DNA from: Candidatus Binatus sp.
Lineage (GTDB): Bacteria > Desulfobacterota > Binatia > Binatales > Binataceae
Direction: 5' to 3'
Length of the DNA stretch: 51,613 bases
Assembly: GCF_030646925.1 (NCBI RefSeq)
Contig: NZ_JAUSKL010000101.1
Span: forward strand, 1 to 51,613
Shown here: positions 1 to 51,613 of the stretch, one piece after another
Layout: every line of letters starts with the position of its first letter
Numbering within the stretch: position 1 is the first letter of the stretch
The notes under the pieces: model-generated
Database searches by the model: none
The model's input: only the letters and a program-made list of their open reading frames with translations
Told to the model about the DNA's origin: nothing
Position numbers and translations under genes: made by a program

Positions 1-924
1 ATGCCCAACGCGTCCCAGCGCAGTCTGCAGAAAATCCGTCTCCATCCATTCCGGATTGCCGAGCGCCTTTTTCGCGCCCTGCCAGAACCGGTCGGTCGCG
101 GCGCTGAAACTCACCCATCCGTCCTTGCACGGATAGACCCACTGCGCAGCGCTTTTTTTCCGCACGCTGAGCCGCTGGTATGACGCCGACTCTTTCGATT
201 CGTGCGAATAAAAACCCAGGTTGGGCCGCACCATGCTGATCATCGCTAGCCACTGGCTGACATCGACGTGCTGGCCCGCGCCGTTCGCCTTGCGGCCGTA
301 CAGCGCGCACATCGCCGCGGCTGCGCCGGTGTATCCGGTCAAGTAATCCGATTGGCGTCCGCCAAGTTTGAGCGGCGGTTCCGTCGATGGATCGGTCACC
401 TGATGCCACGGCGTTTCGAAGCCCACCGCGCTCATGTGCGTCGCGACCAGATCGCCTCCACGAAGATTTTTATATGGCGACTCGGCGCCGAAGCAGGTCA
501 TCGATACGACGATCAATTGCGGAAATCGCGCGGTGAGCGCGCGCCAATCGATTCCGATCTTTTCGTTTAGTGCGGGGCGATTCGGATTGAACACGATATC
601 AGCCTTCGCCAACAGCTCGAATAGCAGATCGCGGCCGCGCGAATGCTCGACGTCGAGCGTCACGCCGAGCTTGTTAGTGTTCAAAAACAGATGAAGGCCG
701 CCGGTCTCGGGATCCGGCATCTCGTCGCGAAATGGACCGAGCGTGCGTTCAAGCGCGCCGCGGCGCGGCGGCTCCACCTTGATTACTTCGGCGCCGAAAT
801 CGGCAAAAGATTTCGCCGCCATCGCAGCCGCCACGAACGGGATCGTATCGAGCGACGGCAATTCGACGACCTTCAGTCCCTCGAGCGCGCGCGGCGGCTC
901 GCGATACTCTTCAAATCGCGCCAT
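1..924 (-). CDS. CaiB/BaiF family class III CoA-transferase, partial (C-terminus beyond window)
   Basis: 308 codons read without a stop from the ATG at 924 to the window edge, so the C-terminal part is missing. Class III CoA-transferases move CoA between carboxylic acids or activate substrates through an aspartyl-CoA thioester. The N-terminal half has the family layout: LEGLKVVEL at about 15-22, the F-G-A-E-V-I-K-V-E segment at 43-51, and the N-K-L-G-V-T-L-D strand at 84-91. An aspartate near residue 193 (G-G-R-Q-S-D-Y-L-T-G) is the likely nucleophile by position. The start lies 2 bases after the stop of the HAD phosphatase gene, so the two genes are almost certainly co-transcribed. The substrate cannot be told from sequence. 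Confidence 0.88.
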   Translation of the reverse strand, partial: MARFEEYREPPRALEGLKVVELPSLDTIPFVAAAMAAKSFADFGAEVIKVEPPRRGALERTLGPFRDEMPDPETGGLHLFLNTNKLGVTLDVEHSRGRDLLFELLAKADIVFNPNRPALNEKIGIDWRALTARFPQLIVVSMTCFGAESPYKNLRGGDLVATHMSAVGFETPWHQVTDPSTEPPLKLGGRQSDYLTGYTGAAAAMCALYGRKANGAGQHVDVSQWLAMISMVRPNLGFYSHESKESASYQRLSVRKKSAAQWVYPCKDGWVSFSAATDRFWQGAKKALGNPEWMETDFLQTALGRVGH

Positions 925-926
925 CG

Positions 927-1619
927 CTAAATGCTGCTCTCCTCTTTCAACCGATCGAGCAGTCCGATCAATTCGCTCATCGATCGAATCGCGTAGTCAG
1001 GTTTGTACTCGGGATGATTCTGCAAATAATTGAACGACGCGGCGCCAGTCGCGACCGCCACCGACGCTCCGTAACCCGCATTGATCGCCGCCATGATGTC
1101 GCGCGGCTCGTCACCCACATACACGCAGGCGTGCGGATGAGTCGCGGCTTTGATCGCGGTCTGTTTGAGGCTCGCCGACTTGTCGAGCGCGCCCATCGTC
1201 GCAGTGGACTGCGTCACGACGTGATCGAGATGCGAGGCGAGGCCGACCATCGCGAGCTTTTCGACCAGCCGCTGCGAATTGCCCGGCCGGCTCGTGATCA
1301 CGCCGGTCTCGTAACCGCGGCGTTTCAGTTCGGCGAGCGTCTCACTCACGTGCGGCAGAACTTCGAGGCGTTCGGTCTTGTCGATCTCGGCCATGAAGTA
1401 CGCCCACGCGAGTTTGACGTACTCGGGCCGGAGGTGCGCGGGCACGCCGAGCCACACGTCGTCGCGCGCGAGCGCCTCGCGATAGCGCTCCTGGGTCAGC
1501 GGCGGCTTGTGCCCCAACTCATCGAGCGCATTTCTGGCCGCGCTGTAGAGCGGACCGTGAATATCCACCAGCGTGCCGTCGAGGTCGAAGAAGATGGCTT
1601 TGAATTCGCGGGGTGGCAA
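927..1619 (-). CDS. HAD-superfamily hydrolase (phosphoglycolate phosphatase-like)
   Basis: A 230-residue protein with all the HAD motifs. Motif I is FFDLDGTLV near residues 10-18, where the first Asp is the nucleophile. Motif II is the serine of VITSRPGNS near 108-116. Motif III is a Lys in the ALDKSASLKQ region, and motif IV is YVGDEPRD near 166-173. The helical insertion after motif I marks it as a subclass I cap enzyme of the phosphoglycolate phosphatase/pyrophosphatase PpaX type. It is cytoplasmic and lacks a signal peptide. It lies directly upstream of the CoA-transferase gene with a 2-base gap. The physiological phosphate ester is unknown. Confidence 0.88.
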   Translation of the reverse strand: MPPREFKAIFFDLDGTLVDIHGPLYSAARNALDELGHKPPLTQERYREALARDDVWLGVPAHLRPEYVKLAWAYFMAEIDKTERLEVLPHVSETLAELKRRGYETGVITSRPGNSQRLVEKLAMVGLASHLDHVVTQSTATMGALDKSASLKQTAIKAATHPHACVYVGDEPRDIMAAINAGYGASVAVATGAASFNYLQNHPEYKPDYAIRSMSELIGLLDRLKEESSI

Positions 1620-1727
1620 TCGAGAGTCCTCGAACAGTGCGCGTCGGCTGGGGCAAAGTCACCCAACTGAGCGCATCCAGTCAATCCTTTCAACCTGTTT
1701 GCTTCCGCACTTGTCAAGCCGCTCGAT

Positions 1728-2720
1728 TTATAGAAGCGCCGACGAGGTAAACCAGTCGCAGTCGATTTTGTCGAGCGCGACGAGGAAGCGGCCTTCGGGA
1801 GGGAACATGATTTGCGCGATCACGCCACCCTGCGACGACGCGGCAGCCGGCGTGATTGCGAGGATCGCGGCGTCGGCGTGATCGAGCGTGCCGGGCGCAG
1901 GCATATCGATTGACGCAAGCGTCGCGAGCCGATTCAAGATCGATTTGCGGCGCCCTAGCGCTTTGAGTCTGTTCTTTTTCGGCGGCAATTCTTCCTCGGC
2001 GTTCATCCACAGCCGGAAAGCGAGGTAGGGATAGCCCTCGAAAGGTTCGGCGCCGAGCCTTGCGAGCGCCTGATACGTCGCGAAGCCCGCGATCATGAAG
2101 CGGGTGAATAGCGCCCCGCCGCTGAGCTTGGCCGGATTTGCGATTGCGTCATGCGCAATCCCTTCAAATATGTGCTTGCCGAAGGCGCTCAGATGCGGCT
2201 TGCAGTCAGGATGAAACGCGCAATCGATAAAATATTTCGCGAGGCGTGATGGAAACAGCGAGAGACGCAACTTTGAATCGCGGCCAGGATTGTAGTTCAG
2301 CAGCCCAACCAGCTTACGAAGTTCGATATCAATTGTCCTCACCTTTTGCGGGACCATTTGCCTGAAAAACGTCGTTGAGCAATCGAGATCGAGCGGGCTG
2401 CGCGGCGAATCGACGATCGCGATCGCACCGGCGCGAAGTTCTGGAACAGCTTCAGCAAGCGCATTCGCCAGCGCGCCGATTGGATCGCTGCCGCCAATTT
2501 GCACGAGCGCGACCTGCGCGTAGCGCAGCGTTCGCCGCCTGGCATCGATGCTCGCGAGGTCGAGACGATTCTCGCCGACGTCTATCCCGACGATCGCGGC
2601 GTCTCGCGGAATCCCGATGCGGCTGCATTGGGCTGATACAAAAGCTGATATTCGCGTCGTCCTCCGATCACTTTTTTGACGTACTCGCGCGTCTCCTTGT
2701 ACGCGATATTCTCGACCCAT
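1728..2720 (-). CDS. DUF429 family protein (RNase H-like fold); start uncertain
   Basis: The protein-like sequence begins at AAIVGIDVGENRLDLASID (coded near 2605) and runs about 290 residues to the stop at 1728. The opening I-V-G-I-D-V-G and a later I-A-I-V-D-S-P-R-S-P match the beta-strand and acidic motifs of DUF429 proteins, predicted to have an RNase H/actin-like nuclease fold. The SLFPSR and EGYPYLAFR segments and the C-terminal LDHADAAILAI also fit the family. The nearest in-frame ATG is at 2720, which would overlap the lytic transglycosylase gene by 139 bases. No in-frame ATG, GTG or TTG lies between 2720 and the conserved start. Either the overlap is real or a non-standard start codon is used. 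Function is not established. Confidence 0.7.
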   Translation of the reverse strand: MGREYRVQGDARVRQKSDRRTTRISAFVSAQCSRIGIPRDAAIVGIDVGENRLDLASIDARRRTLRYAQVALVQIGGSDPIGALANALAEAVPELRAGAIAIVDSPRSPLDLDCSTTFFRQMVPQKVRTIDIELRKLVGLLNYNPGRDSKLRLSLFPSRLAKYFIDCAFHPDCKPHLSAFGKHIFEGIAHDAIANPAKLSGGALFTRFMIAGFATYQALARLGAEPFEGYPYLAFRLWMNAEEELPPKKNRLKALGRRKSILNRLATLASIDMPAPGTLDHADAAILAITPAAASSQGGVIAQIMFPPEGRFLVALDKIDCDWFTSSALL

Positions 2721-4759
2721 TCGTCGTCGTCGCCGGCGAAATTCGCCGACCATTTCTGCACCGCGTGTTCGCCCGCATTGTAGGCCGCGACCGCGCGGAA
2801 CGAATCGCCGTTGAACATCTCGAACAGGCTCTTCAGATAGGTCGTGCCGAGATCGACGTTGACCGTCGGATCGTAGAGCGGCACCGCGACCGTGCTCATC
2901 CCGCGCTCGGCCGCGACCTTGCGCGCCGTCGATGGAATCAACTGCATCAGGCCCCGCGCGTTGGAGACCGACGTAGCGCGCGGATTGAAGAGACTCTCCT
3001 GCCGCGCCAGCGCCAGCACCAGGTACGGGTCGAGCGCGAGCCGATTCGACGCACTCTGCACCAGGTCCCAATATGCGCGCGGATAGCGCACGCGTTCGGC
3101 GACGTCGTGGCCAAGCTGTCCGTGCTTTTCCATCCGCGTGGCGACGACGATCGCGTCGTACCATGCGCCCGCCTTGGCAAATCCCGCGAGCACGAAGCGG
3201 CGCATCTCGCTCGAGTTGCCGCCCTCTTGCGCCAGCGCTTTCAACTCGTCGGGTTCAAGTTCGCGCAAGTCCATCGCGCGCAACGTCTGCAGCCGCGCCA
3301 GATGAAACTGCGCCGCACCGGTCACGGATGGAGTTCCATTGAACGCGGGATCCGGTGCAGATGCCGCTGGCAGTTCGGGCGTCGCGGCGGAAACGCGGAG
3401 TGCGGCCATCGCGGGGTAATAATTGGTATCGATGCTCTGCGCGACCTTCGCGAAGATCGCGCGCGCCGCCGCCTCCTGATTGAGTTTCTCGAGCGCACGA
3501 GCGCGCCAGTAATCGCACATGTCGCGATCCGACGGCTGATTCGCATGCGCGCGAGCCTGCTCGAAGCCCGCGGCCGCCTGCTGATAGCGACGCGCTTGGT
3601 AGAGCGTCCACGGCCCGCGGAACCGCGCGTCGGCGGCGCTCTCGCTGCTCGGATATCGCGCAGTCAGTCGCCGATAATCCGCGCGCGCATCGTCGAATCT
3701 TTTCTGCTCCTCGAAGCTGCGACCGATACGGAGCATCGCGCCGGGCGCGAGTTTGCTCGCCGGAAAATTTGCGATCAGGCGTTCGAAGGTCGCGCGCGCC
3801 GGGTCGAACTGATCCTCGTGCCAGTAGATCAGCGCGAGCGTTTCGAGCGCGGGCGCAGCAGCCGGTCCGCGCGGCGCGATCCGCAAATATTCGAGCAACG
3901 CACGCTTGGCGGCTTCGGGCTCAGGCTTCAGCGCTCGCGCTTCGATCCAGGTCAGCTCGGCGCGGATGCCCGGCTCGGGATTCATCGCGAGGCCCGCCAT
4001 CGCCTGCTTGACCGCGGCGGGAAGATCGCCCTCCTTCAGCAGCAACTCGGATTCGCTCAGGTGATAAGCGAGCGAATCAGCCTGCGCCAGCTCGGGTTTC
4101 GCGGCGAGCAGCGCGTAACACAGGTTCCGCGCTTCCGTATCGGTGTCCGCGTGCGGATAAGCAGCGCGTAATTCCATCAGTTGCGCGTATGCCGCTTTCG
4201 GATTGCCTAGCGCGATAAGTGCCTTGCCCTCGACCAGCCGCGCGTTTTGCTCGATCGACGCGTCGGGCCCGCGCGCGATCAACCGCGACGCCGTTGCCGA
4301 GGCCTCCGCGCTGCGGCCCAGTTTGAGCTGGATGATCGCGAGTTGAAGCTCGGCGCGATCGAGCATCACGCTGCGCGGATAACTTCGCACCAGCCGATCG
4401 AACGAATCGACGGCGCTGTTCAGATCGCCCTGGTCGCGCTCCGCAAGTCCGAGATAGTAGAGCGCGTAATCGCCGAGTGGCAGGAAATTGTCCGCGGCGA
4501 ACTTCAGGCGATCGATCGCGCGCCGATAGTCGTGATTGTTGTAGGCGCGGTAGCCGTCGAGGAACGCCGCCTCCGCGTCGGATGGACGCTCCCCAGGTGC
4601 GCGGGTCAACGCCGGTACTGGCGCGGACTCCGCCGCTCGCTCGGCGGCCGGCGCGGATTGGCGGGGAGCGTCGGCGCGAGCAGGCGCCGAGGCGCATCCG
4701 GGCAGCGTAATCGCGCAGGCGGACATCAGCGTAACGTAACGCCGGACAATCTTGATCAT
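2582..4759 (-). CDS. Soluble lytic murein transglycosylase (Slt70-like) lipoprotein
   Basis: A 725-residue protein. An N-terminal hydrophobic signal ending LPGC (Cys about residue 22) suggests a lipoprotein, although proline at -2 is unusual for a lipobox. A Pro/Ala-rich linker follows, then a long run of TPR-like helices (about 65-460; for example Y-R-A-Y-N-N-H-D-Y-R-R-A-I-D-R-L). The C-terminal SLT domain contains A-R-Q-E-S-L-F-N with predicted catalytic Glu588, then GLMQLIPSTA and A-V-A-A-Y-N-A-G-E. These match family 1 lytic transglycosylases, which cleave peptidoglycan to 1,6-anhydromuropeptides in the periplasm. The superhelical TPR part plus SLT domain resembles Slt70. It is divergent from maf and is the first gene of the minus-strand run. 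Confidence 0.9.
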   Translation of the reverse strand: MIKIVRRYVTLMSACAITLPGCASAPARADAPRQSAPAAERAAESAPVPALTRAPGERPSDAEAAFLDGYRAYNNHDYRRAIDRLKFAADNFLPLGDYALYYLGLAERDQGDLNSAVDSFDRLVRSYPRSVMLDRAELQLAIIQLKLGRSAEASATASRLIARGPDASIEQNARLVEGKALIALGNPKAAYAQLMELRAAYPHADTDTEARNLCYALLAAKPELAQADSLAYHLSESELLLKEGDLPAAVKQAMAGLAMNPEPGIRAELTWIEARALKPEPEAAKRALLEYLRIAPRGPAAAPALETLALIYWHEDQFDPARATFERLIANFPASKLAPGAMLRIGRSFEEQKRFDDARADYRRLTARYPSSESAADARFRGPWTLYQARRYQQAAAGFEQARAHANQPSDRDMCDYWRARALEKLNQEAAARAIFAKVAQSIDTNYYPAMAALRVSAATPELPAASAPDPAFNGTPSVTGAAQFHLARLQTLRAMDLRELEPDELKALAQEGGNSSEMRRFVLAGFAKAGAWYDAIVVATRMEKHGQLGHDVAERVRYPRAYWDLVQSASNRLALDPYLVLALARQESLFNPRATSVSNARGLMQLIPSTARKVAAERGMSTVAVPLYDPTVNVDLGTTYLKSLFEMFNGDSFRAVAAYNAGEHAVQKWSANFAGDDDEWVENIAYKETREYVKKVIGGRREYQLLYQPNAAASGFRETPRSSG

Positions 4760-4892
4760 GCTGATTGGGGTTAGCGCATGCGTCGAGCGGCTTCAATTGG
4801 GTGACGGAAAAATCGCTCGCAAAATGGCGATGGTTGCCTGCGCGGCGAGCGTCTGGAACAGTCGGATGCGCGGCATCCGCGCGTCGATACCG

Positions 4893-5480
4893 ATGGCACA
4901 TTCAATCAAGTTGATTCTCGCGTCGGCTTCGCCGCGGCGCAGCCAGTTGCTGAGCGCGGCCGGCTTATCGTTCGAGGTCGTCGAGAGCAGCGTCGCTGAA
5001 ATCCGCCGCGAAGGCGAACCGGCGCGCGATTACGCGATGCGGATGGCGACCGAAAAGGCGCGCGCCGTCTCGATTCGATTTCCCGGCGCGATCGTCGTTG
5101 GCGCAGACACCATCGTCGTATGCGGCGATGAAATTTTGGAGAAGCCCGCGTCGCCGAACGACGCGCGCCGGATGCTGCGGATGCTCGCCGCTCGCACGCA
5201 TCTCGTGATTACGGCGTTCGCAATCGCGCGCGGCGGCGCCGTCCTCGAGCACGAACCGGTCGAGAGCCGCGTCACCTTCCGCGCGCTCAGCGACGGCGAG
5301 ATTGCTGAGTACCTCGCGACCGGCGAGCCATTCGACAAAGCCGGCGCGTACGGGATTCAAGGATTGGCTCGAGGATTTATCGCGAGCGTCGAGGGTTCGC
5401 GCGACAACGTGATGGGCTTGCCGACGAATTCTGTGATTGCGGCGCTCGCGCGATGCGGAATCGCGGCAGAATCAAGCTGA
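4893..5480 (+). CDS. maf: Maf-like nucleoside triphosphate pyrophosphatase
   Basis: The ATG at 4893 (MAHSIKLILASASPRR) gives 195 residues, the normal length for Maf. A more upstream in-frame ATG would add a 47-residue tail that does not look like protein. Family marks are S-A-S-P-R-R at 11-16, V-G-A-D-T-I-V near 66-72, and D-K-A-G-A-Y-G-I-Q-G near 149-158. Maf proteins hydrolyse non-canonical or excess nucleoside triphosphates to monophosphates and pyrophosphate, and some members restrain septum formation. Whether this is a dTTP/UTP or m7GTP type was not resolved. It is the first gene of a maf-yggS-proC-yggT-DUF167 run; its stop is 1 base before the yggS start. Confidence 0.92.
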   Translation: MAHSIKLILASASPRRSQLLSAAGLSFEVVESSVAEIRREGEPARDYAMRMATEKARAVSIRFPGAIVVGADTIVVCGDEILEKPASPNDARRMLRMLAARTHLVITAFAIARGGAVLEHEPVESRVTFRALSDGEIAEYLATGEPFDKAGAYGIQGLARGFIASVEGSRDNVMGLPTNSVIAALARCGIAAESS

Positions 5481-5481
5481 A

Positions 5482-6171
5482 ATGATCGACGACAATGAAA
5501 TTACAGAACGGCTCGAGCGGGTGCGATCGCGAATCGAGGCGAGCGCGCGTCGAGCCGGCCGGGAAATCGCGTCGATCCGCCTGGTGCTCGCGAGCAAGAC
5601 CCAGCCCGCATCTGCGATTCGCGCCGCGTATCATGCGGGCGCGCGCGATTTCGGCGAAAATTACGTGCAGGAAGCGATCGCCAAGCGCGCCGAACTCGCC
5701 GATTTGAAGGACATTCGATGGCATCTCATCGGCCATCTCCAAACCAACAAGGCCAAGGTCGCCGCGGCGTCATTCGATCTCATTCAAAGTCTAGATTCGA
5801 CAAGACTCGTCGAGGCGCTCGCGCGAGCACGGAAAAATTCGCCGGTGCGCGCGCTCATCGAAGTGAATCTTGCCGGCGAGTCGAGCAAGACCGGCGTGGC
5901 TCCCGATCAAGTCGAGGCCCTGCTCGATGCGGCGCGCGGCAAAATTGAAATCGACGGCTTGATGACGATTCCGCCGCCCGCCGCGACGCCCGAACTCGTG
6001 CGGCCCTACTTCGTTCGCCTGCGCGAGATGCGAGACCGGCTTGCGATGAGATCGGGCGTTGCGCTACGTGAGCTTTCGATGGGAATGACGGATGACTTCG
6101 AAATCGCGATCGAGGAAGGCGCGACCATCGTGCGCGTCGGACGCGCGGTTTTCGGCGAGCGCATACAGTGA
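5482..6171 (+). CDS. yggS: YggS/PLPBP family pyridoxal phosphate homeostasis protein
   Basis: The ATG at 5482 ([15 protein letters not shown]), just after the maf stop, gives 229 residues, the usual length. The PLP-binding lysine is K39 in V-L-A-S-K-T-Q. Other signatures are [19 protein letters not shown] (about 74-84), and the C-terminal [16 protein letters not shown]. These proteins have the alanine-racemase N-domain barrel fold, bind PLP and buffer its free pool, affecting amino-acid and keto-acid balance. Linkage to proC and yggT is a widespread bacterial arrangement. Confidence 0.95.
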
Positions 6172-6191
6172 AAAAGTGAAACAGTGAAAAA

Positions 6192-7031
6192 ATGAAAAAA
6201 CTCGGGTTCATCGGCGGCGGCAACATGGCCGAGGCGCTCGCGCACGGCCTGATTCAGCACGGCGTGTTCAAGCCCGCAGACATTATCGTGTCGGACGTCG
6301 CGGCGGTGCGCCGCCGCAAGCTCGCGCGCTCGCTGAAAGTCGCCACCACCGATGACAATCTGGAAGTGATGCGCGAGGCGCCCGCGATCCTGCTCGCGGT
6401 GAAGCCGCAAACGATCGACGAGGTGATGACCGAGCTCTCCGCCGCGCTCGCCAAGCCGTCCGGCAAATCGGCAGCCAGGGGCAAGCTGTTCATTTCGATC
6501 GCGGCCGGCATCACGCTCGCGCGCCTGACGGCGGGATTGGGCAAACGCGCGCGTGTGATTCGCGTGATGCCGAATGCGCCCGCGATGGTCGGCGACGGGA
6601 TGGCCGCGATGGTGCGGGCGCGATCCGCGTCGGCCGCCGATGAGAGTTTCGCGCTGAAAATTTTTCGCGCAGTCGGCGACGCGGTCGCGCTCAAGGATGA
6701 AAAACATCTCGACGCCGTGACGGCGCTCTCCGGCAGCGGTCCCGCTTACGTCTATCTGTTCGCCAAGGCGATGGCCGATGCGGCTGTCAGCGAGGGAATT
6801 CCGCGCGACCTCGCGATTCGGATGGCGCTCAAGACGATTCGCGGCGCCGAGCATCTGATGCGCGAATCGAAGCGCGACGCGGCTGAATTGATTCGCGCCG
6901 TCGCCTCGCCGGGCGGCACCACCGAAGCCGCGCTGCGCCGGTTCGCCGAGCATGGATTTTCTGATATCGTCGCCGACGCCATCCACGCGGCCAGCGATCG
7001 CTCGCGGGAACTGGGCCGCGGAATCAACTAA
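6192..7031 (+). CDS. proC: Pyrroline-5-carboxylate reductase
   Basis: A 279-residue protein catalysing the last step of proline synthesis, NAD(P)H-dependent reduction of 1-pyrroline-5-carboxylate. The Rossmann motif is GFIGGGNMA at residues 5-13. Further marks are A-V-K-P-Q near 73-77, R-V-M-P-N-A-P-A near 123-130, the A-L-S-G-S-G-P-A-Y segment near 178-186, and the signature [10 protein letters not shown] near the C-terminus. A short leader of repeated gtgaaa units (6168-6190) precedes the ATG in place of an obvious purine-rich ribosome site. It follows yggS by 20 bases and precedes yggT by 12, so it belongs to the same transcription unit. Confidence 0.96.
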
Positions 7032-7043
7032 TCAGGACATTCG

Positions 7044-7352
7044 ATGCAGGGTTGGGAAAGACTCGTTCTCTACACGTTTGGCACGGTCGATTCGATTTTG
7101 CAGTTGTACATCTACGTCGTGATTATCGCGGTGGTGATGACCTGGATCGAACCTAATCCGTACAATCCGATCGTGCGATTCATTCACTCGATCACCGAAC
7201 CGCTGTTCGATTGGGTCCGCGAGCATCTGCCGGTCGTGCTGGGCGGCCTCGACTTATCGCCGATCGTCGTTTTCTTCGCGATTGGATTGATCAGACAAGT
7301 ATTGCTGCCGACGCTGCGCGACTGGCTTATCCCGACTCCGCTGGTAACGTGA
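7044..7352 (+). CDS. yggT: YggT family integral membrane protein
   Basis: A 102-residue protein with two hydrophobic segments, about residues 17-36 (S-I-L-Q-L-Y-I-Y-V-V-I-I) and 70-90 (L-S-P-I-V-V-F-F-A-I-G-L-I), separated by the family loop N-P-Y-N-P-I-V-R-F-I-H-S-I-T-E-P-L. That N-P-x2-(P/R)-x6-(T/S)-E-P-x-L pattern is the YggT signature. Members sit in the inner membrane. Roles in osmotic or cell-shape homeostasis have been proposed for relatives, but no mechanism is established. Its stop overlaps the likely GTG start of the next gene by GTGA. Confidence 0.9.
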   Translation: MQGWERLVLYTFGTVDSILQLYIYVVIIAVVMTWIEPNPYNPIVRFIHSITEPLFDWVREHLPVVLGGLDLSPIVVFFAIGLIRQVLLPTLRDWLIPTPLVT

Positions 7353-7696
7353 CCGATCCGCCGAACCGTCGCGAGCGCGCCAAGCCGAACGATCCTTCGT
7401 GGATGCGGATTGGTGTCGGCGAGATTGTCATCGACGTCTCGGCGCAACCGCGATCGTCCAGGCGCGGAGTGGTTCGCGCCGGCCCGCAAGGCTTGGTGAT
7501 CGCAGTCAACTCGGCGCCTGAAAAAGGCAAAGCCAATGACGAACTGATCGATTACCTCGCCGACGAACTGCGCATCCCGCGCGCGGCGATCATGATGATT
7601 CGCGGAGCGACATCGCGCAAAAAAATTATCCGCATCATCACCCACGAGCCCACCAGGATCGCGGCGCGGCTCACGCGGATTAGCAATCCCGAATGA
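7349..7696 (+). CDS. yggU: DUF167 (YggU) family protein
   Basis: The GTG at 7349 overlaps the yggT stop (GTGA), pointing to translational coupling and a 115-residue product. An ATG at 7403 is an alternative that would remove 18 residues. The domain starts at about residue 20 with I-V-I-D-V-S-A-Q-P-R-S-S-R and contains the diagnostic A-P-E-K-G-K-A-N-D-E-L segment near 57-67, then G-A-T-S-R-K-K near 88-94. DUF167 proteins are small alpha/beta proteins of unknown function, usually encoded beside yggT and yggS as here. No signal peptide or membrane segment is seen. Confidence 0.88.
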   Translation: MTDPPNRRERAKPNDPSWMRIGVGEIVIDVSAQPRSSRRGVVRAGPQGLVIAVNSAPEKGKANDELIDYLADELRIPRAAIMMIRGATSRKKIIRIITHEPTRIAARLTRISNPE

Positions 7697-7821
7697 CGTG
7701 TGCCAATCGCAATTCGGCGAATATCAGGCGAAACTGGGCTGTTTCATTGACACCAGCGCCTGACGTGGTTACCTAGAGTGAGAGGGATCCTGCTTTTCGA
7801 GTCAGCAGGCGCGAGTTTGAA

Positions 7822-8214
7822 ATGCCAATCTACGAGTATAAGTGCAGCAAGTGCGGCGTGTTCGAAGTGATGCAGGGGATCAAGGAGCCGTCGCTCCGCA
7901 AATGTCCTACCTGCAAGGGCAAGGTCGAGCGGCAGATTTCGCGCGGCTCATTCATCCTGAAGGGCAGCGGATGGTACGCGACGGATTACGCGAAGAAATC
8001 ACCGTCGAGCGGTACGGAAGCTTCGGAGACGACCAAGACCAACGGCGATAGTTCGTCTGCATCAAACGAGTCTTCAAAATCGTCGAGCGAGTCGTCGAAA
8101 TCCTCGAGCGACACTTCCAAGTCGTCGAGCGAATCGTCGGGCAAGGAATCGAAGCCTGCATCCGAGAGCAAGAGCACGCCGGAAAAAGCCGCGGCGGCCA
8201 AGCCAGCAGCATAG
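7822..8214 (+). CDS. FmdB-type zinc-ribbon protein with long Ser/Lys-rich tail
   Basis: The first 45 residues are a putative FmdB/Zn-ribbon regulatory domain: [12 protein letters not shown] and C-P-T-C-K-G-K, supplying the two CxxC metal knuckles, followed by [11 protein letters not shown]. From about residue 58 the chain becomes a low-complexity tail of Ser, Glu, Lys and Asp with repeated S-K-S-S-S-E/D units, ending Ala/Pro-rich. Such tails are common in this family but this one makes up over half of the 130 residues. Function in the family is unproven; regulatory roles were proposed for FmdB. It ends at a strong terminator. Confidence 0.9.
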
Positions 8215-8238
8215 CAATCAGCAGAATGTCGCGAATCG

Positions 8239-8274
8239 AGCCGTGGGGTAGCGCGCCCCGCGGCTTTTTTGTTT
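8239..8274 (+). terminator. Rho-independent terminator after the FmdB-type gene
   Basis: A GC-rich hairpin with 10-bp arms (agccgtgggg / ccccgcggct, one G-T pair) and a short loop is followed at once by six T. It lies 25 bases after the stop at 8214 and closes the plus-strand run. Confidence 0.85.
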
Positions 8275-8287
8275 CAATTGCGAGCCT

Positions 8288-9238
8288 ATGAATGCGCTGG
8301 TCGTTGATCGCAGCCTCGAGTTTCGCGCGGATCACCCGGTGCCGGCTGCGGCGCCAGGTGAAAGTATCGTGCGAGTTTCGCTTGCCGGCATCTGCGGCAC
8401 CGATCTCGAAATCGCGCGCGGATACATGGCGTACCGCGGCGTGCCCGGCCACGAATTCGTCGGCCGCGTCGCGGAGACTGCAAATGCGGCGCTGCGAGGC
8501 CGTCGCGTCGTTGGCGAAATCAATGCCGCGTGCGGACGATGCGCCAGTTGCGTCGCGGGTCTCGGGCGTCATTGCGCGGCGCGCACGGTGCTCGGAATAC
8601 TCGGACGCGACGGTGCGTTCGCCCAGTATCTGCGCCTCCCCGACGAAAATCTGATTCCGGTTCCCGATTCGGTTCCCGACGACGCCGCGGTCTTTGTCGA
8701 GCCGCTTGCCGCCGCCTATGAAATTTTTGAGCAGGTGCATTTGTCGCGCAATCATCGAATCGCGGTGCTCGGCGACGGACGCCTGGGCGCGCTCGTGGCG
8801 CTCGCGCTGAAGGGCGAGCAGTACCAACCAATCGTCGTCGGTCATCACGCGGAGAAACTAAGTCGCCTCGCCGATTTAGGACTGGCGACCGCGATCGACG
8901 CCACAATCGGCGATCGGTTCGACGTGGTTGTCGATTGCACCGGCCACGGCGCAGGACTCGCGCGAGCGATCGCGATGGTCAAGCCGCGCGGCACGATCAT
9001 TCTAAAAAGCACTGCGGCTCAAGGCGTCGCGATCAATCTCGCGCCAGTGGTCGTAAATGAGATCACCGTAGTCGGCTCGCGATGCGGTCGATTCGGCCCC
9101 GCCCTGGATGCGCTCGCAGCGAAAAAGATCGATCCGCGGCCGCTGCTCGACGGCACCTTCGCGCTGAAGGACGGCATCGCAGCTTTTGCCGCCGCCGAGA
9201 ACCCCGCCAATTTCAAAATTTTGCTGAAGCCGTCGTGA
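8288..9238 (+). CDS. Zinc-dependent alcohol dehydrogenase (MDR family)
   Basis: A 316-residue medium-chain dehydrogenase/reductase. Catalytic zinc ligands are visible as C36 in G-I-C-G-T-D, H55-E56 in P-G-H-E-F, and E138 in F-V-E-P-L. The structural zinc lobe has four cysteines at 82, 85, 88 and 96. The nucleotide fold follows (I-A-V-L-G-D-G-R-L-G-A-L-V). The order resembles threonine/sorbitol dehydrogenase-like members and some annotated as 2-desacetyl-2-hydroxyethyl bacteriochlorophyllide-like. The actual alcohol is unknown. Its stop overlaps the GTG start of the hydantoinase A gene by 4 bases, so it probably serves the same pathway, perhaps oxidising an alcohol to the ketone or cyclic substrate used next. 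Confidence 0.88.
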   Translation: MNALVVDRSLEFRADHPVPAAAPGESIVRVSLAGICGTDLEIARGYMAYRGVPGHEFVGRVAETANAALRGRRVVGEINAACGRCASCVAGLGRHCAARTVLGILGRDGAFAQYLRLPDENLIPVPDSVPDDAAVFVEPLAAAYEIFEQVHLSRNHRIAVLGDGRLGALVALALKGEQYQPIVVGHHAEKLSRLADLGLATAIDATIGDRFDVVVDCTGHGAGLARAIAMVKPRGTIILKSTAAQGVAINLAPVVVNEITVVGSRCGRFGPALDALAAKKIDPRPLLDGTFALKDGIAAFAAAENPANFKILLKPS

Positions 9239-11247
9239 GCGTCGCGCAGAACTCTTCATCGCGTACGCGACGCGCATCCGATTCCGGCACGACGATCGTC
9301 GGCGTCGATACTGGCGGCACGTTTACCGATCTCGTCGCGATTATCCGCGGTGAATTGCGCGTTCATAAAGTGCTCTCGACGCCCGCCGACCCCGCCGACG
9401 CAGTAATTCGCGGGCTCGCCGAGATGCTTGCCGATGATACGCCCGCCGCGGTCACGTACAGTTCGACCGTCGCGACCAACGCGCTGCTCGAAAAAAAAGG
9501 CGCGCGCGTCGCGCTCATCACCAACGCCGGTTTCGAGGACGTGATCGAAATCGGGCGCCAGAATCGCGACGATCTGTATGCACTGGCGCCGTCGCGTCCC
9601 GAGCCGCTGGTGAGCCGCGCGATGCGGTTCGGAATCGCCGAACGCACGCTGTTCGATGGCACTACGATTCAGCCGTTGACCAATTCGGAACTCGCGCGCA
9701 TTCGCAAACTCGCGTCGGCGATCGATGCCGAAGCGTTCGCGATCTGCCTGCTTCACTCGTATGCCAACCCGAAGAGCGAGGAGGCGATCGCGCGCACGCT
9801 GAAGCCGCTCGGGCGGCCACTGTCGGTGTCGCATCGCATCCTGGCCGAGTACCGCGAGTACGAGCGCTTCTCGACGGCGGTGGTCAATGCGTACGTCGCG
9901 CCGCGGATGTCGTCGCATCTGCAAAATCTCGAGACGCGGCTCAAGGGCGCGCGGCTGCGCGTGATGCAATCGAACGGCAGCGCGATTGGCGCGGAATTGG
10001 CCCGCGTCGAACCGATTCGGACGATTCTGTCGGGACCGGCGGCCGGCGTGGTTGGCGCGGCGACGCTCGCCAGTGCAATCGGCACCGATCGATTCATCAC
10101 TTTCGACATGGGCGGGACTTCAACCGACGTGTCGTTGTTCGATCGGCGCGCGCGCATCCGAACGCTGAGTCATCCCGAGGGCTACGCCGTTCGCACGCCT
10201 GTGATCGATATCCATACTGTCGGCGCGGGCGGTGGTTCGATCGCGCGCATCGACGCGGGCGGTTCGCTGCAGGTTGGTCCGCAAAGCGCGGGCGCCGATC
10301 CAGGACCGGCCTGCTACGGCCGCGGTGACGCTGCGACCGTGACCGACGCGGACCTGGTCGCCGGTCGATTGGTCGCCGAAAATTTTCTCGGCGGCAAAAT
10401 GAAGCTGCAACCGGAGCGCGCGGCGCGAGCATTGTCGGGGCTCGCGCACAAGATGAAGTCCACTTCCGCGGCGGCGGCGCGCGGAGTGATTCGGGTCGTC
10501 AATGCCAACATGGAACGCGCGATTCGCGTGATCACGGTCGAGCGCGGTTACGACCCGCGCGATTTCGCGCTGCTCGCATTTGGCGGCGCCGGTCCGATGC
10601 ACGCCTGCGAGCTCGCGCTCGATTTGGGAATCCGGCATATCGTGATGCCGCAAAATCCGGGACTGCTGTGCGCGTGGGGCGCGGTCGGCGCTCCGCTTGG
10701 CCGCGAGTATTCGCTCACGGTGCGCGAAACCAATCCGAATCATGCGCGGCTGCTCCATCACGCTGCACCAATGATTCGCCGCGTCCGCGACGAGTTGAAA
10801 TCCGAGGGCGCCGCGAAGATCGAACACGAACTTTGGGTCGATATGCGTTATCGCGGACAATCGTATGAGCTCGAAGTCGCGCTGACGCCGCGCTTTGTCG
10901 CGGAGTTTCATTCGCTTCATCGGCAAACCTTCGGGCACGCCGCTCCCGACGCGGCGGTCGAGGTCGTGAACATCAGGATTCGCGCGATCGCCGCCGGAAA
11001 AGCTCCGACTGCGCCCAAGAAGATCGCGCGAATGAAAAGCAAGGCGGCGCCGATTTCGCGCAGATCAGTGATGGTTGGCAATCGCGAACGTATCGTGTCG
11101 ATTTACGCGCGTGATTCGCTCGGCGCCGGTACACGGCTGCGCGGACCAGTCGTCGTCGTCGAACTCAGCTCGACTGCTTACGTCGCACCCGAGTTCGAAC
11201 TGCGCGTGGATGATTTCGGCAATCTGCAACTCGAGGCCGCGCGATGA
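9235..11247 (+). CDS. Hydantoinase/oxoprolinase/ketone carboxylase A-type subunit
   Basis: The GTG at 9235 overlaps the previous stop and gives 670 residues, near the usual HyuA length. After a short Ser/Arg-rich lead comes the ATP-binding T-T-I-V-G-V-D-T-G-G-T-F-T-D-L (about 18-32), then the S-S-T-V-A-T-N-A-L-L-E motif and the F-D-M-G-G-T-S-T-D-V-S phosphate loop near 289-299. The A-F-G-G-A-G-P-M-H-A-C segment follows, ending with the C-terminal domain. These belong to ASKHA-fold subunits of N-methylhydantoinases, 5-oxoprolinases, and acetone/acetophenone carboxylases, which use ATP to activate a carbonyl or bicarbonate. Partnered with the B subunit immediately downstream (ATGA overlap). The substrate is unresolved. 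Confidence 0.9.
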   Translation: MSVAQNSSSRTRRASDSGTTIVGVDTGGTFTDLVAIIRGELRVHKVLSTPADPADAVIRGLAEMLADDTPAAVTYSSTVATNALLEKKGARVALITNAGFEDVIEIGRQNRDDLYALAPSRPEPLVSRAMRFGIAERTLFDGTTIQPLTNSELARIRKLASAIDAEAFAICLLHSYANPKSEEAIARTLKPLGRPLSVSHRILAEYREYERFSTAVVNAYVAPRMSSHLQNLETRLKGARLRVMQSNGSAIGAELARVEPIRTILSGPAAGVVGAATLASAIGTDRFITFDMGGTSTDVSLFDRRARIRTLSHPEGYAVRTPVIDIHTVGAGGGSIARIDAGGSLQVGPQSAGADPGPACYGRGDAATVTDADLVAGRLVAENFLGGKMKLQPERAARALSGLAHKMKSTSAAAARGVIRVVNANMERAIRVITVERGYDPRDFALLAFGGAGPMHACELALDLGIRHIVMPQNPGLLCAWGAVGAPLGREYSLTVRETNPNHARLLHHAAPMIRRVRDELKSEGAAKIEHELWVDMRYRGQSYELEVALTPRFVAEFHSLHRQTFGHAAPDAAVEVVNIRIRAIAAGKAPTAPKKIARMKSKAAPISRRSVMVGNRERIVSIYARDSLGAGTRLRGPVVVVELSSTAYVAPEFELRVDDFGNLQLEAAR

Positions 11248-12806
11248 AAATCGATCCGATCACGCTCGCCGTCATGAACAACCGCCTCGCCGCGATTGCC
11301 GAGGAGATGGGCGTCGTACTCGGCCAGACTGCATATTCGCCAAATATCAAGGAGCGCCATGATTTCTCCTGCGCGATCTTCGATGCGCGCGGCGAACTGG
11401 TGGCGCAGGCTGCGCACATCCCGGTTCATCTTGGTTCGACACCGCTTTCGGTTCGCGCCGCGATCGAGAGGCTCGATCTCGGCCGTGGCGATATCGCGGC
11501 GCTCAACGATCCGTTCGCAGGCGGAACGCATCTGCCGGACCTCACTCTCGTCGCGCCTATTTTTATAGGCAACGAGCGCAAGCCGTTCGGGTACGCGGCG
11601 AACCGGGCGCATCACGCGGATATCGGCGGCATCGCGCCGGGCTCGATGGCGCTAGCGACGGAAATTTACCAGGAAGGATTTCGGCTGCCGCCGGTGAAGA
11701 TCGTCGCGGCCGGCGAGATCGCACGCGACGTGATGACGCTCTTTCTCGCCAACACCCGCGTCGGCGAGGAGCGCGAAGGCGATTTGCGCGCGCAGATTGC
11801 CGCGCTGACGGTTGGTTCGGCGCGCCTGCTCGATCTCGTGAAGTCGTCGGGACGCGCGACTGTCGAGGCTGCGATGGATGCGCTGAAATCATACGCGTCG
11901 CGCCTGATGAGCGCGGCGTTGCGCGAACTGAAGCCCGGCACCTATCGCGCCGAGGATTTTCTGGATGACGACGGCTTCGGCACCGGCCCGATTCCAATCC
12001 GAGTGGCGATCAAAATTCGCGGCGGCGATGCGCTCGTCGATTTCACCGGATCGGCATCGCAAGTGCGCGGCTCGGTCAACGCGAACTACGCGATCACGCT
12101 GTCCGCCACCTTCTACGCGATGAAATGTCTCGCGTCGGAGGCGGTGCCGGCCAACGAAGGCCTGATGCGACCGATCAAGTTGATCGCGCCCGAGGGCTCG
12201 ATCGTCAACGCGCTGGCGCCGGCGGCGGTCGCGGGCGGCAACGTCGAGACTTCGCAGCGAATCGTGGACGTCCTCTTTCGCGCGCTGGCGAAGGCGGCGC
12301 CCGCCCGGATTCCGGCGGCGAGTTCAGGCTCGATGTCGAATCTCACCGTCGGTGGATTCGATCGTTTCCGCAACCGCCACTTTTCGTACTACGAAACGAT
12401 CGCCGGCGGCGCGGGCGCGGCGAAGGGACTGCCGGGTGCGTCGGGAATTCACACTCACATGACGAACACGCTCAACACGCCGATCGAGGCGCTCGAGGCG
12501 TACTACCCGATGCGTATCACTGCGTATCATCTGCGCCGCGGCTCGGGCGGTCGAGGACGCGCGCGCGGCGGCGACGGTCTCGTGCGCGAGCTCGAATGTC
12601 TGGTCGATTCCAACGTGAGCGTGCTCACGGAGCGCCGCAAGATCGCGCCTTACGGTTTGGCGGGCGGCGGCGCCGGCGCCAAGGGACGGAACGTGCTCGT
12701 GCGCGGGCGCAATCGAAAATCGTTGCCCGGCAAGACCAACATCGATCTGAAGCCCGGCGATCGCATTCGAATCGAGACGCCCGGTGGCGGCGGCTGGGGC
12801 CGCTGA
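11244..12806 (+). CDS. Hydantoinase/oxoprolinase/ketone carboxylase B-type subunit
   Basis: A 520-residue HyuB-type subunit that starts inside the stop of the A subunit (ATGA). Family marks include D-P-I-T-L-A-V-M-N-N-R-L near the start, the G-Q-T-A-Y-S-P-N-I-K-E-R-H-D-F-S region with the following C-A-I-F-D-A-R-G-E-L-V, then N-D-P-F-A-G-G-T-H-L-P-D-L near 89-101, H-H-A-D-I-G-G-I-A-P-G-S, and a glycine-rich C-terminus (G-G-G-A-G-A-K-G, G-G-G-G-W-G). These subunits form complexes with HyuA that hydrolyse cyclic amides or carboxylate ketones. No small third subunit, as in acetone carboxylase, was found nearby, so a hydantoinase/oxoprolinase or acetophenone-carboxylase-like role is about equally likely. 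Confidence 0.9.
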   Translation: MKIDPITLAVMNNRLAAIAEEMGVVLGQTAYSPNIKERHDFSCAIFDARGELVAQAAHIPVHLGSTPLSVRAAIERLDLGRGDIAALNDPFAGGTHLPDLTLVAPIFIGNERKPFGYAANRAHHADIGGIAPGSMALATEIYQEGFRLPPVKIVAAGEIARDVMTLFLANTRVGEEREGDLRAQIAALTVGSARLLDLVKSSGRATVEAAMDALKSYASRLMSAALRELKPGTYRAEDFLDDDGFGTGPIPIRVAIKIRGGDALVDFTGSASQVRGSVNANYAITLSATFYAMKCLASEAVPANEGLMRPIKLIAPEGSIVNALAPAAVAGGNVETSQRIVDVLFRALAKAAPARIPAASSGSMSNLTVGGFDRFRNRHFSYYETIAGGAGAAKGLPGASGIHTHMTNTLNTPIEALEAYYPMRITAYHLRRGSGGRGRARGGDGLVRELECLVDSNVSVLTERRKIAPYGLAGGGAGAKGRNVLVRGRNRKSLPGKTNIDLKPGDRIRIETPGGGGWGR

Positions 12807-12843
12807 TATCGTGCGCCCTCCACGTCCTTCCTATCCTCATCCA

Positions 12844-12954
12844 CTACTAACAGCGCGTAGCGCGCATCCTGAAATCTTAGTGCGATTCGGCCCTGCGGCC
12901 CGAAGTCGGCTTCGCGTCGCCCCAGGAAGCCCGAAACCCGTGAGGGGTTTCGGA
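12844..12954 (+). repeat. Dispersed intergenic repeat, family A, copy 1
   Basis: About 111 bases that recur nearly unchanged at 26252-26359. Shared landmarks in order: ctactaacagcgcgtagcg, then gcgattcggccctgcggccc, then ccccaggaagcccgaaaccc. The last 23 bases (12931-12953) form a perfect hairpin with 9-bp arms ccgaaaccc / gggtttcgg and a 5-base loop; the middle also folds (ttcgg...ccgaa). No T-run follows, so it is not an ordinary terminator. It lies in the gap between the convergent HyuB and CoA-transferase genes. It resembles REP-type or small non-autonomous elements. Confidence 0.8.
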
Positions 12955-12986
12955 TGAATGGAATTTTGATCTATCGCTATGCCAGC

Positions 12987-14216
12987 TCAGATCACGCCCG
13001 ATGAACGCAGCCGCTCGCGCGATTTCGCGTCGATACCAAGTTCCTCGAGCACTTCGTCGGTATGCGCGCCGAGTCGCGGTGCGCCGCTTCGGACACGAGT
13101 CGGCGTGCGTGAGAACTTTGCCGCCGGCCCCGTGATCGGCGCGAGCTTGCCGTCTTCCTGCGCAACCTCCTGCAGCATGTCGCGCTCGAGCGTATTCGGG
13201 TCGCGCGCCGCTTCGGTGTAGGTCCGCACTTTCGCGCACGCGATTCCAAGCTTCGCGCACTCCTCGACGGCTTCATCGACGGTGCGCGCCGCACACCACG
13301 CCGCGAGCATCGCATCACACTCCGCGCGATTTTTCATGCGGCCCGGAATCGTCGCGTAGTCGGGATTCTCGGCGAGATCGGGACGCCCCGCCATCCGCGC
13401 GACGACCTTCCAGTGCGTATCGAGCAAAACGCCCGCGAGCACGTGCCCGTCGCGACATCGATAAACGTTGCTCGGAATCGAAAACGAAAACTCGTTGCCC
13501 ATCCGCTTCGGCTCGAGGCCGAGCGCCGCCAGCGTGAGAAATCCGTTGGACTGAAACAGCATCGCATCGAGCATCGCGACGTCAACGTGCTGTCCTTCGC
13601 CGGTCCGATCGCGATGACGCAGCGCCGACAGTGCGCCAATCGCGCCGTGCAGGCCGCCCAAGTCGTCGCAGATCCAGGTCGGCGCTTTGACCGGCGGACC
13701 GTCCGCGGTGCCGTTCATCGAGATGAATCCGCTCATCGCTTGCGCCAGCGGATCGTACGCGACGCGATCGTGAATCGGACCGAACTGCCCGTAGCCGCTG
13801 ATCGAGATGTAGATGATGTCGGGCTTCACGGCGCGCGCATCCTCGTAGCCGATTCCCCATTTGTCGAAAGTGCCGGGCCGAAAATTCTGCACGATTATGT
13901 CCGAGCGCTTCGTCAGTTTCAGAAAAATTTCACGGCCCTCGGGATGCCGCAAATCCAGCGTCAGGCTCCGCTTGTTGCGATTGACCGACGCTTGCGCGAA
14001 TCCGACCGGCGTATCGTGGCCGGGCAGAAACGGCGGGATTCGCCGCGACACTTCGCCCTCGCGCGCCTCGACCTTGATCACATCGGCGCCGAGGTCGGCC
14101 AGCATGCACGCGCACATCGGCCCCGCCCAACTCGTGGTCGCATCGATCACGCGAATCCCTTCCAGCGGTCCGGTCAAATCGTGCCGCGCGTTGCGATAGA
14201 AGTCAGCTTTCTTCAT
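12987..14216 (-). CDS. CaiB/BaiF family class III CoA-transferase
   Basis: A full-length 409-residue member. Visible marks are L-E-G-I-R-V-I-D-A-T near 18-27, A-D-L-G-A-D-V-I-K-V-E near 40-50, N-R-N-K-R-S-L-T-L-D-L near 79-89, N-F-R-P-G-T near 111-116, and an aspartate pair at 184/185 (W-I-C-D-D-L-G-G) in the position of the catalytic Asp. The segment G-E-G-Q-H-V-D-V follows. It transfers CoA among carboxylates or activates a substrate acid; the acceptor is unknown. It is divergent from the NUDIX gene with a 66-base gap and convergent with HyuB. It could supply CoA esters to catabolic enzymes elsewhere in the window. Confidence 0.93.
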   Translation of the reverse strand: MKKADFYRNARHDLTGPLEGIRVIDATTSWAGPMCACMLADLGADVIKVEAREGEVSRRIPPFLPGHDTPVGFAQASVNRNKRSLTLDLRHPEGREIFLKLTKRSDIIVQNFRPGTFDKWGIGYEDARAVKPDIIYISISGYGQFGPIHDRVAYDPLAQAMSGFISMNGTADGPPVKAPTWICDDLGGLHGAIGALSALRHRDRTGEGQHVDVAMLDAMLFQSNGFLTLAALGLEPKRMGNEFSFSIPSNVYRCRDGHVLAGVLLDTHWKVVARMAGRPDLAENPDYATIPGRMKNRAECDAMLAAWCAARTVDEAVEECAKLGIACAKVRTYTEAARDPNTLERDMLQEVAQEDGKLAPITGPAAKFSRTPTRVRSGAPRLGAHTDEVLEELGIDAKSRERLRSSGVI

Positions 14217-14282
14217 GCGTCCAGCCTCCGGCGAACGAATCCTACCGCTATCGAACGAAAATCGACAATCGTTGCGGATGCG

Positions 14283-14723
14283 ATGGGCCTGCCGATAAAT
14301 TTAATCCCGATGGCGGAGCATCAGTTCTACGTTGGCATCCACGCCGTGATCGCGAATCGCGGACGGATACTGGTCCTGAAGCGCGCGCCGCGGATGCCGT
14401 ATCGTCCGGGCAGTTGGGATTTGCCCGGCGGCCATCTCGAGGTCGGCGAAAATTTCGAAGATTGCCTGCGCCGCGAAGTCAAGGAAGAAACCGCGCTCGA
14501 CGTCGCGATTGAACGATTGCTCGGCCTGCACAGCATGATCGATGAGCCGTACTTGCAGGCCCTCTATGCGTGCCGCCTCACCGTGTTCCAGAACGTGCAG
14601 TTGGCGCCGCACGAGCACGTCGAGCATCGATGGGCCACGCCGGCGGAACTGGAATCGCTCGACTTGATTCCATATCTATCGCGAATTCTCAAGCAGGGGA
14701 TGCTCACCTTCGTTAAAATGTGA
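14283..14723 (+). CDS. NUDIX hydrolase
   Basis: A 146-residue protein from the ATG at 14283; the ATG at 14310 is equally possible and gives 137. The Nudix box is seen as G-H-L-E-V-G-E, seven residues, then R-E-V-K-E-E-T-A-L. This matches GX5EX7REUXEEXGU except that the last Gly is Ala, a common change. Such enzymes hydrolyse nucleoside diphosphates linked to another moiety, using the box glutamates to bind Mg. The preceding strand I-L-V-L-K-R-A-P-R and W-D-L-P-G-G complete the fold. Substrate unknown. It is encoded alone between a divergent CoA-transferase gene and the beta-propeller gene. Confidence 0.9.
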   Translation: MGLPINLIPMAEHQFYVGIHAVIANRGRILVLKRAPRMPYRPGSWDLPGGHLEVGENFEDCLRREVKEETALDVAIERLLGLHSMIDEPYLQALYACRLTVFQNVQLAPHEHVEHRWATPAELESLDLIPYLSRILKQGMLTFVKM

Positions 14724-14783
14724 GCGATACGGCGATGTCGATCCAGACTTTCGTGTCGCGGCTGAGTGGTGTCTGATAAAGGC

Positions 14784-15833
14784 GTGAGAAATCTCTCGCT
14801 CCGATTCCTGGTCCTCACATTGGTCGCGCTCTGCTCGACGACTTCGGGTCACCTCGCGCGCGCCGCCTATTCGTCGCAAATCTACCGGCTCACCGGGTCG
14901 ATCAAGATTGGCGGCGACGGCGGATGGGATTACCTCGCGCTAAGCCCCAACGGGCACGCGCTTTACGTCACCCGCACGACGCATACGATGGTCATCGATC
15001 TTGCGACCGGCCAGTCCACCGCGGATATCCGCGGCCTGCGGATCGCCCACGGCGTGGTGTTGGTGCCCGACGCCGGCCGCGGCTTCGTCAGCGACGGCGG
15101 CGCGGGAACCGTCGTCGTCTTCGATCTGAATACCGGCGCGGAATTGGGCAGAGTCGCTGCCGCGGATGACGCCGACGCGATCATCTACGATCCCGCGAGC
15201 AAGCGCGTGCTGGTCTTCTGCGGCGACGCGCACCAGATGGTCGCGATCGCGCCGGACGTTGACCCGAAGCGCGGCAAAGCAATCGCGAAGGTGGACCTTG
15301 GCGGCACGCCCGAATACGGAGTCGCCGACGGGCGCGGCGAGATCTTCGTGAATATCGTCGATCGCGACGAACTGGCGGTGATCGATTCGGCCGCGATGAA
15401 AGTGATCGCGCGCTGGCCCACCGGCGCCGGCAAACAGCCAACCGCACTCGCGATCGATCCCAAGACGCGGCGGCTGTTCATTGGATGCCGCAATGGCAGG
15501 CTAATCGTGATGAACGCGGACACTGGCGTCATCGTCGCAGACTTTCCGATCGGCCAGGGCGTCGACGGCGTCGCGTTCATCGACGGCCTGATTCTCGCAA
15601 GTTGTTTCGACGGCACGATGTCGGTGTTCCGCGAAATTGCAGCGGACAAATTCGTGCCGATGCAGACGGTATCGACGGCGGTTGGCGCGCGCACTTTGAC
15701 GGTCGATCCCTCGAGCGGAACCGTGTATTTGCCGACCGCGGAAATGAAGACGGCGGGCGGTCATCGCTACGAGCAGGCGCCCGGCACATTTAAAATTCTC
15801 GTCCTCACGCGAACTGCTGAAAAGAATCCCTGA
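14784..15833 (+). CDS. Secreted YncE-like beta-propeller protein
   Basis: Probably begins at the GTG at 14784 (VRNLSLRFLVLT), which puts the signal peptide at the very N-terminus; an in-frame GTG at 14766 adds six residues. The hydrophobic signal ends near A-R-A-A-Y. The rest is a repeat series of about 45 residues per blade with phrases such as D-Y-L-A-L-S-P-N-G-H-A-L-Y-V, T-V-V-V-F-D-L-N-T-G and T-A-L-A-I-D-P-K-T-R-R-L. This is the pattern of YncE/cytochrome cd1-like seven-bladed propellers. It is likely periplasmic, with a binding or scaffold role; no enzyme motif is seen. Confidence 0.82.
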   Translation: MRNLSLRFLVLTLVALCSTTSGHLARAAYSSQIYRLTGSIKIGGDGGWDYLALSPNGHALYVTRTTHTMVIDLATGQSTADIRGLRIAHGVVLVPDAGRGFVSDGGAGTVVVFDLNTGAELGRVAAADDADAIIYDPASKRVLVFCGDAHQMVAIAPDVDPKRGKAIAKVDLGGTPEYGVADGRGEIFVNIVDRDELAVIDSAAMKVIARWPTGAGKQPTALAIDPKTRRLFIGCRNGRLIVMNADTGVIVADFPIGQGVDGVAFIDGLILASCFDGTMSVFREIAADKFVPMQTVSTAVGARTLTVDPSSGTVYLPTAEMKTAGGHRYEQAPGTFKILVLTRTAEKNP

Positions 15834-15874
15834 GCCGAGATTTGTATCGAAAACCGTCACTGCGTCCTGAAAAG

Positions 15875-16258
15875 ATGCCGCAACCAACCATCGATCAATT
15901 GGCCGCCGAGCGCTACGTGAGCCTCGTGACGTTCCGACGCAATGGCAAGGGCGTGCCGACGCCGATCTGGATCGCGCGCGCCGGTGACAAACTCTATGCG
16001 TTTACCGACGGCGCCTCGGCCAAGATGAAGCGGCTCAGAGTGACCGATCGAATCCAGATTGCAGCTTGCGATGCGCGCGGAATCGTCCGCGGTGAATTCG
16101 CCGACGGACGCGCACGCAAAATCGACGACCCCGCAATCATTCGACGCGCGCTTGCATCACTATCGCAGAAATACGGCTGGCAGATGTCGGTGCTCAGCTT
16201 TTTTTCGCGGCTCTCGGGACGAATCAAGCGCCGCGCCTATCTCGAAATCTCGCTCTGA
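15875..16258 (+). CDS. PPOX-class F420-dependent oxidoreductase-like protein
   Basis: The ATG at 15875 gives 127 residues; an upstream in-frame TTG is less likely. The split-barrel flavin/F420-binding fold is recognised from L-A-A-E-R-Y-V-S-L-V-T-F-R-R-N-G, G-V-P-T-P-I-W-I-A, K-L-Y-A-F-T-D-G-A-S-A-K-M-K-R-L-R, and the Arg-rich C-terminus ending Y-L-E-I-S-L. Many family members bind the deazaflavin F420, but FMN or heme binding cannot be excluded from sequence. It lies 41 bases after the beta-propeller gene and is convergent with a CoA-transferase gene, their stops separated by 3 bases. Substrate unknown. Confidence 0.8.
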   Translation: MPQPTIDQLAAERYVSLVTFRRNGKGVPTPIWIARAGDKLYAFTDGASAKMKRLRVTDRIQIAACDARGIVRGEFADGRARKIDDPAIIRRALASLSQKYGWQMSVLSFFSRLSGRIKRRAYLEISL

Positions 16259-16261
16259 TTC

Positions 16262-17527
16262 TTATGCGCTCGGATTGTTTTCCAGCGTCGGATCCCGCAC
16301 CAAAATTCCCTCTGCATAGAGTTCGCGAACACGATCGGCGGGCATTTTGAGCAATTCGCCCAGCACGCGCTCGTTGTCTTCGCCCAACCGCGACGCATGC
16401 ACGTCGATGCGATCTGGCCACGCCGAGAACTTCACCGGCATCCCCGGCAGCGCCACCTTGCCAAGCAACGGATCGTCGATCCAGCGCACCGTCTTGCGCT
16501 CGTTCAGATGCGGATGCTTCACCGCCTCGTTCACCGTCAGCACCGGCGCGCACGGCACCCGCTCCGCGTCCATCGCCGCGATCGCGTCGTCGCGCGTCGG
16601 AAACGTCCCGAGCCATTCCTCGATCACTCTGACTAGTTGCTCTTTGTTATCGCGCCGGCCGCGCGCATTTTTGAACCGCGGATCGGTCCCCAACTCCGGC
16701 ATCTTCATCGCGCGCAGAAGTTGCGGCCACTGATGCGGCGGCACCGTGATCTGCACGTATTGATCGCCGCGGAAATGATAGATCCCGGTCGTTCCACCAT
16801 CAGGATGAACCGAGCCGCTGCGCGTCGGCCGAAACTTGTCGCCACGCAACGACACGATCGGAACCGTCTTCTCGTGCATGTGGAAGTAGGTGTCGAGCAG
16901 CGACGCGTCGAGATATTGCCCCTCGCCCGTGCGCTCGCGATGCAACAATGCAAATCCAACCGCCATCGCCGCGTTGACGCCGGTCGAGATGTCACCGATC
17001 GCCATCGACGTCAGCGCCGGCGGCCCTCCCGCCTGCCCGATTCCGTCCGTCACTCCCGCGTATGCCTGCCCGATGAAATCGTAGCCCGCCTTGGTCGACA
17101 GCGGCCCGGTCTGCCCGCCCATCGAAATCGAACACATGATGATCTTCGGATTCACTTTCTTCACGTCGTTGTACGAAAATCCCAAACGATCGATCACGTG
17201 CGGCGCGAAATTTTCCACCACCACGTCGATCTGCGGAATCATCGCCATCACGATTTCGCGCGCGCCCGGACGCTTGAGATCGATCGCGAAGCTGAGCTTC
17301 GAATGATTGTGCTGAAGATAATAGGTGCTGTGGCTCGAATCCTTGTACTTCGGATCGAGCGATTTGAGCCCGTCCCCGCGCACTCGATCGCCCGCCGGCG
17401 CAAGCTCGACCTTGATCACCTCGGCGCCCATCTCGCCGAGAATCCGGGTGCAGGTCGGCCCTGCGACGAACTGCGTGAAATCCAGTACTCGATACCCTTC
17501 GAGCATCCGCGGTGCCTGATTTGCCAT
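16262..17527 (-). CDS. CaiB/BaiF family class III CoA-transferase
   Basis: A 421-residue class III CoA-transferase. Marks: L-D-F-T-Q-F-V-A-G-P-T-C-T-R near 15-28, G-A-E-V-I-K-V-E near 34-41, S-F-A-I-D-L-K-R-P-G-A-R near 79-90, E-N-F-A-P-H near 105-110, likely catalytic Asp179 in A-I-G-D-I-S-T-G, and G-E-G-Q-Y-L-D-A. Domain order and length match formyl-CoA:oxalate and succinyl-CoA:carboxylate transferases. It is downstream of the PPOX protein gene on the same strand with an 84-base gap. The specific acid pair is unknown. Confidence 0.93.
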   Translation of the reverse strand: MANQAPRMLEGYRVLDFTQFVAGPTCTRILGEMGAEVIKVELAPAGDRVRGDGLKSLDPKYKDSSHSTYYLQHNHSKLSFAIDLKRPGAREIVMAMIPQIDVVVENFAPHVIDRLGFSYNDVKKVNPKIIMCSISMGGQTGPLSTKAGYDFIGQAYAGVTDGIGQAGGPPALTSMAIGDISTGVNAAMAVGFALLHRERTGEGQYLDASLLDTYFHMHEKTVPIVSLRGDKFRPTRSGSVHPDGGTTGIYHFRGDQYVQITVPPHQWPQLLRAMKMPELGTDPRFKNARGRRDNKEQLVRVIEEWLGTFPTRDDAIAAMDAERVPCAPVLTVNEAVKHPHLNERKTVRWIDDPLLGKVALPGMPVKFSAWPDRIDVHASRLGEDNERVLGELLKMPADRVRELYAEGILVRDPTLENNPSA

Positions 17528-17611
17528 TAGTCAGTTCTCCTGATTGCTCCTCATGATGTAATTCGTTCACCGCGCGATTGCCAGCGACCCGAACGCCGCG
17601 ACTCGTGCCCT

Positions 17612-18142
17612 TCACCCCTGCCGCGATTTACTCCTCGCCGCCTGCGCCATCTTCGAGCCCGGCTCATAGTAGCGCGCCGCCCAGATTCCGGTGTACGGCT
17701 CGTCCGCGCCGAGCATCCGCCACGACGTGATTTTCGCGCGCGCCCGCTCGACAGCGATCAATGCCCGCGGCTGATCGCGCGTCTCGCTGAGGTATCGATC
17801 CGCGGAATCGTCGTCAATATAGCGGCACGCGATCCGCCGATAGACGTCGTCCCATTTTCGATCTTCACCGGGTTGATAAAGAATTTTCGCCGCGCCCTCG
17901 AACAGGACCTTCCGATAGCCGGCCGCATCTTCGTCGATCGTGATCGCGACCCGCGCCTCAAGCCGCACATTCGCCAGAAACTCGGAATTTTTTCGCGGCG
18001 TGATCAGGATGCTGCCGTTCTCATAAATGAACCACACCGGCACGACGCTCGGCGCGCCGTCGGCCTTGACCGTCGCGATCCGCGCCAGATGGCCGCGCTC
18101 CGCAAGAAACCCGTCGATTTCACGCTCGCTCAATTTTGGCAT
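17612..18142 (-). CDS. Pyridoxamine 5'-phosphate oxidase (PPOX) family protein
   Basis: A 176-residue split-barrel protein. The N-terminal half carries the usual E-R-G-H-L-A-R-I-A-T-V segment near 14-24, S-V-V-P-V-W-F-I-Y near 32-40, then I-L-I-T-P-R-K-N-S and E-A-R-V-A-I-T-I-D. These are flavin/F420 binding strands. The C-terminal part has I-T-S-W-R-M. Members reduce diverse substrates using FMN or F420. It is divergent from an LLM-class oxidoreductase gene (144-base gap), so a shared F420/flavin function is plausible. Its C-terminal K-S-R-Q-G is basic. Confidence 0.85.
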   Translation of the reverse strand: MPKLSEREIDGFLAERGHLARIATVKADGAPSVVPVWFIYENGSILITPRKNSEFLANVRLEARVAITIDEDAAGYRKVLFEGAAKILYQPGEDRKWDDVYRRIACRYIDDDSADRYLSETRDQPRALIAVERARAKITSWRMLGADEPYTGIWAARYYEPGSKMAQAARSKSRQG

Positions 18143-18286
18143 TTTCGATTCTCCACCGCCGGCCGAGCGGCCTCGCCGGCATCATTCGAGCGCGTGAAAT
18201 CGATCGCGCGCTCGTGTTATCAACTGGCACACGCGCTATCGGGCGCGCCGCTCAAAGAGTATCAAACCGCAGAGGCAGGAGCTCAA

Positions 18287-19201
18287 GTGGAAAAAATAGA
18301 ATTCGGCACCGCGTTACCGGCCGTCACCAAAATTCCCGAATTCGCGCAGCGCGCGGAAAGCCTCGGCTACGACTATCTCTGCGCCGGCGAGCACATGATG
18401 TTCCACGGACCGGTCGGCAATACGCTGATCACGCTCTCGGTCGCCGCCGGCGCGACCTCGAAGATCAAGCTGATGAGTTCAATTGTGTTGCTGCCGCTCT
18501 ACAATCCAACCGTGCTCGCGAAACTGACCTCGGTGCTCGACGTCGCTTCCGGCGGCCGCTACCACATGGGCATCGGCATCGGCGGCGAATTTCCGAAAGA
18601 GTTCGAGGCGTGCGGAATTCCGGTCAAGCAGCGCGCGTCGCGTTCGAACGAAGCGCTCCAGGTGATCAAGAAACTCTGGACCGAGGAGAAGGTTTCATTC
18701 GACGGGCGCTATTCCAAATTCTCCGGCGTGACGATCTCGCCGCATCCCACCCAGAAACCGCATCCACCGATTTGGGTCGCGGGCCGCAAGGAACCCGCGA
18801 TGCGCCGCGCGGCGCTCTACGGCGACGGCTGGATTCCCTATATGTACACGCCCGAGATGCTGCATGAGAGCGTCGAGAAGATTAAGCAGTTCGGCGCCGA
18901 GGCCGGCCGCGACATGAGCAACTTCCGCACGGGCCTTTTCATCTTCGCGTCGATCTATCCTGATCGCGACGAGGCGCGCGAGCAGGCGGCCAAGGTGCTC
19001 GGCCGCACCTACGCGCAGGATTTCTCGAAGATCGCCGGCATGTACACCCTAACCGGCAATCCCGACGATTGCCGCAAGCGCGTCAAGGAGTATGTCGATG
19101 CGGGCGCCAAAACGATCCTGGTGAGCTGGGCGTGCCGCGCTGCCGACATCGATCAGAACATGCAACTGGTCGCCGAAGAAGTCGCGCCCGCGTTCAGATG
19201 A
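18287..19201 (+). CDS. LLM-class F420/flavin-dependent oxidoreductase
   Basis: The GTG at 18287, preceded by aggcaggagct, gives a 304-residue protein beginning V-E-K-I-E-F-G-T-A-L-P; the long open upstream extension has no protein character. The luciferase-like TIM-barrel marks are A-E-S-L-G-Y-D-Y-L-C-A-G-E-H near 23-36, L-M-S-S-I-V-L-L-P-L-Y-N-P near 60-72, V-A-S-G-G-R-Y-H-M-G-I-G-I-G-G near 84-98, and P-I-W-V-A-G-R-K near 160-167. LLM enzymes move hydride or oxygen using F420 or FMN. The F420 choice is likely given neighbouring PPOX genes, but unproven. Substrate unknown. Confidence 0.9.
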   Translation: MEKIEFGTALPAVTKIPEFAQRAESLGYDYLCAGEHMMFHGPVGNTLITLSVAAGATSKIKLMSSIVLLPLYNPTVLAKLTSVLDVASGGRYHMGIGIGGEFPKEFEACGIPVKQRASRSNEALQVIKKLWTEEKVSFDGRYSKFSGVTISPHPTQKPHPPIWVAGRKEPAMRRAALYGDGWIPYMYTPEMLHESVEKIKQFGAEAGRDMSNFRTGLFIFASIYPDRDEAREQAAKVLGRTYAQDFSKIAGMYTLTGNPDDCRKRVKEYVDAGAKTILVSWACRAADIDQNMQLVAEEVAPAFR

Positions 19202-19326
19202 TCGACGTTCACACGCGCTTAACGCCCCGCGATATTTCGGCAGCGCCCGATCCTTGCTATTGCTTGAGGTGGGTCGGCGCCGAAGGTTTTGCGGCGGCAA
19301 TCGACGACGGCAATCGAGGAAATTAG

Positions 19327-19890
19327 ATGGGTCCGATCGGAAAAGCGATTTTTCTGACCAAAGGCGTCGGCAAGCATCGCGAAAAGCTGACTTCTTTCGA
19401 GCTCGCGCTGCGTGACGCGCGCATCGCCGAGTTCAATCTCGTGCGCGTGAGTTCGATTTTTCCGCCCGGATGCAAAGTCGTGTCGATTCAGGATGGCCTC
19501 AAAACCCTGACCCCCGGCCAGATCGTTTACGCCGTCATGTACGACAACTCGACCGACGAACCGCATCGCTTGGTCGCGGCCTCGGTCGGCCTCGCGATCC
19601 CCGCGGAGAAAGATCAGTACGGCTATTTGTCCGAGCACAAAAGCTTCGGGCAGACCGATCAGAAGGCCGGCGACTACGCCGAGGACCTCGCCGCCACGAT
19701 GCTCGCGACGGCGCTCGGCGTCGATTTCGATCCCAACGTCAGCTACGACGAACGCAAAGATATCTGGAAGCTGTCGGACAAGATCGTGAAGACGCGCAAT
19801 ATCACGCAGTCCGCGATCGGCGATCGCGACGGCCTGTGGACAACGGTTGTCACCGCGGCGGTGTTCGTCGATCTGCCGCCGGACAAATGA
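19327..19890 (+). CDS. Pyruvoyl-dependent arginine decarboxylase
   Basis: A 187-residue protein of the PvlArgDC family, which decarboxylates arginine to agmatine using a covalent pyruvoyl group made by self-cleavage between two serines. The predicted cleavage site is [10 protein letters not shown] near residues 39-48, with cleavage expected between S42 and S43. Other conserved parts are the T-K-G-V-G-K-H near 11-17, F-N-L-V-R-V near 36-41, D-K-Q-Y-like G-Y-L-S-E-H, and [10 protein letters not shown] near the C-terminus. Length agrees with archaeal and bacterial members. It lies 125 bases downstream of the LLM gene. No speE, speB or aguA homologue was recognised here, so the agmatine fate is unknown. 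Confidence 0.92.
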
Positions 19891-19912
19891 TCCGATCGAC
19901 TCTCAGCGCGGG

Positions 19913-20824
19913 TCAGGGCCGCGTCACGCGATAGATTACGAAAATCCCGCCTTCGTTCTTGTGATAGTAGAGCGACTTGCCGTCCGGTGAGATCGACGGC
20001 GCCTCGGCGAATCCCGTGATCGCCTTGATTTTCTGCGGCTTGCCGAATGGCTTCGTCTTCGACGCGCGGCTCGCGGTGTAAATCGCTGGTCCGCCGGGAT
20101 CGAACCGCGTGAAGAATATCTCGAGTTCCGACGCGGATATATCGGCCGCATAATTCAGCGTCGGGGTATTGATCCGGCGCGTGATCGCCTTGGCATTGCG
20201 GGGGCGTACGAATCCCGACTCGGTGCGCTTCGCGATCAAAATCTTCGCGGTGTCCGGAACCGGTCCGCCGCTGAACCTCCCTTCGGAAAAGTACAGTGTA
20301 TTGCCGTCGGCGCTGATCTCCGCGTCGAAATCGACGATACCCGGCCTCTGCAACGACACCCCCGGCGCCAAATCGACGCCCGTCACATCGCCGCTCGCGA
20401 ACGCACCGCGGTAGATCGTCGACGCCGTCGAGTCATAGCTCCGCGTCGAAACGAAATAAAAATTACCCGCCAGGTCCATCGAGGCGACGGCGTCGAGCGC
20501 TGCTGTATTCACGCCGCCAATCTCGCCGTCGAACTGAAAAGTCAGATCGTCGATCCTCGTCGCCTGAAAGAGATTCGTGTTGACCGACGGCGAGTTCGAA
20601 TTGTTGAAAAATAGATGCTTGCCGTTGCGCGTGATGAACGGCTCCATCGCGTCTTCGCTGAAGCCCAGGATCGTCACACGCTGTGGATTGGCGAACTGCG
20701 GCGGCTGGATGCGGCGCATCGGATCGATCGACAGGCGGTCATCGGCGCCCGCGCACGCCGCGATACCCAGCATCATTGCGGCCACCGCGACCAGTGCCCT
20801 CGCCCAGCCTTCGCTTCTCATCAC
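19913..20824 (-). CDS. PD40/TolB-like beta-propeller lipoprotein
   Basis: A 303-residue exported protein with an N-terminal signal ending in L-G-I-A-A-C, a good lipobox with Cys near residue 24. The mature part contains WD40-like PD40 repeats: I-T-R-N-G-K-H-L-F-F-N-N, I-S-A-D-G-N-T-L-Y-F-S-E and I-S-P-D-G-K-S-L-Y-Y-H-K. These fit TolB-type propellers. It is likely anchored in a membrane and facing the periplasm. It is convergent with the arginine decarboxylase gene; a shared function is not suggested. The specific binding role is unknown. Confidence 0.85.
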   Translation of the reverse strand: MMRSEGWARALVAVAAMMLGIAACAGADDRLSIDPMRRIQPPQFANPQRVTILGFSEDAMEPFITRNGKHLFFNNSNSPSVNTNLFQATRIDDLTFQFDGEIGGVNTAALDAVASMDLAGNFYFVSTRSYDSTASTIYRGAFASGDVTGVDLAPGVSLQRPGIVDFDAEISADGNTLYFSEGRFSGGPVPDTAKILIAKRTESGFVRPRNAKAITRRINTPTLNYAADISASELEIFFTRFDPGGPAIYTASRASKTKPFGKPQKIKAITGFAEAPSISPDGKSLYYHKNEGGIFVIYRVTRP

Positions 20825-20869
20825 CGAACGATGCTGAAAGGCGCGATCACTGATCGGCGCCGGCGATTT

Positions 20870-21637
20870 TCAGATGCTGTATTCGAGCAGCAGTGCACGC
20901 CGCAGCTTAGCATAGTGAATCACCGCGGCCAGATAATGCTCTGTCTTTTCTGAAGGCAAGCCCGCGAAATCGAGGCGGTAGCGTGTCTCGAAATAGTCGA
21001 TCACTTTCGCAAATACCGGCTTCGCGATTTGCCTGTGATCGCGCCTCGCCGATGCGCTCTCGCCATCGTCGAACCACTTGCGCGCGATACTTTGCGGCAA
21101 CACCCCGAGGCTCACGAGGCAGTCCGCCGCGAGCTCGGCCGACTCCTCCAGATGCTCTTCGTATACCGTCGAGGCGAGTAACTGCACTTGATCGCTCTTC
21201 GAGTCGAAAATTCGGGCCGCTAGATGATGACCCATCTCGTGAGTGAACGCCGCTCCTACCGCGGCCGGATGATGCGCCGTGTTTACGCAGATCAACGGAC
21301 GCTTTGCCGCCCCAATCTTGGGTGCATAGAAACCCAGCAGGGCAAGCCCTTCCGGACTTCCTAGCTTCGCCAGCCGAAATTCAACTCCCAGGCTGGACCA
21401 AAGGCGCGTGAATTCTTTGGGGGAAACCAGCCTCACGGGTTCGCGATTCAGATTCGGCCAGACGGCGCAGGTCGCCTCCGCAACTATCTCTGCCACCTGC
21501 GATCTATCCAGGCATTTGCGCAGCGCCTGCCCGTAATCGCGGTGCAAGATTGATTGAATCCCGTCCCCGCCCGACGCATCCCCCCGCAGCAGCGATGTCT
21601 TCCTCGCTCCGAGGATCTCCGCGGCCAAACGCTCCAT
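20870..21637 (-). CDS. Putative HEMGH zinc metallopeptidase, possibly 5'-truncated
   Basis: A 255-residue protein with F-T-H-E-M-G-H-H-L-A near 132-141: an HExxH zinc site with H133, E134 and H137, and a probable third ligand among E164-E168 (E-E-S-A-E-L-A-A-D). This helix-plus-downstream-acidic layout recalls the IrrE/ImmA (DUF955) and M48-like peptidases. No signal peptide or helix-turn-helix was seen. The frame remains open upstream of the ATG for 24 more codons to a TAG at 21710-21712, with plausible protein sequence (for example V-D-T-A-V-I-L-G-D-G-V) but no ATG, GTG or TTG. The gene may be truncated at its 5' end or use another start. Function unknown. Confidence 0.7.
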   Translation of the reverse strand: MERLAAEILGARKTSLLRGDASGGDGIQSILHRDYGQALRKCLDRSQVAEIVAEATCAVWPNLNREPVRLVSPKEFTRLWSSLGVEFRLAKLGSPEGLALLGFYAPKIGAAKRPLICVNTAHHPAAVGAAFTHEMGHHLAARIFDSKSDQVQLLASTVYEEHLEESAELAADCLVSLGVLPQSIARKWFDDGESASARRDHRQIAKPVFAKVIDYFETRYRLDFAGLPSEKTEHYLAAVIHYAKLRRALLLEYSI

Positions 21638-22078
21638 CGATGAAAACTGGTTCCGCGTGACGCCATCCCCCAGAATTACGGCAGTATCAACTATTCGTTT
21701 ACTACGTTCCTATGTGACTCGCAACATAGAATGCTACTTAGTCTCGTACGCATATGTAACAAAATAGCGTTTGTACGCTCACTCATGGACAGTACATGAT
21801 GACTTACTGTCATCAATTTTACCCTCTGTCGACCCAGAGATGCTGACTAATTGTCAATATGCACTCCGGCGGCTCAACTGCCTCTTCGATCGCCCACCTA
21901 GAATAGCATCTGCGTCCCTCAGGTTACAAAACAGTCTGTCGCTAAATCATACGTCCCCCTGCGGCGCTCGCGCCCTCTTTTCTCCATTAGTACGAGGCCC
22001 TCCTACTGCGCAACCGCTTATGTTCCGCCCGAAACACGATTTTCGTTCTCATCAATCATCACCAAAGGGAGATACGCC
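21638..22078. other. AT-richer intergenic region with overlapping dyads
   Basis: This 441-base gap separates divergent genes and is visibly richer in A and T than its surroundings. No convincing gene was found. It holds a 24-base dyad at 21788-21811 with 7-bp arms gacagta / tactgtc and a 10-base spacer, overlapping a hairpin at 21797-21815 (tgatgac / gtcatca, 5-base loop). A further short repeat cgtac / gtacg flanks 21745-21775. The dyads look like an operator or a weak bidirectional hairpin. An aaagggagat ribosome site lies just before the ATG at 22079. Confidence 0.5.
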
Positions 22079-22807
22079 ATGGAATTTCGCCTTTTGACTA
22101 CAGCGCGCGAGCGAAACATTTTCGCCCAGCGCCTGGCCGAGGCTCGAGCCACGCACGGAGCGAGCTTCAAAGACGTAGGCCCCACGCAGACCAACAATCG
22201 GATCCGCCTGGCGTCCGCCGACGTTTACGCTCTGTTCGAAAGCGACTGCGCCCCAGCGGAATCGATGGTCGGCGGAGTCGCGCTGCATGACCTGGAAGCC
22301 TTTCCGCAAAGCTGCCAGCAGCCAGACTTCTCGCATTTGCCACCTCGCTCCGTGCTGGAGTGCAGCGATCATTGGTCACTCTCGAGAGGCGCCGGCATTC
22401 ATGCCTGGCGCGGAATCGCGGTTCAAGTCGTTCGCCGAGAACCCTGCGCGGTCCTCATCTACCTGGCCGTCGGAGGTCCCGATCACGGTGGATTTTATTC
22501 CGCGATGGGCTTCTTCAAATCTGGCGGGCCGGTTGAGCACCCGTACCTCGAAGGTCCGGACGACGGCAAGCTGTGGGTGCAGCCGATGATTCTCGACGGT
22601 GGAGCGTTGGCGAGACTGACGGCCTCTGTGCGCGAACTGAAAATCCAGAGTCTGAACGACTACCAAACAATTCGGTTCAGCAAATCAGATCGTCTGCGGC
22701 CATCTGCGCGTGTTGATGCGCAAATCCCGAGTAACGGACACGTTCAAAGCGCGATTGCCGCACGCGCGCACGTTGCCATCGATGCTGCTTCCGCGGCGAA
22801 TCTATAA
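22079..22807 (+). CDS. Hypothetical protein, possibly GNAT-fold N-acyltransferase
   Basis: A 242-residue protein with no clear family match. The ATG at 22079 follows a good Shine-Dalgarno (aaagggagatacgcc). The middle has the feel of a GNAT fold: V-G-G-V-A-L-H-D-L-E-A-F-P-Q near 64-77, a R-S-V-L-E-C strand, the S-R-G-A-G-I-H-A-W segment, and the terminal G-G-F-Y-S-A-M-G-F-F near 139-148, like the Y-x-x-x-G-F of acetyl- and acyltransferases. This resemblance is an inference. The fatty acid desaturase gene follows by 80 bases on the same strand, so an acyl-lipid or N-acyl signal role is possible. The last 40 residues are low in structure. Confidence 0.6.
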   Translation: MEFRLLTTARERNIFAQRLAEARATHGASFKDVGPTQTNNRIRLASADVYALFESDCAPAESMVGGVALHDLEAFPQSCQQPDFSHLPPRSVLECSDHWSLSRGAGIHAWRGIAVQVVRREPCAVLIYLAVGGPDHGGFYSAMGFFKSGGPVEHPYLEGPDDGKLWVQPMILDGGALARLTASVRELKIQSLNDYQTIRFSKSDRLRPSARVDAQIPSNGHVQSAIAARAHVAIDAASAANL

Positions 22808-22887
22808 GCGAGGTGAATCGTGAGCATCCGATTGCATGATCCTGAACACTCCTGCCCGGCCGCGCGCATACTCAACTCAGCGACAAA

Positions 22888-23937
22888 ATGGGGAATGAAA
22901 TGAATCTAGATTATGCTGGTTCAAGGGCCGTTCAGACCGGCCCAACTGACGTCTTTGCCGGAACGATTCCGGTCAAACTCACCAAACAGGAGTTGCTCGA
23001 ACTGTCGAGCCTGAGCCCGTTCAGAGGCTCGCTCCATATCGCCGCCGAATGGATCCTGATTGTCGCGTCCGTCTATCTTTGCCAGCGCTTTTGGAATCCC
23101 TTCCTCTACCTGATCACGGTCGCGTTCATCGGCGCTCGCCAACACGCATTGCTCATCCTGATGCATGACGGAGTGCACTATCGGTTGTTTCGAAATCGAC
23201 GCCTCAACGACTGGATCGCCGAGATCGTCCTTGCATGGCCGAACCTGATTTCCGCGCGCGCCTACCGCAAAAATCACTTCGCCCATCACAGCTACCTGAA
23301 CACCCCGCAGGATCCCGATTGGGCGCGGCGCCAGGGGGACGCGTCGTGGGTCTTTCCGATGCATTGGGGCAGGCTCGCGATGCTCATCATCCGCGACGCA
23401 TCCGGCGTCGGCGCGATTTTCTTCCTGCGCCTCGCGCGCACGCTGCTGTCCAAGGACACCGGGGTATCGACCGGCTTCCTGTGCGCGCGCTATGGATTCT
23501 ACGTGGCCGTCACCGCGCTCTTTGTCTGGTTCGGCGCATTCACACTCCTGCTGCTCTACTGGTTCGTCCCGCTCTTCACCTGGTTGATCGTGATTTTCAG
23601 GATCCGCAGCATCGCCGAGCACTCCGCGATTGACAGCAGCGATCGCGCCTACTCGCAGACCCGATCGACGCAGGCCTCGATGCTCGAGCATCTTTTCGTT
23701 GCGCCCAAGAACGTCAACTACCACATCGAGCATCACTTTTACCCGAGCGTGCCGTTCTACCGGTTGCCGGAGCTTCATCGCACGCTGATGTCGAAGCCGG
23801 AGTTCAAAAACGGCGTGCACCTGACGCGGAGCTATTTGGGCGTGCTTCGCGAATGCCTCGGCGATACGCACTCACGCGCGGTTCGTCATGCGACCGAAGC
23901 CAGCTTCGCGACTGAGGCCAATTCGAATCTCGCCTGA
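22888..23937 (+). CDS. Membrane fatty acid desaturase
   Basis: A 349-residue integral membrane di-iron enzyme. Three histidine boxes are present: H-D-G-V-H (93-97), H-F-A-H-H (130-134) and H-I-E-H-H (279-283), the pattern of acyl-lipid/acyl-CoA desaturases and related hydroxylases. Hydrophobic segments occur at about 50-68, 70-92, 200-220 and 215-238. The D-P-D-W after the second box is also typical. A second ATG four codons in is an alternative start. Desaturases of this family insert double bonds, or less often hydroxylate, at the membrane. It follows the acyltransferase-like gene and is closed by a GC-rich hairpin. Confidence 0.9.
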   Translation: MGNEMNLDYAGSRAVQTGPTDVFAGTIPVKLTKQELLELSSLSPFRGSLHIAAEWILIVASVYLCQRFWNPFLYLITVAFIGARQHALLILMHDGVHYRLFRNRRLNDWIAEIVLAWPNLISARAYRKNHFAHHSYLNTPQDPDWARRQGDASWVFPMHWGRLAMLIIRDASGVGAIFFLRLARTLLSKDTGVSTGFLCARYGFYVAVTALFVWFGAFTLLLLYWFVPLFTWLIVIFRIRSIAEHSAIDSSDRAYSQTRSTQASMLEHLFVAPKNVNYHIEHHFYPSVPFYRLPELHRTLMSKPEFKNGVHLTRSYLGVLRECLGDTHSRAVRHATEASFATEANSNLA

Positions 23938-23941
23938 GACT

Positions 23942-23980
23942 GTGCGGCGGCGGACATCATCGTTCGCCGCCGCACTTGTC
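23942..23980 (+). terminator. GC-rich hairpin after desaturase, probable terminator
   Basis: A perfect 11-bp stem (gtgcggcggcg / cgccgccgcac) with a 12-base loop starts 4 bases after the desaturase stop. Only a short T-poor tract (ttgtcg) follows, so termination strength is uncertain. Confidence 0.55.
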
Positions 23981-24057
23981 GCCCGCCGCGAATCCACCGT
24001 ATAGGGTTATCGTGCGGTGCATCTGATTTTGGCGCCCTTCTCTATGGAGCGATCTAT

Positions 24058-25026
24058 TTGAAATTCGGCATCCTCCAATTCTTTAGCTGGCCCGATCGGC
24101 GAGTCTCGCTGCCGACCGTGTACGAACGCGCCCTCCAGCGAATCGAAATCATGGATCGCTCCGGCTACGACGCCGTCTGGCTCACCGAGCATCATTTCAA
24201 CGACTACAGCGTGTGCCCGTCGATTCCCGTGATGGGTGCGTATGCCGCGGCGCGCACCAGCCGACTGCGCATCGGCGCTGCTGTCACGCTTGCCGCGCTT
24301 TATCATCCGGTGCGCCTCGCCGAGGAAATCGCCCTGCTCGACATACTCTCGGGTGGCCGCGTCAATTGGGGCGCCGGCCGCGGCTTCGATCCGCGCGAGT
24401 TCCGCGCCTTCGGCGTGCCGCCCGACGAAAGCCACGTGCGATTTCACGAGGCGGTCGAAATCGTGCTGCAGGCCTGGCGCAATCCGCGCCTCGATTTTCA
24501 CGGCCGCTTCCACTCCTTTGAGGACCTCGAAGTGCTGCCCAAGCCGATGCAACAACCGCATCCGCCGGCCTGGGTGGCTGCTTCGACTAACGACGGTATC
24601 CAGTGGGCTGCGTCGGCCGGACATTCCATCCTGATGAGCCCGCATCCCACTCATGCTGAAATCGGCGAGCAGCGCGCTTTCTATCAGCGCGAGCTCGAAG
24701 CGCACGGCCACACGATCGCGGGGCGCGAAATTCCGATGGCGCGCCTGATGGCGATCGCGGACACCGAATCGGAAGCGCGAAAAGTCGCCACCGACGGCGT
24801 CAAATGGCTACTCAGAACTTACGTCAATCCGGCTGGCCGCGGCGACGTGAACGAGATGCTGCGCCGCTACGTCGATTCGGTCGTGATTCACGGCACACCC
24901 GAGAGCGTCATCGATCAGCTCCTCCGCCTCCGCGACGAAATCCGGCTCGACTACCTGATCGGCGCGCCGCTGAGCCATCAGACTTTTCTATCGTTCACCG
25001 ATCGCGTGATGCCCCGCGTCGGCTGA
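24058..25026 (+). CDS. LLM-class flavin-dependent oxidoreductase
   Basis: The TTG at 24058 gives a 322-residue protein beginning with the conserved M-K-F-G-I-L-Q-F-F-type strand. Family segments: Y-D-A-V-W-L-T-E-H-H-F near 37-47, I-G-A-A-V-T-L-A-A-L-Y-H-P-V-R near 71-85, I-L-S-G-G-R-V-N-W-G-A-G-R-G-F-D near 96-111, and P-P-A-W-V-A-A-S near 171-178. The E-H-H-F motif is typical of bacterial luciferase-like alkane/monooxygenase members. Cofactor is FMN or F420. It stands alone between the desaturase and a convergent phosphatase gene. Substrate unknown. Confidence 0.9.
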   Translation: MKFGILQFFSWPDRRVSLPTVYERALQRIEIMDRSGYDAVWLTEHHFNDYSVCPSIPVMGAYAAARTSRLRIGAAVTLAALYHPVRLAEEIALLDILSGGRVNWGAGRGFDPREFRAFGVPPDESHVRFHEAVEIVLQAWRNPRLDFHGRFHSFEDLEVLPKPMQQPHPPAWVAASTNDGIQWAASAGHSILMSPHPTHAEIGEQRAFYQRELEAHGHTIAGREIPMARLMAIADTESEARKVATDGVKWLLRTYVNPAGRGDVNEMLRRYVDSVVIHGTPESVIDQLLRLRDEIRLDYLIGAPLSHQTFLSFTDRVMPRVG

Positions 25027-25032
25027 CGCAAT

Positions 25033-25374
25033 CTATAGCTCTCGTCGTGGCAGCCCCAGCGCCTGCCGCAGCTTCGGCTTCAGCAGGTGAATCAGCTTGT
25101 CCTCCCAGCACACGTAATTGTCCGGGATATCGAGTACCAGGACTTTTTCCGCATGCTCGTCGCCGAATCGATTCCGGATGAAGCGATGATGCGCCTCTTC
25201 CATCACGCAGATCACGTCCGCCTCCTCGACCAGCTCCAGCGTCACCGGATTTTTCGCCCACGGCTCCGTCCCCGCGGACGACACCCACATCGGCGCGCAC
25301 ATTTCCGCGAGCACCATCGCCGCGGTCGGACTGCGATCGAGGTTGCCCGTGCAAACCATCAAAATCTTCTTCAT
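25033..25374 (-). CDS. Low-molecular-weight protein tyrosine phosphatase-like protein
   Basis: A 113-residue protein starting M-K-K-I-L-M-V-C-T-G-N-L-D-R-S, a P-loop of C(X)5R(S) with C8 and R14. This fits the low-molecular-weight tyrosine phosphatase/arsenate reductase fold. It is shorter than the usual 140-160 residues. The expected D-P motif may correspond to D-I-P-D near 82-85, which is shifted and uncertain. It may have protein-tyrosine phosphatase or arsenate reductase-like activity. Upstream on the same strand is the CMD gene, whose stop is 13 bases away. Confidence 0.78.
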   Translation of the reverse strand: MKKILMVCTGNLDRSPTAAMVLAEMCAPMWVSSAGTEPWAKNPVTLELVEEADVICVMEEAHHRFIRNRFGDEHAEKVLVLDIPDNYVCWEDKLIHLLKPKLRQALGLPRREL

Positions 25375-25387
25375 ATCGATTGCGATT

Positions 25388-25942
25388 CTATTTCTTCGCT
25401 CCCGGCAAAAAATCGTCCAGCGGCACGCCGAAACTGTTAAGCGCCCACGACACCATGTTGTACTGCCCGATCGTGAACACCACGTCCATCATCTGTTCGG
25501 TGCTGTAGCGCTCCGCGAGCACCTTCCACGTTTCGTCCGACACCACCGAATTTTCGAACAGGTCGTCCGCCGCCTGCAACAAGGCCGCCTCGTGGCGATC
25601 CCAGTCAGCCTTGGGCCCCTTCGTGATGCGCTCGATTTCCGCATCCGTCAGCCCCGCCCGTTTGCCGATCAGCACGTGCTGCTCCCATTCGTAGATGGCC
25701 TGGTTGAGCCACCCGATCCGCAGGATGATCATCTCGCGCTCGCGCTGCGACAGCGTCTGCGTTTTGCCGAGAATATGATTTGCGAACGGTAGCCACGCCT
25801 TCGTCAGCGTCGGATGATTCATCAACGTTTTGAAGATGTTGACCACGCTGCCCTGCACCTTGCTACGCTCGGCGAGTGCGCGATCCTCCTCGCTCAGCGT
25901 GGAAAAATCACGAAACGGTATTCGCTGCTTTCTTGACACCAT
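25388..25942 (-). CDS. Carboxymuconolactone decarboxylase (AhpD-like) family protein
   Basis: A 184-residue helical protein of the CMD family. The core is visible as L-S-Q-R-E-R-E-M-I-I-L-R-I near 65-77, followed by Y-E-W-E-Q-H-V-L-I-G near 84-93 and T-D-A-E-I-E-R-I. The catalytic-type Cys pair of AhpD (ExxCxxC) is absent, so peroxidase activity is unlikely; the Y-E-W-E-Q-H motif is common in CMD paralogues found in catabolic clusters. Exact reaction is unknown. It precedes the phosphatase gene on the same strand and is divergent from the SnoaL-like gene. Confidence 0.85.
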   Translation of the reverse strand: MVSRKQRIPFRDFSTLSEEDRALAERSKVQGSVVNIFKTLMNHPTLTKAWLPFANHILGKTQTLSQREREMIILRIGWLNQAIYEWEQHVLIGKRAGLTDAEIERITKGPKADWDRHEAALLQAADDLFENSVVSDETWKVLAERYSTEQMMDVVFTIGQYNMVSWALNSFGVPLDDFLPGAKK

Positions 25943-26445
25943 CAGGCGCCTCCTTGATTTTGCGCGATCGTTGCTGTCCTTCGATTTCTAACTCTCTTAT
26001 ACCTACAAATACCACCTGTCATTCCGCACCTCACCACTTCCCCCACTCCGGCCTCACCCCTCTTGTCACTCCGCGCATCACGACTCTTCGTCAGTCCGCG
26101 CATCACCACTTTCGTAACTCTGAGGCGAAGGCTGCGCTGCCGAAGAGTCCCGGATTTCTTCTTTGCCTCGCATCGCTGGGCGATCTTCCGACTCCGGCAG
26201 CCTCCGTTCAGGATGACACGGACAGGCGCAACCCTTCTTTTCCTAACTTCCCTACTATCAGCGCGTAGCGCGTATCCTCTCTTGATGCGATTCGGCCCTG
26301 CGGCCCGAAGTCGGCTGCGCGTCACCCCAGGAAGCCCGAAACCCGTGAGGGGTTTCGGAGAATCTTCCTTCCCCCTCCTTCGCTGCGCGATTGACGCGCC
26401 TCCCTCGTTCAATTTAAAGCTTGCTAATCGCAGGAGGTCTTTCCG
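25943..26445. other. Intergenic region rich in short repeats
   Basis: This 503-base gap between the divergent CMD and SnoaL-like genes contains no credible gene. It holds family A repeat copy 2 (26252-26359), near-tandem copies of tccgcgcatcac (26089-26108), and a degraded dispersed element near 26115-26155 (actctgaggcgaaggctgcg, then ccgaagagtcccggatttc). A purine-rich caggaggtctttccg lies before the ATG at 26446. Confidence 0.6.
26252..26359 (+). repeat. Dispersed intergenic repeat, family A, copy 2
   Basis: 108 bases almost identical to 12844-12954, with the same orientation and the same order: ctactatcagcgcgtagcg, gcgattcggccctgcggccc, ccccaggaagcccgaaaccc. The perfect 9-bp hairpin ccgaaaccc / gggtttcgg recurs at 26336-26358. 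The small differences lie mainly between the first two blocks. Confidence 0.8.
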
Positions 26446-26898
26446 ATGGACATCAGCGCGCTCGAACAACGAATCACGATTCTCGAGGACATCGAAGCGA
26501 TCAAAAAACTCAAAGCCCGCTACTGCGCCGTCTGCGACGACGATCACAATCCTGAAAAAATCACCACCCTGTTCGCCGAGGACGGCATCTGGGAGGGCGC
26601 CGACGTCGGCGCGCACCAGGGCCACGACGCGATTCGGAAGCTGTTCCAGAACTTCCAGCAGCGCATCAGCTTCTCCCAGCACAACGTGATGAACCCGGAT
26701 ATCGCCGTCGATGGCAGCACCGCCAAAGGCATCTGGTATTTCCTCGGGCCATTCACGATGCGCAAGGGCAACCGCCAGATGTGGCTCGCGGCGCGCTACG
26801 AAGACGACTACGTGAAAGTCAACGGCGAGTGGAAATTCAAGCATCTACGCGCGATCGGCAGGATGGCCGCGCCGTACGAAAAGGGCTGGGCGAAATAG
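26446..26898 (+). CDS. SnoaL-like / NTF2-fold protein
   Basis: A 150-residue cytoplasmic protein of the SnoaL/NTF2-like fold. The N-terminal A-L-E-Q-R-I-T-I-L-E-D-I-E-A-I-K-K-L-K helix, then Y-C-A-V-C-D-D-D near 26-33, F-A-E-D-G-I-W-E near 43-50, G-H-D-A-I-R-K-L-F near 59-67, and W-K-F-K-H-L near 127-132 fit bile-acid dehydratase-like and hydroxylating-dehydrogenase accessory proteins. Many such proteins are dehydratases, isomerases or unknown. Strong Shine-Dalgarno aggagg upstream. Convergent with the lipoprotein-like gene on the minus strand. Confidence 0.85.
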   Translation: MDISALEQRITILEDIEAIKKLKARYCAVCDDDHNPEKITTLFAEDGIWEGADVGAHQGHDAIRKLFQNFQQRISFSQHNVMNPDIAVDGSTAKGIWYFLGPFTMRKGNRQMWLAARYEDDYVKVNGEWKFKHLRAIGRMAAPYEKGWAK

Positions 26899-26904
26899 CC
26901 GAAG

Positions 26905-27540
26905 CTACTTCGCTCCAGGCGCCGCGAAACACGGCAGCGAACGGCCCGCGACGTACTGAAACGTCCGCTCGTTCCACACGAACGTGCCGATCGGAGGACT
27001 GAAGTTCGCCGCCAGATTGGTCAGGCGATCCTCTTCCTCCGCGCTCTTCGGCTCGACCGTCGCGTACGCCAGGTAGTCGCTGCCGTCCTTCGGCAGATTG
27101 ACGTCGAGCGGCGGCGCGAAATGCATCTGCATGAAATTCACCGCCGGCCGCCAGCCGTCCGGGTCGGTGTCTTCATCGATCAGCGGGCGCCAGTCGGTAT
27201 GCTCGAACGTGACGTTCAGCAAGAGTTCGCGATATTCGGGCGCCCCTGACGCGTTCGATCGCAACTCGATCACGCCCGGCGTTTCCACCGTGAGGCGGTC
27301 GCATCGATCGCGCCGATCGACCTCGTTTTCGCCCGGATGCAGATCGTTGGGATCGTTATTCGACGAATTGTGCGCGCCGATAATCACGCTCTCGGCCACA
27401 TGCATCGCGCCCGACCCGACTCCCTCCACGACGTGCAGCGCCACGGGCGCCAATTGGATCGCCGCCAGCCAGCATCCGCTGCTGCCGACCGCGAGTCCGG
27501 CGCCGAATATCGCGAGTATCGTCGATGAGTTCAGTTTCAG
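26905..27540 (-). CDS. Putative lipoprotein of unknown family; start unclear
   Basis: The stop at 26905 and a continuous frame give about 211 residues if translation begins at the CTG at 27540. A likely signal peptide is encoded (S-T-I-L-A-I-F-G-A-G-L-A-V) ending V-G-S-S-G-C, a plausible lipobox. The only standard start downstream (TTG at 27453) would remove it. Upstream the frame closes at a TAA with no ATG, GTG or TTG. The mature part has a Glu/Asp-rich middle (about residue 70) and Y-R-E-L-L-L-N-V-T-F-E, but no family was recognised. Probably an exported lipoprotein with a rare start or an undetected sequence error. Confidence 0.5.
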   Translation of the reverse strand: MKLNSSTILAIFGAGLAVGSSGCWLAAIQLAPVALHVVEGVGSGAMHVAESVIIGAHNSSNNDPNDLHPGENEVDRRDRCDRLTVETPGVIELRSNASGAPEYRELLLNVTFEHTDWRPLIDEDTDPDGWRPAVNFMQMHFAPPLDVNLPKDGSDYLAYATVEPKSAEEEDRLTNLAANFSPPIGTFVWNERTFQYVAGRSLPCFAAPGAK

Positions 27541-27662
27541 GATTCTGATAGTGGCAGTTTTCCGATGCGAGATCGATCTTGCCCCTCGAAAATCGCGGCC
27601 AGTTTATCGGCGCCTTGCGACGGCGGATAATAATCTCAACGGCGAGAAGGAAGTTGAGCACG

Positions 27663-28202
27663 ATGTCAAAACGCGCGATCGCGGCACTGGGATTTGCCGT
27701 TGCGATCGCCACCTTCGGATGCACCGTTCAGCAGCCGACGCTGCCACCCGACGTCGTTCAGACTCCCGCGCATCCGCTGCCATTCAAGGGCCGGCTCTTC
27801 GATGGCAACTTGCAAGAGTTGCCGCCCGCCGTTGCGATGTCGCTCTCCGACGATTCGCCCGTCACTTTTTCCTATCGAGAAGAATTGACCCACGACGAAA
27901 GCCATAAGCCGCTCTGGTCCTCCGCCTTCGATCCCGCCACCTACGCCGGCTCCGCGACCGGCCAGTACGGCGTCACGGCGTTCGCGTCGTTGTCGATCAG
28001 CGAGGGCGATACGGTGCTCGCCGACTACACCGCGCAGCAGCGGGTCACGATGCCGTACAGCTTGTTTGCCGAGCCGACGCACAAAGAGTTGGATCAGGCC
28101 GCGCGCAACGCGGTGCGCACCAAGATCGATCAGCAGTTGTACGGCGACGCGGCTCGGCTCGCCGAAAAGATCGCGAGTTCCTCGACCACCTCGACCAGAT
28201 GA
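27663..28202 (+). CDS. Putative lipoprotein of unknown function
   Basis: A 179-residue protein from the ATG at 27663. The signal runs to F-G-C-T near residue 19-22, a probable lipobox (A-T-F-G-C). The mature protein contains D-L-like beta-rich stretches (A-V-A-M-S-L-S-D-D-S-P-V-T-F-S-Y) and a C-terminal helix with A-R-L-A-E-K-I-A. No family was recognised. It overlaps the start of a second lipoprotein-like gene by ATGA, so the two are translationally coupled and may form a pair. Confidence 0.65.
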   Translation: MSKRAIAALGFAVAIATFGCTVQQPTLPPDVVQTPAHPLPFKGRLFDGNLQELPPAVAMSLSDDSPVTFSYREELTHDESHKPLWSSAFDPATYAGSATGQYGVTAFASLSISEGDTVLADYTAQQRVTMPYSLFAEPTHKELDQAARNAVRTKIDQQLYGDAARLAEKIASSSTTSTR

Positions 28203-28618
28203 ATCGCCGGTTTGCGATATCGCTCATCTATATCGCGATCACATTCGCGCTCGGATGCGCCGTGCAGGGCCGCCCCTTCGAAAAAGCAACTTCGCCGCCG
28301 AATAACGCCACCATCTATGTTTACCGGCCGTATCGCTTCGAAAGCTCGTTGCTGAAACCGCCGGTGACGTGCGGGGATCAATCCGCCTCGATCGGCCCAG
28401 GCGGTTATCATGCGTATGTCGTTCCCGCCGGGCAGACCGTCCAGTGCAGCGTGCAGACCGAAACCATTGACCAGGTCGAAATCCACGCCGAGCCGCGTGT
28501 TTATTACTTCAATGAAGATTTTGGATGGGGCCGGCTGCTCGGCCATCCGCACTTGAATCCGATCGATGCCGACGAAGCGCAAACCGAAATTCAAAAGTGC
28601 TGCGTGCTCGAAAATTGA
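28199..28618 (+). CDS. DUF2846-like putative lipoprotein
   Basis: A 139-residue protein overlapping the previous gene by 4 bases. Signal peptide ends A-L-G-C near residue 20. The mature segment N-N-A-T-I-Y-V-Y-R-P-Y-R-F near 35-47 is like the opening of DUF2846 proteins, and the later A-G-Q-T-V-Q-C-S-V near 76-84 suits a small beta-sandwich. Function unknown in the family. Two cysteines at the C-terminus (K-C-C) are noteworthy. It is convergent with the amidase gene. Confidence 0.65.
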   Translation: MNRRFAISLIYIAITFALGCAVQGRPFEKATSPPNNATIYVYRPYRFESSLLKPPVTCGDQSASIGPGGYHAYVVPAGQTVQCSVQTETIDQVEIHAEPRVYYFNEDFGWGRLLGHPHLNPIDADEAQTEIQKCCVLEN

Positions 28619-30085
28619 TCAGCGCAAATCGAGCAGCGGCGGCGGCCGCCGGCTCACCCAATCCGTCGCCTGCTCGTACGCGTGCGCCAGCCGGAGGCAA
28701 TCCATTTCGCGATGATTCGGCGCCACGATTTGGATTCCCATCGGCAATCCGTCAGCGTTGAATCCCGCCGGCACGCATAGCGCGGGACAGCCCGACATCG
28801 TGATCGGAATCATCACTTCCATCCAGCGATGATAGGTGTCCATCCGCCTGCCGCCGACCTCGGTCGGCCAATGTATAGCCGCATCGAACGGGAACACCTG
28901 CCCCGCCGGCGCGATCAGGAAATCGAACTTCTCGAACATCGCGTTCACCGAATGGTACCACACGGTGCGCACCGCCGACGCGTCTGCGATCTCCATCGCG
29001 CTCACCTTGAGCGCACACTCAACTTCCCATCGCGCTTCCGGTTTGATCAGCGGGCGCTTCGCGACGTCGCGGTACAAAGGCCCCAGGATCGCGCCGACCT
29101 GCCATGCGCGCAGCTTCAGCCAATTCTCCCACACCTGCTCGATTGGAAAATCCGGAATCGCTTCCTCAACCGCGCAGCCGAGACTCTCGAACGCTTTCAG
29201 CGCGCTCCGGCATAGCTCGAGCACGCCAGGATCGAATGGCAGGTAGCCGCGAAAATCGCCGAGCCACGCGATTCGCGCGCCCTTGAAATCGCGCTCGAGC
29301 GGTTGCGCGAACTTGGCCGCATCCTCGCGGACCGAATACGGCGCGCGCGCATCGTAACCCGCGATCACCGAGAGCAGCATCGCGAGATCCGGCGCCGTCC
29401 GCGCCATCGGCCCGTGCACTGACAGCGACGGCATGAACACGTCGCGCACATCCGACGGCACCCGCCCGAACGAGGTGCGAAATCCAAGCACGTTGTTGAA
29501 CGCTGCCGGATTTCGAAGCGACCCTGCATGATCGCTGCCGTCGGCGACTGGGAGCATCCTGAGCGCCAGCGATACCGCCGCGCCGCCACTGCTGCCGCCC
29601 GCGGTCTTGCTCTGATCGTATGCGTTCAGCGTGGCCCCAAACACCTCGTTGTAAGTATGCGATCCAAGCCCGAATTCCGGCACGTTGGTTTTGCCGATTA
29701 TGATCGCGCCGGCCCGCTTGATCCGCTCGACCAAAATCGTGTCGCTCTTCGGCACAAAATTTTTGAACAGCGGCGAGCCGAGCGTCGTGCGGATACCGCT
29801 CGTCTGTTCGAGGTCCTTGATCGCGTGCGGAAACCCATGCATCCAGCCGAGATACTCGCCGCGCGCGATTTGCGCGTCGCGCCCTTTCGCTTCCGCCATC
29901 AATTCATCGCGACCGCGCATCGAAACGATCGCGCTTACCCTCGGATTGATCCGCTCGATATGGCCAAGGTACGCGCTCATCACCTCGGCGCAAGAGATCC
30001 GGCGCGATTTGATCGCGCTCGACAATGCGAGCGCGTCGAGGCGTACGATTTCTGGGATCGGAGCCATCTCAACTGCGCGAGTCAT
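28619..30085 (-). CDS. Amidase (amidase signature family)
   Basis: A 488-residue amidase. The Ser-cisSer-Lys triad is visible: K90 in H-A-I-K-D, S165 in G-G-S-S-G-G, and S189 in D-H-A-G-S-L-R. Additional marks are G-K-T-N-V-P-E-F near 131-138 and P-A-L-C-V-P-A-G-F near the C-terminus. These enzymes hydrolyse amide bonds of small molecules or Glu-tRNA type substrates; absence of gatB/gatC nearby argues for a small-molecule amidase. The SDR gene ends 9 bases upstream of this start, making it the last gene of a ferredoxin-dioxygenase-SDR-amidase run. It has no signal peptide. Confidence 0.92.
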   Translation of the reverse strand: MTRAVEMAPIPEIVRLDALALSSAIKSRRISCAEVMSAYLGHIERINPRVSAIVSMRGRDELMAEAKGRDAQIARGEYLGWMHGFPHAIKDLEQTSGIRTTLGSPLFKNFVPKSDTILVERIKRAGAIIIGKTNVPEFGLGSHTYNEVFGATLNAYDQSKTAGGSSGGAAVSLALRMLPVADGSDHAGSLRNPAAFNNVLGFRTSFGRVPSDVRDVFMPSLSVHGPMARTAPDLAMLLSVIAGYDARAPYSVREDAAKFAQPLERDFKGARIAWLGDFRGYLPFDPGVLELCRSALKAFESLGCAVEEAIPDFPIEQVWENWLKLRAWQVGAILGPLYRDVAKRPLIKPEARWEVECALKVSAMEIADASAVRTVWYHSVNAMFEKFDFLIAPAGQVFPFDAAIHWPTEVGGRRMDTYHRWMEVMIPITMSGCPALCVPAGFNADGLPMGIQIVAPNHREMDCLRLAHAYEQATDWVSRRPPPLLDLR

Positions 30086-30094
30086 CGCGATGAT

Positions 30095-30880
30095 TCACAC
30101 CGATCGCGTGAGCCCGCCGTCGATTCGAATCATCGAACCCGTCACATACGCCGCCAGCGGACTCGCCAAGAACGCCGCGACCGCGCCGAACTCCGCGATC
30201 GTGCCGAGCCGCCCGACCGGAATTCCCTGCGCGTTGCGCCTGATCGCTTCCTCGAGCGGAATCTTGTCGCGTTCCGCGCGCGCACGGCTGAGACTCAGCG
30301 ACCGATCGGTCGCGATCACGCCCGGCAGCAGCGTGTTCACGGTAATGCCGTCGCGCGCCACCTCGCCCGCCAGCGTCTTCGCCCATCCGACGATCGCGCT
30401 TCGCAAAGTGTTGGAAATTCCGATCGTCGGAATCGGTTCGATCACGCTGAATGACGCCACCGTCATGATCCGGCCCCATTTCCGCGCGCGCATCTCGGGC
30501 AGCAGCAGGTCGGTGGTTCGAAATAACGACAGCACCATCGCGTTGAACTGCGCAGTCCACAACTCCGGACTAACACCCACCACGCCCGATGGCGGCGGAC
30601 CGCCGGAATTGTTGATCAGGATGTCGATCGGTCCGAGTTGATTGCGCGCCGACGCGATCGCCTTCTCCATGCTGGGCCAATCCGCCAGATCACCCGCTAC
30701 CCCGATCGCGCGCGCACCGGTCGCATTGATCTCGCCGACTGACTTGTCGAGCGTTTCCTGGCTGCGAGCGACTAGCGCGACCGCGACTCCTTCCTGTGCG
30801 AGCGCGTCGGCGATTCCGCGGCCGATACCCTTGCTGCCACCGAGTACCAGCGCAGTCTTGCCCTTTATCTGAAGATCCAT
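30095..30880 (-). CDS. Short-chain dehydrogenase/reductase (SDR), atypical active site
   Basis: A 261-residue SDR. The cofactor motif is L-V-L-G-G-S-K-G-I-G-R-G near 11-22 and N-N-S-G-G near 89-93. At the position where classical SDRs have the YxxxK catalytic pair this protein has I-S-N-T-L-R, so Tyr and Lys are replaced by Ser and Arg. A similar atypical group of FabG-like SDRs exists. The Thr-rich T-V-N-T-L-L-P-G-V motif downstream is normal. It is probably NAD(P)-binding but its reaction is uncertain. It sits between the dioxygenase and amidase genes. Confidence 0.88.
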   Translation of the reverse strand: MDLQIKGKTALVLGGSKGIGRGIADALAQEGVAVALVARSQETLDKSVGEINATGARAIGVAGDLADWPSMEKAIASARNQLGPIDILINNSGGPPPSGVVGVSPELWTAQFNAMVLSLFRTTDLLLPEMRARKWGRIMTVASFSVIEPIPTIGISNTLRSAIVGWAKTLAGEVARDGITVNTLLPGVIATDRSLSLSRARAERDKIPLEEAIRRNAQGIPVGRLGTIAEFGAVAAFLASPLAAYVTGSMIRIDGGLTRSV

Positions 30881-31004
30881 CGTTTTCCTCGATCGAATTG
30901 ACTATTAACTAGTCGCTCTATTACTCAGTTCAGTAGCTATATCAAATGAACACTTCGGCCTAACTAGCTATCCTCGCACTACTCAGTAGACTAGCCAGCT
31001 AGCT

Positions 31005-31892
31005 CTATCGGCTGCGTCCGGCTTCCCGGCGATGCCCCCAGATGCTCGGCGCCTGATGCCGCTGCACGTGCCACACCGCGTCGTCAACCGTGCGCGCTCC
31101 CCAGCCGTACTCGACCTCGAAACCCGACGGGGTGCGCATATAGAATGACAGCATATGATCGTTGGTATGGCGCCCCAGGCTCGACGCGATCTCGACGCCC
31201 TTGTCCTGTGCGAGGTAAAGCGTCGAGCCCACGTCATCCACCGATTTGGTCTGCAGCATGAAATGCAGCAATCGCTTCGGCAGCGGCGCCGCAATTATCG
31301 CGAGCGAGTGATGCCGTGCATTGCAATGGAAAAATGCCAGCGTCGCTTTCATCGGGCCGAAACTCATGTCGATGAAATCGCTGATCCGGAAGCCCAGAAT
31401 ATCGCGATAAAAATGCAGGCTCTGCTCCAAATCCCTCACTGCCAGAACGATATGGCCGAGTCCCTGCTCGCCCGTAACGAATCCGGAAATCGCCCGCGGC
31501 GAATGGAACGGTTCCTCGAATCGCATTAGCGGTCCATAGAAAATTTCGGTCGCGAGCCCGTTCGGATCGTCGAATTTGGCGAGTTCGGTCACGCCGCGCG
31601 CGGCTGCCTCCTCCGCCGAGCCGGCCTCGACCTTTATCCCGGTCTCGCGCAGCCTGCTCGCGACCGCCTGCATCGCCGCCGCGTCGCGAACTTCCCATCC
31701 CACGTAGGCGACGTCGTCGTTGCCGCCGGCGTGCAGCACGAATCGCTGGCGATACTCATCCATCCGAAGCGCCAGCGTCCGTTCGTCACGGCCGCTCACC
31801 TGCAACCCCAACACGTTCGTCGCGAAATCTTCCCATGCCGGCAGATTGCTAACGCCAATACCCAGGTATCCCAGTCCCGCAATTCCGCTCAT
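31005..31892 (-). CDS. BphC/HsaC-like extradiol ring-cleavage dioxygenase
   Basis: The ATG at 31892 gives 295 residues. It has two VOC modules, with M-S-G-I-A-G-L-G-Y-L-G-I-G-V opening the first and L-G-H-I-V-L-A-V the second. Metal ligands are H147, H210 and E261 (E-V-E-Y-G), and the second-shell His195 in H-H-S-L and Y251 fit the same scheme as biphenyl-2,3-diol dioxygenase, numbered almost identically. These enzymes cleave catechols meta to the hydroxyls with Fe(II). Substrate class may be aromatic or steroid-derived catechol. It is just downstream of the ferredoxin gene on the same strand. Confidence 0.92.
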   Translation of the reverse strand: MSGIAGLGYLGIGVSNLPAWEDFATNVLGLQVSGRDERTLALRMDEYRQRFVLHAGGNDDVAYVGWEVRDAAAMQAVASRLRETGIKVEAGSAEEAAARGVTELAKFDDPNGLATEIFYGPLMRFEEPFHSPRAISGFVTGEQGLGHIVLAVRDLEQSLHFYRDILGFRISDFIDMSFGPMKATLAFFHCNARHHSLAIIAAPLPKRLLHFMLQTKSVDDVGSTLYLAQDKGVEIASSLGRHTNDHMLSFYMRTPSGFEVEYGWGARTVDDAVWHVQRHQAPSIWGHRREAGRSR

Positions 31893-31930
31893 TGTAGTAT
31901 TCCTCTTTAGTAGCGTACGGCCTCGACTGG

Positions 31931-32236
31931 CTATTCTATTTCCACGAAAATCTCGTTTCCTTCGACTTTGACTGGATATGTACGAAGCGGTTTGCTCGCG
32001 GGCAACATTAATACCTTGCCCGTCCGCAGGCAGAATCGCGCGCCGTGAAATGCGCACTCGACCGCGTCACCCTCGATATATCCCTCTGACAACGACGACT
32101 GCGCATGCGTGCAGGTATCGTCCACCGCGTAGTACTTGTCCCCCACCCTAAACATCGCGATCGGCGGAGTGCGCTCGAGCTTGATTGCGGCGCCGTCCGC
32201 CAGTTCATCGAGACCGCACACTCTTATTAAAGCCAT
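31931..32236 (-). CDS. Rieske-type [2Fe-2S] ferredoxin
   Basis: A 101-residue Rieske ferredoxin. Cluster ligands are C42 and H44 in D-D-T-C-T-H-A, and C61 and H64 in E-C-A-F-H-G. This is the BphA3/HcaC-type electron carrier that feeds ring-hydroxylating dioxygenases. No oxygenase alpha/beta subunit or reductase was found near it, so the partner is elsewhere or a monooxygenase. Co-directional with and 38 bases upstream of the dioxygenase gene. Confidence 0.92.
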   Translation of the reverse strand: MALIRVCGLDELADGAAIKLERTPPIAMFRVGDKYYAVDDTCTHAQSSLSEGYIEGDAVECAFHGARFCLRTGKVLMLPASKPLRTYPVKVEGNEIFVEIE

Positions 32237-32405
32237 ATCGCTAATGCACTTTCCGAACTGAGTAATCGACTGACTAATCTGAAATCGCGATCCTCTGCCG
32301 AGCGGCGAACCAGACCGGCGCTATCGATCGCCCGATAATCTATACCTTAGTCGCCGCGCAATCTCATCCCCCGAGCGGGAAGGTTGCCAAGCGTAGTCGC
32401 GACCC

Positions 32406-33500
32406 TTGAATCTCACGTTCGGAGCGAATACGCCGATCGCGCATCTGCGCAAGCTTCGCGACAGTGGCGACGCGACGGGATTTTCGCGCGCGCTATGGCA
32501 GGAATTCGTCGCGATGGGATGGGCCGGTATTCTCATTCCCGCGGAACATGGCGGACTCGGGCTCGGCCACGTCGAAGCCGGCGTTGTGATGGAGGAACTG
32601 GGACGTACGCTTACGCCCTCTCCGTTCCTCTCGACCGCGATTCTAGCCGCGACCGCGATCGCGCGCTTCGGCAGTGAGAAGCAGAAGCGCGATTTTCTGC
32701 CGCGGATCGCCGCCGGCGAATTGCTCGCGACGCTGGCCGTTGACGAGTCGTCGAAGCATCGCCCGGATAGAATCGCGCTTGCCGCCGACCGCGCCGCATC
32801 CGGTTACGCGCTCAAAGGCGCCAAAACTTTTGTTATCGACGGCCACGTCGCCGACTTGCTGATCGTCGCGGCCCGCACCTCTGGCGCGCCGGGCCAGACC
32901 GGCGGCGTCACGATGTTCGTCGTCGACCCGCACGCCAAGGGCGTCAAAGCCGAGCGCACGCCGATGGTCGATTCTCATAACGCCGCGAGGATCACATTCG
33001 ACAACGTCAGCGTTCCTGCCGATGCGATCCTGGGCAAGATCAACGACGGCTCCGATGCACTCGAAGGCATTCTCAATGTCGGTCGCGCCGCAATCGCGTC
33101 GGAACTTTTGGGCGCCGGCGAGGAAGCCTTTACGCGCACCGTGGGTTATTTCCGCGAGCGCAAGCAGTTCGGCCGGCTGATCGGCGAGTTCCAGGCGCTG
33201 CAGCATCGCGCGGCTCATCTCTATTGCGAACTGGAACTGACTCGATCTGCGGTGCTGAAAGCGCTGCATTCACTCGACGAATCTGTCGCAGCCTCGAGCG
33301 CGATCGTGTCGATCGCGAAAGCCAAAGCTGGCGCCACCGCGACGCTCACCGTCCAGGAAGCAGTGCAGATGCATGGTGGAATCGGGATGACCGACGAATT
33401 CGACGTCGGCCTTTTCATGAAGCGAGTGCGAGTCGGCCAGGAATTGTTCGGCGATACGAACTTCCACGCACACCGACTCGCAAGATTAAATCACTACTAA
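32406..33500 (+). CDS. Acyl-CoA dehydrogenase family protein; short N-terminus
   Basis: 364 residues from a TTG at 32406. Marks: G-W-A-G-I-L-I-P-A-E-H-G-G-L-G-L near 38-53, the F-V-I-D-G segment near 142-146, R-K-Q-F-G-R-L-I-G-E-F-Q-A-L-Q near 257-271, and Q-M-H-G-G-I-G-M-T near 328-336 near the C-terminus. FAD-dependent dehydrogenases of this family introduce a double bond into acyl-CoA. The usual opening helix (about 15-20 residues with E-E-Q motif) is missing, and an in-frame TAG lies just upstream (32394-32396), so the gene may be N-terminally eroded or start differently. Divergent from the ferredoxin gene. Confidence 0.85.
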   Translation: MNLTFGANTPIAHLRKLRDSGDATGFSRALWQEFVAMGWAGILIPAEHGGLGLGHVEAGVVMEELGRTLTPSPFLSTAILAATAIARFGSEKQKRDFLPRIAAGELLATLAVDESSKHRPDRIALAADRAASGYALKGAKTFVIDGHVADLLIVAARTSGAPGQTGGVTMFVVDPHAKGVKAERTPMVDSHNAARITFDNVSVPADAILGKINDGSDALEGILNVGRAAIASELLGAGEEAFTRTVGYFRERKQFGRLIGEFQALQHRAAHLYCELELTRSAVLKALHSLDESVAASSAIVSIAKAKAGATATLTVQEAVQMHGGIGMTDEFDVGLFMKRVRVGQELFGDTNFHAHRLARLNHY

Positions 33501-33542
33501 CGCCTCGCGCCGATTCGACGCTAGCTGCCGCGGTTCGGAGAG

Positions 33543-34058
33543 CTATTCGCGAACGCGCGGAGCCTTCAATCCTTCGTAATGCAGGCTCATCGCGCCGATT
33601 CCGGCCGCCACGTTCAATCCGCTCTGACCTTCAAACGATACCGGCTGCAGCGCGATCGAATTGTGGAAACCGCCTAGCAGTACGTTCGCGCCCGCACCCG
33701 CACCCAAAGTCAGGCTCGCACTCGCGCCCGCATAGTTGCCGTCGAGCGCGCCGGCATTAATGTCCCTGGTTGGCGCGGCGACTGCCCACAAGATCACCGC
33801 CGACGAGAGATACCCAATGTCGGCGCCAAACTTCGATATCGAGCCCGAGTAGTACTCCGTGCGCCCCCCGTTCGACGAATAGGTGCATCGGATCTTTCGC
33901 GACGACCCGATAATAAAGCCCCATCCTGCCGCTTCGTGACAGGTTAGATAACCGGTCTTGACCGTTACGTTGTGTTCCTCCGCATAGGCAGGCGCCATCG
34001 AGGCTCCTACAGTGACCAAAAGGACCAGCGCTACAAGTGCAGGGTTTTTGAGACTCAT
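33543..34058 (-). CDS. DUF992 family secreted protein
   Basis: The ATG at 34058, preceded by a purine-rich aaagaggaaac, gives 171 residues with a signal peptide ending A-P-A-Y-A near residue 28. The mature part has the DUF992 signature: G-Y-L-T-C near 36-40, G-W-G-F-I-I-G-S-S near 45-53, I-S-K-F-G-A-D-I-G-Y near 73-82, and the glycine-rich G-A-N-V-L-L-G-G-F, ending with G-Q-S-G-L-N-V-A-A-G-I. DUF992 proteins are small exported proteins of unknown function. The family is best known from Alphaproteobacteria, so transfer is possible. Convergent with the acyl-CoA dehydrogenase gene. Confidence 0.88.
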   Translation of the reverse strand: MSLKNPALVALVLLVTVGASMAPAYAEEHNVTVKTGYLTCHEAAGWGFIIGSSRKIRCTYSSNGGRTEYYSGSISKFGADIGYLSSAVILWAVAAPTRDINAGALDGNYAGASASLTLGAGAGANVLLGGFHNSIALQPVSFEGQSGLNVAAGIGAMSLHYEGLKAPRVRE

Positions 34059-34402
34059 GTTTCCTCTTTGAAGGTTAGGCAAGCGTCTGAACGATCTTAA
34101 GAGCAGGTCGGGGATTAAAGTCAAGGATTGAGTAAAGGCTCCTTATCGCCGATAGAAGCACGAAGCAGGCCATTCGCATTCATCCGCGGATACCTTGTCT
34201 TATCGGGTCTTATACGGATGACGTCGCCTATCGTTTGGGTGTTTGGGAAGGTAATTACCGAACATTACGTGGTTTAGTTCCATACTCGTAAGCTTTGTTG
34301 GACAGAAATCGTAAGTATAGGTCATGGCACAATGATTGCTGATTCGATAGCATAAAGTGGCTTTCCACGCCGCATATATCTCGACTTTTGTAGGAGTTAC
34401 AA
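34059..34402. other. Divergent intergenic region before the CsbD-like gene
   Basis: 344 bases that separate the DUF992 and CsbD-like genes and are richer in A and T than the flanks. No credible coding sequence was found. It must contain promoters for both divergent genes, but no convincing -35/-10 pair could be fixed by eye. Ribosome sites are visible at both ends (aagaggaa on the minus side, taggagttac on the plus side). Confidence 0.5.
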
Positions 34403-34573
34403 ATGGCAGACGGAAAAGCTGAAGAAATCAAAGGCCGCATCAAGGAAGCTGCCGGCGATCTAATGGACAATCAGGACCTGAAGGATTCTGGCCGGCTCGA
34501 CAAGGCCTCTGGCAAGATTAAGCAAGCGGTCGAGAAGGGAGTCGACAAGGTGAAGGATGCTCTCAAGAAGTAA
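34403..34573 (+). CDS. CsbD-like general stress protein
   Basis: A 56-residue hydrophilic protein beginning M-A-D-G-K-A-E-E-I-K-G-R-I-K-E-A-A-G and continuing G-R-L-D-K-A-S-G-K-I-K-Q. The K-G-x-x-K-E-x-x-G repeat is diagnostic of CsbD. CsbD proteins are stress-induced in many bacteria and are among the most abundant small proteins; their mechanism is unknown. A strong Shine-Dalgarno (taggag) lies 6 bases before the ATG, and a strong terminator follows, so it is a monocistronic unit. Confidence 0.93.
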   Translation: MADGKAEEIKGRIKEAAGDLMDNQDLKDSGRLDKASGKIKQAVEKGVDKVKDALKK

Positions 34574-34597
34574 GCACTAGTCGATTCCCGCGATAGA

Positions 34598-34630
34598 AGA
34601 CGGCGCCCGGATGGCGCCGTCTTTTCGTTT
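34598..34630 (+). terminator. Rho-independent terminator after the CsbD-like gene
   Basis: A perfect 10-bp stem (agacggcgcc / ggcgccgtct) with loop cggat is followed by tttcgttt. It lies 24 bases after the stop at 34573. Confidence 0.88.
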
Positions 34631-34923
34631 ATTGGTCCTTAAGAACCGCGCAGTCCTGCTTCTAACTCTGCTATCGTCAAGTAACACCTTTGTGAGCTAA
34701 CTGCTCGGCCATACTTCTTAAGTCCTGAGCGCTCATGCCTTCGGTTGTCTTGAGCGGAGGCTGGAGCGCCCTCTCCCGTGACGTAACGGGAGAGGTATAG
34801 GACAAAGAGCCGGGATTCTTCGGCTGCGCTCGGAATGACAGAATTAAAAATCTGCAACGAAGAAGGTTGCTCGGCTACGAGAAGGTTTAAAAATTCGAAC
34901 CAGGCCGTATCACAGCCGCGCGA
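34631..34923. other. Intergenic region with repeat remnants downstream of rbfA
   Basis: 293 bases between the CsbD terminator and the end of rbfA. No gene was found. It contains the family B hairpin (34770-34795) and a degraded dispersed element at about 34811-34842 (gccgggattcttcggctgcg, then ctcggaatgaca). No clear terminator was seen for the rbfA transcript. Confidence 0.55.
34770..34795. repeat. Family B hairpin repeat, copy 1
   Basis: A 26-base inverted repeat with arms cctctcccgt / acgggagagg and a 6-base loop. Exactly the same arms and loop length recur at 43786-43811. Intergenic in both places. Confidence 0.75.
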
Positions 34924-35271
34924 CTACTTCGGGGCAGCGCCTTTCAGCAGCGCGTCGATTCGCGCGGCGCGCTCGAGCCCTGGATCGAATTCGAAGACCA
35001 GTTCCGGAGTGTAGCGCAGCCCGAGCGCCTTGCCCATCTGGCGCCGGATAAATCCCGCGGCGCTCTTGAAGCCCGCGATCGCCTCCGCCGCGCGCACCGA
35101 GCCCTCGAGATGCGAGAAGTACACGCGCCCGTGGCGGAGATCGTCGTCCATCTTGACGCCGGTGAGCGTGATTCCGCGGAGCCTCGGATCGCGCAAATCC
35201 TTAATCAGCAGCTCGGACATCTCCCTGAGCACTGCTTCGCCGACGCGTTCGGATCTCCGTCCTTCAGCCAC
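34924..35271 (-). CDS. rbfA: Ribosome-binding factor A
   Basis: A 115-residue protein with the KH-like RbfA fold: R-R-S-E-R-V-G-E-A-V-L-R-E near 5-17, I-K-D-L-R-D-P-R-L near 23-31, V-Y-F-S-H-L-E-G near 50-57, the F-I-R-R-Q-M-G-K-A-L-G-L-R-Y-T-P-E-L segment near 74-91, and the C-terminal I-D-A-L-L. RbfA assists 30S maturation around the 16S 5' end. It is the last gene of the rimP operon here, 58 bases after the DUF503 gene. truB and rpsO, often next, are not in this window. Confidence 0.95.
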   Translation of the reverse strand: MAEGRRSERVGEAVLREMSELLIKDLRDPRLRGITLTGVKMDDDLRHGRVYFSHLEGSVRAAEAIAGFKSAAGFIRRQMGKALGLRYTPELVFEFDPGLERAARIDALLKGAAPK

Positions 35272-35329
35272 TTTATCTTCACTGACGAGACGAGCGTTCG
35301 CGACGCGCAGATCGCGCCCGCCGCGTTGC

Positions 35330-35617
35330 TCAATAGTTGGTAATCTCGAGCCACTCTTCGCCGAGCGGCGCCATCGCGAGCGAATCGATAAAGTTCACGA
35401 CTTCGCGTAGCGCCTGGTCCACGAATGCGCGATCGTTGCCAACCTGGCAAATTCCCAACTCGGCGCGCTGCCACATGTCATGGCCGTCCGACTCGGCGAT
35501 CGAGACGTTGAACTTGTTGCGCACGCGCGCCTTGATCGCGCGCAGCACCTGACGTTTGCCCTTTAGCGAATGGTTCTCCGGCAGAAACAAGGTCAGCCGC
35601 ATGACGCCGACGACCAT
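35330..35617 (-). CDS. DUF503 family protein
   Basis: The ATG at 35617 (MVVGVMRL) gives 95 residues, the usual length; a TTG at 35635 would add six. The family opening M-V-V-G-V-M-R-L-T-L-F-L-P-E-N-H-S-L-K-G is plain and is followed by K-R-Q-V-L-R near 21-26 and the central N-V-S-I-A-E near 37-42. DUF503 proteins are small and of unknown function, often found next to rbfA and infB. Located between infB and rbfA in the operon. Confidence 0.9.
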   Translation of the reverse strand: MVVGVMRLTLFLPENHSLKGKRQVLRAIKARVRNKFNVSIAESDGHDMWQRAELGICQVGNDRAFVDQALREVVNFIDSLAMAPLGEEWLEITNY

Positions 35618-35668
35618 GATTGCAATCTCCACCAACCCGCCCGCGCCTGCGCCACGGGCATCGGCCGC

Positions 35669-38599
35669 TCAAGTCTGCAGTTGCTTCTCGACCGCCGCCT
35701 GCCCGCGCACCGTCTGCGGCCTGGGCGCCTCGAGCTTGCGCAGAATCGCTTCCATCTCGAAGGCCTCGATAATGTCGCCCGGCTTCACGTCGTTGAAATT
35801 TTCGAGCGCGACACCGCATTCGTAACCCGCGGCCACTTCGCGCGCATCGTCCTTGAACCGCTTGAGCGACGCGAGCTTGCCTTCCCAGACCTGGCGGCCG
35901 TCGCGCACCAGTCGCGAACGCGCGCTGCGCACGAGCTTGCCGTCGAGCACCATCGCGCCGGCGACGGTCGCACCCGGCACGTTGAAGGTCTTGCGCACTT
36001 CGGCGCGGCCGAGCGACTTCTCGCGATATGTCGGCGCGAGCAAACCTTCCATCGCCTCGCGCATGTCGTTGATCGCTTCGTAGATGACCGTATAGAGGCG
36101 AATCTCGACGCCTTCCTTTTCCGCCAGCGCGGCGGCCTTGGGCTCCGGCCGGATATTGAAGCCGATCACGATTCCCTTCGACGCCGACGCGAGCGTCACG
36201 TCGGTTTCGGAAATCGCGCCCGCCGACTGATGGATCACTTCGAGCTTGACCTCGGGCGTCGATAGCCGCTGCAGCGAGTCGGCCAACGCCTCGACCGAGC
36301 CCTGCACGTCGCCCTTCAAGATGACCTTGAGTTCCTTCACTTCGCCGGCCGCCATCCGCTGGCTCAAATCCTCGAGCGAGATGCGGCTGGTCTTGGCGAG
36401 TTCGCCCTCGCGCTGCTTGGTGCGCCGATACTCGGCGACCTGGCGCGCCTTGGATTCCTCGACGACGCAAGTAAACACGGTGCCCGGCTCGGGCACGTTC
36501 GACAGCCCGAAGATTTCGACCGGCGTGGACGGCCCCGCTTCCGCGAGCCGTTGGCCGAGGTGATTCTGCATCGCGCGCACGCGTCCGTACGACGTGCCGC
36601 TGACGAACGCATCGCCCTGATGGAGGGTGCCTTCCTGCACCAGCACCGTCGCGACCGGTCCGCGTCCGCGATCGAGCTGCGATTCGACTATCGTGCCGCG
36701 CGCCGGACGATTCGGATTCGCTTTCAGGTCCATCACGTCGGCCTGCAAGAGCACCATCTCGAGCAATCGATCGATTCCTTCACTGGTGCGCGCCGAAACC
36801 GGCACGGTGATCGTGTCGCCGCCGTAATCCTCCGGCACCAGTCCAATCTCCGTCAGCCGCTGCTTGACGCGATCGAGGTTGGCGTCGGGCAAATCGATCT
36901 TGTTGATCGCGACGATAATCGGTACCTTGGCCGCGCGCGCGTGAGCCACCGCTTCCTGCGTCTGCGGCATCACGCCTTCGTTGGCGGCGACCACCAGGAT
37001 GACGATGTCGGTGACCTTCGCGCCGCGCGCGCGCATCGCAGTGAACGCCTCATGGCCCGGCGTATCGACGAATGCGATCTTGCGCCCGTTCGATTCGACG
37101 GTGTAGGCGCCGATGTGCTGCGTGATTCCGCCGAACTCGCGCGCCGTCACGTTGGTGTGGCGGATCGCATCGAGCAGCGACGTCTTGCCGTGATCGACGT
37201 GGCCCATCACCGTGACGACCGGCGGACGCGTCACGCTTTCGCCGGCAGCGACTTCCTCGGTGGTCTCCTCGATCGCGGATTCCGCGTCGAACGACACGTT
37301 CTCGACGCTGTAACCGAACTCGCTCGCGAGCAGCGTCGCGGTATCGACATCGAGCGTCTGATTGAGCGTCGCCATCTGGCCAAGTTCCATCAATTTCTTG
37401 ATCAGGTCGCCAGCCTTGACGCCCATGCTGCGGCCGAGATCGCCGACCGTCACGCCTTCGGTGATTCGCACGACGCGCTTCGACGCTCGCGGCGTCGTGA
37501 TTTCGGTTTTGCGCTGTTCCTTGCCGGGTAGCGCGCGGCGCTTCTTCGGCACGCGCAGTCCGCGCATCTCGCGCTCGGCGGCGAGGTCGGTGCTGCCCTT
37601 CTTGACGACTTTCTTTTTCTTGATCCCGCGACCGCCGCCCGGTTTGGCTGCCTGATCGGGCGGAAGCTGCGGCATCCCGTCAGCCGGCGCTTGCGGAGCT
37701 TGCTGCTGAGTCGCGAAGCGTCCGGTAAGGCCAGGACGCGAAGCCGGCGGACCGCCCGGACGACTCGGCGCCATTGCCGGACGCACCGGCGCTTTTGGCC
37801 TCAAATCGATCCTGCCGAGAACCTTGGGCCCCTTCTGGCCATCGTCAAGCGTCGGGCCGGATTGCGACCCGCGCGTAAGATTGATCGTGCTGCGCGCCGG
37901 CAGTTCCGCGGTCCGCACCCGATCGGTGCGATAGCCAAAGCGTGACGACGGCGCCGCAGGCGCCTGCGGTTCGGGAGGAGCGGCGGGCGCCAGAGCTTCA
38001 ACGACTGGCCGCGCCTCGGGCTCCGTAACGATCACGGGTTCTGGCTCGGGCTCCGGTAGAGGCTCCACGTAATGCTTCATCGCTTCCGCTTGCGATTCGA
38101 TTTCAGGCTCGGCGGGCCGGCTCTCTGCCGGCAAGGCAGCCTCGCTCGCGGACGCGGATTCCGCCGCCTGAATCGCCGGTTTCGTTCCCGGCTCGGGCTC
38201 GACAAAAATCGGCGCTTCGAGCGCGGGCTCCGGCGCCTCGTCCAGGAACGGCGACACGAACGATTCGTCGCTCTGGTTCTCGACTTCGAAATGAAACGGC
38301 GCCTCGGCATTCGCCGCGGATTGCCCGGGCTCCGTATGCCGCCGGCGCATCACCGTTGCGGTCAGCCGCTTCTCGAGAATTTTGCCGGTGCTGGTCTCGA
38401 GCACCGTCTCGCGCCGCAGGATGGTCGCGCGATGCGCCTGTTCGTCGAGGTCGGCCTTCAGCCGATCCGCCTCTTCAGGAGAGAGCAGACTCGACTCCGT
38501 GGGACCGTGTCCGAGCTTAAGCCGTGCACTCGAAGCGAGTAGTTCCTCGACCGAGTGTCCCCAATCAGCGGCCAGTGTTTTGATCCGCTTTCGCGCCAT
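35669..38599 (-). CDS. infB: Translation initiation factor IF-2
   Basis: A 976-residue IF-2. The first 330 residues are a long Pro/Ala/Glu-rich, low-complexity region with repeated P-E-P-E stretches. A basic patch at 327-336 (K-K-K-K-V-V-K-K) leads to an IF2_N domain near 375-430. The G domain has G1 G-H-V-D-H-G-K-T at 466-473, G3 D-T-P-G-H at 512-516, and N-K-I-D at 566-569. The C-terminal domains 2-3 follow. IF-2 delivers fMet-tRNA to the 30S subunit and promotes subunit joining. Next to ylxR upstream (10 bases) and DUF503 downstream, the standard order. Confidence 0.97.
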
Positions 38600-38609
38600 T
38601 CTGTTTATG

Positions 38610-38903
38610 CTATTCGACCTTTGTGCTTCTATCCAGAGTAAGTTTAACTGCTTCTGCGATCCTGAGCCGCTCGCCGCGATCGATTCTCCGTCTTAGCGAG
38701 CTAAACACCTTTACCTTAGTATATACTAATTGGAGCGCGCATTCATTCGTGCGATGCAAATATGCGCCCCGCCCCGCTCGCTTCCCCTCGCAATCCGCCA
38801 CGACGCTGTCTTCCACCAACGCGATTCGAACCATCGCGGCTTTCGCATCCTTCTTCATGCATCCGATACAGGTGCGCTCTACCTTATGACTTTCCTCCGG
38901 CAT
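38610..38903 (-). CDS. YlxR-type RNA-binding protein (DUF448)
   Basis: From the ATG at 38903, 97 residues; a second ATG at 38924 would lengthen it by seven and increase the overlap with nusA. The signature is R-T-C-I-G-C-M-K-K near 9-17, followed by R-G-A-Y-L-H-R near 45-51 and the positively charged C-terminal helices. YlxR is a small RNA-binding protein encoded between nusA and infB in most bacteria; a regulatory role has been proposed. The start overlaps the nusA stop by 20 bases, and infB follows after 10 bases. Confidence 0.93.
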
Positions 38904-40314
38904 CTTCCGCTTTTTCTCCGGCATCGTGATCCGCCTCGGACAACTCAGGCGCCGCGATCGCCGACGTTTCTGCTTCCTCCGGCTCCCCGGCAGTCGCGCC
39001 TTCGACTGTCGAGGCCGTGTCCGCCGCGGCCGCCGCCGCCAGCGCCGCAGCCTGCGCCTTGGCTTCTGCCTGCAACTTCTTGTTCGCGACGTGCTCGCGC
39101 GCCGCGTTGATTATCTGCTGCGCCCGCTCCGCGCTGATTCCCTCGACGTCGAAGGCGTTCTCGTCGGCCTCCGCTAGTTGCTCCGCCGATCGGAATCCCC
39201 ACTGGTAGAGCAACTCCGCGTTGATATCGCCGATGCTCGGTATCGCGTTCAGCGACGCGCGCGCCGATCGCGCTTCTTCCTCCGCTTCGGCCTCGCTCCG
39301 CACGTCGAGTTTCCATCCGGTGAGGCGATGGGCGAGCCGCACGTTCTGGCCGCGCTTGCCGATCGCGAGCGATAGCTGATCGTCGGGCACGATCACTTCC
39401 ATCGCATGTTCGTCCTCGTCGATGATCACTTTCGATACCTTGGCCGGCGCGAGCGCGCGGCATACCAGCTCCGCCTGATCGTCGGTCCACGGCACGATGT
39501 CGATTTTTTCGCCGCGCAGCTCCTGCACCACCGATTGTACGCGGGTGCCTTTCATCCCGACGCATGCGCCGACCGCATCAACGTCCGAGTCCTTCGAATG
39601 GACCGCGACCTTGGCGCGGCCGCCCGGCTCGCGTGCGCTCTGCCGAATCTCAACGATGCCTTCGTAGATCTCCGGGACTTCCTGCTCGAACAGCTTCATC
39701 AGGAAATCGGTCGAGGTGCGCGAGAGGATGATCGCGAGCCCTTTTTCAGAGAGATCGACGTCCAGGATCAGCGCGCGAATGCGATCGCCCTGCCGATAGC
39801 GCTCGTGCGGAATCTGTTCCTTCTCCGGCAAGATCGCCTCGGTGCGCCCGAGATTGACGATCATGTTCTTGCGCTCGAAGCGCTGCACGATGCCCGAGAC
39901 GACTTCCTGCTTGCGATCCTTGAACTCGTTGAAGATCTGCTTGCGTTCGGCGTCACGGATATGCTGGATGAGATTCTGCTTGGCCGCCTGCGCCGCGATT
40001 CGGCCCATCGTGGCCGTGTCCAGCTTGATCAAGATTTCGTCGCCGACTTCCGCTTCCGGATCGTACTTGGCGCGCGCCTCTTTGACGTCTGCTTCCGACG
40101 CCGCATTGTTCACCTTCTCGACGACGGTTTTGATTTCGAACAACTCGATCTCGCCGATATCCGGATTGAAGCGAGACTCGATATTGCGGTCGGGGCCGAA
40201 CGTGCGCCGCGCCGCCGAATGCATCATCTCCTCGACCGCGTTAATCACGATCGTCTTATCGATGCCCTTTTCCTTGGAGACCTGTTCGATTACCCGGTTC
40301 AGATCAACCTGCAT
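38884..40314 (-). CDS. nusA: Transcription termination/antitermination factor NusA
   Basis: A 476-residue NusA. The N-terminal domain has V-I-E-Q-V-S-K-E-K-G-I-D-K near 8-20. S1-like I-V-Q-R-F-E-R near 143-149 and KH1/KH2 segments (V-G-A-C-V-G-M-K-G-T-R near 248-258, and L-A-I-G-K-R-G-Q-N-V-R-L-A near 317-329) follow. A helix-hairpin-helix-like part (I-P-S-I-G-D-I-N-A-E-L-L) and an Ala/Glu-rich tail of about 60 residues end the chain. NusA modulates RNA polymerase pausing, termination and antitermination. In this operon it may act on its own leader, which has a terminator-like switch. Confidence 0.96.
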   Translation of the reverse strand: MQVDLNRVIEQVSKEKGIDKTIVINAVEEMMHSAARRTFGPDRNIESRFNPDIGEIELFEIKTVVEKVNNAASEADVKEARAKYDPEAEVGDEILIKLDTATMGRIAAQAAKQNLIQHIRDAERKQIFNEFKDRKQEVVSGIVQRFERKNMIVNLGRTEAILPEKEQIPHERYRQGDRIRALILDVDLSEKGLAIILSRTSTDFLMKLFEQEVPEIYEGIVEIRQSAREPGGRAKVAVHSKDSDVDAVGACVGMKGTRVQSVVQELRGEKIDIVPWTDDQAELVCRALAPAKVSKVIIDEDEHAMEVIVPDDQLSLAIGKRGQNVRLAHRLTGWKLDVRSEAEAEEEARSARASLNAIPSIGDINAELLYQWGFRSAEQLAEADENAFDVEGISAERAQQIINAAREHVANKKLQAEAKAQAAALAAAAAADTASTVEGATAGEPEEAETSAIAAPELSEADHDAGEKAEDAGGKS

Positions 40315-40401
40315 ACCGCCTCCCCGGGGCGCGAAACTCGCTCCGCGCCAAAAGCTTTCTTCATCGGCGGTATCGCAGTGCTCAAAAATCGAACCGCCTC
40401 G

Positions 40402-40893
40402 CTATTCGCCTTTGTCAAAATCGTATTCGTAATTCGCTCCCGCGATCTCGTCGAAACTAAATGATTGACGTTTTCTGCTGACCTCATCTTCAACTTCAAT
40501 TCCAGCCGCGCTCACCGCCTCGAGCCGGCCGATAAACGACTTCTGCCCCTCGCGCGCGCGATGCGTCCTCACTTTCACCCGCCGCCCGCGGCACGCCTCG
40601 AAATGCTCGAGCTTCCGAAGCGGCCGGTTCACTCCCGGCGACGACACCTCCAGCGTGTAGCGCCCCTCGACCGGATCGTACACGTCGAGCAAGTCGCCCA
40701 GCTTCGGACTCAGCTTCTCGAGGTCGCTGAGCGCGATTCCGCGCCCCGGCTTGTCCACCAGGAGCCGCAGTAGCGAGTTGCGCGTCCCGTGGCGATAATC
40801 CACCGACACCAACTCATAGCCCTCGCGCTCGATGTGCGGTTCCAGCAATCCCGCCACCTTCTCCGCGACCGGATGAAGCGTCAGCACCCCCAT
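40402..40893 (-). CDS. rimP: Ribosome maturation factor RimP
   Basis: A 163-residue RimP. Recognisable parts are E-R-E-G-Y-E-L-V-S-V-D-Y near 22-33, R-L-L-V-D-K near 43-48, Y-T-L-E-V-S-S-P-G-V-N-R-P-L near 78-91, and G-R-R-V-K-V-R near 102-108. It assists 30S assembly. The ATG at 40893 follows a strong Shine-Dalgarno (gggaggaggtgag). It is the first gene of the rimP-nusA-ylxR-infB-DUF503-rbfA operon and lies 71 bases after a terminator-like hairpin; nusA starts 87 bases downstream. Confidence 0.95.
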   Translation of the reverse strand: MGVLTLHPVAEKVAGLLEPHIEREGYELVSVDYRHGTRNSLLRLLVDKPGRGIALSDLEKLSPKLGDLLDVYDPVEGRYTLEVSSPGVNRPLRKLEHFEACRGRRVKVRTHRAREGQKSFIGRLEAVSAAGIEVEDEVSRKRQSFSFDEIAGANYEYDFDKGE

Positions 40894-40962
40894 CGGTACT
40901 CACCTCCTCCCATTCCGCGCGGCCAAATCCGCTCAATATTCGGGGTCACTTCGGCGACGCCA

Positions 40963-40988
40963 ACAAAAAAGTGGGCACGCGCCCACTT
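40963..40988 (-). terminator. Intrinsic terminator/attenuator in the rimP leader
   Basis: On the minus strand an 8-bp stem (aagtgggc / gcccactt, loop gcgt; bases 40969-40988) is followed by a run of T (minus strand 40970-40965). It sits 71 bases upstream of the rimP start. Its first strand is also perfectly complementary to a segment at 41107-41117, giving two mutually exclusive structures. Confidence 0.8.
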
Positions 40989-41117
40989 AGCGCTTGTTAG
41001 AATATCATCCGGGCCAACCTCCGGGCAAGGTGGCGGCCCTCCCGCGCCAGTCAACATTCAACAAACTCAGCCGCCAGTGCCTTCTTTGACGATATCAGCC
41101 TATATTGCTAAGTGGGC
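40965..41117 (-). promoter_or_regulatory. Candidate terminator/antiterminator leader RNA of the rimP-nusA-infB operon
   Basis: Reading the minus strand 5' to 3': segment A gcccacttagc (41117-41107); about 115 bases of spacer; segment B gctaagtgggc (40991-40981); then segment C gcccactt with a U-tract (40976-40965). A and B pair perfectly over 11 bp. B and C form the terminator. The spacer can fold further: AAUAU/AUAUU just inside the A-B stem (41106-41102 with about 41001-40997), and a GGCGGC/GCCGCC stem. This is the layout of a riboswitch-like attenuator. No match to a known aptamer or tRNA was recognised. The same DNA also holds the start of the divergent gene at 41121. Confidence 0.6.
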
Positions 41118-41120
41118 CCT

Positions 41121-42368
41121 ATGCTTGCCAGTCCTGCCGACGCACTTTACGACGAGCCGATTTCAATCCGGCTCGCAGGTCTGCCCGCCTCGACGCAGGT
41201 CGTGGTTCGAGCGGATGCGATCGACGATTTGGGCCATCGATGGGCTTCCTACGCGGAATTCGTCACCGATTCGACCGGCGCAATCGATCTCGCGCGCACC
41301 GCGCCGATCGCCGACAGCTACAGTCTCGCCGACGCCAATGGCCTTTTGTGGTCGATGACGCTCGATTCCGCAATCGTCGAGCGCACGCCGTTCGTCAAAA
41401 TCAACGCGGAGCCCGTATCGATAAAGCTCAGCGCCGCGACCGACGGGAAAATCGTCGATCAGGCCGAGCTCACCCGGCGCTTCCTCGCGCCCGGCATCGT
41501 GCAAAAGCAAGTCTCCGACGACGGCCTCGTCGCGACGATGTTTCATCACGAAGACGGCCCGCGGTCCGGCGTGATCCTGCTCGGCGGCTCCGGCGGCGGC
41601 CTGTCCGTCGAGCATCCTGCGATGCTGGCCTCGCGCGGCTTCGCCGTGATGTCGCTCGGCTACTTCGCGATGCCCGGATTGCCGCGCGACCTGATGGACA
41701 TCCCGCTCGAATATTTCGCCAAGGCGATCGCCTGGATGCGCAATCATCTGAGCGTGCGCGGCGACAAGATCGCTGCAATCGGAAGCTCGCGCGGCGGAGA
41801 ATTGGTGCTGCTCCTCGGTGCAACGTTTCCGGAAATCAAGGCGGTCGTCGCATACGTACCGAGCGGAATCGTATGGCCGGGAATCGGCGCGGCGGGCGCG
41901 CCGGTCCGGTCGGCGTGGACGTTGAAGGGTGAGCAAGTTCCCTGCATCGCGACCACCACCGACGGCCTCGAAGCGTGGCAGCAGTCGCCGGTCGCGCTCA
42001 CGCCGTGGTTCCTCGAATGCCTCAAACATCGCCAGAGCGCCGAGCGCGCCGCGATCGCCGTCGAAAAAATCAGCGGCCCGGTCCTGATGTTCTCCGGCAC
42101 CGACGACCAGATGTGGCCGTCGCTCAATCTCGCCGACATCGCAATGCAGCGCCTCAACGCGCTCAATTTCCCGCATCCGCACGAGCACGTCGCCTACGCC
42201 GGCGCCGGTCACCTGATCCGGTTTCCGTACACGCCGGTGATCACCGAAATATTTCATCCGGTGGTGAAAACCCCGATGGCGCTCGGCGGTACGCCCGCGG
42301 CCAATCACCTCGCCAACCTCGATTCGTGGCGCCGATGCCTCAGATTTCTCGCGACCCATCTCGACTAG
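41121..42368 (+). CDS. Acyl-CoA thioesterase/BAAT-family hydrolase
   Basis: The ATG at 41121 (M-L-A-S-P-A-D) gives 415 residues; a GTG three codons upstream is an alternative. The N-terminal D-E-P-I-S-I-R-L-A-G-L-P near 11-22 and D-D-L-G-H-R-W-A-S near 35-43 resemble the acyl-CoA thioester hydrolase/BAAT N-domain. The alpha/beta-hydrolase C-domain has the nucleophile elbow G-S-S-R-G-G-E near residue 219-225, S-G-T-D-D-Q-M near 333-339, and G-A-G-H near 370. Members hydrolyse acyl-CoA or transfer the acyl group to amino acids; Ser rather than Cys is present here. Divergent from the rimP leader. Confidence 0.87.
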   Translation: MLASPADALYDEPISIRLAGLPASTQVVVRADAIDDLGHRWASYAEFVTDSTGAIDLARTAPIADSYSLADANGLLWSMTLDSAIVERTPFVKINAEPVSIKLSAATDGKIVDQAELTRRFLAPGIVQKQVSDDGLVATMFHHEDGPRSGVILLGGSGGGLSVEHPAMLASRGFAVMSLGYFAMPGLPRDLMDIPLEYFAKAIAWMRNHLSVRGDKIAAIGSSRGGELVLLLGATFPEIKAVVAYVPSGIVWPGIGAAGAPVRSAWTLKGEQVPCIATTTDGLEAWQQSPVALTPWFLECLKHRQSAERAAIAVEKISGPVLMFSGTDDQMWPSLNLADIAMQRLNALNFPHPHEHVAYAGAGHLIRFPYTPVITEIFHPVVKTPMALGGTPAANHLANLDSWRRCLRFLATHLD

Positions 42369-42387
42369 CCGCGATGCGTGCCCTCTG

Positions 42388-43677
42388 ATGCCGGGTCTCG
42401 AAGGTCCCGAATCCCCCGCCATCGGGTTTCTGCTCGCGCTTGCGATCGGCTTTCTCGTCGGGCGCAGCCGCGAGCCGCTCGAAGGAGGGCCGCAGCGTCC
42501 CGGCATCCGCGATTTCCTGATCATCGCGATGCTCGGCGCGGTCGCCGGCCATCTCGGCATCGTCGCCATTTCGATCGCGCTGTTTGCGGGCATCGTTGGC
42601 GTGCTGCTCGTGATGCGAGCGCATCATCCCGAGCGCAGCGGCATCACCACCGAACTTGCCGCGCTCGCGACTTTCATCCTCGCGAGCCTCTGCCTCACGC
42701 AGGATCGCGAGTTCGGCGCAGGCCTCGGAATCGTGCTCGCGATGGTGCTGGCGCAGCGCGACCAGTTGCGCCGCTTGGTGCGCGAAGAAATTTCCGAGCA
42801 GGAATACATCGACACGCTGAGTTTCCTCGGCCTCATCTTCATCATCTATCCGCTGCTGCCGCCCGGTCAGTACGGACCGTTTGGTTTTTTCGATCCGCGC
42901 AAAATCTGGCTCTTCGTAATTCTTGTTTCGGGCGTGTCTTACGTCGGTTATTTTTTGATCAAGTTCGTCGGCGAGGAGCGTGGCGCGCTGCTGACGGCCG
43001 TGATCGGCGCGTTGGCTTCGACCACTGCTTACACCACCGGAATATCGCGCTCGGTCGCCGATTCCCCGGAAACCGCGATCGCGGCCGCCCGCAACGCCCT
43101 GATCGCAAACTCGATCCTGTTTCCGCGGATGCTGCTGGTGGTGGCGCTCGTCTCCCCGGCTCTCGCGATTGCGGGGATTCCGGCCTTCGCCGCTATGACC
43201 GCCGCCGGCTTTCTCGCCGCGTATCTGCTCGGCCGCGCCACCGATCGCCACCACGAAGAAGTCGCGGCCTCCGAATTCTCCAACCCGTTTTCGCTCTGGC
43301 CGGCGCTCAAGTTCGGCGTCGGGTTCATGACGGTGCTGTTCCTGGCGCGCGCCGCGAAATACTACCTCGGCAATAGCGGCCAGACGATCGTGTCAGCGAT
43401 CAGCGGACTGGTCGATGTGGACGCGATTTCGCTCACGCTCGCGGGCTTCGTCCAGGCCGGCAGCACCGCGGCCCGCGATGCGGTGGTCGGATTGACGCTC
43501 GCCGCCGGCGTCAATGCGATTTTCAAGTCGGCAATTGCCCAATCGAGCAATCAGCCGGCCTTCTATCTGCGGCTGATCGCGGGCTTCGTCATCATGTTCG
43601 CCGCCGGCGCCGCCGTTCTGGTGTTCCTGGATACCAGCCGCTTCGCCGAATTGCTTAGTCAGTTCAATACTAAGTGA
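42388..43677 (+). CDS. MgtC/SapB-DUF4010 family membrane protein
   Basis: A 429-residue polytopic protein with about 12 hydrophobic segments. The N-terminal half is MgtC/SapB-like: G-F-L-L-A-L-A-I-G-F-L-V-G-R-S-R-E near 13-29 and the central A-L-A-T-F-I-L-A-S. The C-terminal half is DUF4010-like with T-A-V-I-G-A-L-A-S-T-T-A-Y-T near 212-225. The function is unknown for the two-domain family; MgtC in other bacteria influences ATP synthase and Mg homeostasis. It follows the BAAT-family gene by 19 bases and probably shares its transcript. Confidence 0.86.
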   Translation: MPGLEGPESPAIGFLLALAIGFLVGRSREPLEGGPQRPGIRDFLIIAMLGAVAGHLGIVAISIALFAGIVGVLLVMRAHHPERSGITTELAALATFILASLCLTQDREFGAGLGIVLAMVLAQRDQLRRLVREEISEQEYIDTLSFLGLIFIIYPLLPPGQYGPFGFFDPRKIWLFVILVSGVSYVGYFLIKFVGEERGALLTAVIGALASTTAYTTGISRSVADSPETAIAAARNALIANSILFPRMLLVVALVSPALAIAGIPAFAAMTAAGFLAAYLLGRATDRHHEEVAASEFSNPFSLWPALKFGVGFMTVLFLARAAKYYLGNSGQTIVSAISGLVDVDAISLTLAGFVQAGSTAARDAVVGLTLAAGVNAIFKSAIAQSSNQPAFYLRLIAGFVIMFAAGAAVLVFLDTSRFAELLSQFNTK

Positions 43678-43981
43678 GTAATCGAACTATTTTAATCAAT
43701 AAGTAATAACTCAATAGTCAACGGAGACCGCCGGAGCTGAAGGATGTAGCAGCAACGACAGGCAAGAAAAGTTCCGGTCCTAACACCTCTCCCGTTACTT
43801 TACGGGAGAGGAGGCCGAGTCGCTCTCAAGCGACGAGGTAGGTGAGGGGGGGCCGGATCGCGCGCCACAGAAACGACTTGCGCTCCCCGACTCCGGCCCC
43901 CATACGGGATGACGGAGGAGAGCACCTTCGCTCTCGATGACGGGGGGCATCGGGCTTATTCTCGATCACAATCGCTCGTGA
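43678..43981. other. Intergenic region with family B hairpin
   Basis: 304 bases between the MgtC/DUF4010 gene and the receiver-like gene (convergent). No gene was found. It begins AT-rich, then holds family B copy 2 (43786-43811) and an adjacent 6-bp hairpin (gtcgct / agcgac, 43819-43834). A low-complexity G-rich stretch near 43850-43950 (gatgacgg repeated) follows. Confidence 0.55.
43786..43811. repeat. Family B hairpin repeat, copy 2
   Basis: The same 10-bp arms cctctcccgt / acgggagagg and a 6-base loop as at 34770-34795. Followed after about 7 bases by another small hairpin. Confidence 0.75.
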
Positions 43982-44335
43982 TTACGACTTCAGCAACTCG
44001 GGCAACCGGGCCGTGAACTCGCTGCGCGATAGCGTAAGTTCGAAGCCTGCCTCGCGCGCCGCCTTGAGCGGTTTCAAATCAATATGCGATGCGAAACCCA
44101 CCAGGCGTGCATTCGGCGCGACGGCGCGAATCCTCGCCACCGTCTCGAGCGCCGGAAACGCCGCATCGGACAGATCCGCGAACACAGTCTGCGGGATTTT
44201 CTCGCCGCATCGCTCGATCGCAGCGTCGAGCGACGACGCGTAGATCACGTCGGCGCCGAGCGCCGATGCCACCGCGTCGATCTTCGACCTGAAAAACAAA
44301 TCGCGCACCAATCCGAGTGCGATTCGCTCGCTCAT
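43982..44335 (-). CDS. Receiver-like (CheY-fold) protein, degenerate
   Basis: The ATG at 44335 gives 117 residues; a longer frame would overlap thiO by 41 bases. The pattern resembles a receiver fold: a strand before V-A-S-A-L-G-A-D-V-I-Y near 23-33, the T-V-F-A-D-L near 50-55 where a phosphoacceptor Asp would lie, then L-V-G-F-A-S-H near 78-84 and a final A-G-F-E-L-T-L-S-R. The acidic N-terminal pair of a receiver was not seen, so phosphorylation is doubtful. It starts 13 bases after the thiO stop on the same strand. Role unknown. Confidence 0.65.
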   Translation of the reverse strand: MSERIALGLVRDLFFRSKIDAVASALGADVIYASSLDAAIERCGEKIPQTVFADLSDAAFPALETVARIRAVAPNARLVGFASHIDLKPLKAAREAGFELTLSRSEFTARLPELLKS

Positions 44336-44348
44336 CCAAATCGCTCCG

Positions 44349-45491
44349 TCATTTCCAATCGGCAAGCTTGACCGGATGGGCGATTCCATCGCGAAATCGC
44401 GCCGGCGCGAATGGCGCCAAATCGATCGACGGCTTCCGCCCCGCCGCGAGGTCCGCGATTACTTCGCCGGTGATCGCCGAGAGCAAAATACCGCTCCTGA
44501 AATGTCCGGCCGCATAAATCACGTTGCCGACCGTCGGCGACGGCCCCAGCACCGGCAGCAGATCTTCGCTGGCCGGACGGAGCCCCGCCCACGCTTCCCG
44601 AAACGGCATCGACGCCAAATCCGGCGCCAGCGCTCGCGCCGCGCGAGAAACCCGCTCAAGCCCGTCGAGCGTCACGCTCTTGTTGAAGCCGGCCTCTTCG
44701 AACACCGAGCCCGCGAGGATACGACCGTCGCGGCGCTGCACGATGATGCCGTCGGCGGAAAACAGCGACGGCCCGACCAATCCAGGCAGCGCATCGAAGC
44801 ATAAAATCTGTCCGCGCACCGGATAAAAACGAATTCGATCTTCTTCGAGTCCGCGAATCTCGCCCGACCACGAGCCAGCCGCGTTGATCACGAGATCGCC
44901 AGTTTCGATCGAACCGTCCGTGAGTCGCACGCCCGTCGCGCGGCCGCCCGCAGTCACGATCGAATCGACGCGCGCGCCTTCGCGAAACAGAGCGCCGCGC
45001 GCGATCGCCGCATTGATGTATGCCTGCGTGAGCTTGCGATTCTCGACGCGCCAGTTAGTCGGCATGTGCAATGCGCCGAGTATTTTTGCCGACAGCATCG
45101 GCGCGAGTTTCAAGGCGTCGCGCGGCGTGAGTTCCTCGACCTCGCCGCCCGCCGCGCGCTGCCATTTCGCGCGCGATTGCAATTCCGCGCGATCTTCCTC
45201 GGTGAACGCCGCGTAGAGGACGCCTTGACGATCGTACTCAGGATCGACGCCGCTCTCGCGCGTCAGCCGCTCGACAATTTCGTCGAACGATCGTTTTCCC
45301 GCGAGCGCCAGATCGAAGAACGCGCCCGGCTCGTGAGCCTCTGCCTGCGGGCCGATAAGTCCGGCCGCCGCCCACGACGCCTCCTGGCCTAAACGCGCGC
45401 GCTCGAGGACAGTCACGGCGTTGCCATCCGCGGCTAATCGCCACGCGATCGAACTCCCGATAATGCCGCCGCCGATGATCAGCGCCTTCAC
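44349..45491 (-). CDS. thiO: Glycine oxidase ThiO-like FAD-dependent oxidoreductase
   Basis: A 380-residue FAD-dependent amine oxidase. The N-terminal A-L-I-I-G-G-G-I-I-G-S-S near 3-14 is the FAD Rossmann motif, followed by V-L-E-R-A near 29-33 and A-S-W-A-A-A-G-L-I near 38-46. The ThiO type is suggested by W-A-G-L-R-P-A-S-E-D-L-L-P-V-L-G near the C-terminus and G-H-F-R-S-G-I-L-L-S. Glycine oxidase makes iminoglycine for the thiazole of thiamin. No other thi genes lie nearby, so a general D-amino acid or sarcosine oxidase role remains possible. Confidence 0.88.
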   Translation of the reverse strand: MKALIIGGGIIGSSIAWRLAADGNAVTVLERARLGQEASWAAAGLIGPQAEAHEPGAFFDLALAGKRSFDEIVERLTRESGVDPEYDRQGVLYAAFTEEDRAELQSRAKWQRAAGGEVEELTPRDALKLAPMLSAKILGALHMPTNWRVENRKLTQAYINAAIARGALFREGARVDSIVTAGGRATGVRLTDGSIETGDLVINAAGSWSGEIRGLEEDRIRFYPVRGQILCFDALPGLVGPSLFSADGIIVQRRDGRILAGSVFEEAGFNKSVTLDGLERVSRAARALAPDLASMPFREAWAGLRPASEDLLPVLGPSPTVGNVIYAAGHFRSGILLSAITGEVIADLAAGRKPSIDLAPFAPARFRDGIAHPVKLADWK

Positions 45492-45675
45492 GCGCGAGGC
45501 CCCGGCGCTTCGACGATTCTGGTATTCATCGCGCCAAGCTTACCCGCGCCGAAGTTCGCGGGAAACCCTCAGCCGAGCCACTCCGGATGCGCCGCGCGGA
45601 TTGCGATCGATGCCCCGGCAGGTGATTCTGCCGACCACCGGTGCTAGAACCGATCATCTCATGGAGGCGTGCTAG

Positions 45676-46833
45676 ATGGCGCGGCTAATCAAAGGATTCG
45701 ACACCAAGCTGATTCACGCCGGCGAGCCCGAACCACTGATCGGCGGCGCCGTCACGATGCCGATTTTCCAGTCGTCCACCTTCGAGTACAGCGGCCAGAA
45801 GAGCTACCACGATCTGCGCTACATCCGCCTCAGCAACACGCCCAATCATACGGTGCTGCACGCGAAGCTGGCGGCGCTCGAAAACGCGGAAGCGGCGCTG
45901 GTCGCGGGCAGCGGGATGGCGGCGATTTCCGCGACGCTCTTCACCGTGCTGGCCGGCGGCGGCCATCTGCTCGCTCAGGATTGCCTCTACGGCGGCACCC
46001 ACGATCTGATGAACGTGGAATTTCCCAGCTACGGGATGTCAGTCGATTTCATCGACGGCGACGAACCCGCCACCTGGCGCGAGGCACTCCGTCCCAACAC
46101 CAAGGCCATCTACGTCGAGACGATGTCCAATCCGTTGTTGCAGGTAGGCGACCTCGAAGCGGTGGTGTCATTCGCCGCCGAGAACGGATTGCTCTCGATC
46201 ATCGACAATACGTTTGCGAGCCCGCTCAATTTTCGGCCCGCGGAAATCGGCTTCGACCTCTCGCTGCATAGCGGCACCAAGTACCTGAACGGACATACCG
46301 ACATCGTCGCGGGTGCGGTGATCGGCCGCGCGGAACTGGTGCGCAGCGTGACGCGGACGCTCAATCATCTCGGCGGCGTGCTCGATCCGCATGCCTGCTT
46401 CCTGCTGAATCGCGGCATCAAGACGCTCGGGGTGCGCGTGCGGCATCAGAATGAAAGCGCGCTCAAAATCGCGCGATGGCTCGAGCAGGATCCCGCAGTG
46501 AGCCACGTCAATTACCCGGGCCTCGAGAGCCACTCGAATCATCTGCGCGCGTGTGAATTGTTCGACGGCTTCGGCGGCGTGCTCAGTTTCGAACTCGAAG
46601 GCGGGCTCGCGGCCGCAACGCGCTTCATCGAGCGCGTGACGATTCCGATCAGCGCGCCGAGCCTCGGCGGAGTCGAGACGCTGATCACGCGGCCGGCCAC
46701 GACCTCGCATTCCGGGATGTCGCCGGAGCATCGCGCGAGCGCCGGCATCTCCGATGGCCTCATCCGGCTGTCGGTCGGGCTCGAGTCGAGCGACGATCTG
46801 CTCGAGGACTTCGAGACCGCGCTTGGCGATTGA
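45676..46833 (+). CDS. Trans-sulfuration (Cys/Met metabolism) PLP-dependent enzyme
   Basis: A 385-residue member of the Cys/Met PLP family. The PLP lysine is K202 in S-L-H-S-G-T-K-Y-L-N-G-H. Others: P-I-F-Q-S-S-T-F near 29-36, V-A-G-S-G-M-A-A near 76-83, Y-V-E-T-M-S-N-P near 146-153, D177 in I-D-N-T-F, S-A-P-S-L-G-G-V-E-T-L near the C-terminus. It could be cystathionine gamma-synthase, gamma-lyase, methionine gamma-lyase or O-acylhomoserine sulfhydrylase; sequence alone does not decide. Good GGAGG-like site before the ATG. Divergent from thiO. Confidence 0.92.
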   Translation: MARLIKGFDTKLIHAGEPEPLIGGAVTMPIFQSSTFEYSGQKSYHDLRYIRLSNTPNHTVLHAKLAALENAEAALVAGSGMAAISATLFTVLAGGGHLLAQDCLYGGTHDLMNVEFPSYGMSVDFIDGDEPATWREALRPNTKAIYVETMSNPLLQVGDLEAVVSFAAENGLLSIIDNTFASPLNFRPAEIGFDLSLHSGTKYLNGHTDIVAGAVIGRAELVRSVTRTLNHLGGVLDPHACFLLNRGIKTLGVRVRHQNESALKIARWLEQDPAVSHVNYPGLESHSNHLRACELFDGFGGVLSFELEGGLAAATRFIERVTIPISAPSLGGVETLITRPATTSHSGMSPEHRASAGISDGLIRLSVGLESSDDLLEDFETALGD

Positions 46834-47016
46834 GCTTCCTTCGCCGCCCATGTGTCATCCGATGTTCCACACTAGCGGCGAAATCTCATTTTCGTACATG
46901 CGCTGATTGAGGGCGACGCCTAAGCGCAAACCAAAGCTCGATTGGGCGATGGTCGCGCGGGCATCGCATTTGCTTTTTGAGCTCGCCAGCGGGACACCGA
47001 CCCGCCGAGGTGGAGC

Positions 47017-47331
47017 ATGTCCGAGCATATAACCATCAGTGTCGATGAAAGCCTGAGCGATCTGATTCCGGGGTTTCTCGAACGCAAGCGCGCCGACGTC
47101 CAGAGCATTCTCGACGCCTTGCCGCGCCACGATTACGAGCGCGTCCGCCGTGCGGCGCATCGCCTCAAGGGCGAAGGCGGCGCTTACGGCTTCGATGCGA
47201 TGACCGAGTTGGCGCGCGTGATCGAGCGGGCGCTGGCGGCCCACGACGACACCGCGATCAAACGGCACGCGGAGGCTTTGCTGAATTACGTCGATCGGGT
47301 CAAGGTGGTTTTCCATCCCGCCGAGGAATAG
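47017..47331 (+). CDS. Histidine phosphotransfer (HPt) domain protein
   Basis: A 104-residue single HPt domain. The phosphorylated histidine is H48 in R-R-A-A-H-R-L-K-G-E-G-G near 44-55, followed by Y-G-F near 57-59. The G-E-G-G variant replaces the usual G-S-S or G-A-S. Such proteins pass phosphate between hybrid kinases and receivers. No kinase was found nearby; a receiver-like gene lies about 2.7 kb away on the other strand. Purine-rich aggtggagc precedes the ATG. Confidence 0.88.
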   Translation: MSEHITISVDESLSDLIPGFLERKRADVQSILDALPRHDYERVRRAAHRLKGEGGAYGFDAMTELARVIERALAAHDDTAIKRHAEALLNYVDRVKVVFHPAEE

Positions 47332-47410
47332 GCCCGCGCTGGCGCCATACCGGGCAATCTAATAGATACTGCAATCTCAGTTGTCGGAAGTTCACCTCCG
47401 GTGAACGCTG

Positions 47411-48331
47411 ATGAGATCACACACGCCACTCCTGGTCGCGGTGCTGTTCGCTGCACTTTCACTGCACGATATCGGCTGGGCCGAACAGCAATGTCGGGTC
47501 GATCCAGGATCGTGGTGCGCGAATCCACCCGCTGATATGGGATATCCGAACTCACGCTGCTACGACTTAACCTTCGAGGTCAAGCACAATTTCGGCAGTT
47601 TCGAGATGTGTCAGGCCGTGATGAAACTCGCGCGCGAGGCACGCCGCAAGTGGTGTCAGTGCGCGTCGTCGTCGGAATTCACCGAGCTCAAGCCGAATTG
47701 CTTTGTCTATAATTTGGATACCGTTTTCTGCGCAGGTTTGCCGCCACGAACTTTCACTGCCGACACGAATACTACGCCACCCTGCCATGTCGATTCCGGC
47801 ACGTGGTGTTTCCATCCGCCGCCGGAGATGGGATGGCCCGATTCACTGTGCGAATCGTCCGCTCGAAATTGGGCATCGCTCATGGATCCGAAGAAACCTC
47901 AAACCAGCATTTTTACCGGCTATGGCGACATCGGTGAACCTGGGTCGATAGTCGTGCCGCCACACACGGATGCCAAGGAATGCCTGCGGGTTGCGCATAA
48001 GGCGAGGAAGATTCGCGCGGCGTGGTGCGCCTGCAAGCTTGAGGTCGATCCGGATAGCCCGCTGGGACTCGGAGCACTTTTTTACAAAGGGACCGACGGC
48101 TCTCTGCGAACCTACTCGGTCGGATTGCCGCGGCGCAATGCACTGGAGCGTAAAAAACTTGCCATCGCCAATGCGGAATCTGACGTGGATGGATGCGCTT
48201 CGTACAAACAGTCTCCACGCGATCGCAAACTGCCACAAAGGAAGCCTATCACTTACGGCCAGCTCTATGACGAATGCGTCTCCAGCACCGCCGCCGAACT
48301 CAAGAAGGCACAGAGTCTTCCAGAGCAGTAG
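47411..48331 (+). CDS. Secreted cysteine-rich protein with two internal repeats
   Basis: A 306-residue protein with an N-terminal signal peptide ending near G-W-A-E (residue 24). The mature chain has two homologous units. Repeat 1 starts C-R-V-D-P-G-S-W-C-A-N-P-P (residues about 28-40) and contains Y-P-N-S-R-C then C-Q-A-V and K-W-C-Q-C. Repeat 2 starts C-H-V-D-S-G-T-W-C-F-H-P-P near 125-137, with W-P-D-S-L-C then C-L-R-V and A-W-C-A-C. The cysteines probably form disulfides. No known family was recognised. Likely exported and periplasmic or extracellular; function unknown. Confidence 0.72.
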   Translation: MRSHTPLLVAVLFAALSLHDIGWAEQQCRVDPGSWCANPPADMGYPNSRCYDLTFEVKHNFGSFEMCQAVMKLAREARRKWCQCASSSEFTELKPNCFVYNLDTVFCAGLPPRTFTADTNTTPPCHVDSGTWCFHPPPEMGWPDSLCESSARNWASLMDPKKPQTSIFTGYGDIGEPGSIVVPPHTDAKECLRVAHKARKIRAAWCACKLEVDPDSPLGLGALFYKGTDGSLRTYSVGLPRRNALERKKLAIANAESDVDGCASYKQSPRDRKLPQRKPITYGQLYDECVSSTAAELKKAQSLPEQ

Positions 48332-48379
48332 CCTCCCGACGAGCCGTTCGGGGGACCCGCAGGCTTCGGCGAATCGCGG

Positions 48380-49159
48380 CTATTTGTGCTGCCATTTAGG
48401 CTCGCGCTTCTCGACGAAGGCCGCCGTGCCCTCGACGCGATCGGCGCTGCCGAACACCACGCCGAACGTCTGCTGCTCGAAGCGCAGCCCCGCGTCTTCT
48501 TCCATCGTGAACGCCGCGCGCAGCGCCGCTTTCGCTTGCCTGAGCGCGAACGCCGACTTGCCCGCGATTTTCTCCGCCAGCTTCCGCGCCGTATCCATCA
48601 ATTCGGCCGCCGGCACGACCTGGTTGGCAAGCCCCCACTCGAGCGCCGCCTTCGCGTCGAACATCTCGCCCGTCATGATCAGTTCGCGCGCCTTATTGTG
48701 GCCGATTCGATGCGGCAGGCGCTGCGTTCCGCCGAATCCCGGAATCAGTCCGAGATTTATTTCCGGCTGTCCGAAGCGCGCCTTGTCGCTCGCGATAATC
48801 AGGTCGCAGGCGAGCGCCAGTTCGAGGCCGCCGCCCAGCGCGAAGCCGTTTACCGCCGCGATCACCGGGATCGGCAGATCCTCGAAGGTCTCCATCACGC
48901 GATGCCCCAGCCGCGAGAAATCCAAGCCCTCAGCCGCCGACATTTTCGACATCGCGGCGATATCCGCGCCGGCGACGAACGCACGCTCGCCCGCGCCGGT
49001 CACGATCAGCACGCGGATCGACGAATCGTGGCGCACCTCGCGAATCACCCGCGCCAGTTCCTCGAGCACTTCGCGATTCAGCGCGTTCAGCGCCGTCGGG
49101 CGATTCACCGTCAACGTCGCGATCGCAGCCTTGTCGAAAATCAGATTTTTCAGTTCCAC
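48380..49159 (-). CDS. Enoyl-CoA hydratase/isomerase (crotonase) family protein
   Basis: The GTG at 49159, with aaggag 8 bases upstream, gives 259 residues, the usual length. Crotonase features: T-V-N-R-P near 17-21, the oxyanion loop A-G-A-D-I-A-A-M near 63-70, A-L-G-G-G-L-E-L-A-L-A-C-D near 104-116, and P-E-I-N-L-G-L-I-P-G-F-G-G near 128-140. The catalytic Glu pair is consistent with a hydratase. The C-terminal W-Q-H-K is ordinary. Reaction: hydration of 2-enoyl-CoA in fatty acid or aromatic acid breakdown. It is convergent with the cysteine-rich protein gene. Confidence 0.93.
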   Translation of the reverse strand: MELKNLIFDKAAIATLTVNRPTALNALNREVLEELARVIREVRHDSSIRVLIVTGAGERAFVAGADIAAMSKMSAAEGLDFSRLGHRVMETFEDLPIPVIAAVNGFALGGGLELALACDLIIASDKARFGQPEINLGLIPGFGGTQRLPHRIGHNKARELIMTGEMFDAKAALEWGLANQVVPAAELMDTARKLAEKIAGKSAFALRQAKAALRAAFTMEEDAGLRFEQQTFGVVFGSADRVEGTAAFVEKREPKWQHK

Positions 49160-49336
49160 CGAAGTGACTCCTTTTGCTGTGAATGATCGAGCATCGCGCA
49201 CGGCCACTCGTGCTGATGCACCCTAGTTCCGTCCGCCGCGCCCGCGATGTCAACCCTGCGGTAACGAACCCGACCAAGCGTAGCGGACTGATCGATCACG
49301 CTTGCGCCACTGCCAATCGCGGGAAACAATGCGCGG

Positions 49337-49822
49337 ATGTTCGAGCGGCTTGCGATCGGTCGTGCGCAAACTTTACTGCGATCTGCTGCAGTCGTGGCGG
49401 CGGCGTCGATGCTCACGGTGTTGGTCGCCGGATGCGCCGAGCAATCGCAGTCGGAAGCCGCGGTGGACAAGCTGCGCGCGCTCGCCGATCAAAAATGCCA
49501 CGAGGGAAATCAGCCCGCCTGCGACACCATCATACAGATCGTCGGCACCCGGGTCGCGATTGAATCGGTGAGCGATCTTCCGGCGCTGACTCCAAGTTGC
49601 GAGGCCGGCCGTCAGGACACTTGCCAGCAGCTTGCCGTGATTCGCGCGGAACTCAGCGAATGGTGCGCCGCAAACAACGCGCGCGCCTGCGCCGCCGTCA
49701 ATGTCGGCACGTGGCCACGCAATCTGGATGTGCCAGCGCTGGTCGATTCAGCCAAGCTCGCGTGCCTCGGCGGCCAGGTGAAAGCCGATACGCCGACCTG
49801 CCGCGCGCTCGAAAACTTCTGA
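49337..49822 (+). CDS. Putative cysteine-containing lipoprotein
   Basis: A 161-residue protein with a signal sequence and a good lipobox L-V-A-G-C near residue 33. The mature part has repeated Cys-x-x-G/A-like helices: K-C-H-E-G-N-Q-P-A-C, S-C-E-A-G-R-Q-D-T-C and W-C-A-A-N-N-A-R-A-C. The spacing is reminiscent of cysteine-rich Sel1/HcpA-like helical repeats, but I could not assign a family. Predicted outer-membrane or periplasmic lipoprotein. Divergent from the crotonase gene, convergent with a small minus-strand gene. Confidence 0.72.
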   Translation: MFERLAIGRAQTLLRSAAVVAAASMLTVLVAGCAEQSQSEAAVDKLRALADQKCHEGNQPACDTIIQIVGTRVAIESVSDLPALTPSCEAGRQDTCQQLAVIRAELSEWCAANNARACAAVNVGTWPRNLDVPALVDSAKLACLGGQVKADTPTCRALENF

Positions 49823-49839
49823 CGCGGGTGAAAAGAGCC

Positions 49840-50028
49840 TCAGCCGCGATCCTCGAAGCCGAGCGAGATCATCACTTCCTGCAGCGACTGATCGACCGTG
49901 ATGAATTCTGTCTGCGAGACAAACAACATGCAGCCGCGCCCTTCCTCCTTCGGCAGTCCGACTATCTTGAGAATGCGATCGCCGTTGATCATCACCGGCT
50001 GATGGTCGATTGATACCCGCAACCACAT
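49840..50028 (-). CDS. Small FlbD-like protein of unknown function
   Basis: A 62-residue protein with V-M-I-N-G-D-R-I-L-K-I near 12-22 and L-Q-E-V-M-I-S-L near 49-56. The pattern recalls FlbD-type proteins and other small proteins that begin with a strand and end with an E-V helix. No flagellar gene lies nearby, so the resemblance may be only structural. It lies downstream of glpX on the same strand (75 bases). A purine-poor start region leaves the start uncertain. Confidence 0.55.
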   Translation of the reverse strand: MWLRVSIDHQPVMINGDRILKIVGLPKEEGRGCMLFVSQTEFITVDQSLQEVMISLGFEDRG

Positions 50029-50103
50029 TGCTCAATTTCCTCTCGCGAGCCGAAACATCGATCGCGACTGAACTCTTATCGCGACACGCGCAGCCGCTCT
50101 GGG

Positions 50104-51057
50104 TCAATACTCCGGCTTGAAGTCGAAATGATGAACTGCCTCGATGAAGCGCACCGTATGCGTCGTCGAACGCATCACGACGCTGTTGGTCTTCGCGCCG
50201 CCGGAGAAAAAACGCACGCCGTGCAGATAATCGCCAGTGGTGACGCCGGTCGCGGCGAACATCACGTTTTCGCCCGCCAGTTCCTCGAGCGTGTAGCGAT
50301 GCTTCAAATCCATGATGCCCATCGCGATGCACGCCTCGGCCTCTACCGAATTGCGCGGCATGAAGCGGCATTGCATTTCGCCGCCCACCGCGCGAATCGC
50401 CGCGCCGGCCAGCACCCCCTGATGCGCACCGCCGATGCCGATCAGCATGTCGATTTCGCTCTCCGGCCGCGTCGTCGCGATCGCCGCCGACAGATCGCCG
50501 GCTGACAGCAGCTTGATTCCCGCGCCGGCGCGCCGCATCTCGTTGATCAACTTTTCGTGGCGCGGACGGTCGAGGATCGCGATCCGCAAATCTTCGACGT
50601 ACACCTTTTTCGCTTCGGCCAGCGCCTTCAGATTGTCGGTCGGCGAGCGATCGATATTGATCACGCCGCGCCCCGCCGGTCCGCACGCGATCTTGTCCAT
50701 GTAAGTGTCGGGACATCTAAGGATTCGTCCGCGCTCGGCCAGCGCGACGCATGACAACGCGTTCGGTCCCCCGGTCGCGCAGATTAGCGAACCCTCCAGC
50801 GCATCGAGCGCGAGGTCCACCTCGGGTCCCGCGCCGGTGCCGACGATCTCGCCCTCGTACAAAAATTCCGCGTCGTCTTCCTTGCCCTCCCCGATCACGA
50901 TCTTGCCGTCCATCGCGACCGAGTTGAGCGTCTTGCGCATCGCGTCGCAGGCGGCCCGGTCGGCCATCCGCTCGTCGCCCTTGCCGATGAATCGCGCCGC
51001 CGCCAGCGCGGCCGCCTCTGTCGCGCGCACAACCTCAAGGGCAAGATTCCGCTCCAT
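50104..51057 (-). CDS. glpX: Class II fructose-1,6-bisphosphatase
   Basis: A 317-residue GlpX-type enzyme. Family parts: E-A-A-A-L-A-A-A-R near 14-22, K-I-V-I-G-E-G-K-E-D-D-A near 52-63, then G-A-G-P-E-V-D-L-A-L-D-A-L-E-G near 75-89 with metal-binding acidic residues, M-D-K-I-A-C-G near 119-125, and G-I-G-G-A-H-Q-G-V near 207-215. It dephosphorylates fructose-1,6-bisphosphate in gluconeogenesis. Downstream of a phosphoglycerate mutase gene (13-base gap), so both act in central carbon metabolism. Length is normal. Confidence 0.96.
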   Translation of the reverse strand: MERNLALEVVRATEAAALAAARFIGKGDERMADRAACDAMRKTLNSVAMDGKIVIGEGKEDDAEFLYEGEIVGTGAGPEVDLALDALEGSLICATGGPNALSCVALAERGRILRCPDTYMDKIACGPAGRGVINIDRSPTDNLKALAEAKKVYVEDLRIAILDRPRHEKLINEMRRAGAGIKLLSAGDLSAAIATTRPESEIDMLIGIGGAHQGVLAGAAIRAVGGEMQCRFMPRNSVEAEACIAMGIMDLKHRYTLEELAGENVMFAATGVTTGDYLHGVRFFSGGAKTNSVVMRSTTHTVRFIEAVHHFDFKPEY

Positions 51058-51070
51058 CCGGGCCTCCGCG

Positions 51071-51613
51071 TCAGTTCGCCAAACTCAATTCACTTCCGAA
51101 CAACGACTCTATCAGGTGGAAGCCGTCGCTCACGACGATTCCGGTTTTTTTGCCGTCGGCTTCAGTGTAGCGGCGCGCAATACCGGCCTTCATCGCAGAT
51201 GAGGTCAGCAGCGCGAACGGCACCGGCTCCGGCGAATGCGTTTTGAGCTGGCTCGGCGTCGCATGATCGGGCATCAGCAGGATCGTGAAATCGCCGAGCG
51301 CGCCCAGATCGTTCAGCAGCGGCCCGATGATCAATTCGTCGATACGCTCGATCGCTTCCGTCTTCAGATCGGCGCGGCCCATGTGGCCCGCTTCATCCGG
51401 CGCTTCGATATGCAAAAGCAGGAAGTCGCGCGACTTGAGCGATTCAAGCCCGTAGCGCGCCTTCGCCGCATAGTCGGTATCCAGATATCCAGTCGCGCCC
51501 GGCACCTTGATCAATTCGAGTCCCGCGAGCCGGCCGAGTCCGTTGACCAGGTCCACCGCCGAGATGACTCTGCCTTCGACGCCGAAGCGATCCTTGAGCG
51601 TCGGCACCGCGGG
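51071..51613 (-). CDS. apgM: Cofactor-independent phosphoglycerate mutase (archaeal type), partial
   Basis: 181 codons of an open frame that continues past the window edge; only the C-terminal part is present. Motifs: T-G-Y-L-D-T-D-Y near 41-48, L-L-H-I-E-A-P-D-E-A-G-H near 66-77, and L-M-P-D-H-A-T-P near 112-119, matching metal-binding sites of ApgM, an alkaline-phosphatase-superfamily enzyme. It interconverts 2- and 3-phosphoglycerate. Located 13 bases upstream of glpX on the same strand, which fits a gluconeogenic unit. A phosphonopyruvate-decarboxylase-like annotation is an older alternative. Confidence 0.92.
   Translation of the reverse strand, partial: PAVPTLKDRFGVEGRVISAVDLVNGLGRLAGLELIKVPGATGYLDTDYAAKARYGLESLKSRDFLLLHIEAPDEAGHMGRADLKTEAIERIDELIIGPLLNDLGALGDFTILLMPDHATPSQLKTHSPEPVPFALLTSSAMKAGIARRYTEADGKKTGIVVSDGFHLIESLFGSELSLAN

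Follow-up and report, generated by a model that had tools for sequence, protein, structure and literature searches.

The window analysed here, a stretch of 51,613 nucleotides, carries a rimP-nusA-infB gene cluster on the minus strand and a divergent gene on the plus strand. The rimP-nusA-infB gene order 3' of the hairpin listed below was confirmed by Pfam. The features of the locus are the following:

41121–42368, plus strand: divergent gene for a BAAT / acyl-CoA thioester hydrolase (PF08840 and PF04775)
41107–41117, minus strand: segment A, complement of segment B; probably a chance match and not counted in the element
40999–41028, minus strand: promoter-like sequence, TTGCCC (41028–41023), 18-nt spacer and TATTCT (41004–40999), with TGA before the latter (extended -10)
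40990–40994, minus strand: predicted transcription start, about 40992, placed by the usual -10 to +1 distance
40969–40988, minus strand: terminator hairpin of the rimP leader, segments B and C, AAGTGGGC-GCGT-GCCCACTT, recognized by sequence, fold and conservation
40960–40970, minus strand: U-tract (40970–40965) and conserved tail TTTTTTGTTGG (alignment A1)
40402–40893, minus strand: rimP (PF02576 and PF17384)
38884–40314, minus strand: nusA (NusA_N, S1 and KH domains, Pfam)
38610–38924, minus strand: ylxR (PF04296)
35669–38599, minus strand: infB (PF11987 and PF00009)
35330–35635, minus strand: DUF503 gene (PF04456)
34924–35271, minus strand: rbfA (PF02033)

The likely ATG of the divergent BAAT-like gene, at 41121, lies three bases past segment A, and an alternative GTG at 41112 falls within A.

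Segments B (40988–40981) and C (40976–40969) of the minus strand pair over 8 bp around a 4-nt loop, and six T residues follow. This hairpin folds at -13.2 kcal/mol, and equal stability was reached in one of 200 shuffles. The first-pass annotation had described three segments at this place, with C and A as competing partners of B. Its coordinates and both pairings are exact, namely 8 bp for B-C and a perfect 11 bp for A-B with 115 nt between the two partners. It had also pointed to self-complementary words between A and B (AAUAU/AUAUU and GGCGGC/GCCGCC); these are present in the sequence, but the predicted fold pairs neither set and forms a different inner helix. The B-C hairpin was the one terminator-like site detected within positions 40600–41500 (shuffle mean 0.6). 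A single site of this kind is not unusual alone; in the sequence comparison given below, it is conservation that lifts the hairpin over chance.

RimP was detected in 56 of 58 genomes, the source genome among them. The set of upstream regions comprised 50 sequences, 33 from the same family (the window included) and 17 from other families of the class; six RimP genomes were left out (G022, where the match was partial and located at a contig start, as well as G045, G046, G050, G051, and G057). The hairpin pattern was defined as GGGC-loop-GCC(C/T)-T within the last 300 nt 5' of rimP, with dinucleotide shuffles as controls. It was present in all 33 family members (shuffle mean 0.2, maximum 2) and in 14 of the 17 class members (shuffle maximum 1). 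Among the remaining three, L042 and L051 match a looser pattern, while L046 has 122 nt before the contig end. The occurrence of the pattern 5' of rimP throughout the family bears out the earlier reading of a premature terminator ahead of rimP-nusA-infB.

The 49 hairpins, that is all except L046, align almost letter for letter as GTGGGC-N4/5-GCCCAC-TTTTTT (alignment A1), with the T-tract on the rimP side in every one of them. Paired cells make up 94.5% of the stem in this alignment, in which the loop of L044 is misaligned and some pairs are lost from the count. Both sides are changed in seven cells, a number reached by none of 500 shuffles, and in three of the eight pairs, a level reached by 23 of 500; kinship alone can put related sequences above such shuffles without any structure. 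The double changes that keep pairing are A-U to G-C, G-C to A-U, and U-A to C-G. Two of the eight stem pairs, both core G-C pairs, are invariant, and the innermost pair departs from pairing by one unpaired cell only. As far as these alignments can tell, both the sequence and the pairing of the hairpin are constrained; the covariation is modest, and constraint on the sequence only could account for much of it. The alignment of rimP upstream regions with a covariation test, which had been suggested together with the first reading, found B-C conserved with modest covariation; the search for complements described below showed that segment A is not conserved.

The specificity of the hairpin was assessed using R1, a covariance model of the aligned hairpins (cut-off E ≤ 0.01); matches located up to 400 nt upstream of rimP on the same strand were regarded as rimP-linked. 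In the 58 relatives, R1 gave 50 matches, of which 47 were rimP-linked, in 47 genomes, 44 of these being members of the model. Seven rimP genomes are outside R1; a match was obtained in G045, G046, and G051 and none in G022, G041, G050, and G057. The three matches away from rimP are G025:C25, near a contig end, G037:C24 on the plus strand, which is the opposite strand of a rimP hairpin, and G019:C9. A phylum sample of 118 genomes yielded 74 matches. Forty-nine were rimP-linked; they come from 49 genomes (four of them R1 model members) of the 106 in which RimP was matched, and for the other 57 RimP genomes R1 gave nothing up to 400 nt upstream at E ≤ 0.01 under strict filters. The top 17 matches are all 5' of rimP. 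Among the 25 matches elsewhere, 19 have E > 0.001 and six have E < 0.001; one match, G100:C7, lies 450 nt 5' of RimP, past the 400-nt limit.

The exact hairpin pattern was found in at least 117 stretches of named genomes. Among the 117 matches listed, 98 are just 5' of RimP as recognized by our own profile, four are 5' of NusA, three are at contig ends, and 12 are elsewhere. The taxa named for 80 of these matches include Acidobacteria, Nitrospira, Deltaproteobacteria, Rokubacteria, and Chloroflexi. At the four nusA loci among the matches listed (L100, L108, L111, and L147), no RimP was recognized. In L100, L108, and L111, which are labelled Chloroflexota, Dehalococcoidia, and Opitutaceae, the pattern is located 6–19 nt before the NusA match. 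These nusA-only loci are consistent with nusA being regulated or acting as the regulator. The 12 listed loci with no RimP or NusA within 500 nt downstream are L065, L077, L078, L091, L101, L116, L128, L154, L156, L167, L168, and L169; ordinary terminators may be among them. On visual comparison, L078 is similar to L100 and L108, and L154 to L114.

An element of this kind has been described. In the section of PMC2965389 that deals with it (Naville & Gautheret, 2010), the rimP-leader is presented as the most ubiquitous transcription attenuator, consisting of a GGGc(...)gCCC stem and a U-stretch located 4–130 nt 5' of rimP. According to the same section, an antiterminator occurs in several Gammaproteobacteria only and none is visible in most species, the B. 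subtilis leader measures 180 nt, and NusA is proposed as the regulator. The stem of the window, GTGGGC-GCGT-GCCCAC, fits this description, as do TTTTTT directly 3' of the stem and the 75 nt between the hairpin end at 40969 and the rimP ATG at 40893. The position 5' of rimP-nusA-infB and the lack of a visible antiterminator, as judged by perfect complements upstream in the family, are further shared features. Two differences are that the present lineage is unnamed in that section and that a promoter-like sequence adjoins the hairpin here. Judged by every testable feature of the published description, the element of the window is a rimP-leader and was already known. The first-pass annotation had recognized no known aptamer; the element corresponds to the general rimP-leader outlined in PMC2965389.

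The Rfam family RF01770 represents the gammaproteobacterial form, and the E. coli leader scores 102 bits with it. R1 matches the E. coli leader at its downstream hairpin (20.8 bits, E 0.007). RF01770 has a second, upstream hairpin and gave no match in the source genome (E ≤ 10) or in positions 40700–41400 (E ≤ 5). In 33 genomes, no RF01770 match exceeded the 47-bit cut-off, and seven sub-threshold matches were obtained in three class-level genomes. The Rfam search proposed earlier returned no family for the whole window at the gathering score. At E ≤ 5 within positions 40700–41400, the one match was Pseudomonas sRNA P10 (41261–41335, plus strand; 21 bits versus a gathering score of 37). It is sub-threshold, lies on the other strand inside the divergent BAAT-like gene, and was rejected as probably due to chance. 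Among the titles listed in literature searches of a limited collection, none concerned the rimP leader in the present lineage.

Several reports concern the leader in model organisms. A 2025 review (PMC12288461) states that B. subtilis NusA autoregulates through NusA-stimulated termination in its leader. In E. coli, transcripts of the operon are reported to rise in mutants with less termination by NusA (PMC6511841), and a fusion containing the rimP 5'-UTR and ORF is reported to be lower in a rho mutant (PMC7815308). The rimP leader RNA is also named among attenuator-derived RNAs bound by ProQ (PMC5391140). The B. subtilis system resembles the present one in that the leader of its nusA operon carries an intrinsic terminator; it differs in that NusA dependence is reported there and inferred here, and in its leader of 180 nt.

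In the window, the promoter-like sequence sits between A and B. The motif TTGnnn-17..19-TAnnnT occurs in the 75 nt 5' of the hairpin in 32 of the 33 family members (shuffle mean 1.02, maximum 4), and in these 32 it ends 7–15 nt before GGGC. The TG of an extended -10 is also present in 25 of the 33 (shuffle mean 0.17, maximum 2). The sole miss, L029, has by eye the same promoter-like sequence with a 16-nt spacer. A generic promoter scan, which demands 9 of 12 consensus letters, found none; the promoter-like sequence of the window has 8 of 12 and is visible by comparison only. In L032 and L033, two members of genus g16 of the same family, TTGAAAGATTGTTTCATTTAAGTTAA precedes the rimP hairpin; it is AT-rich and promoter-like and unlike that in most of the family. 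The transcription start was estimated from the usual spacing between -10 and +1. The start so predicted, at about 40992, would be one base before B, with A about 115 nt upstream of it. Since the promoter-like sequence falls between A and B, B is expected at the 5' end of the RNA and A outside it. An additional promoter upstream of A is possible.

This bears directly on the earlier proposal of a switch, in which an A-B antiterminator and the B-C terminator would exclude each other within one leader RNA starting upstream of 41117. The A-B complement is perfect over 11 bp, and any 11-nt complement to the 5' side of the hairpin appeared in the 179 nt upstream in only 9 of 20,000 shuffles. However, the whole window contains 13 perfect inverted repeats that reach 11 bp or more within 200 nt, versus 7–14 in ten shuffles, so that comparable repeats are about as common by chance; the A-B match is unusual locally and not across the window. 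For the family, the 11 nt ending in GGGC were compared with their longest perfect complement 20–230 nt upstream. A perfect 11-bp complement was found in one of the 33 members, the window itself; the other 32 had no long perfect complement to the 5' arm in this interval, the longest measuring 4–7 nt, much like shuffles. The region aligns in the closest relative, L003, whose RimP is 90% identical, but A and B differ there by one base each and the pairing contains two G-A mismatches. Folding of the stretch from A to B gives a z score of -2.40, with equal stability in 5 of 200 shuffles; from A to C, the score is -1.36 (19 of 200). When positions 40969–41117 are folded with A included, the A-B form is preferred, and the case against the switch therefore rests on two points: A lies outside the predicted RNA, and it is not conserved. 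Pairings that are conserved and exclude each other within one RNA, as expected of a two-state attenuator, were not found among the family members. With a promoter-like sequence directly 5' of the hairpin in 32 of 33 members and the A complement in one of 33, the switch is not borne out. We regard it as very unlikely, and in this comparison the A-B match is very probably due to chance. A and B were also considered as terminal inverted repeats of a mobile element; this assignment was dropped, the pairing being absent in relatives.

The hairpin is genuine and represents a known, widely distributed candidate attenuator. In our view, it is highly probable that it acts as a promoter-abutting intrinsic terminator, whose readthrough would set the expression of rimP-nusA-infB and at which NusA would raise termination. 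Transcription would begin at about 40992, right at the hairpin, and the nascent RNA would fold it almost at once. A fraction of the polymerases would stop about 25–32 nt into the RNA, and the others would read through into rimP-nusA-ylxR-infB. Control by a protein acting on hairpin and polymerase is suggested because the stem is near-invariant and no conserved antiterminator is present. NusA, whose gene lies downstream, would promote termination and thereby keep its own production in check. It is the obvious candidate regulator, in line with the B. subtilis and E. coli reports.

Terminators do not usually have their U-tract as close to the transcription start as is predicted here, and this one could instead mark a pause site or stabilize the 5' end. 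The hairpin might then serve mainly in promoter-proximal pausing or mRNA stabilization, an idea favoured by the predicted starts in the family, 0–8 nt before GGGC and thus very early for termination. Against this, the U-tract is conserved together with the hairpin and is also present in E. coli, where the hairpin is within a longer leader, as well as in the 180-nt leader of B. subtilis mentioned in PMC2965389; we consider a role of this kind unlikely. A symmetrical, near-invariant sequence near a promoter could also be bound by a repressor as a DNA operator, or serve the divergent gene. Here, all 49 aligned hairpins have the T-tract on the side facing rimP, 98 of the 117 pattern matches listed are tied to rimP, the outer pairs vary with pairing mostly kept, and the sequence farther upstream varies among relatives, all of which makes an operator hardly credible. 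Termination with readthrough into the operon is the reading that we favour.

The proximity of promoter and terminator may extend beyond the family. Among the pattern matches listed, 71 loci were compared (the first 80 matches minus eight unassigned and one with too little upstream sequence; the other 37 were left out), and TTGnnn-16..19-TAnnnT was present in the 100 nt before GGGC in 46 of the 71 versus about seven in shuffles. In these 46 listed loci the motif ends 8–61 nt before GGGC, and in 45 of them at 41 nt or less. We tentatively raise the possibility that the rimP-leader of many phyla represents a 'zero-leader' attenuator, with the promoter directly against the hairpin and termination decided within the first ~30–60 nt. 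Neither an antiterminator nor an aptamer would fit upstream in such a layout, and regulation would have to act on polymerase fresh off the promoter, for example through the speed with which NusA replaces sigma. The closeness of promoter and hairpin in many lineages suggests that the arrangement merits a second look.

A two-state pairing that stands out in a single sequence can arise by chance, and the conserved signal here is a single hairpin. No attenuator is more widespread than the rimP-leader according to PMC2965389, yet in Rfam we met a rimP family for the Gammaproteobacteria only. The element probably governs how much NusA, IF2, and ribosome maturation factors the cell makes. If the promoter-abutting layout is true, NusA feedback in the earliest phase of transcription could be tested in a simple system of this kind.
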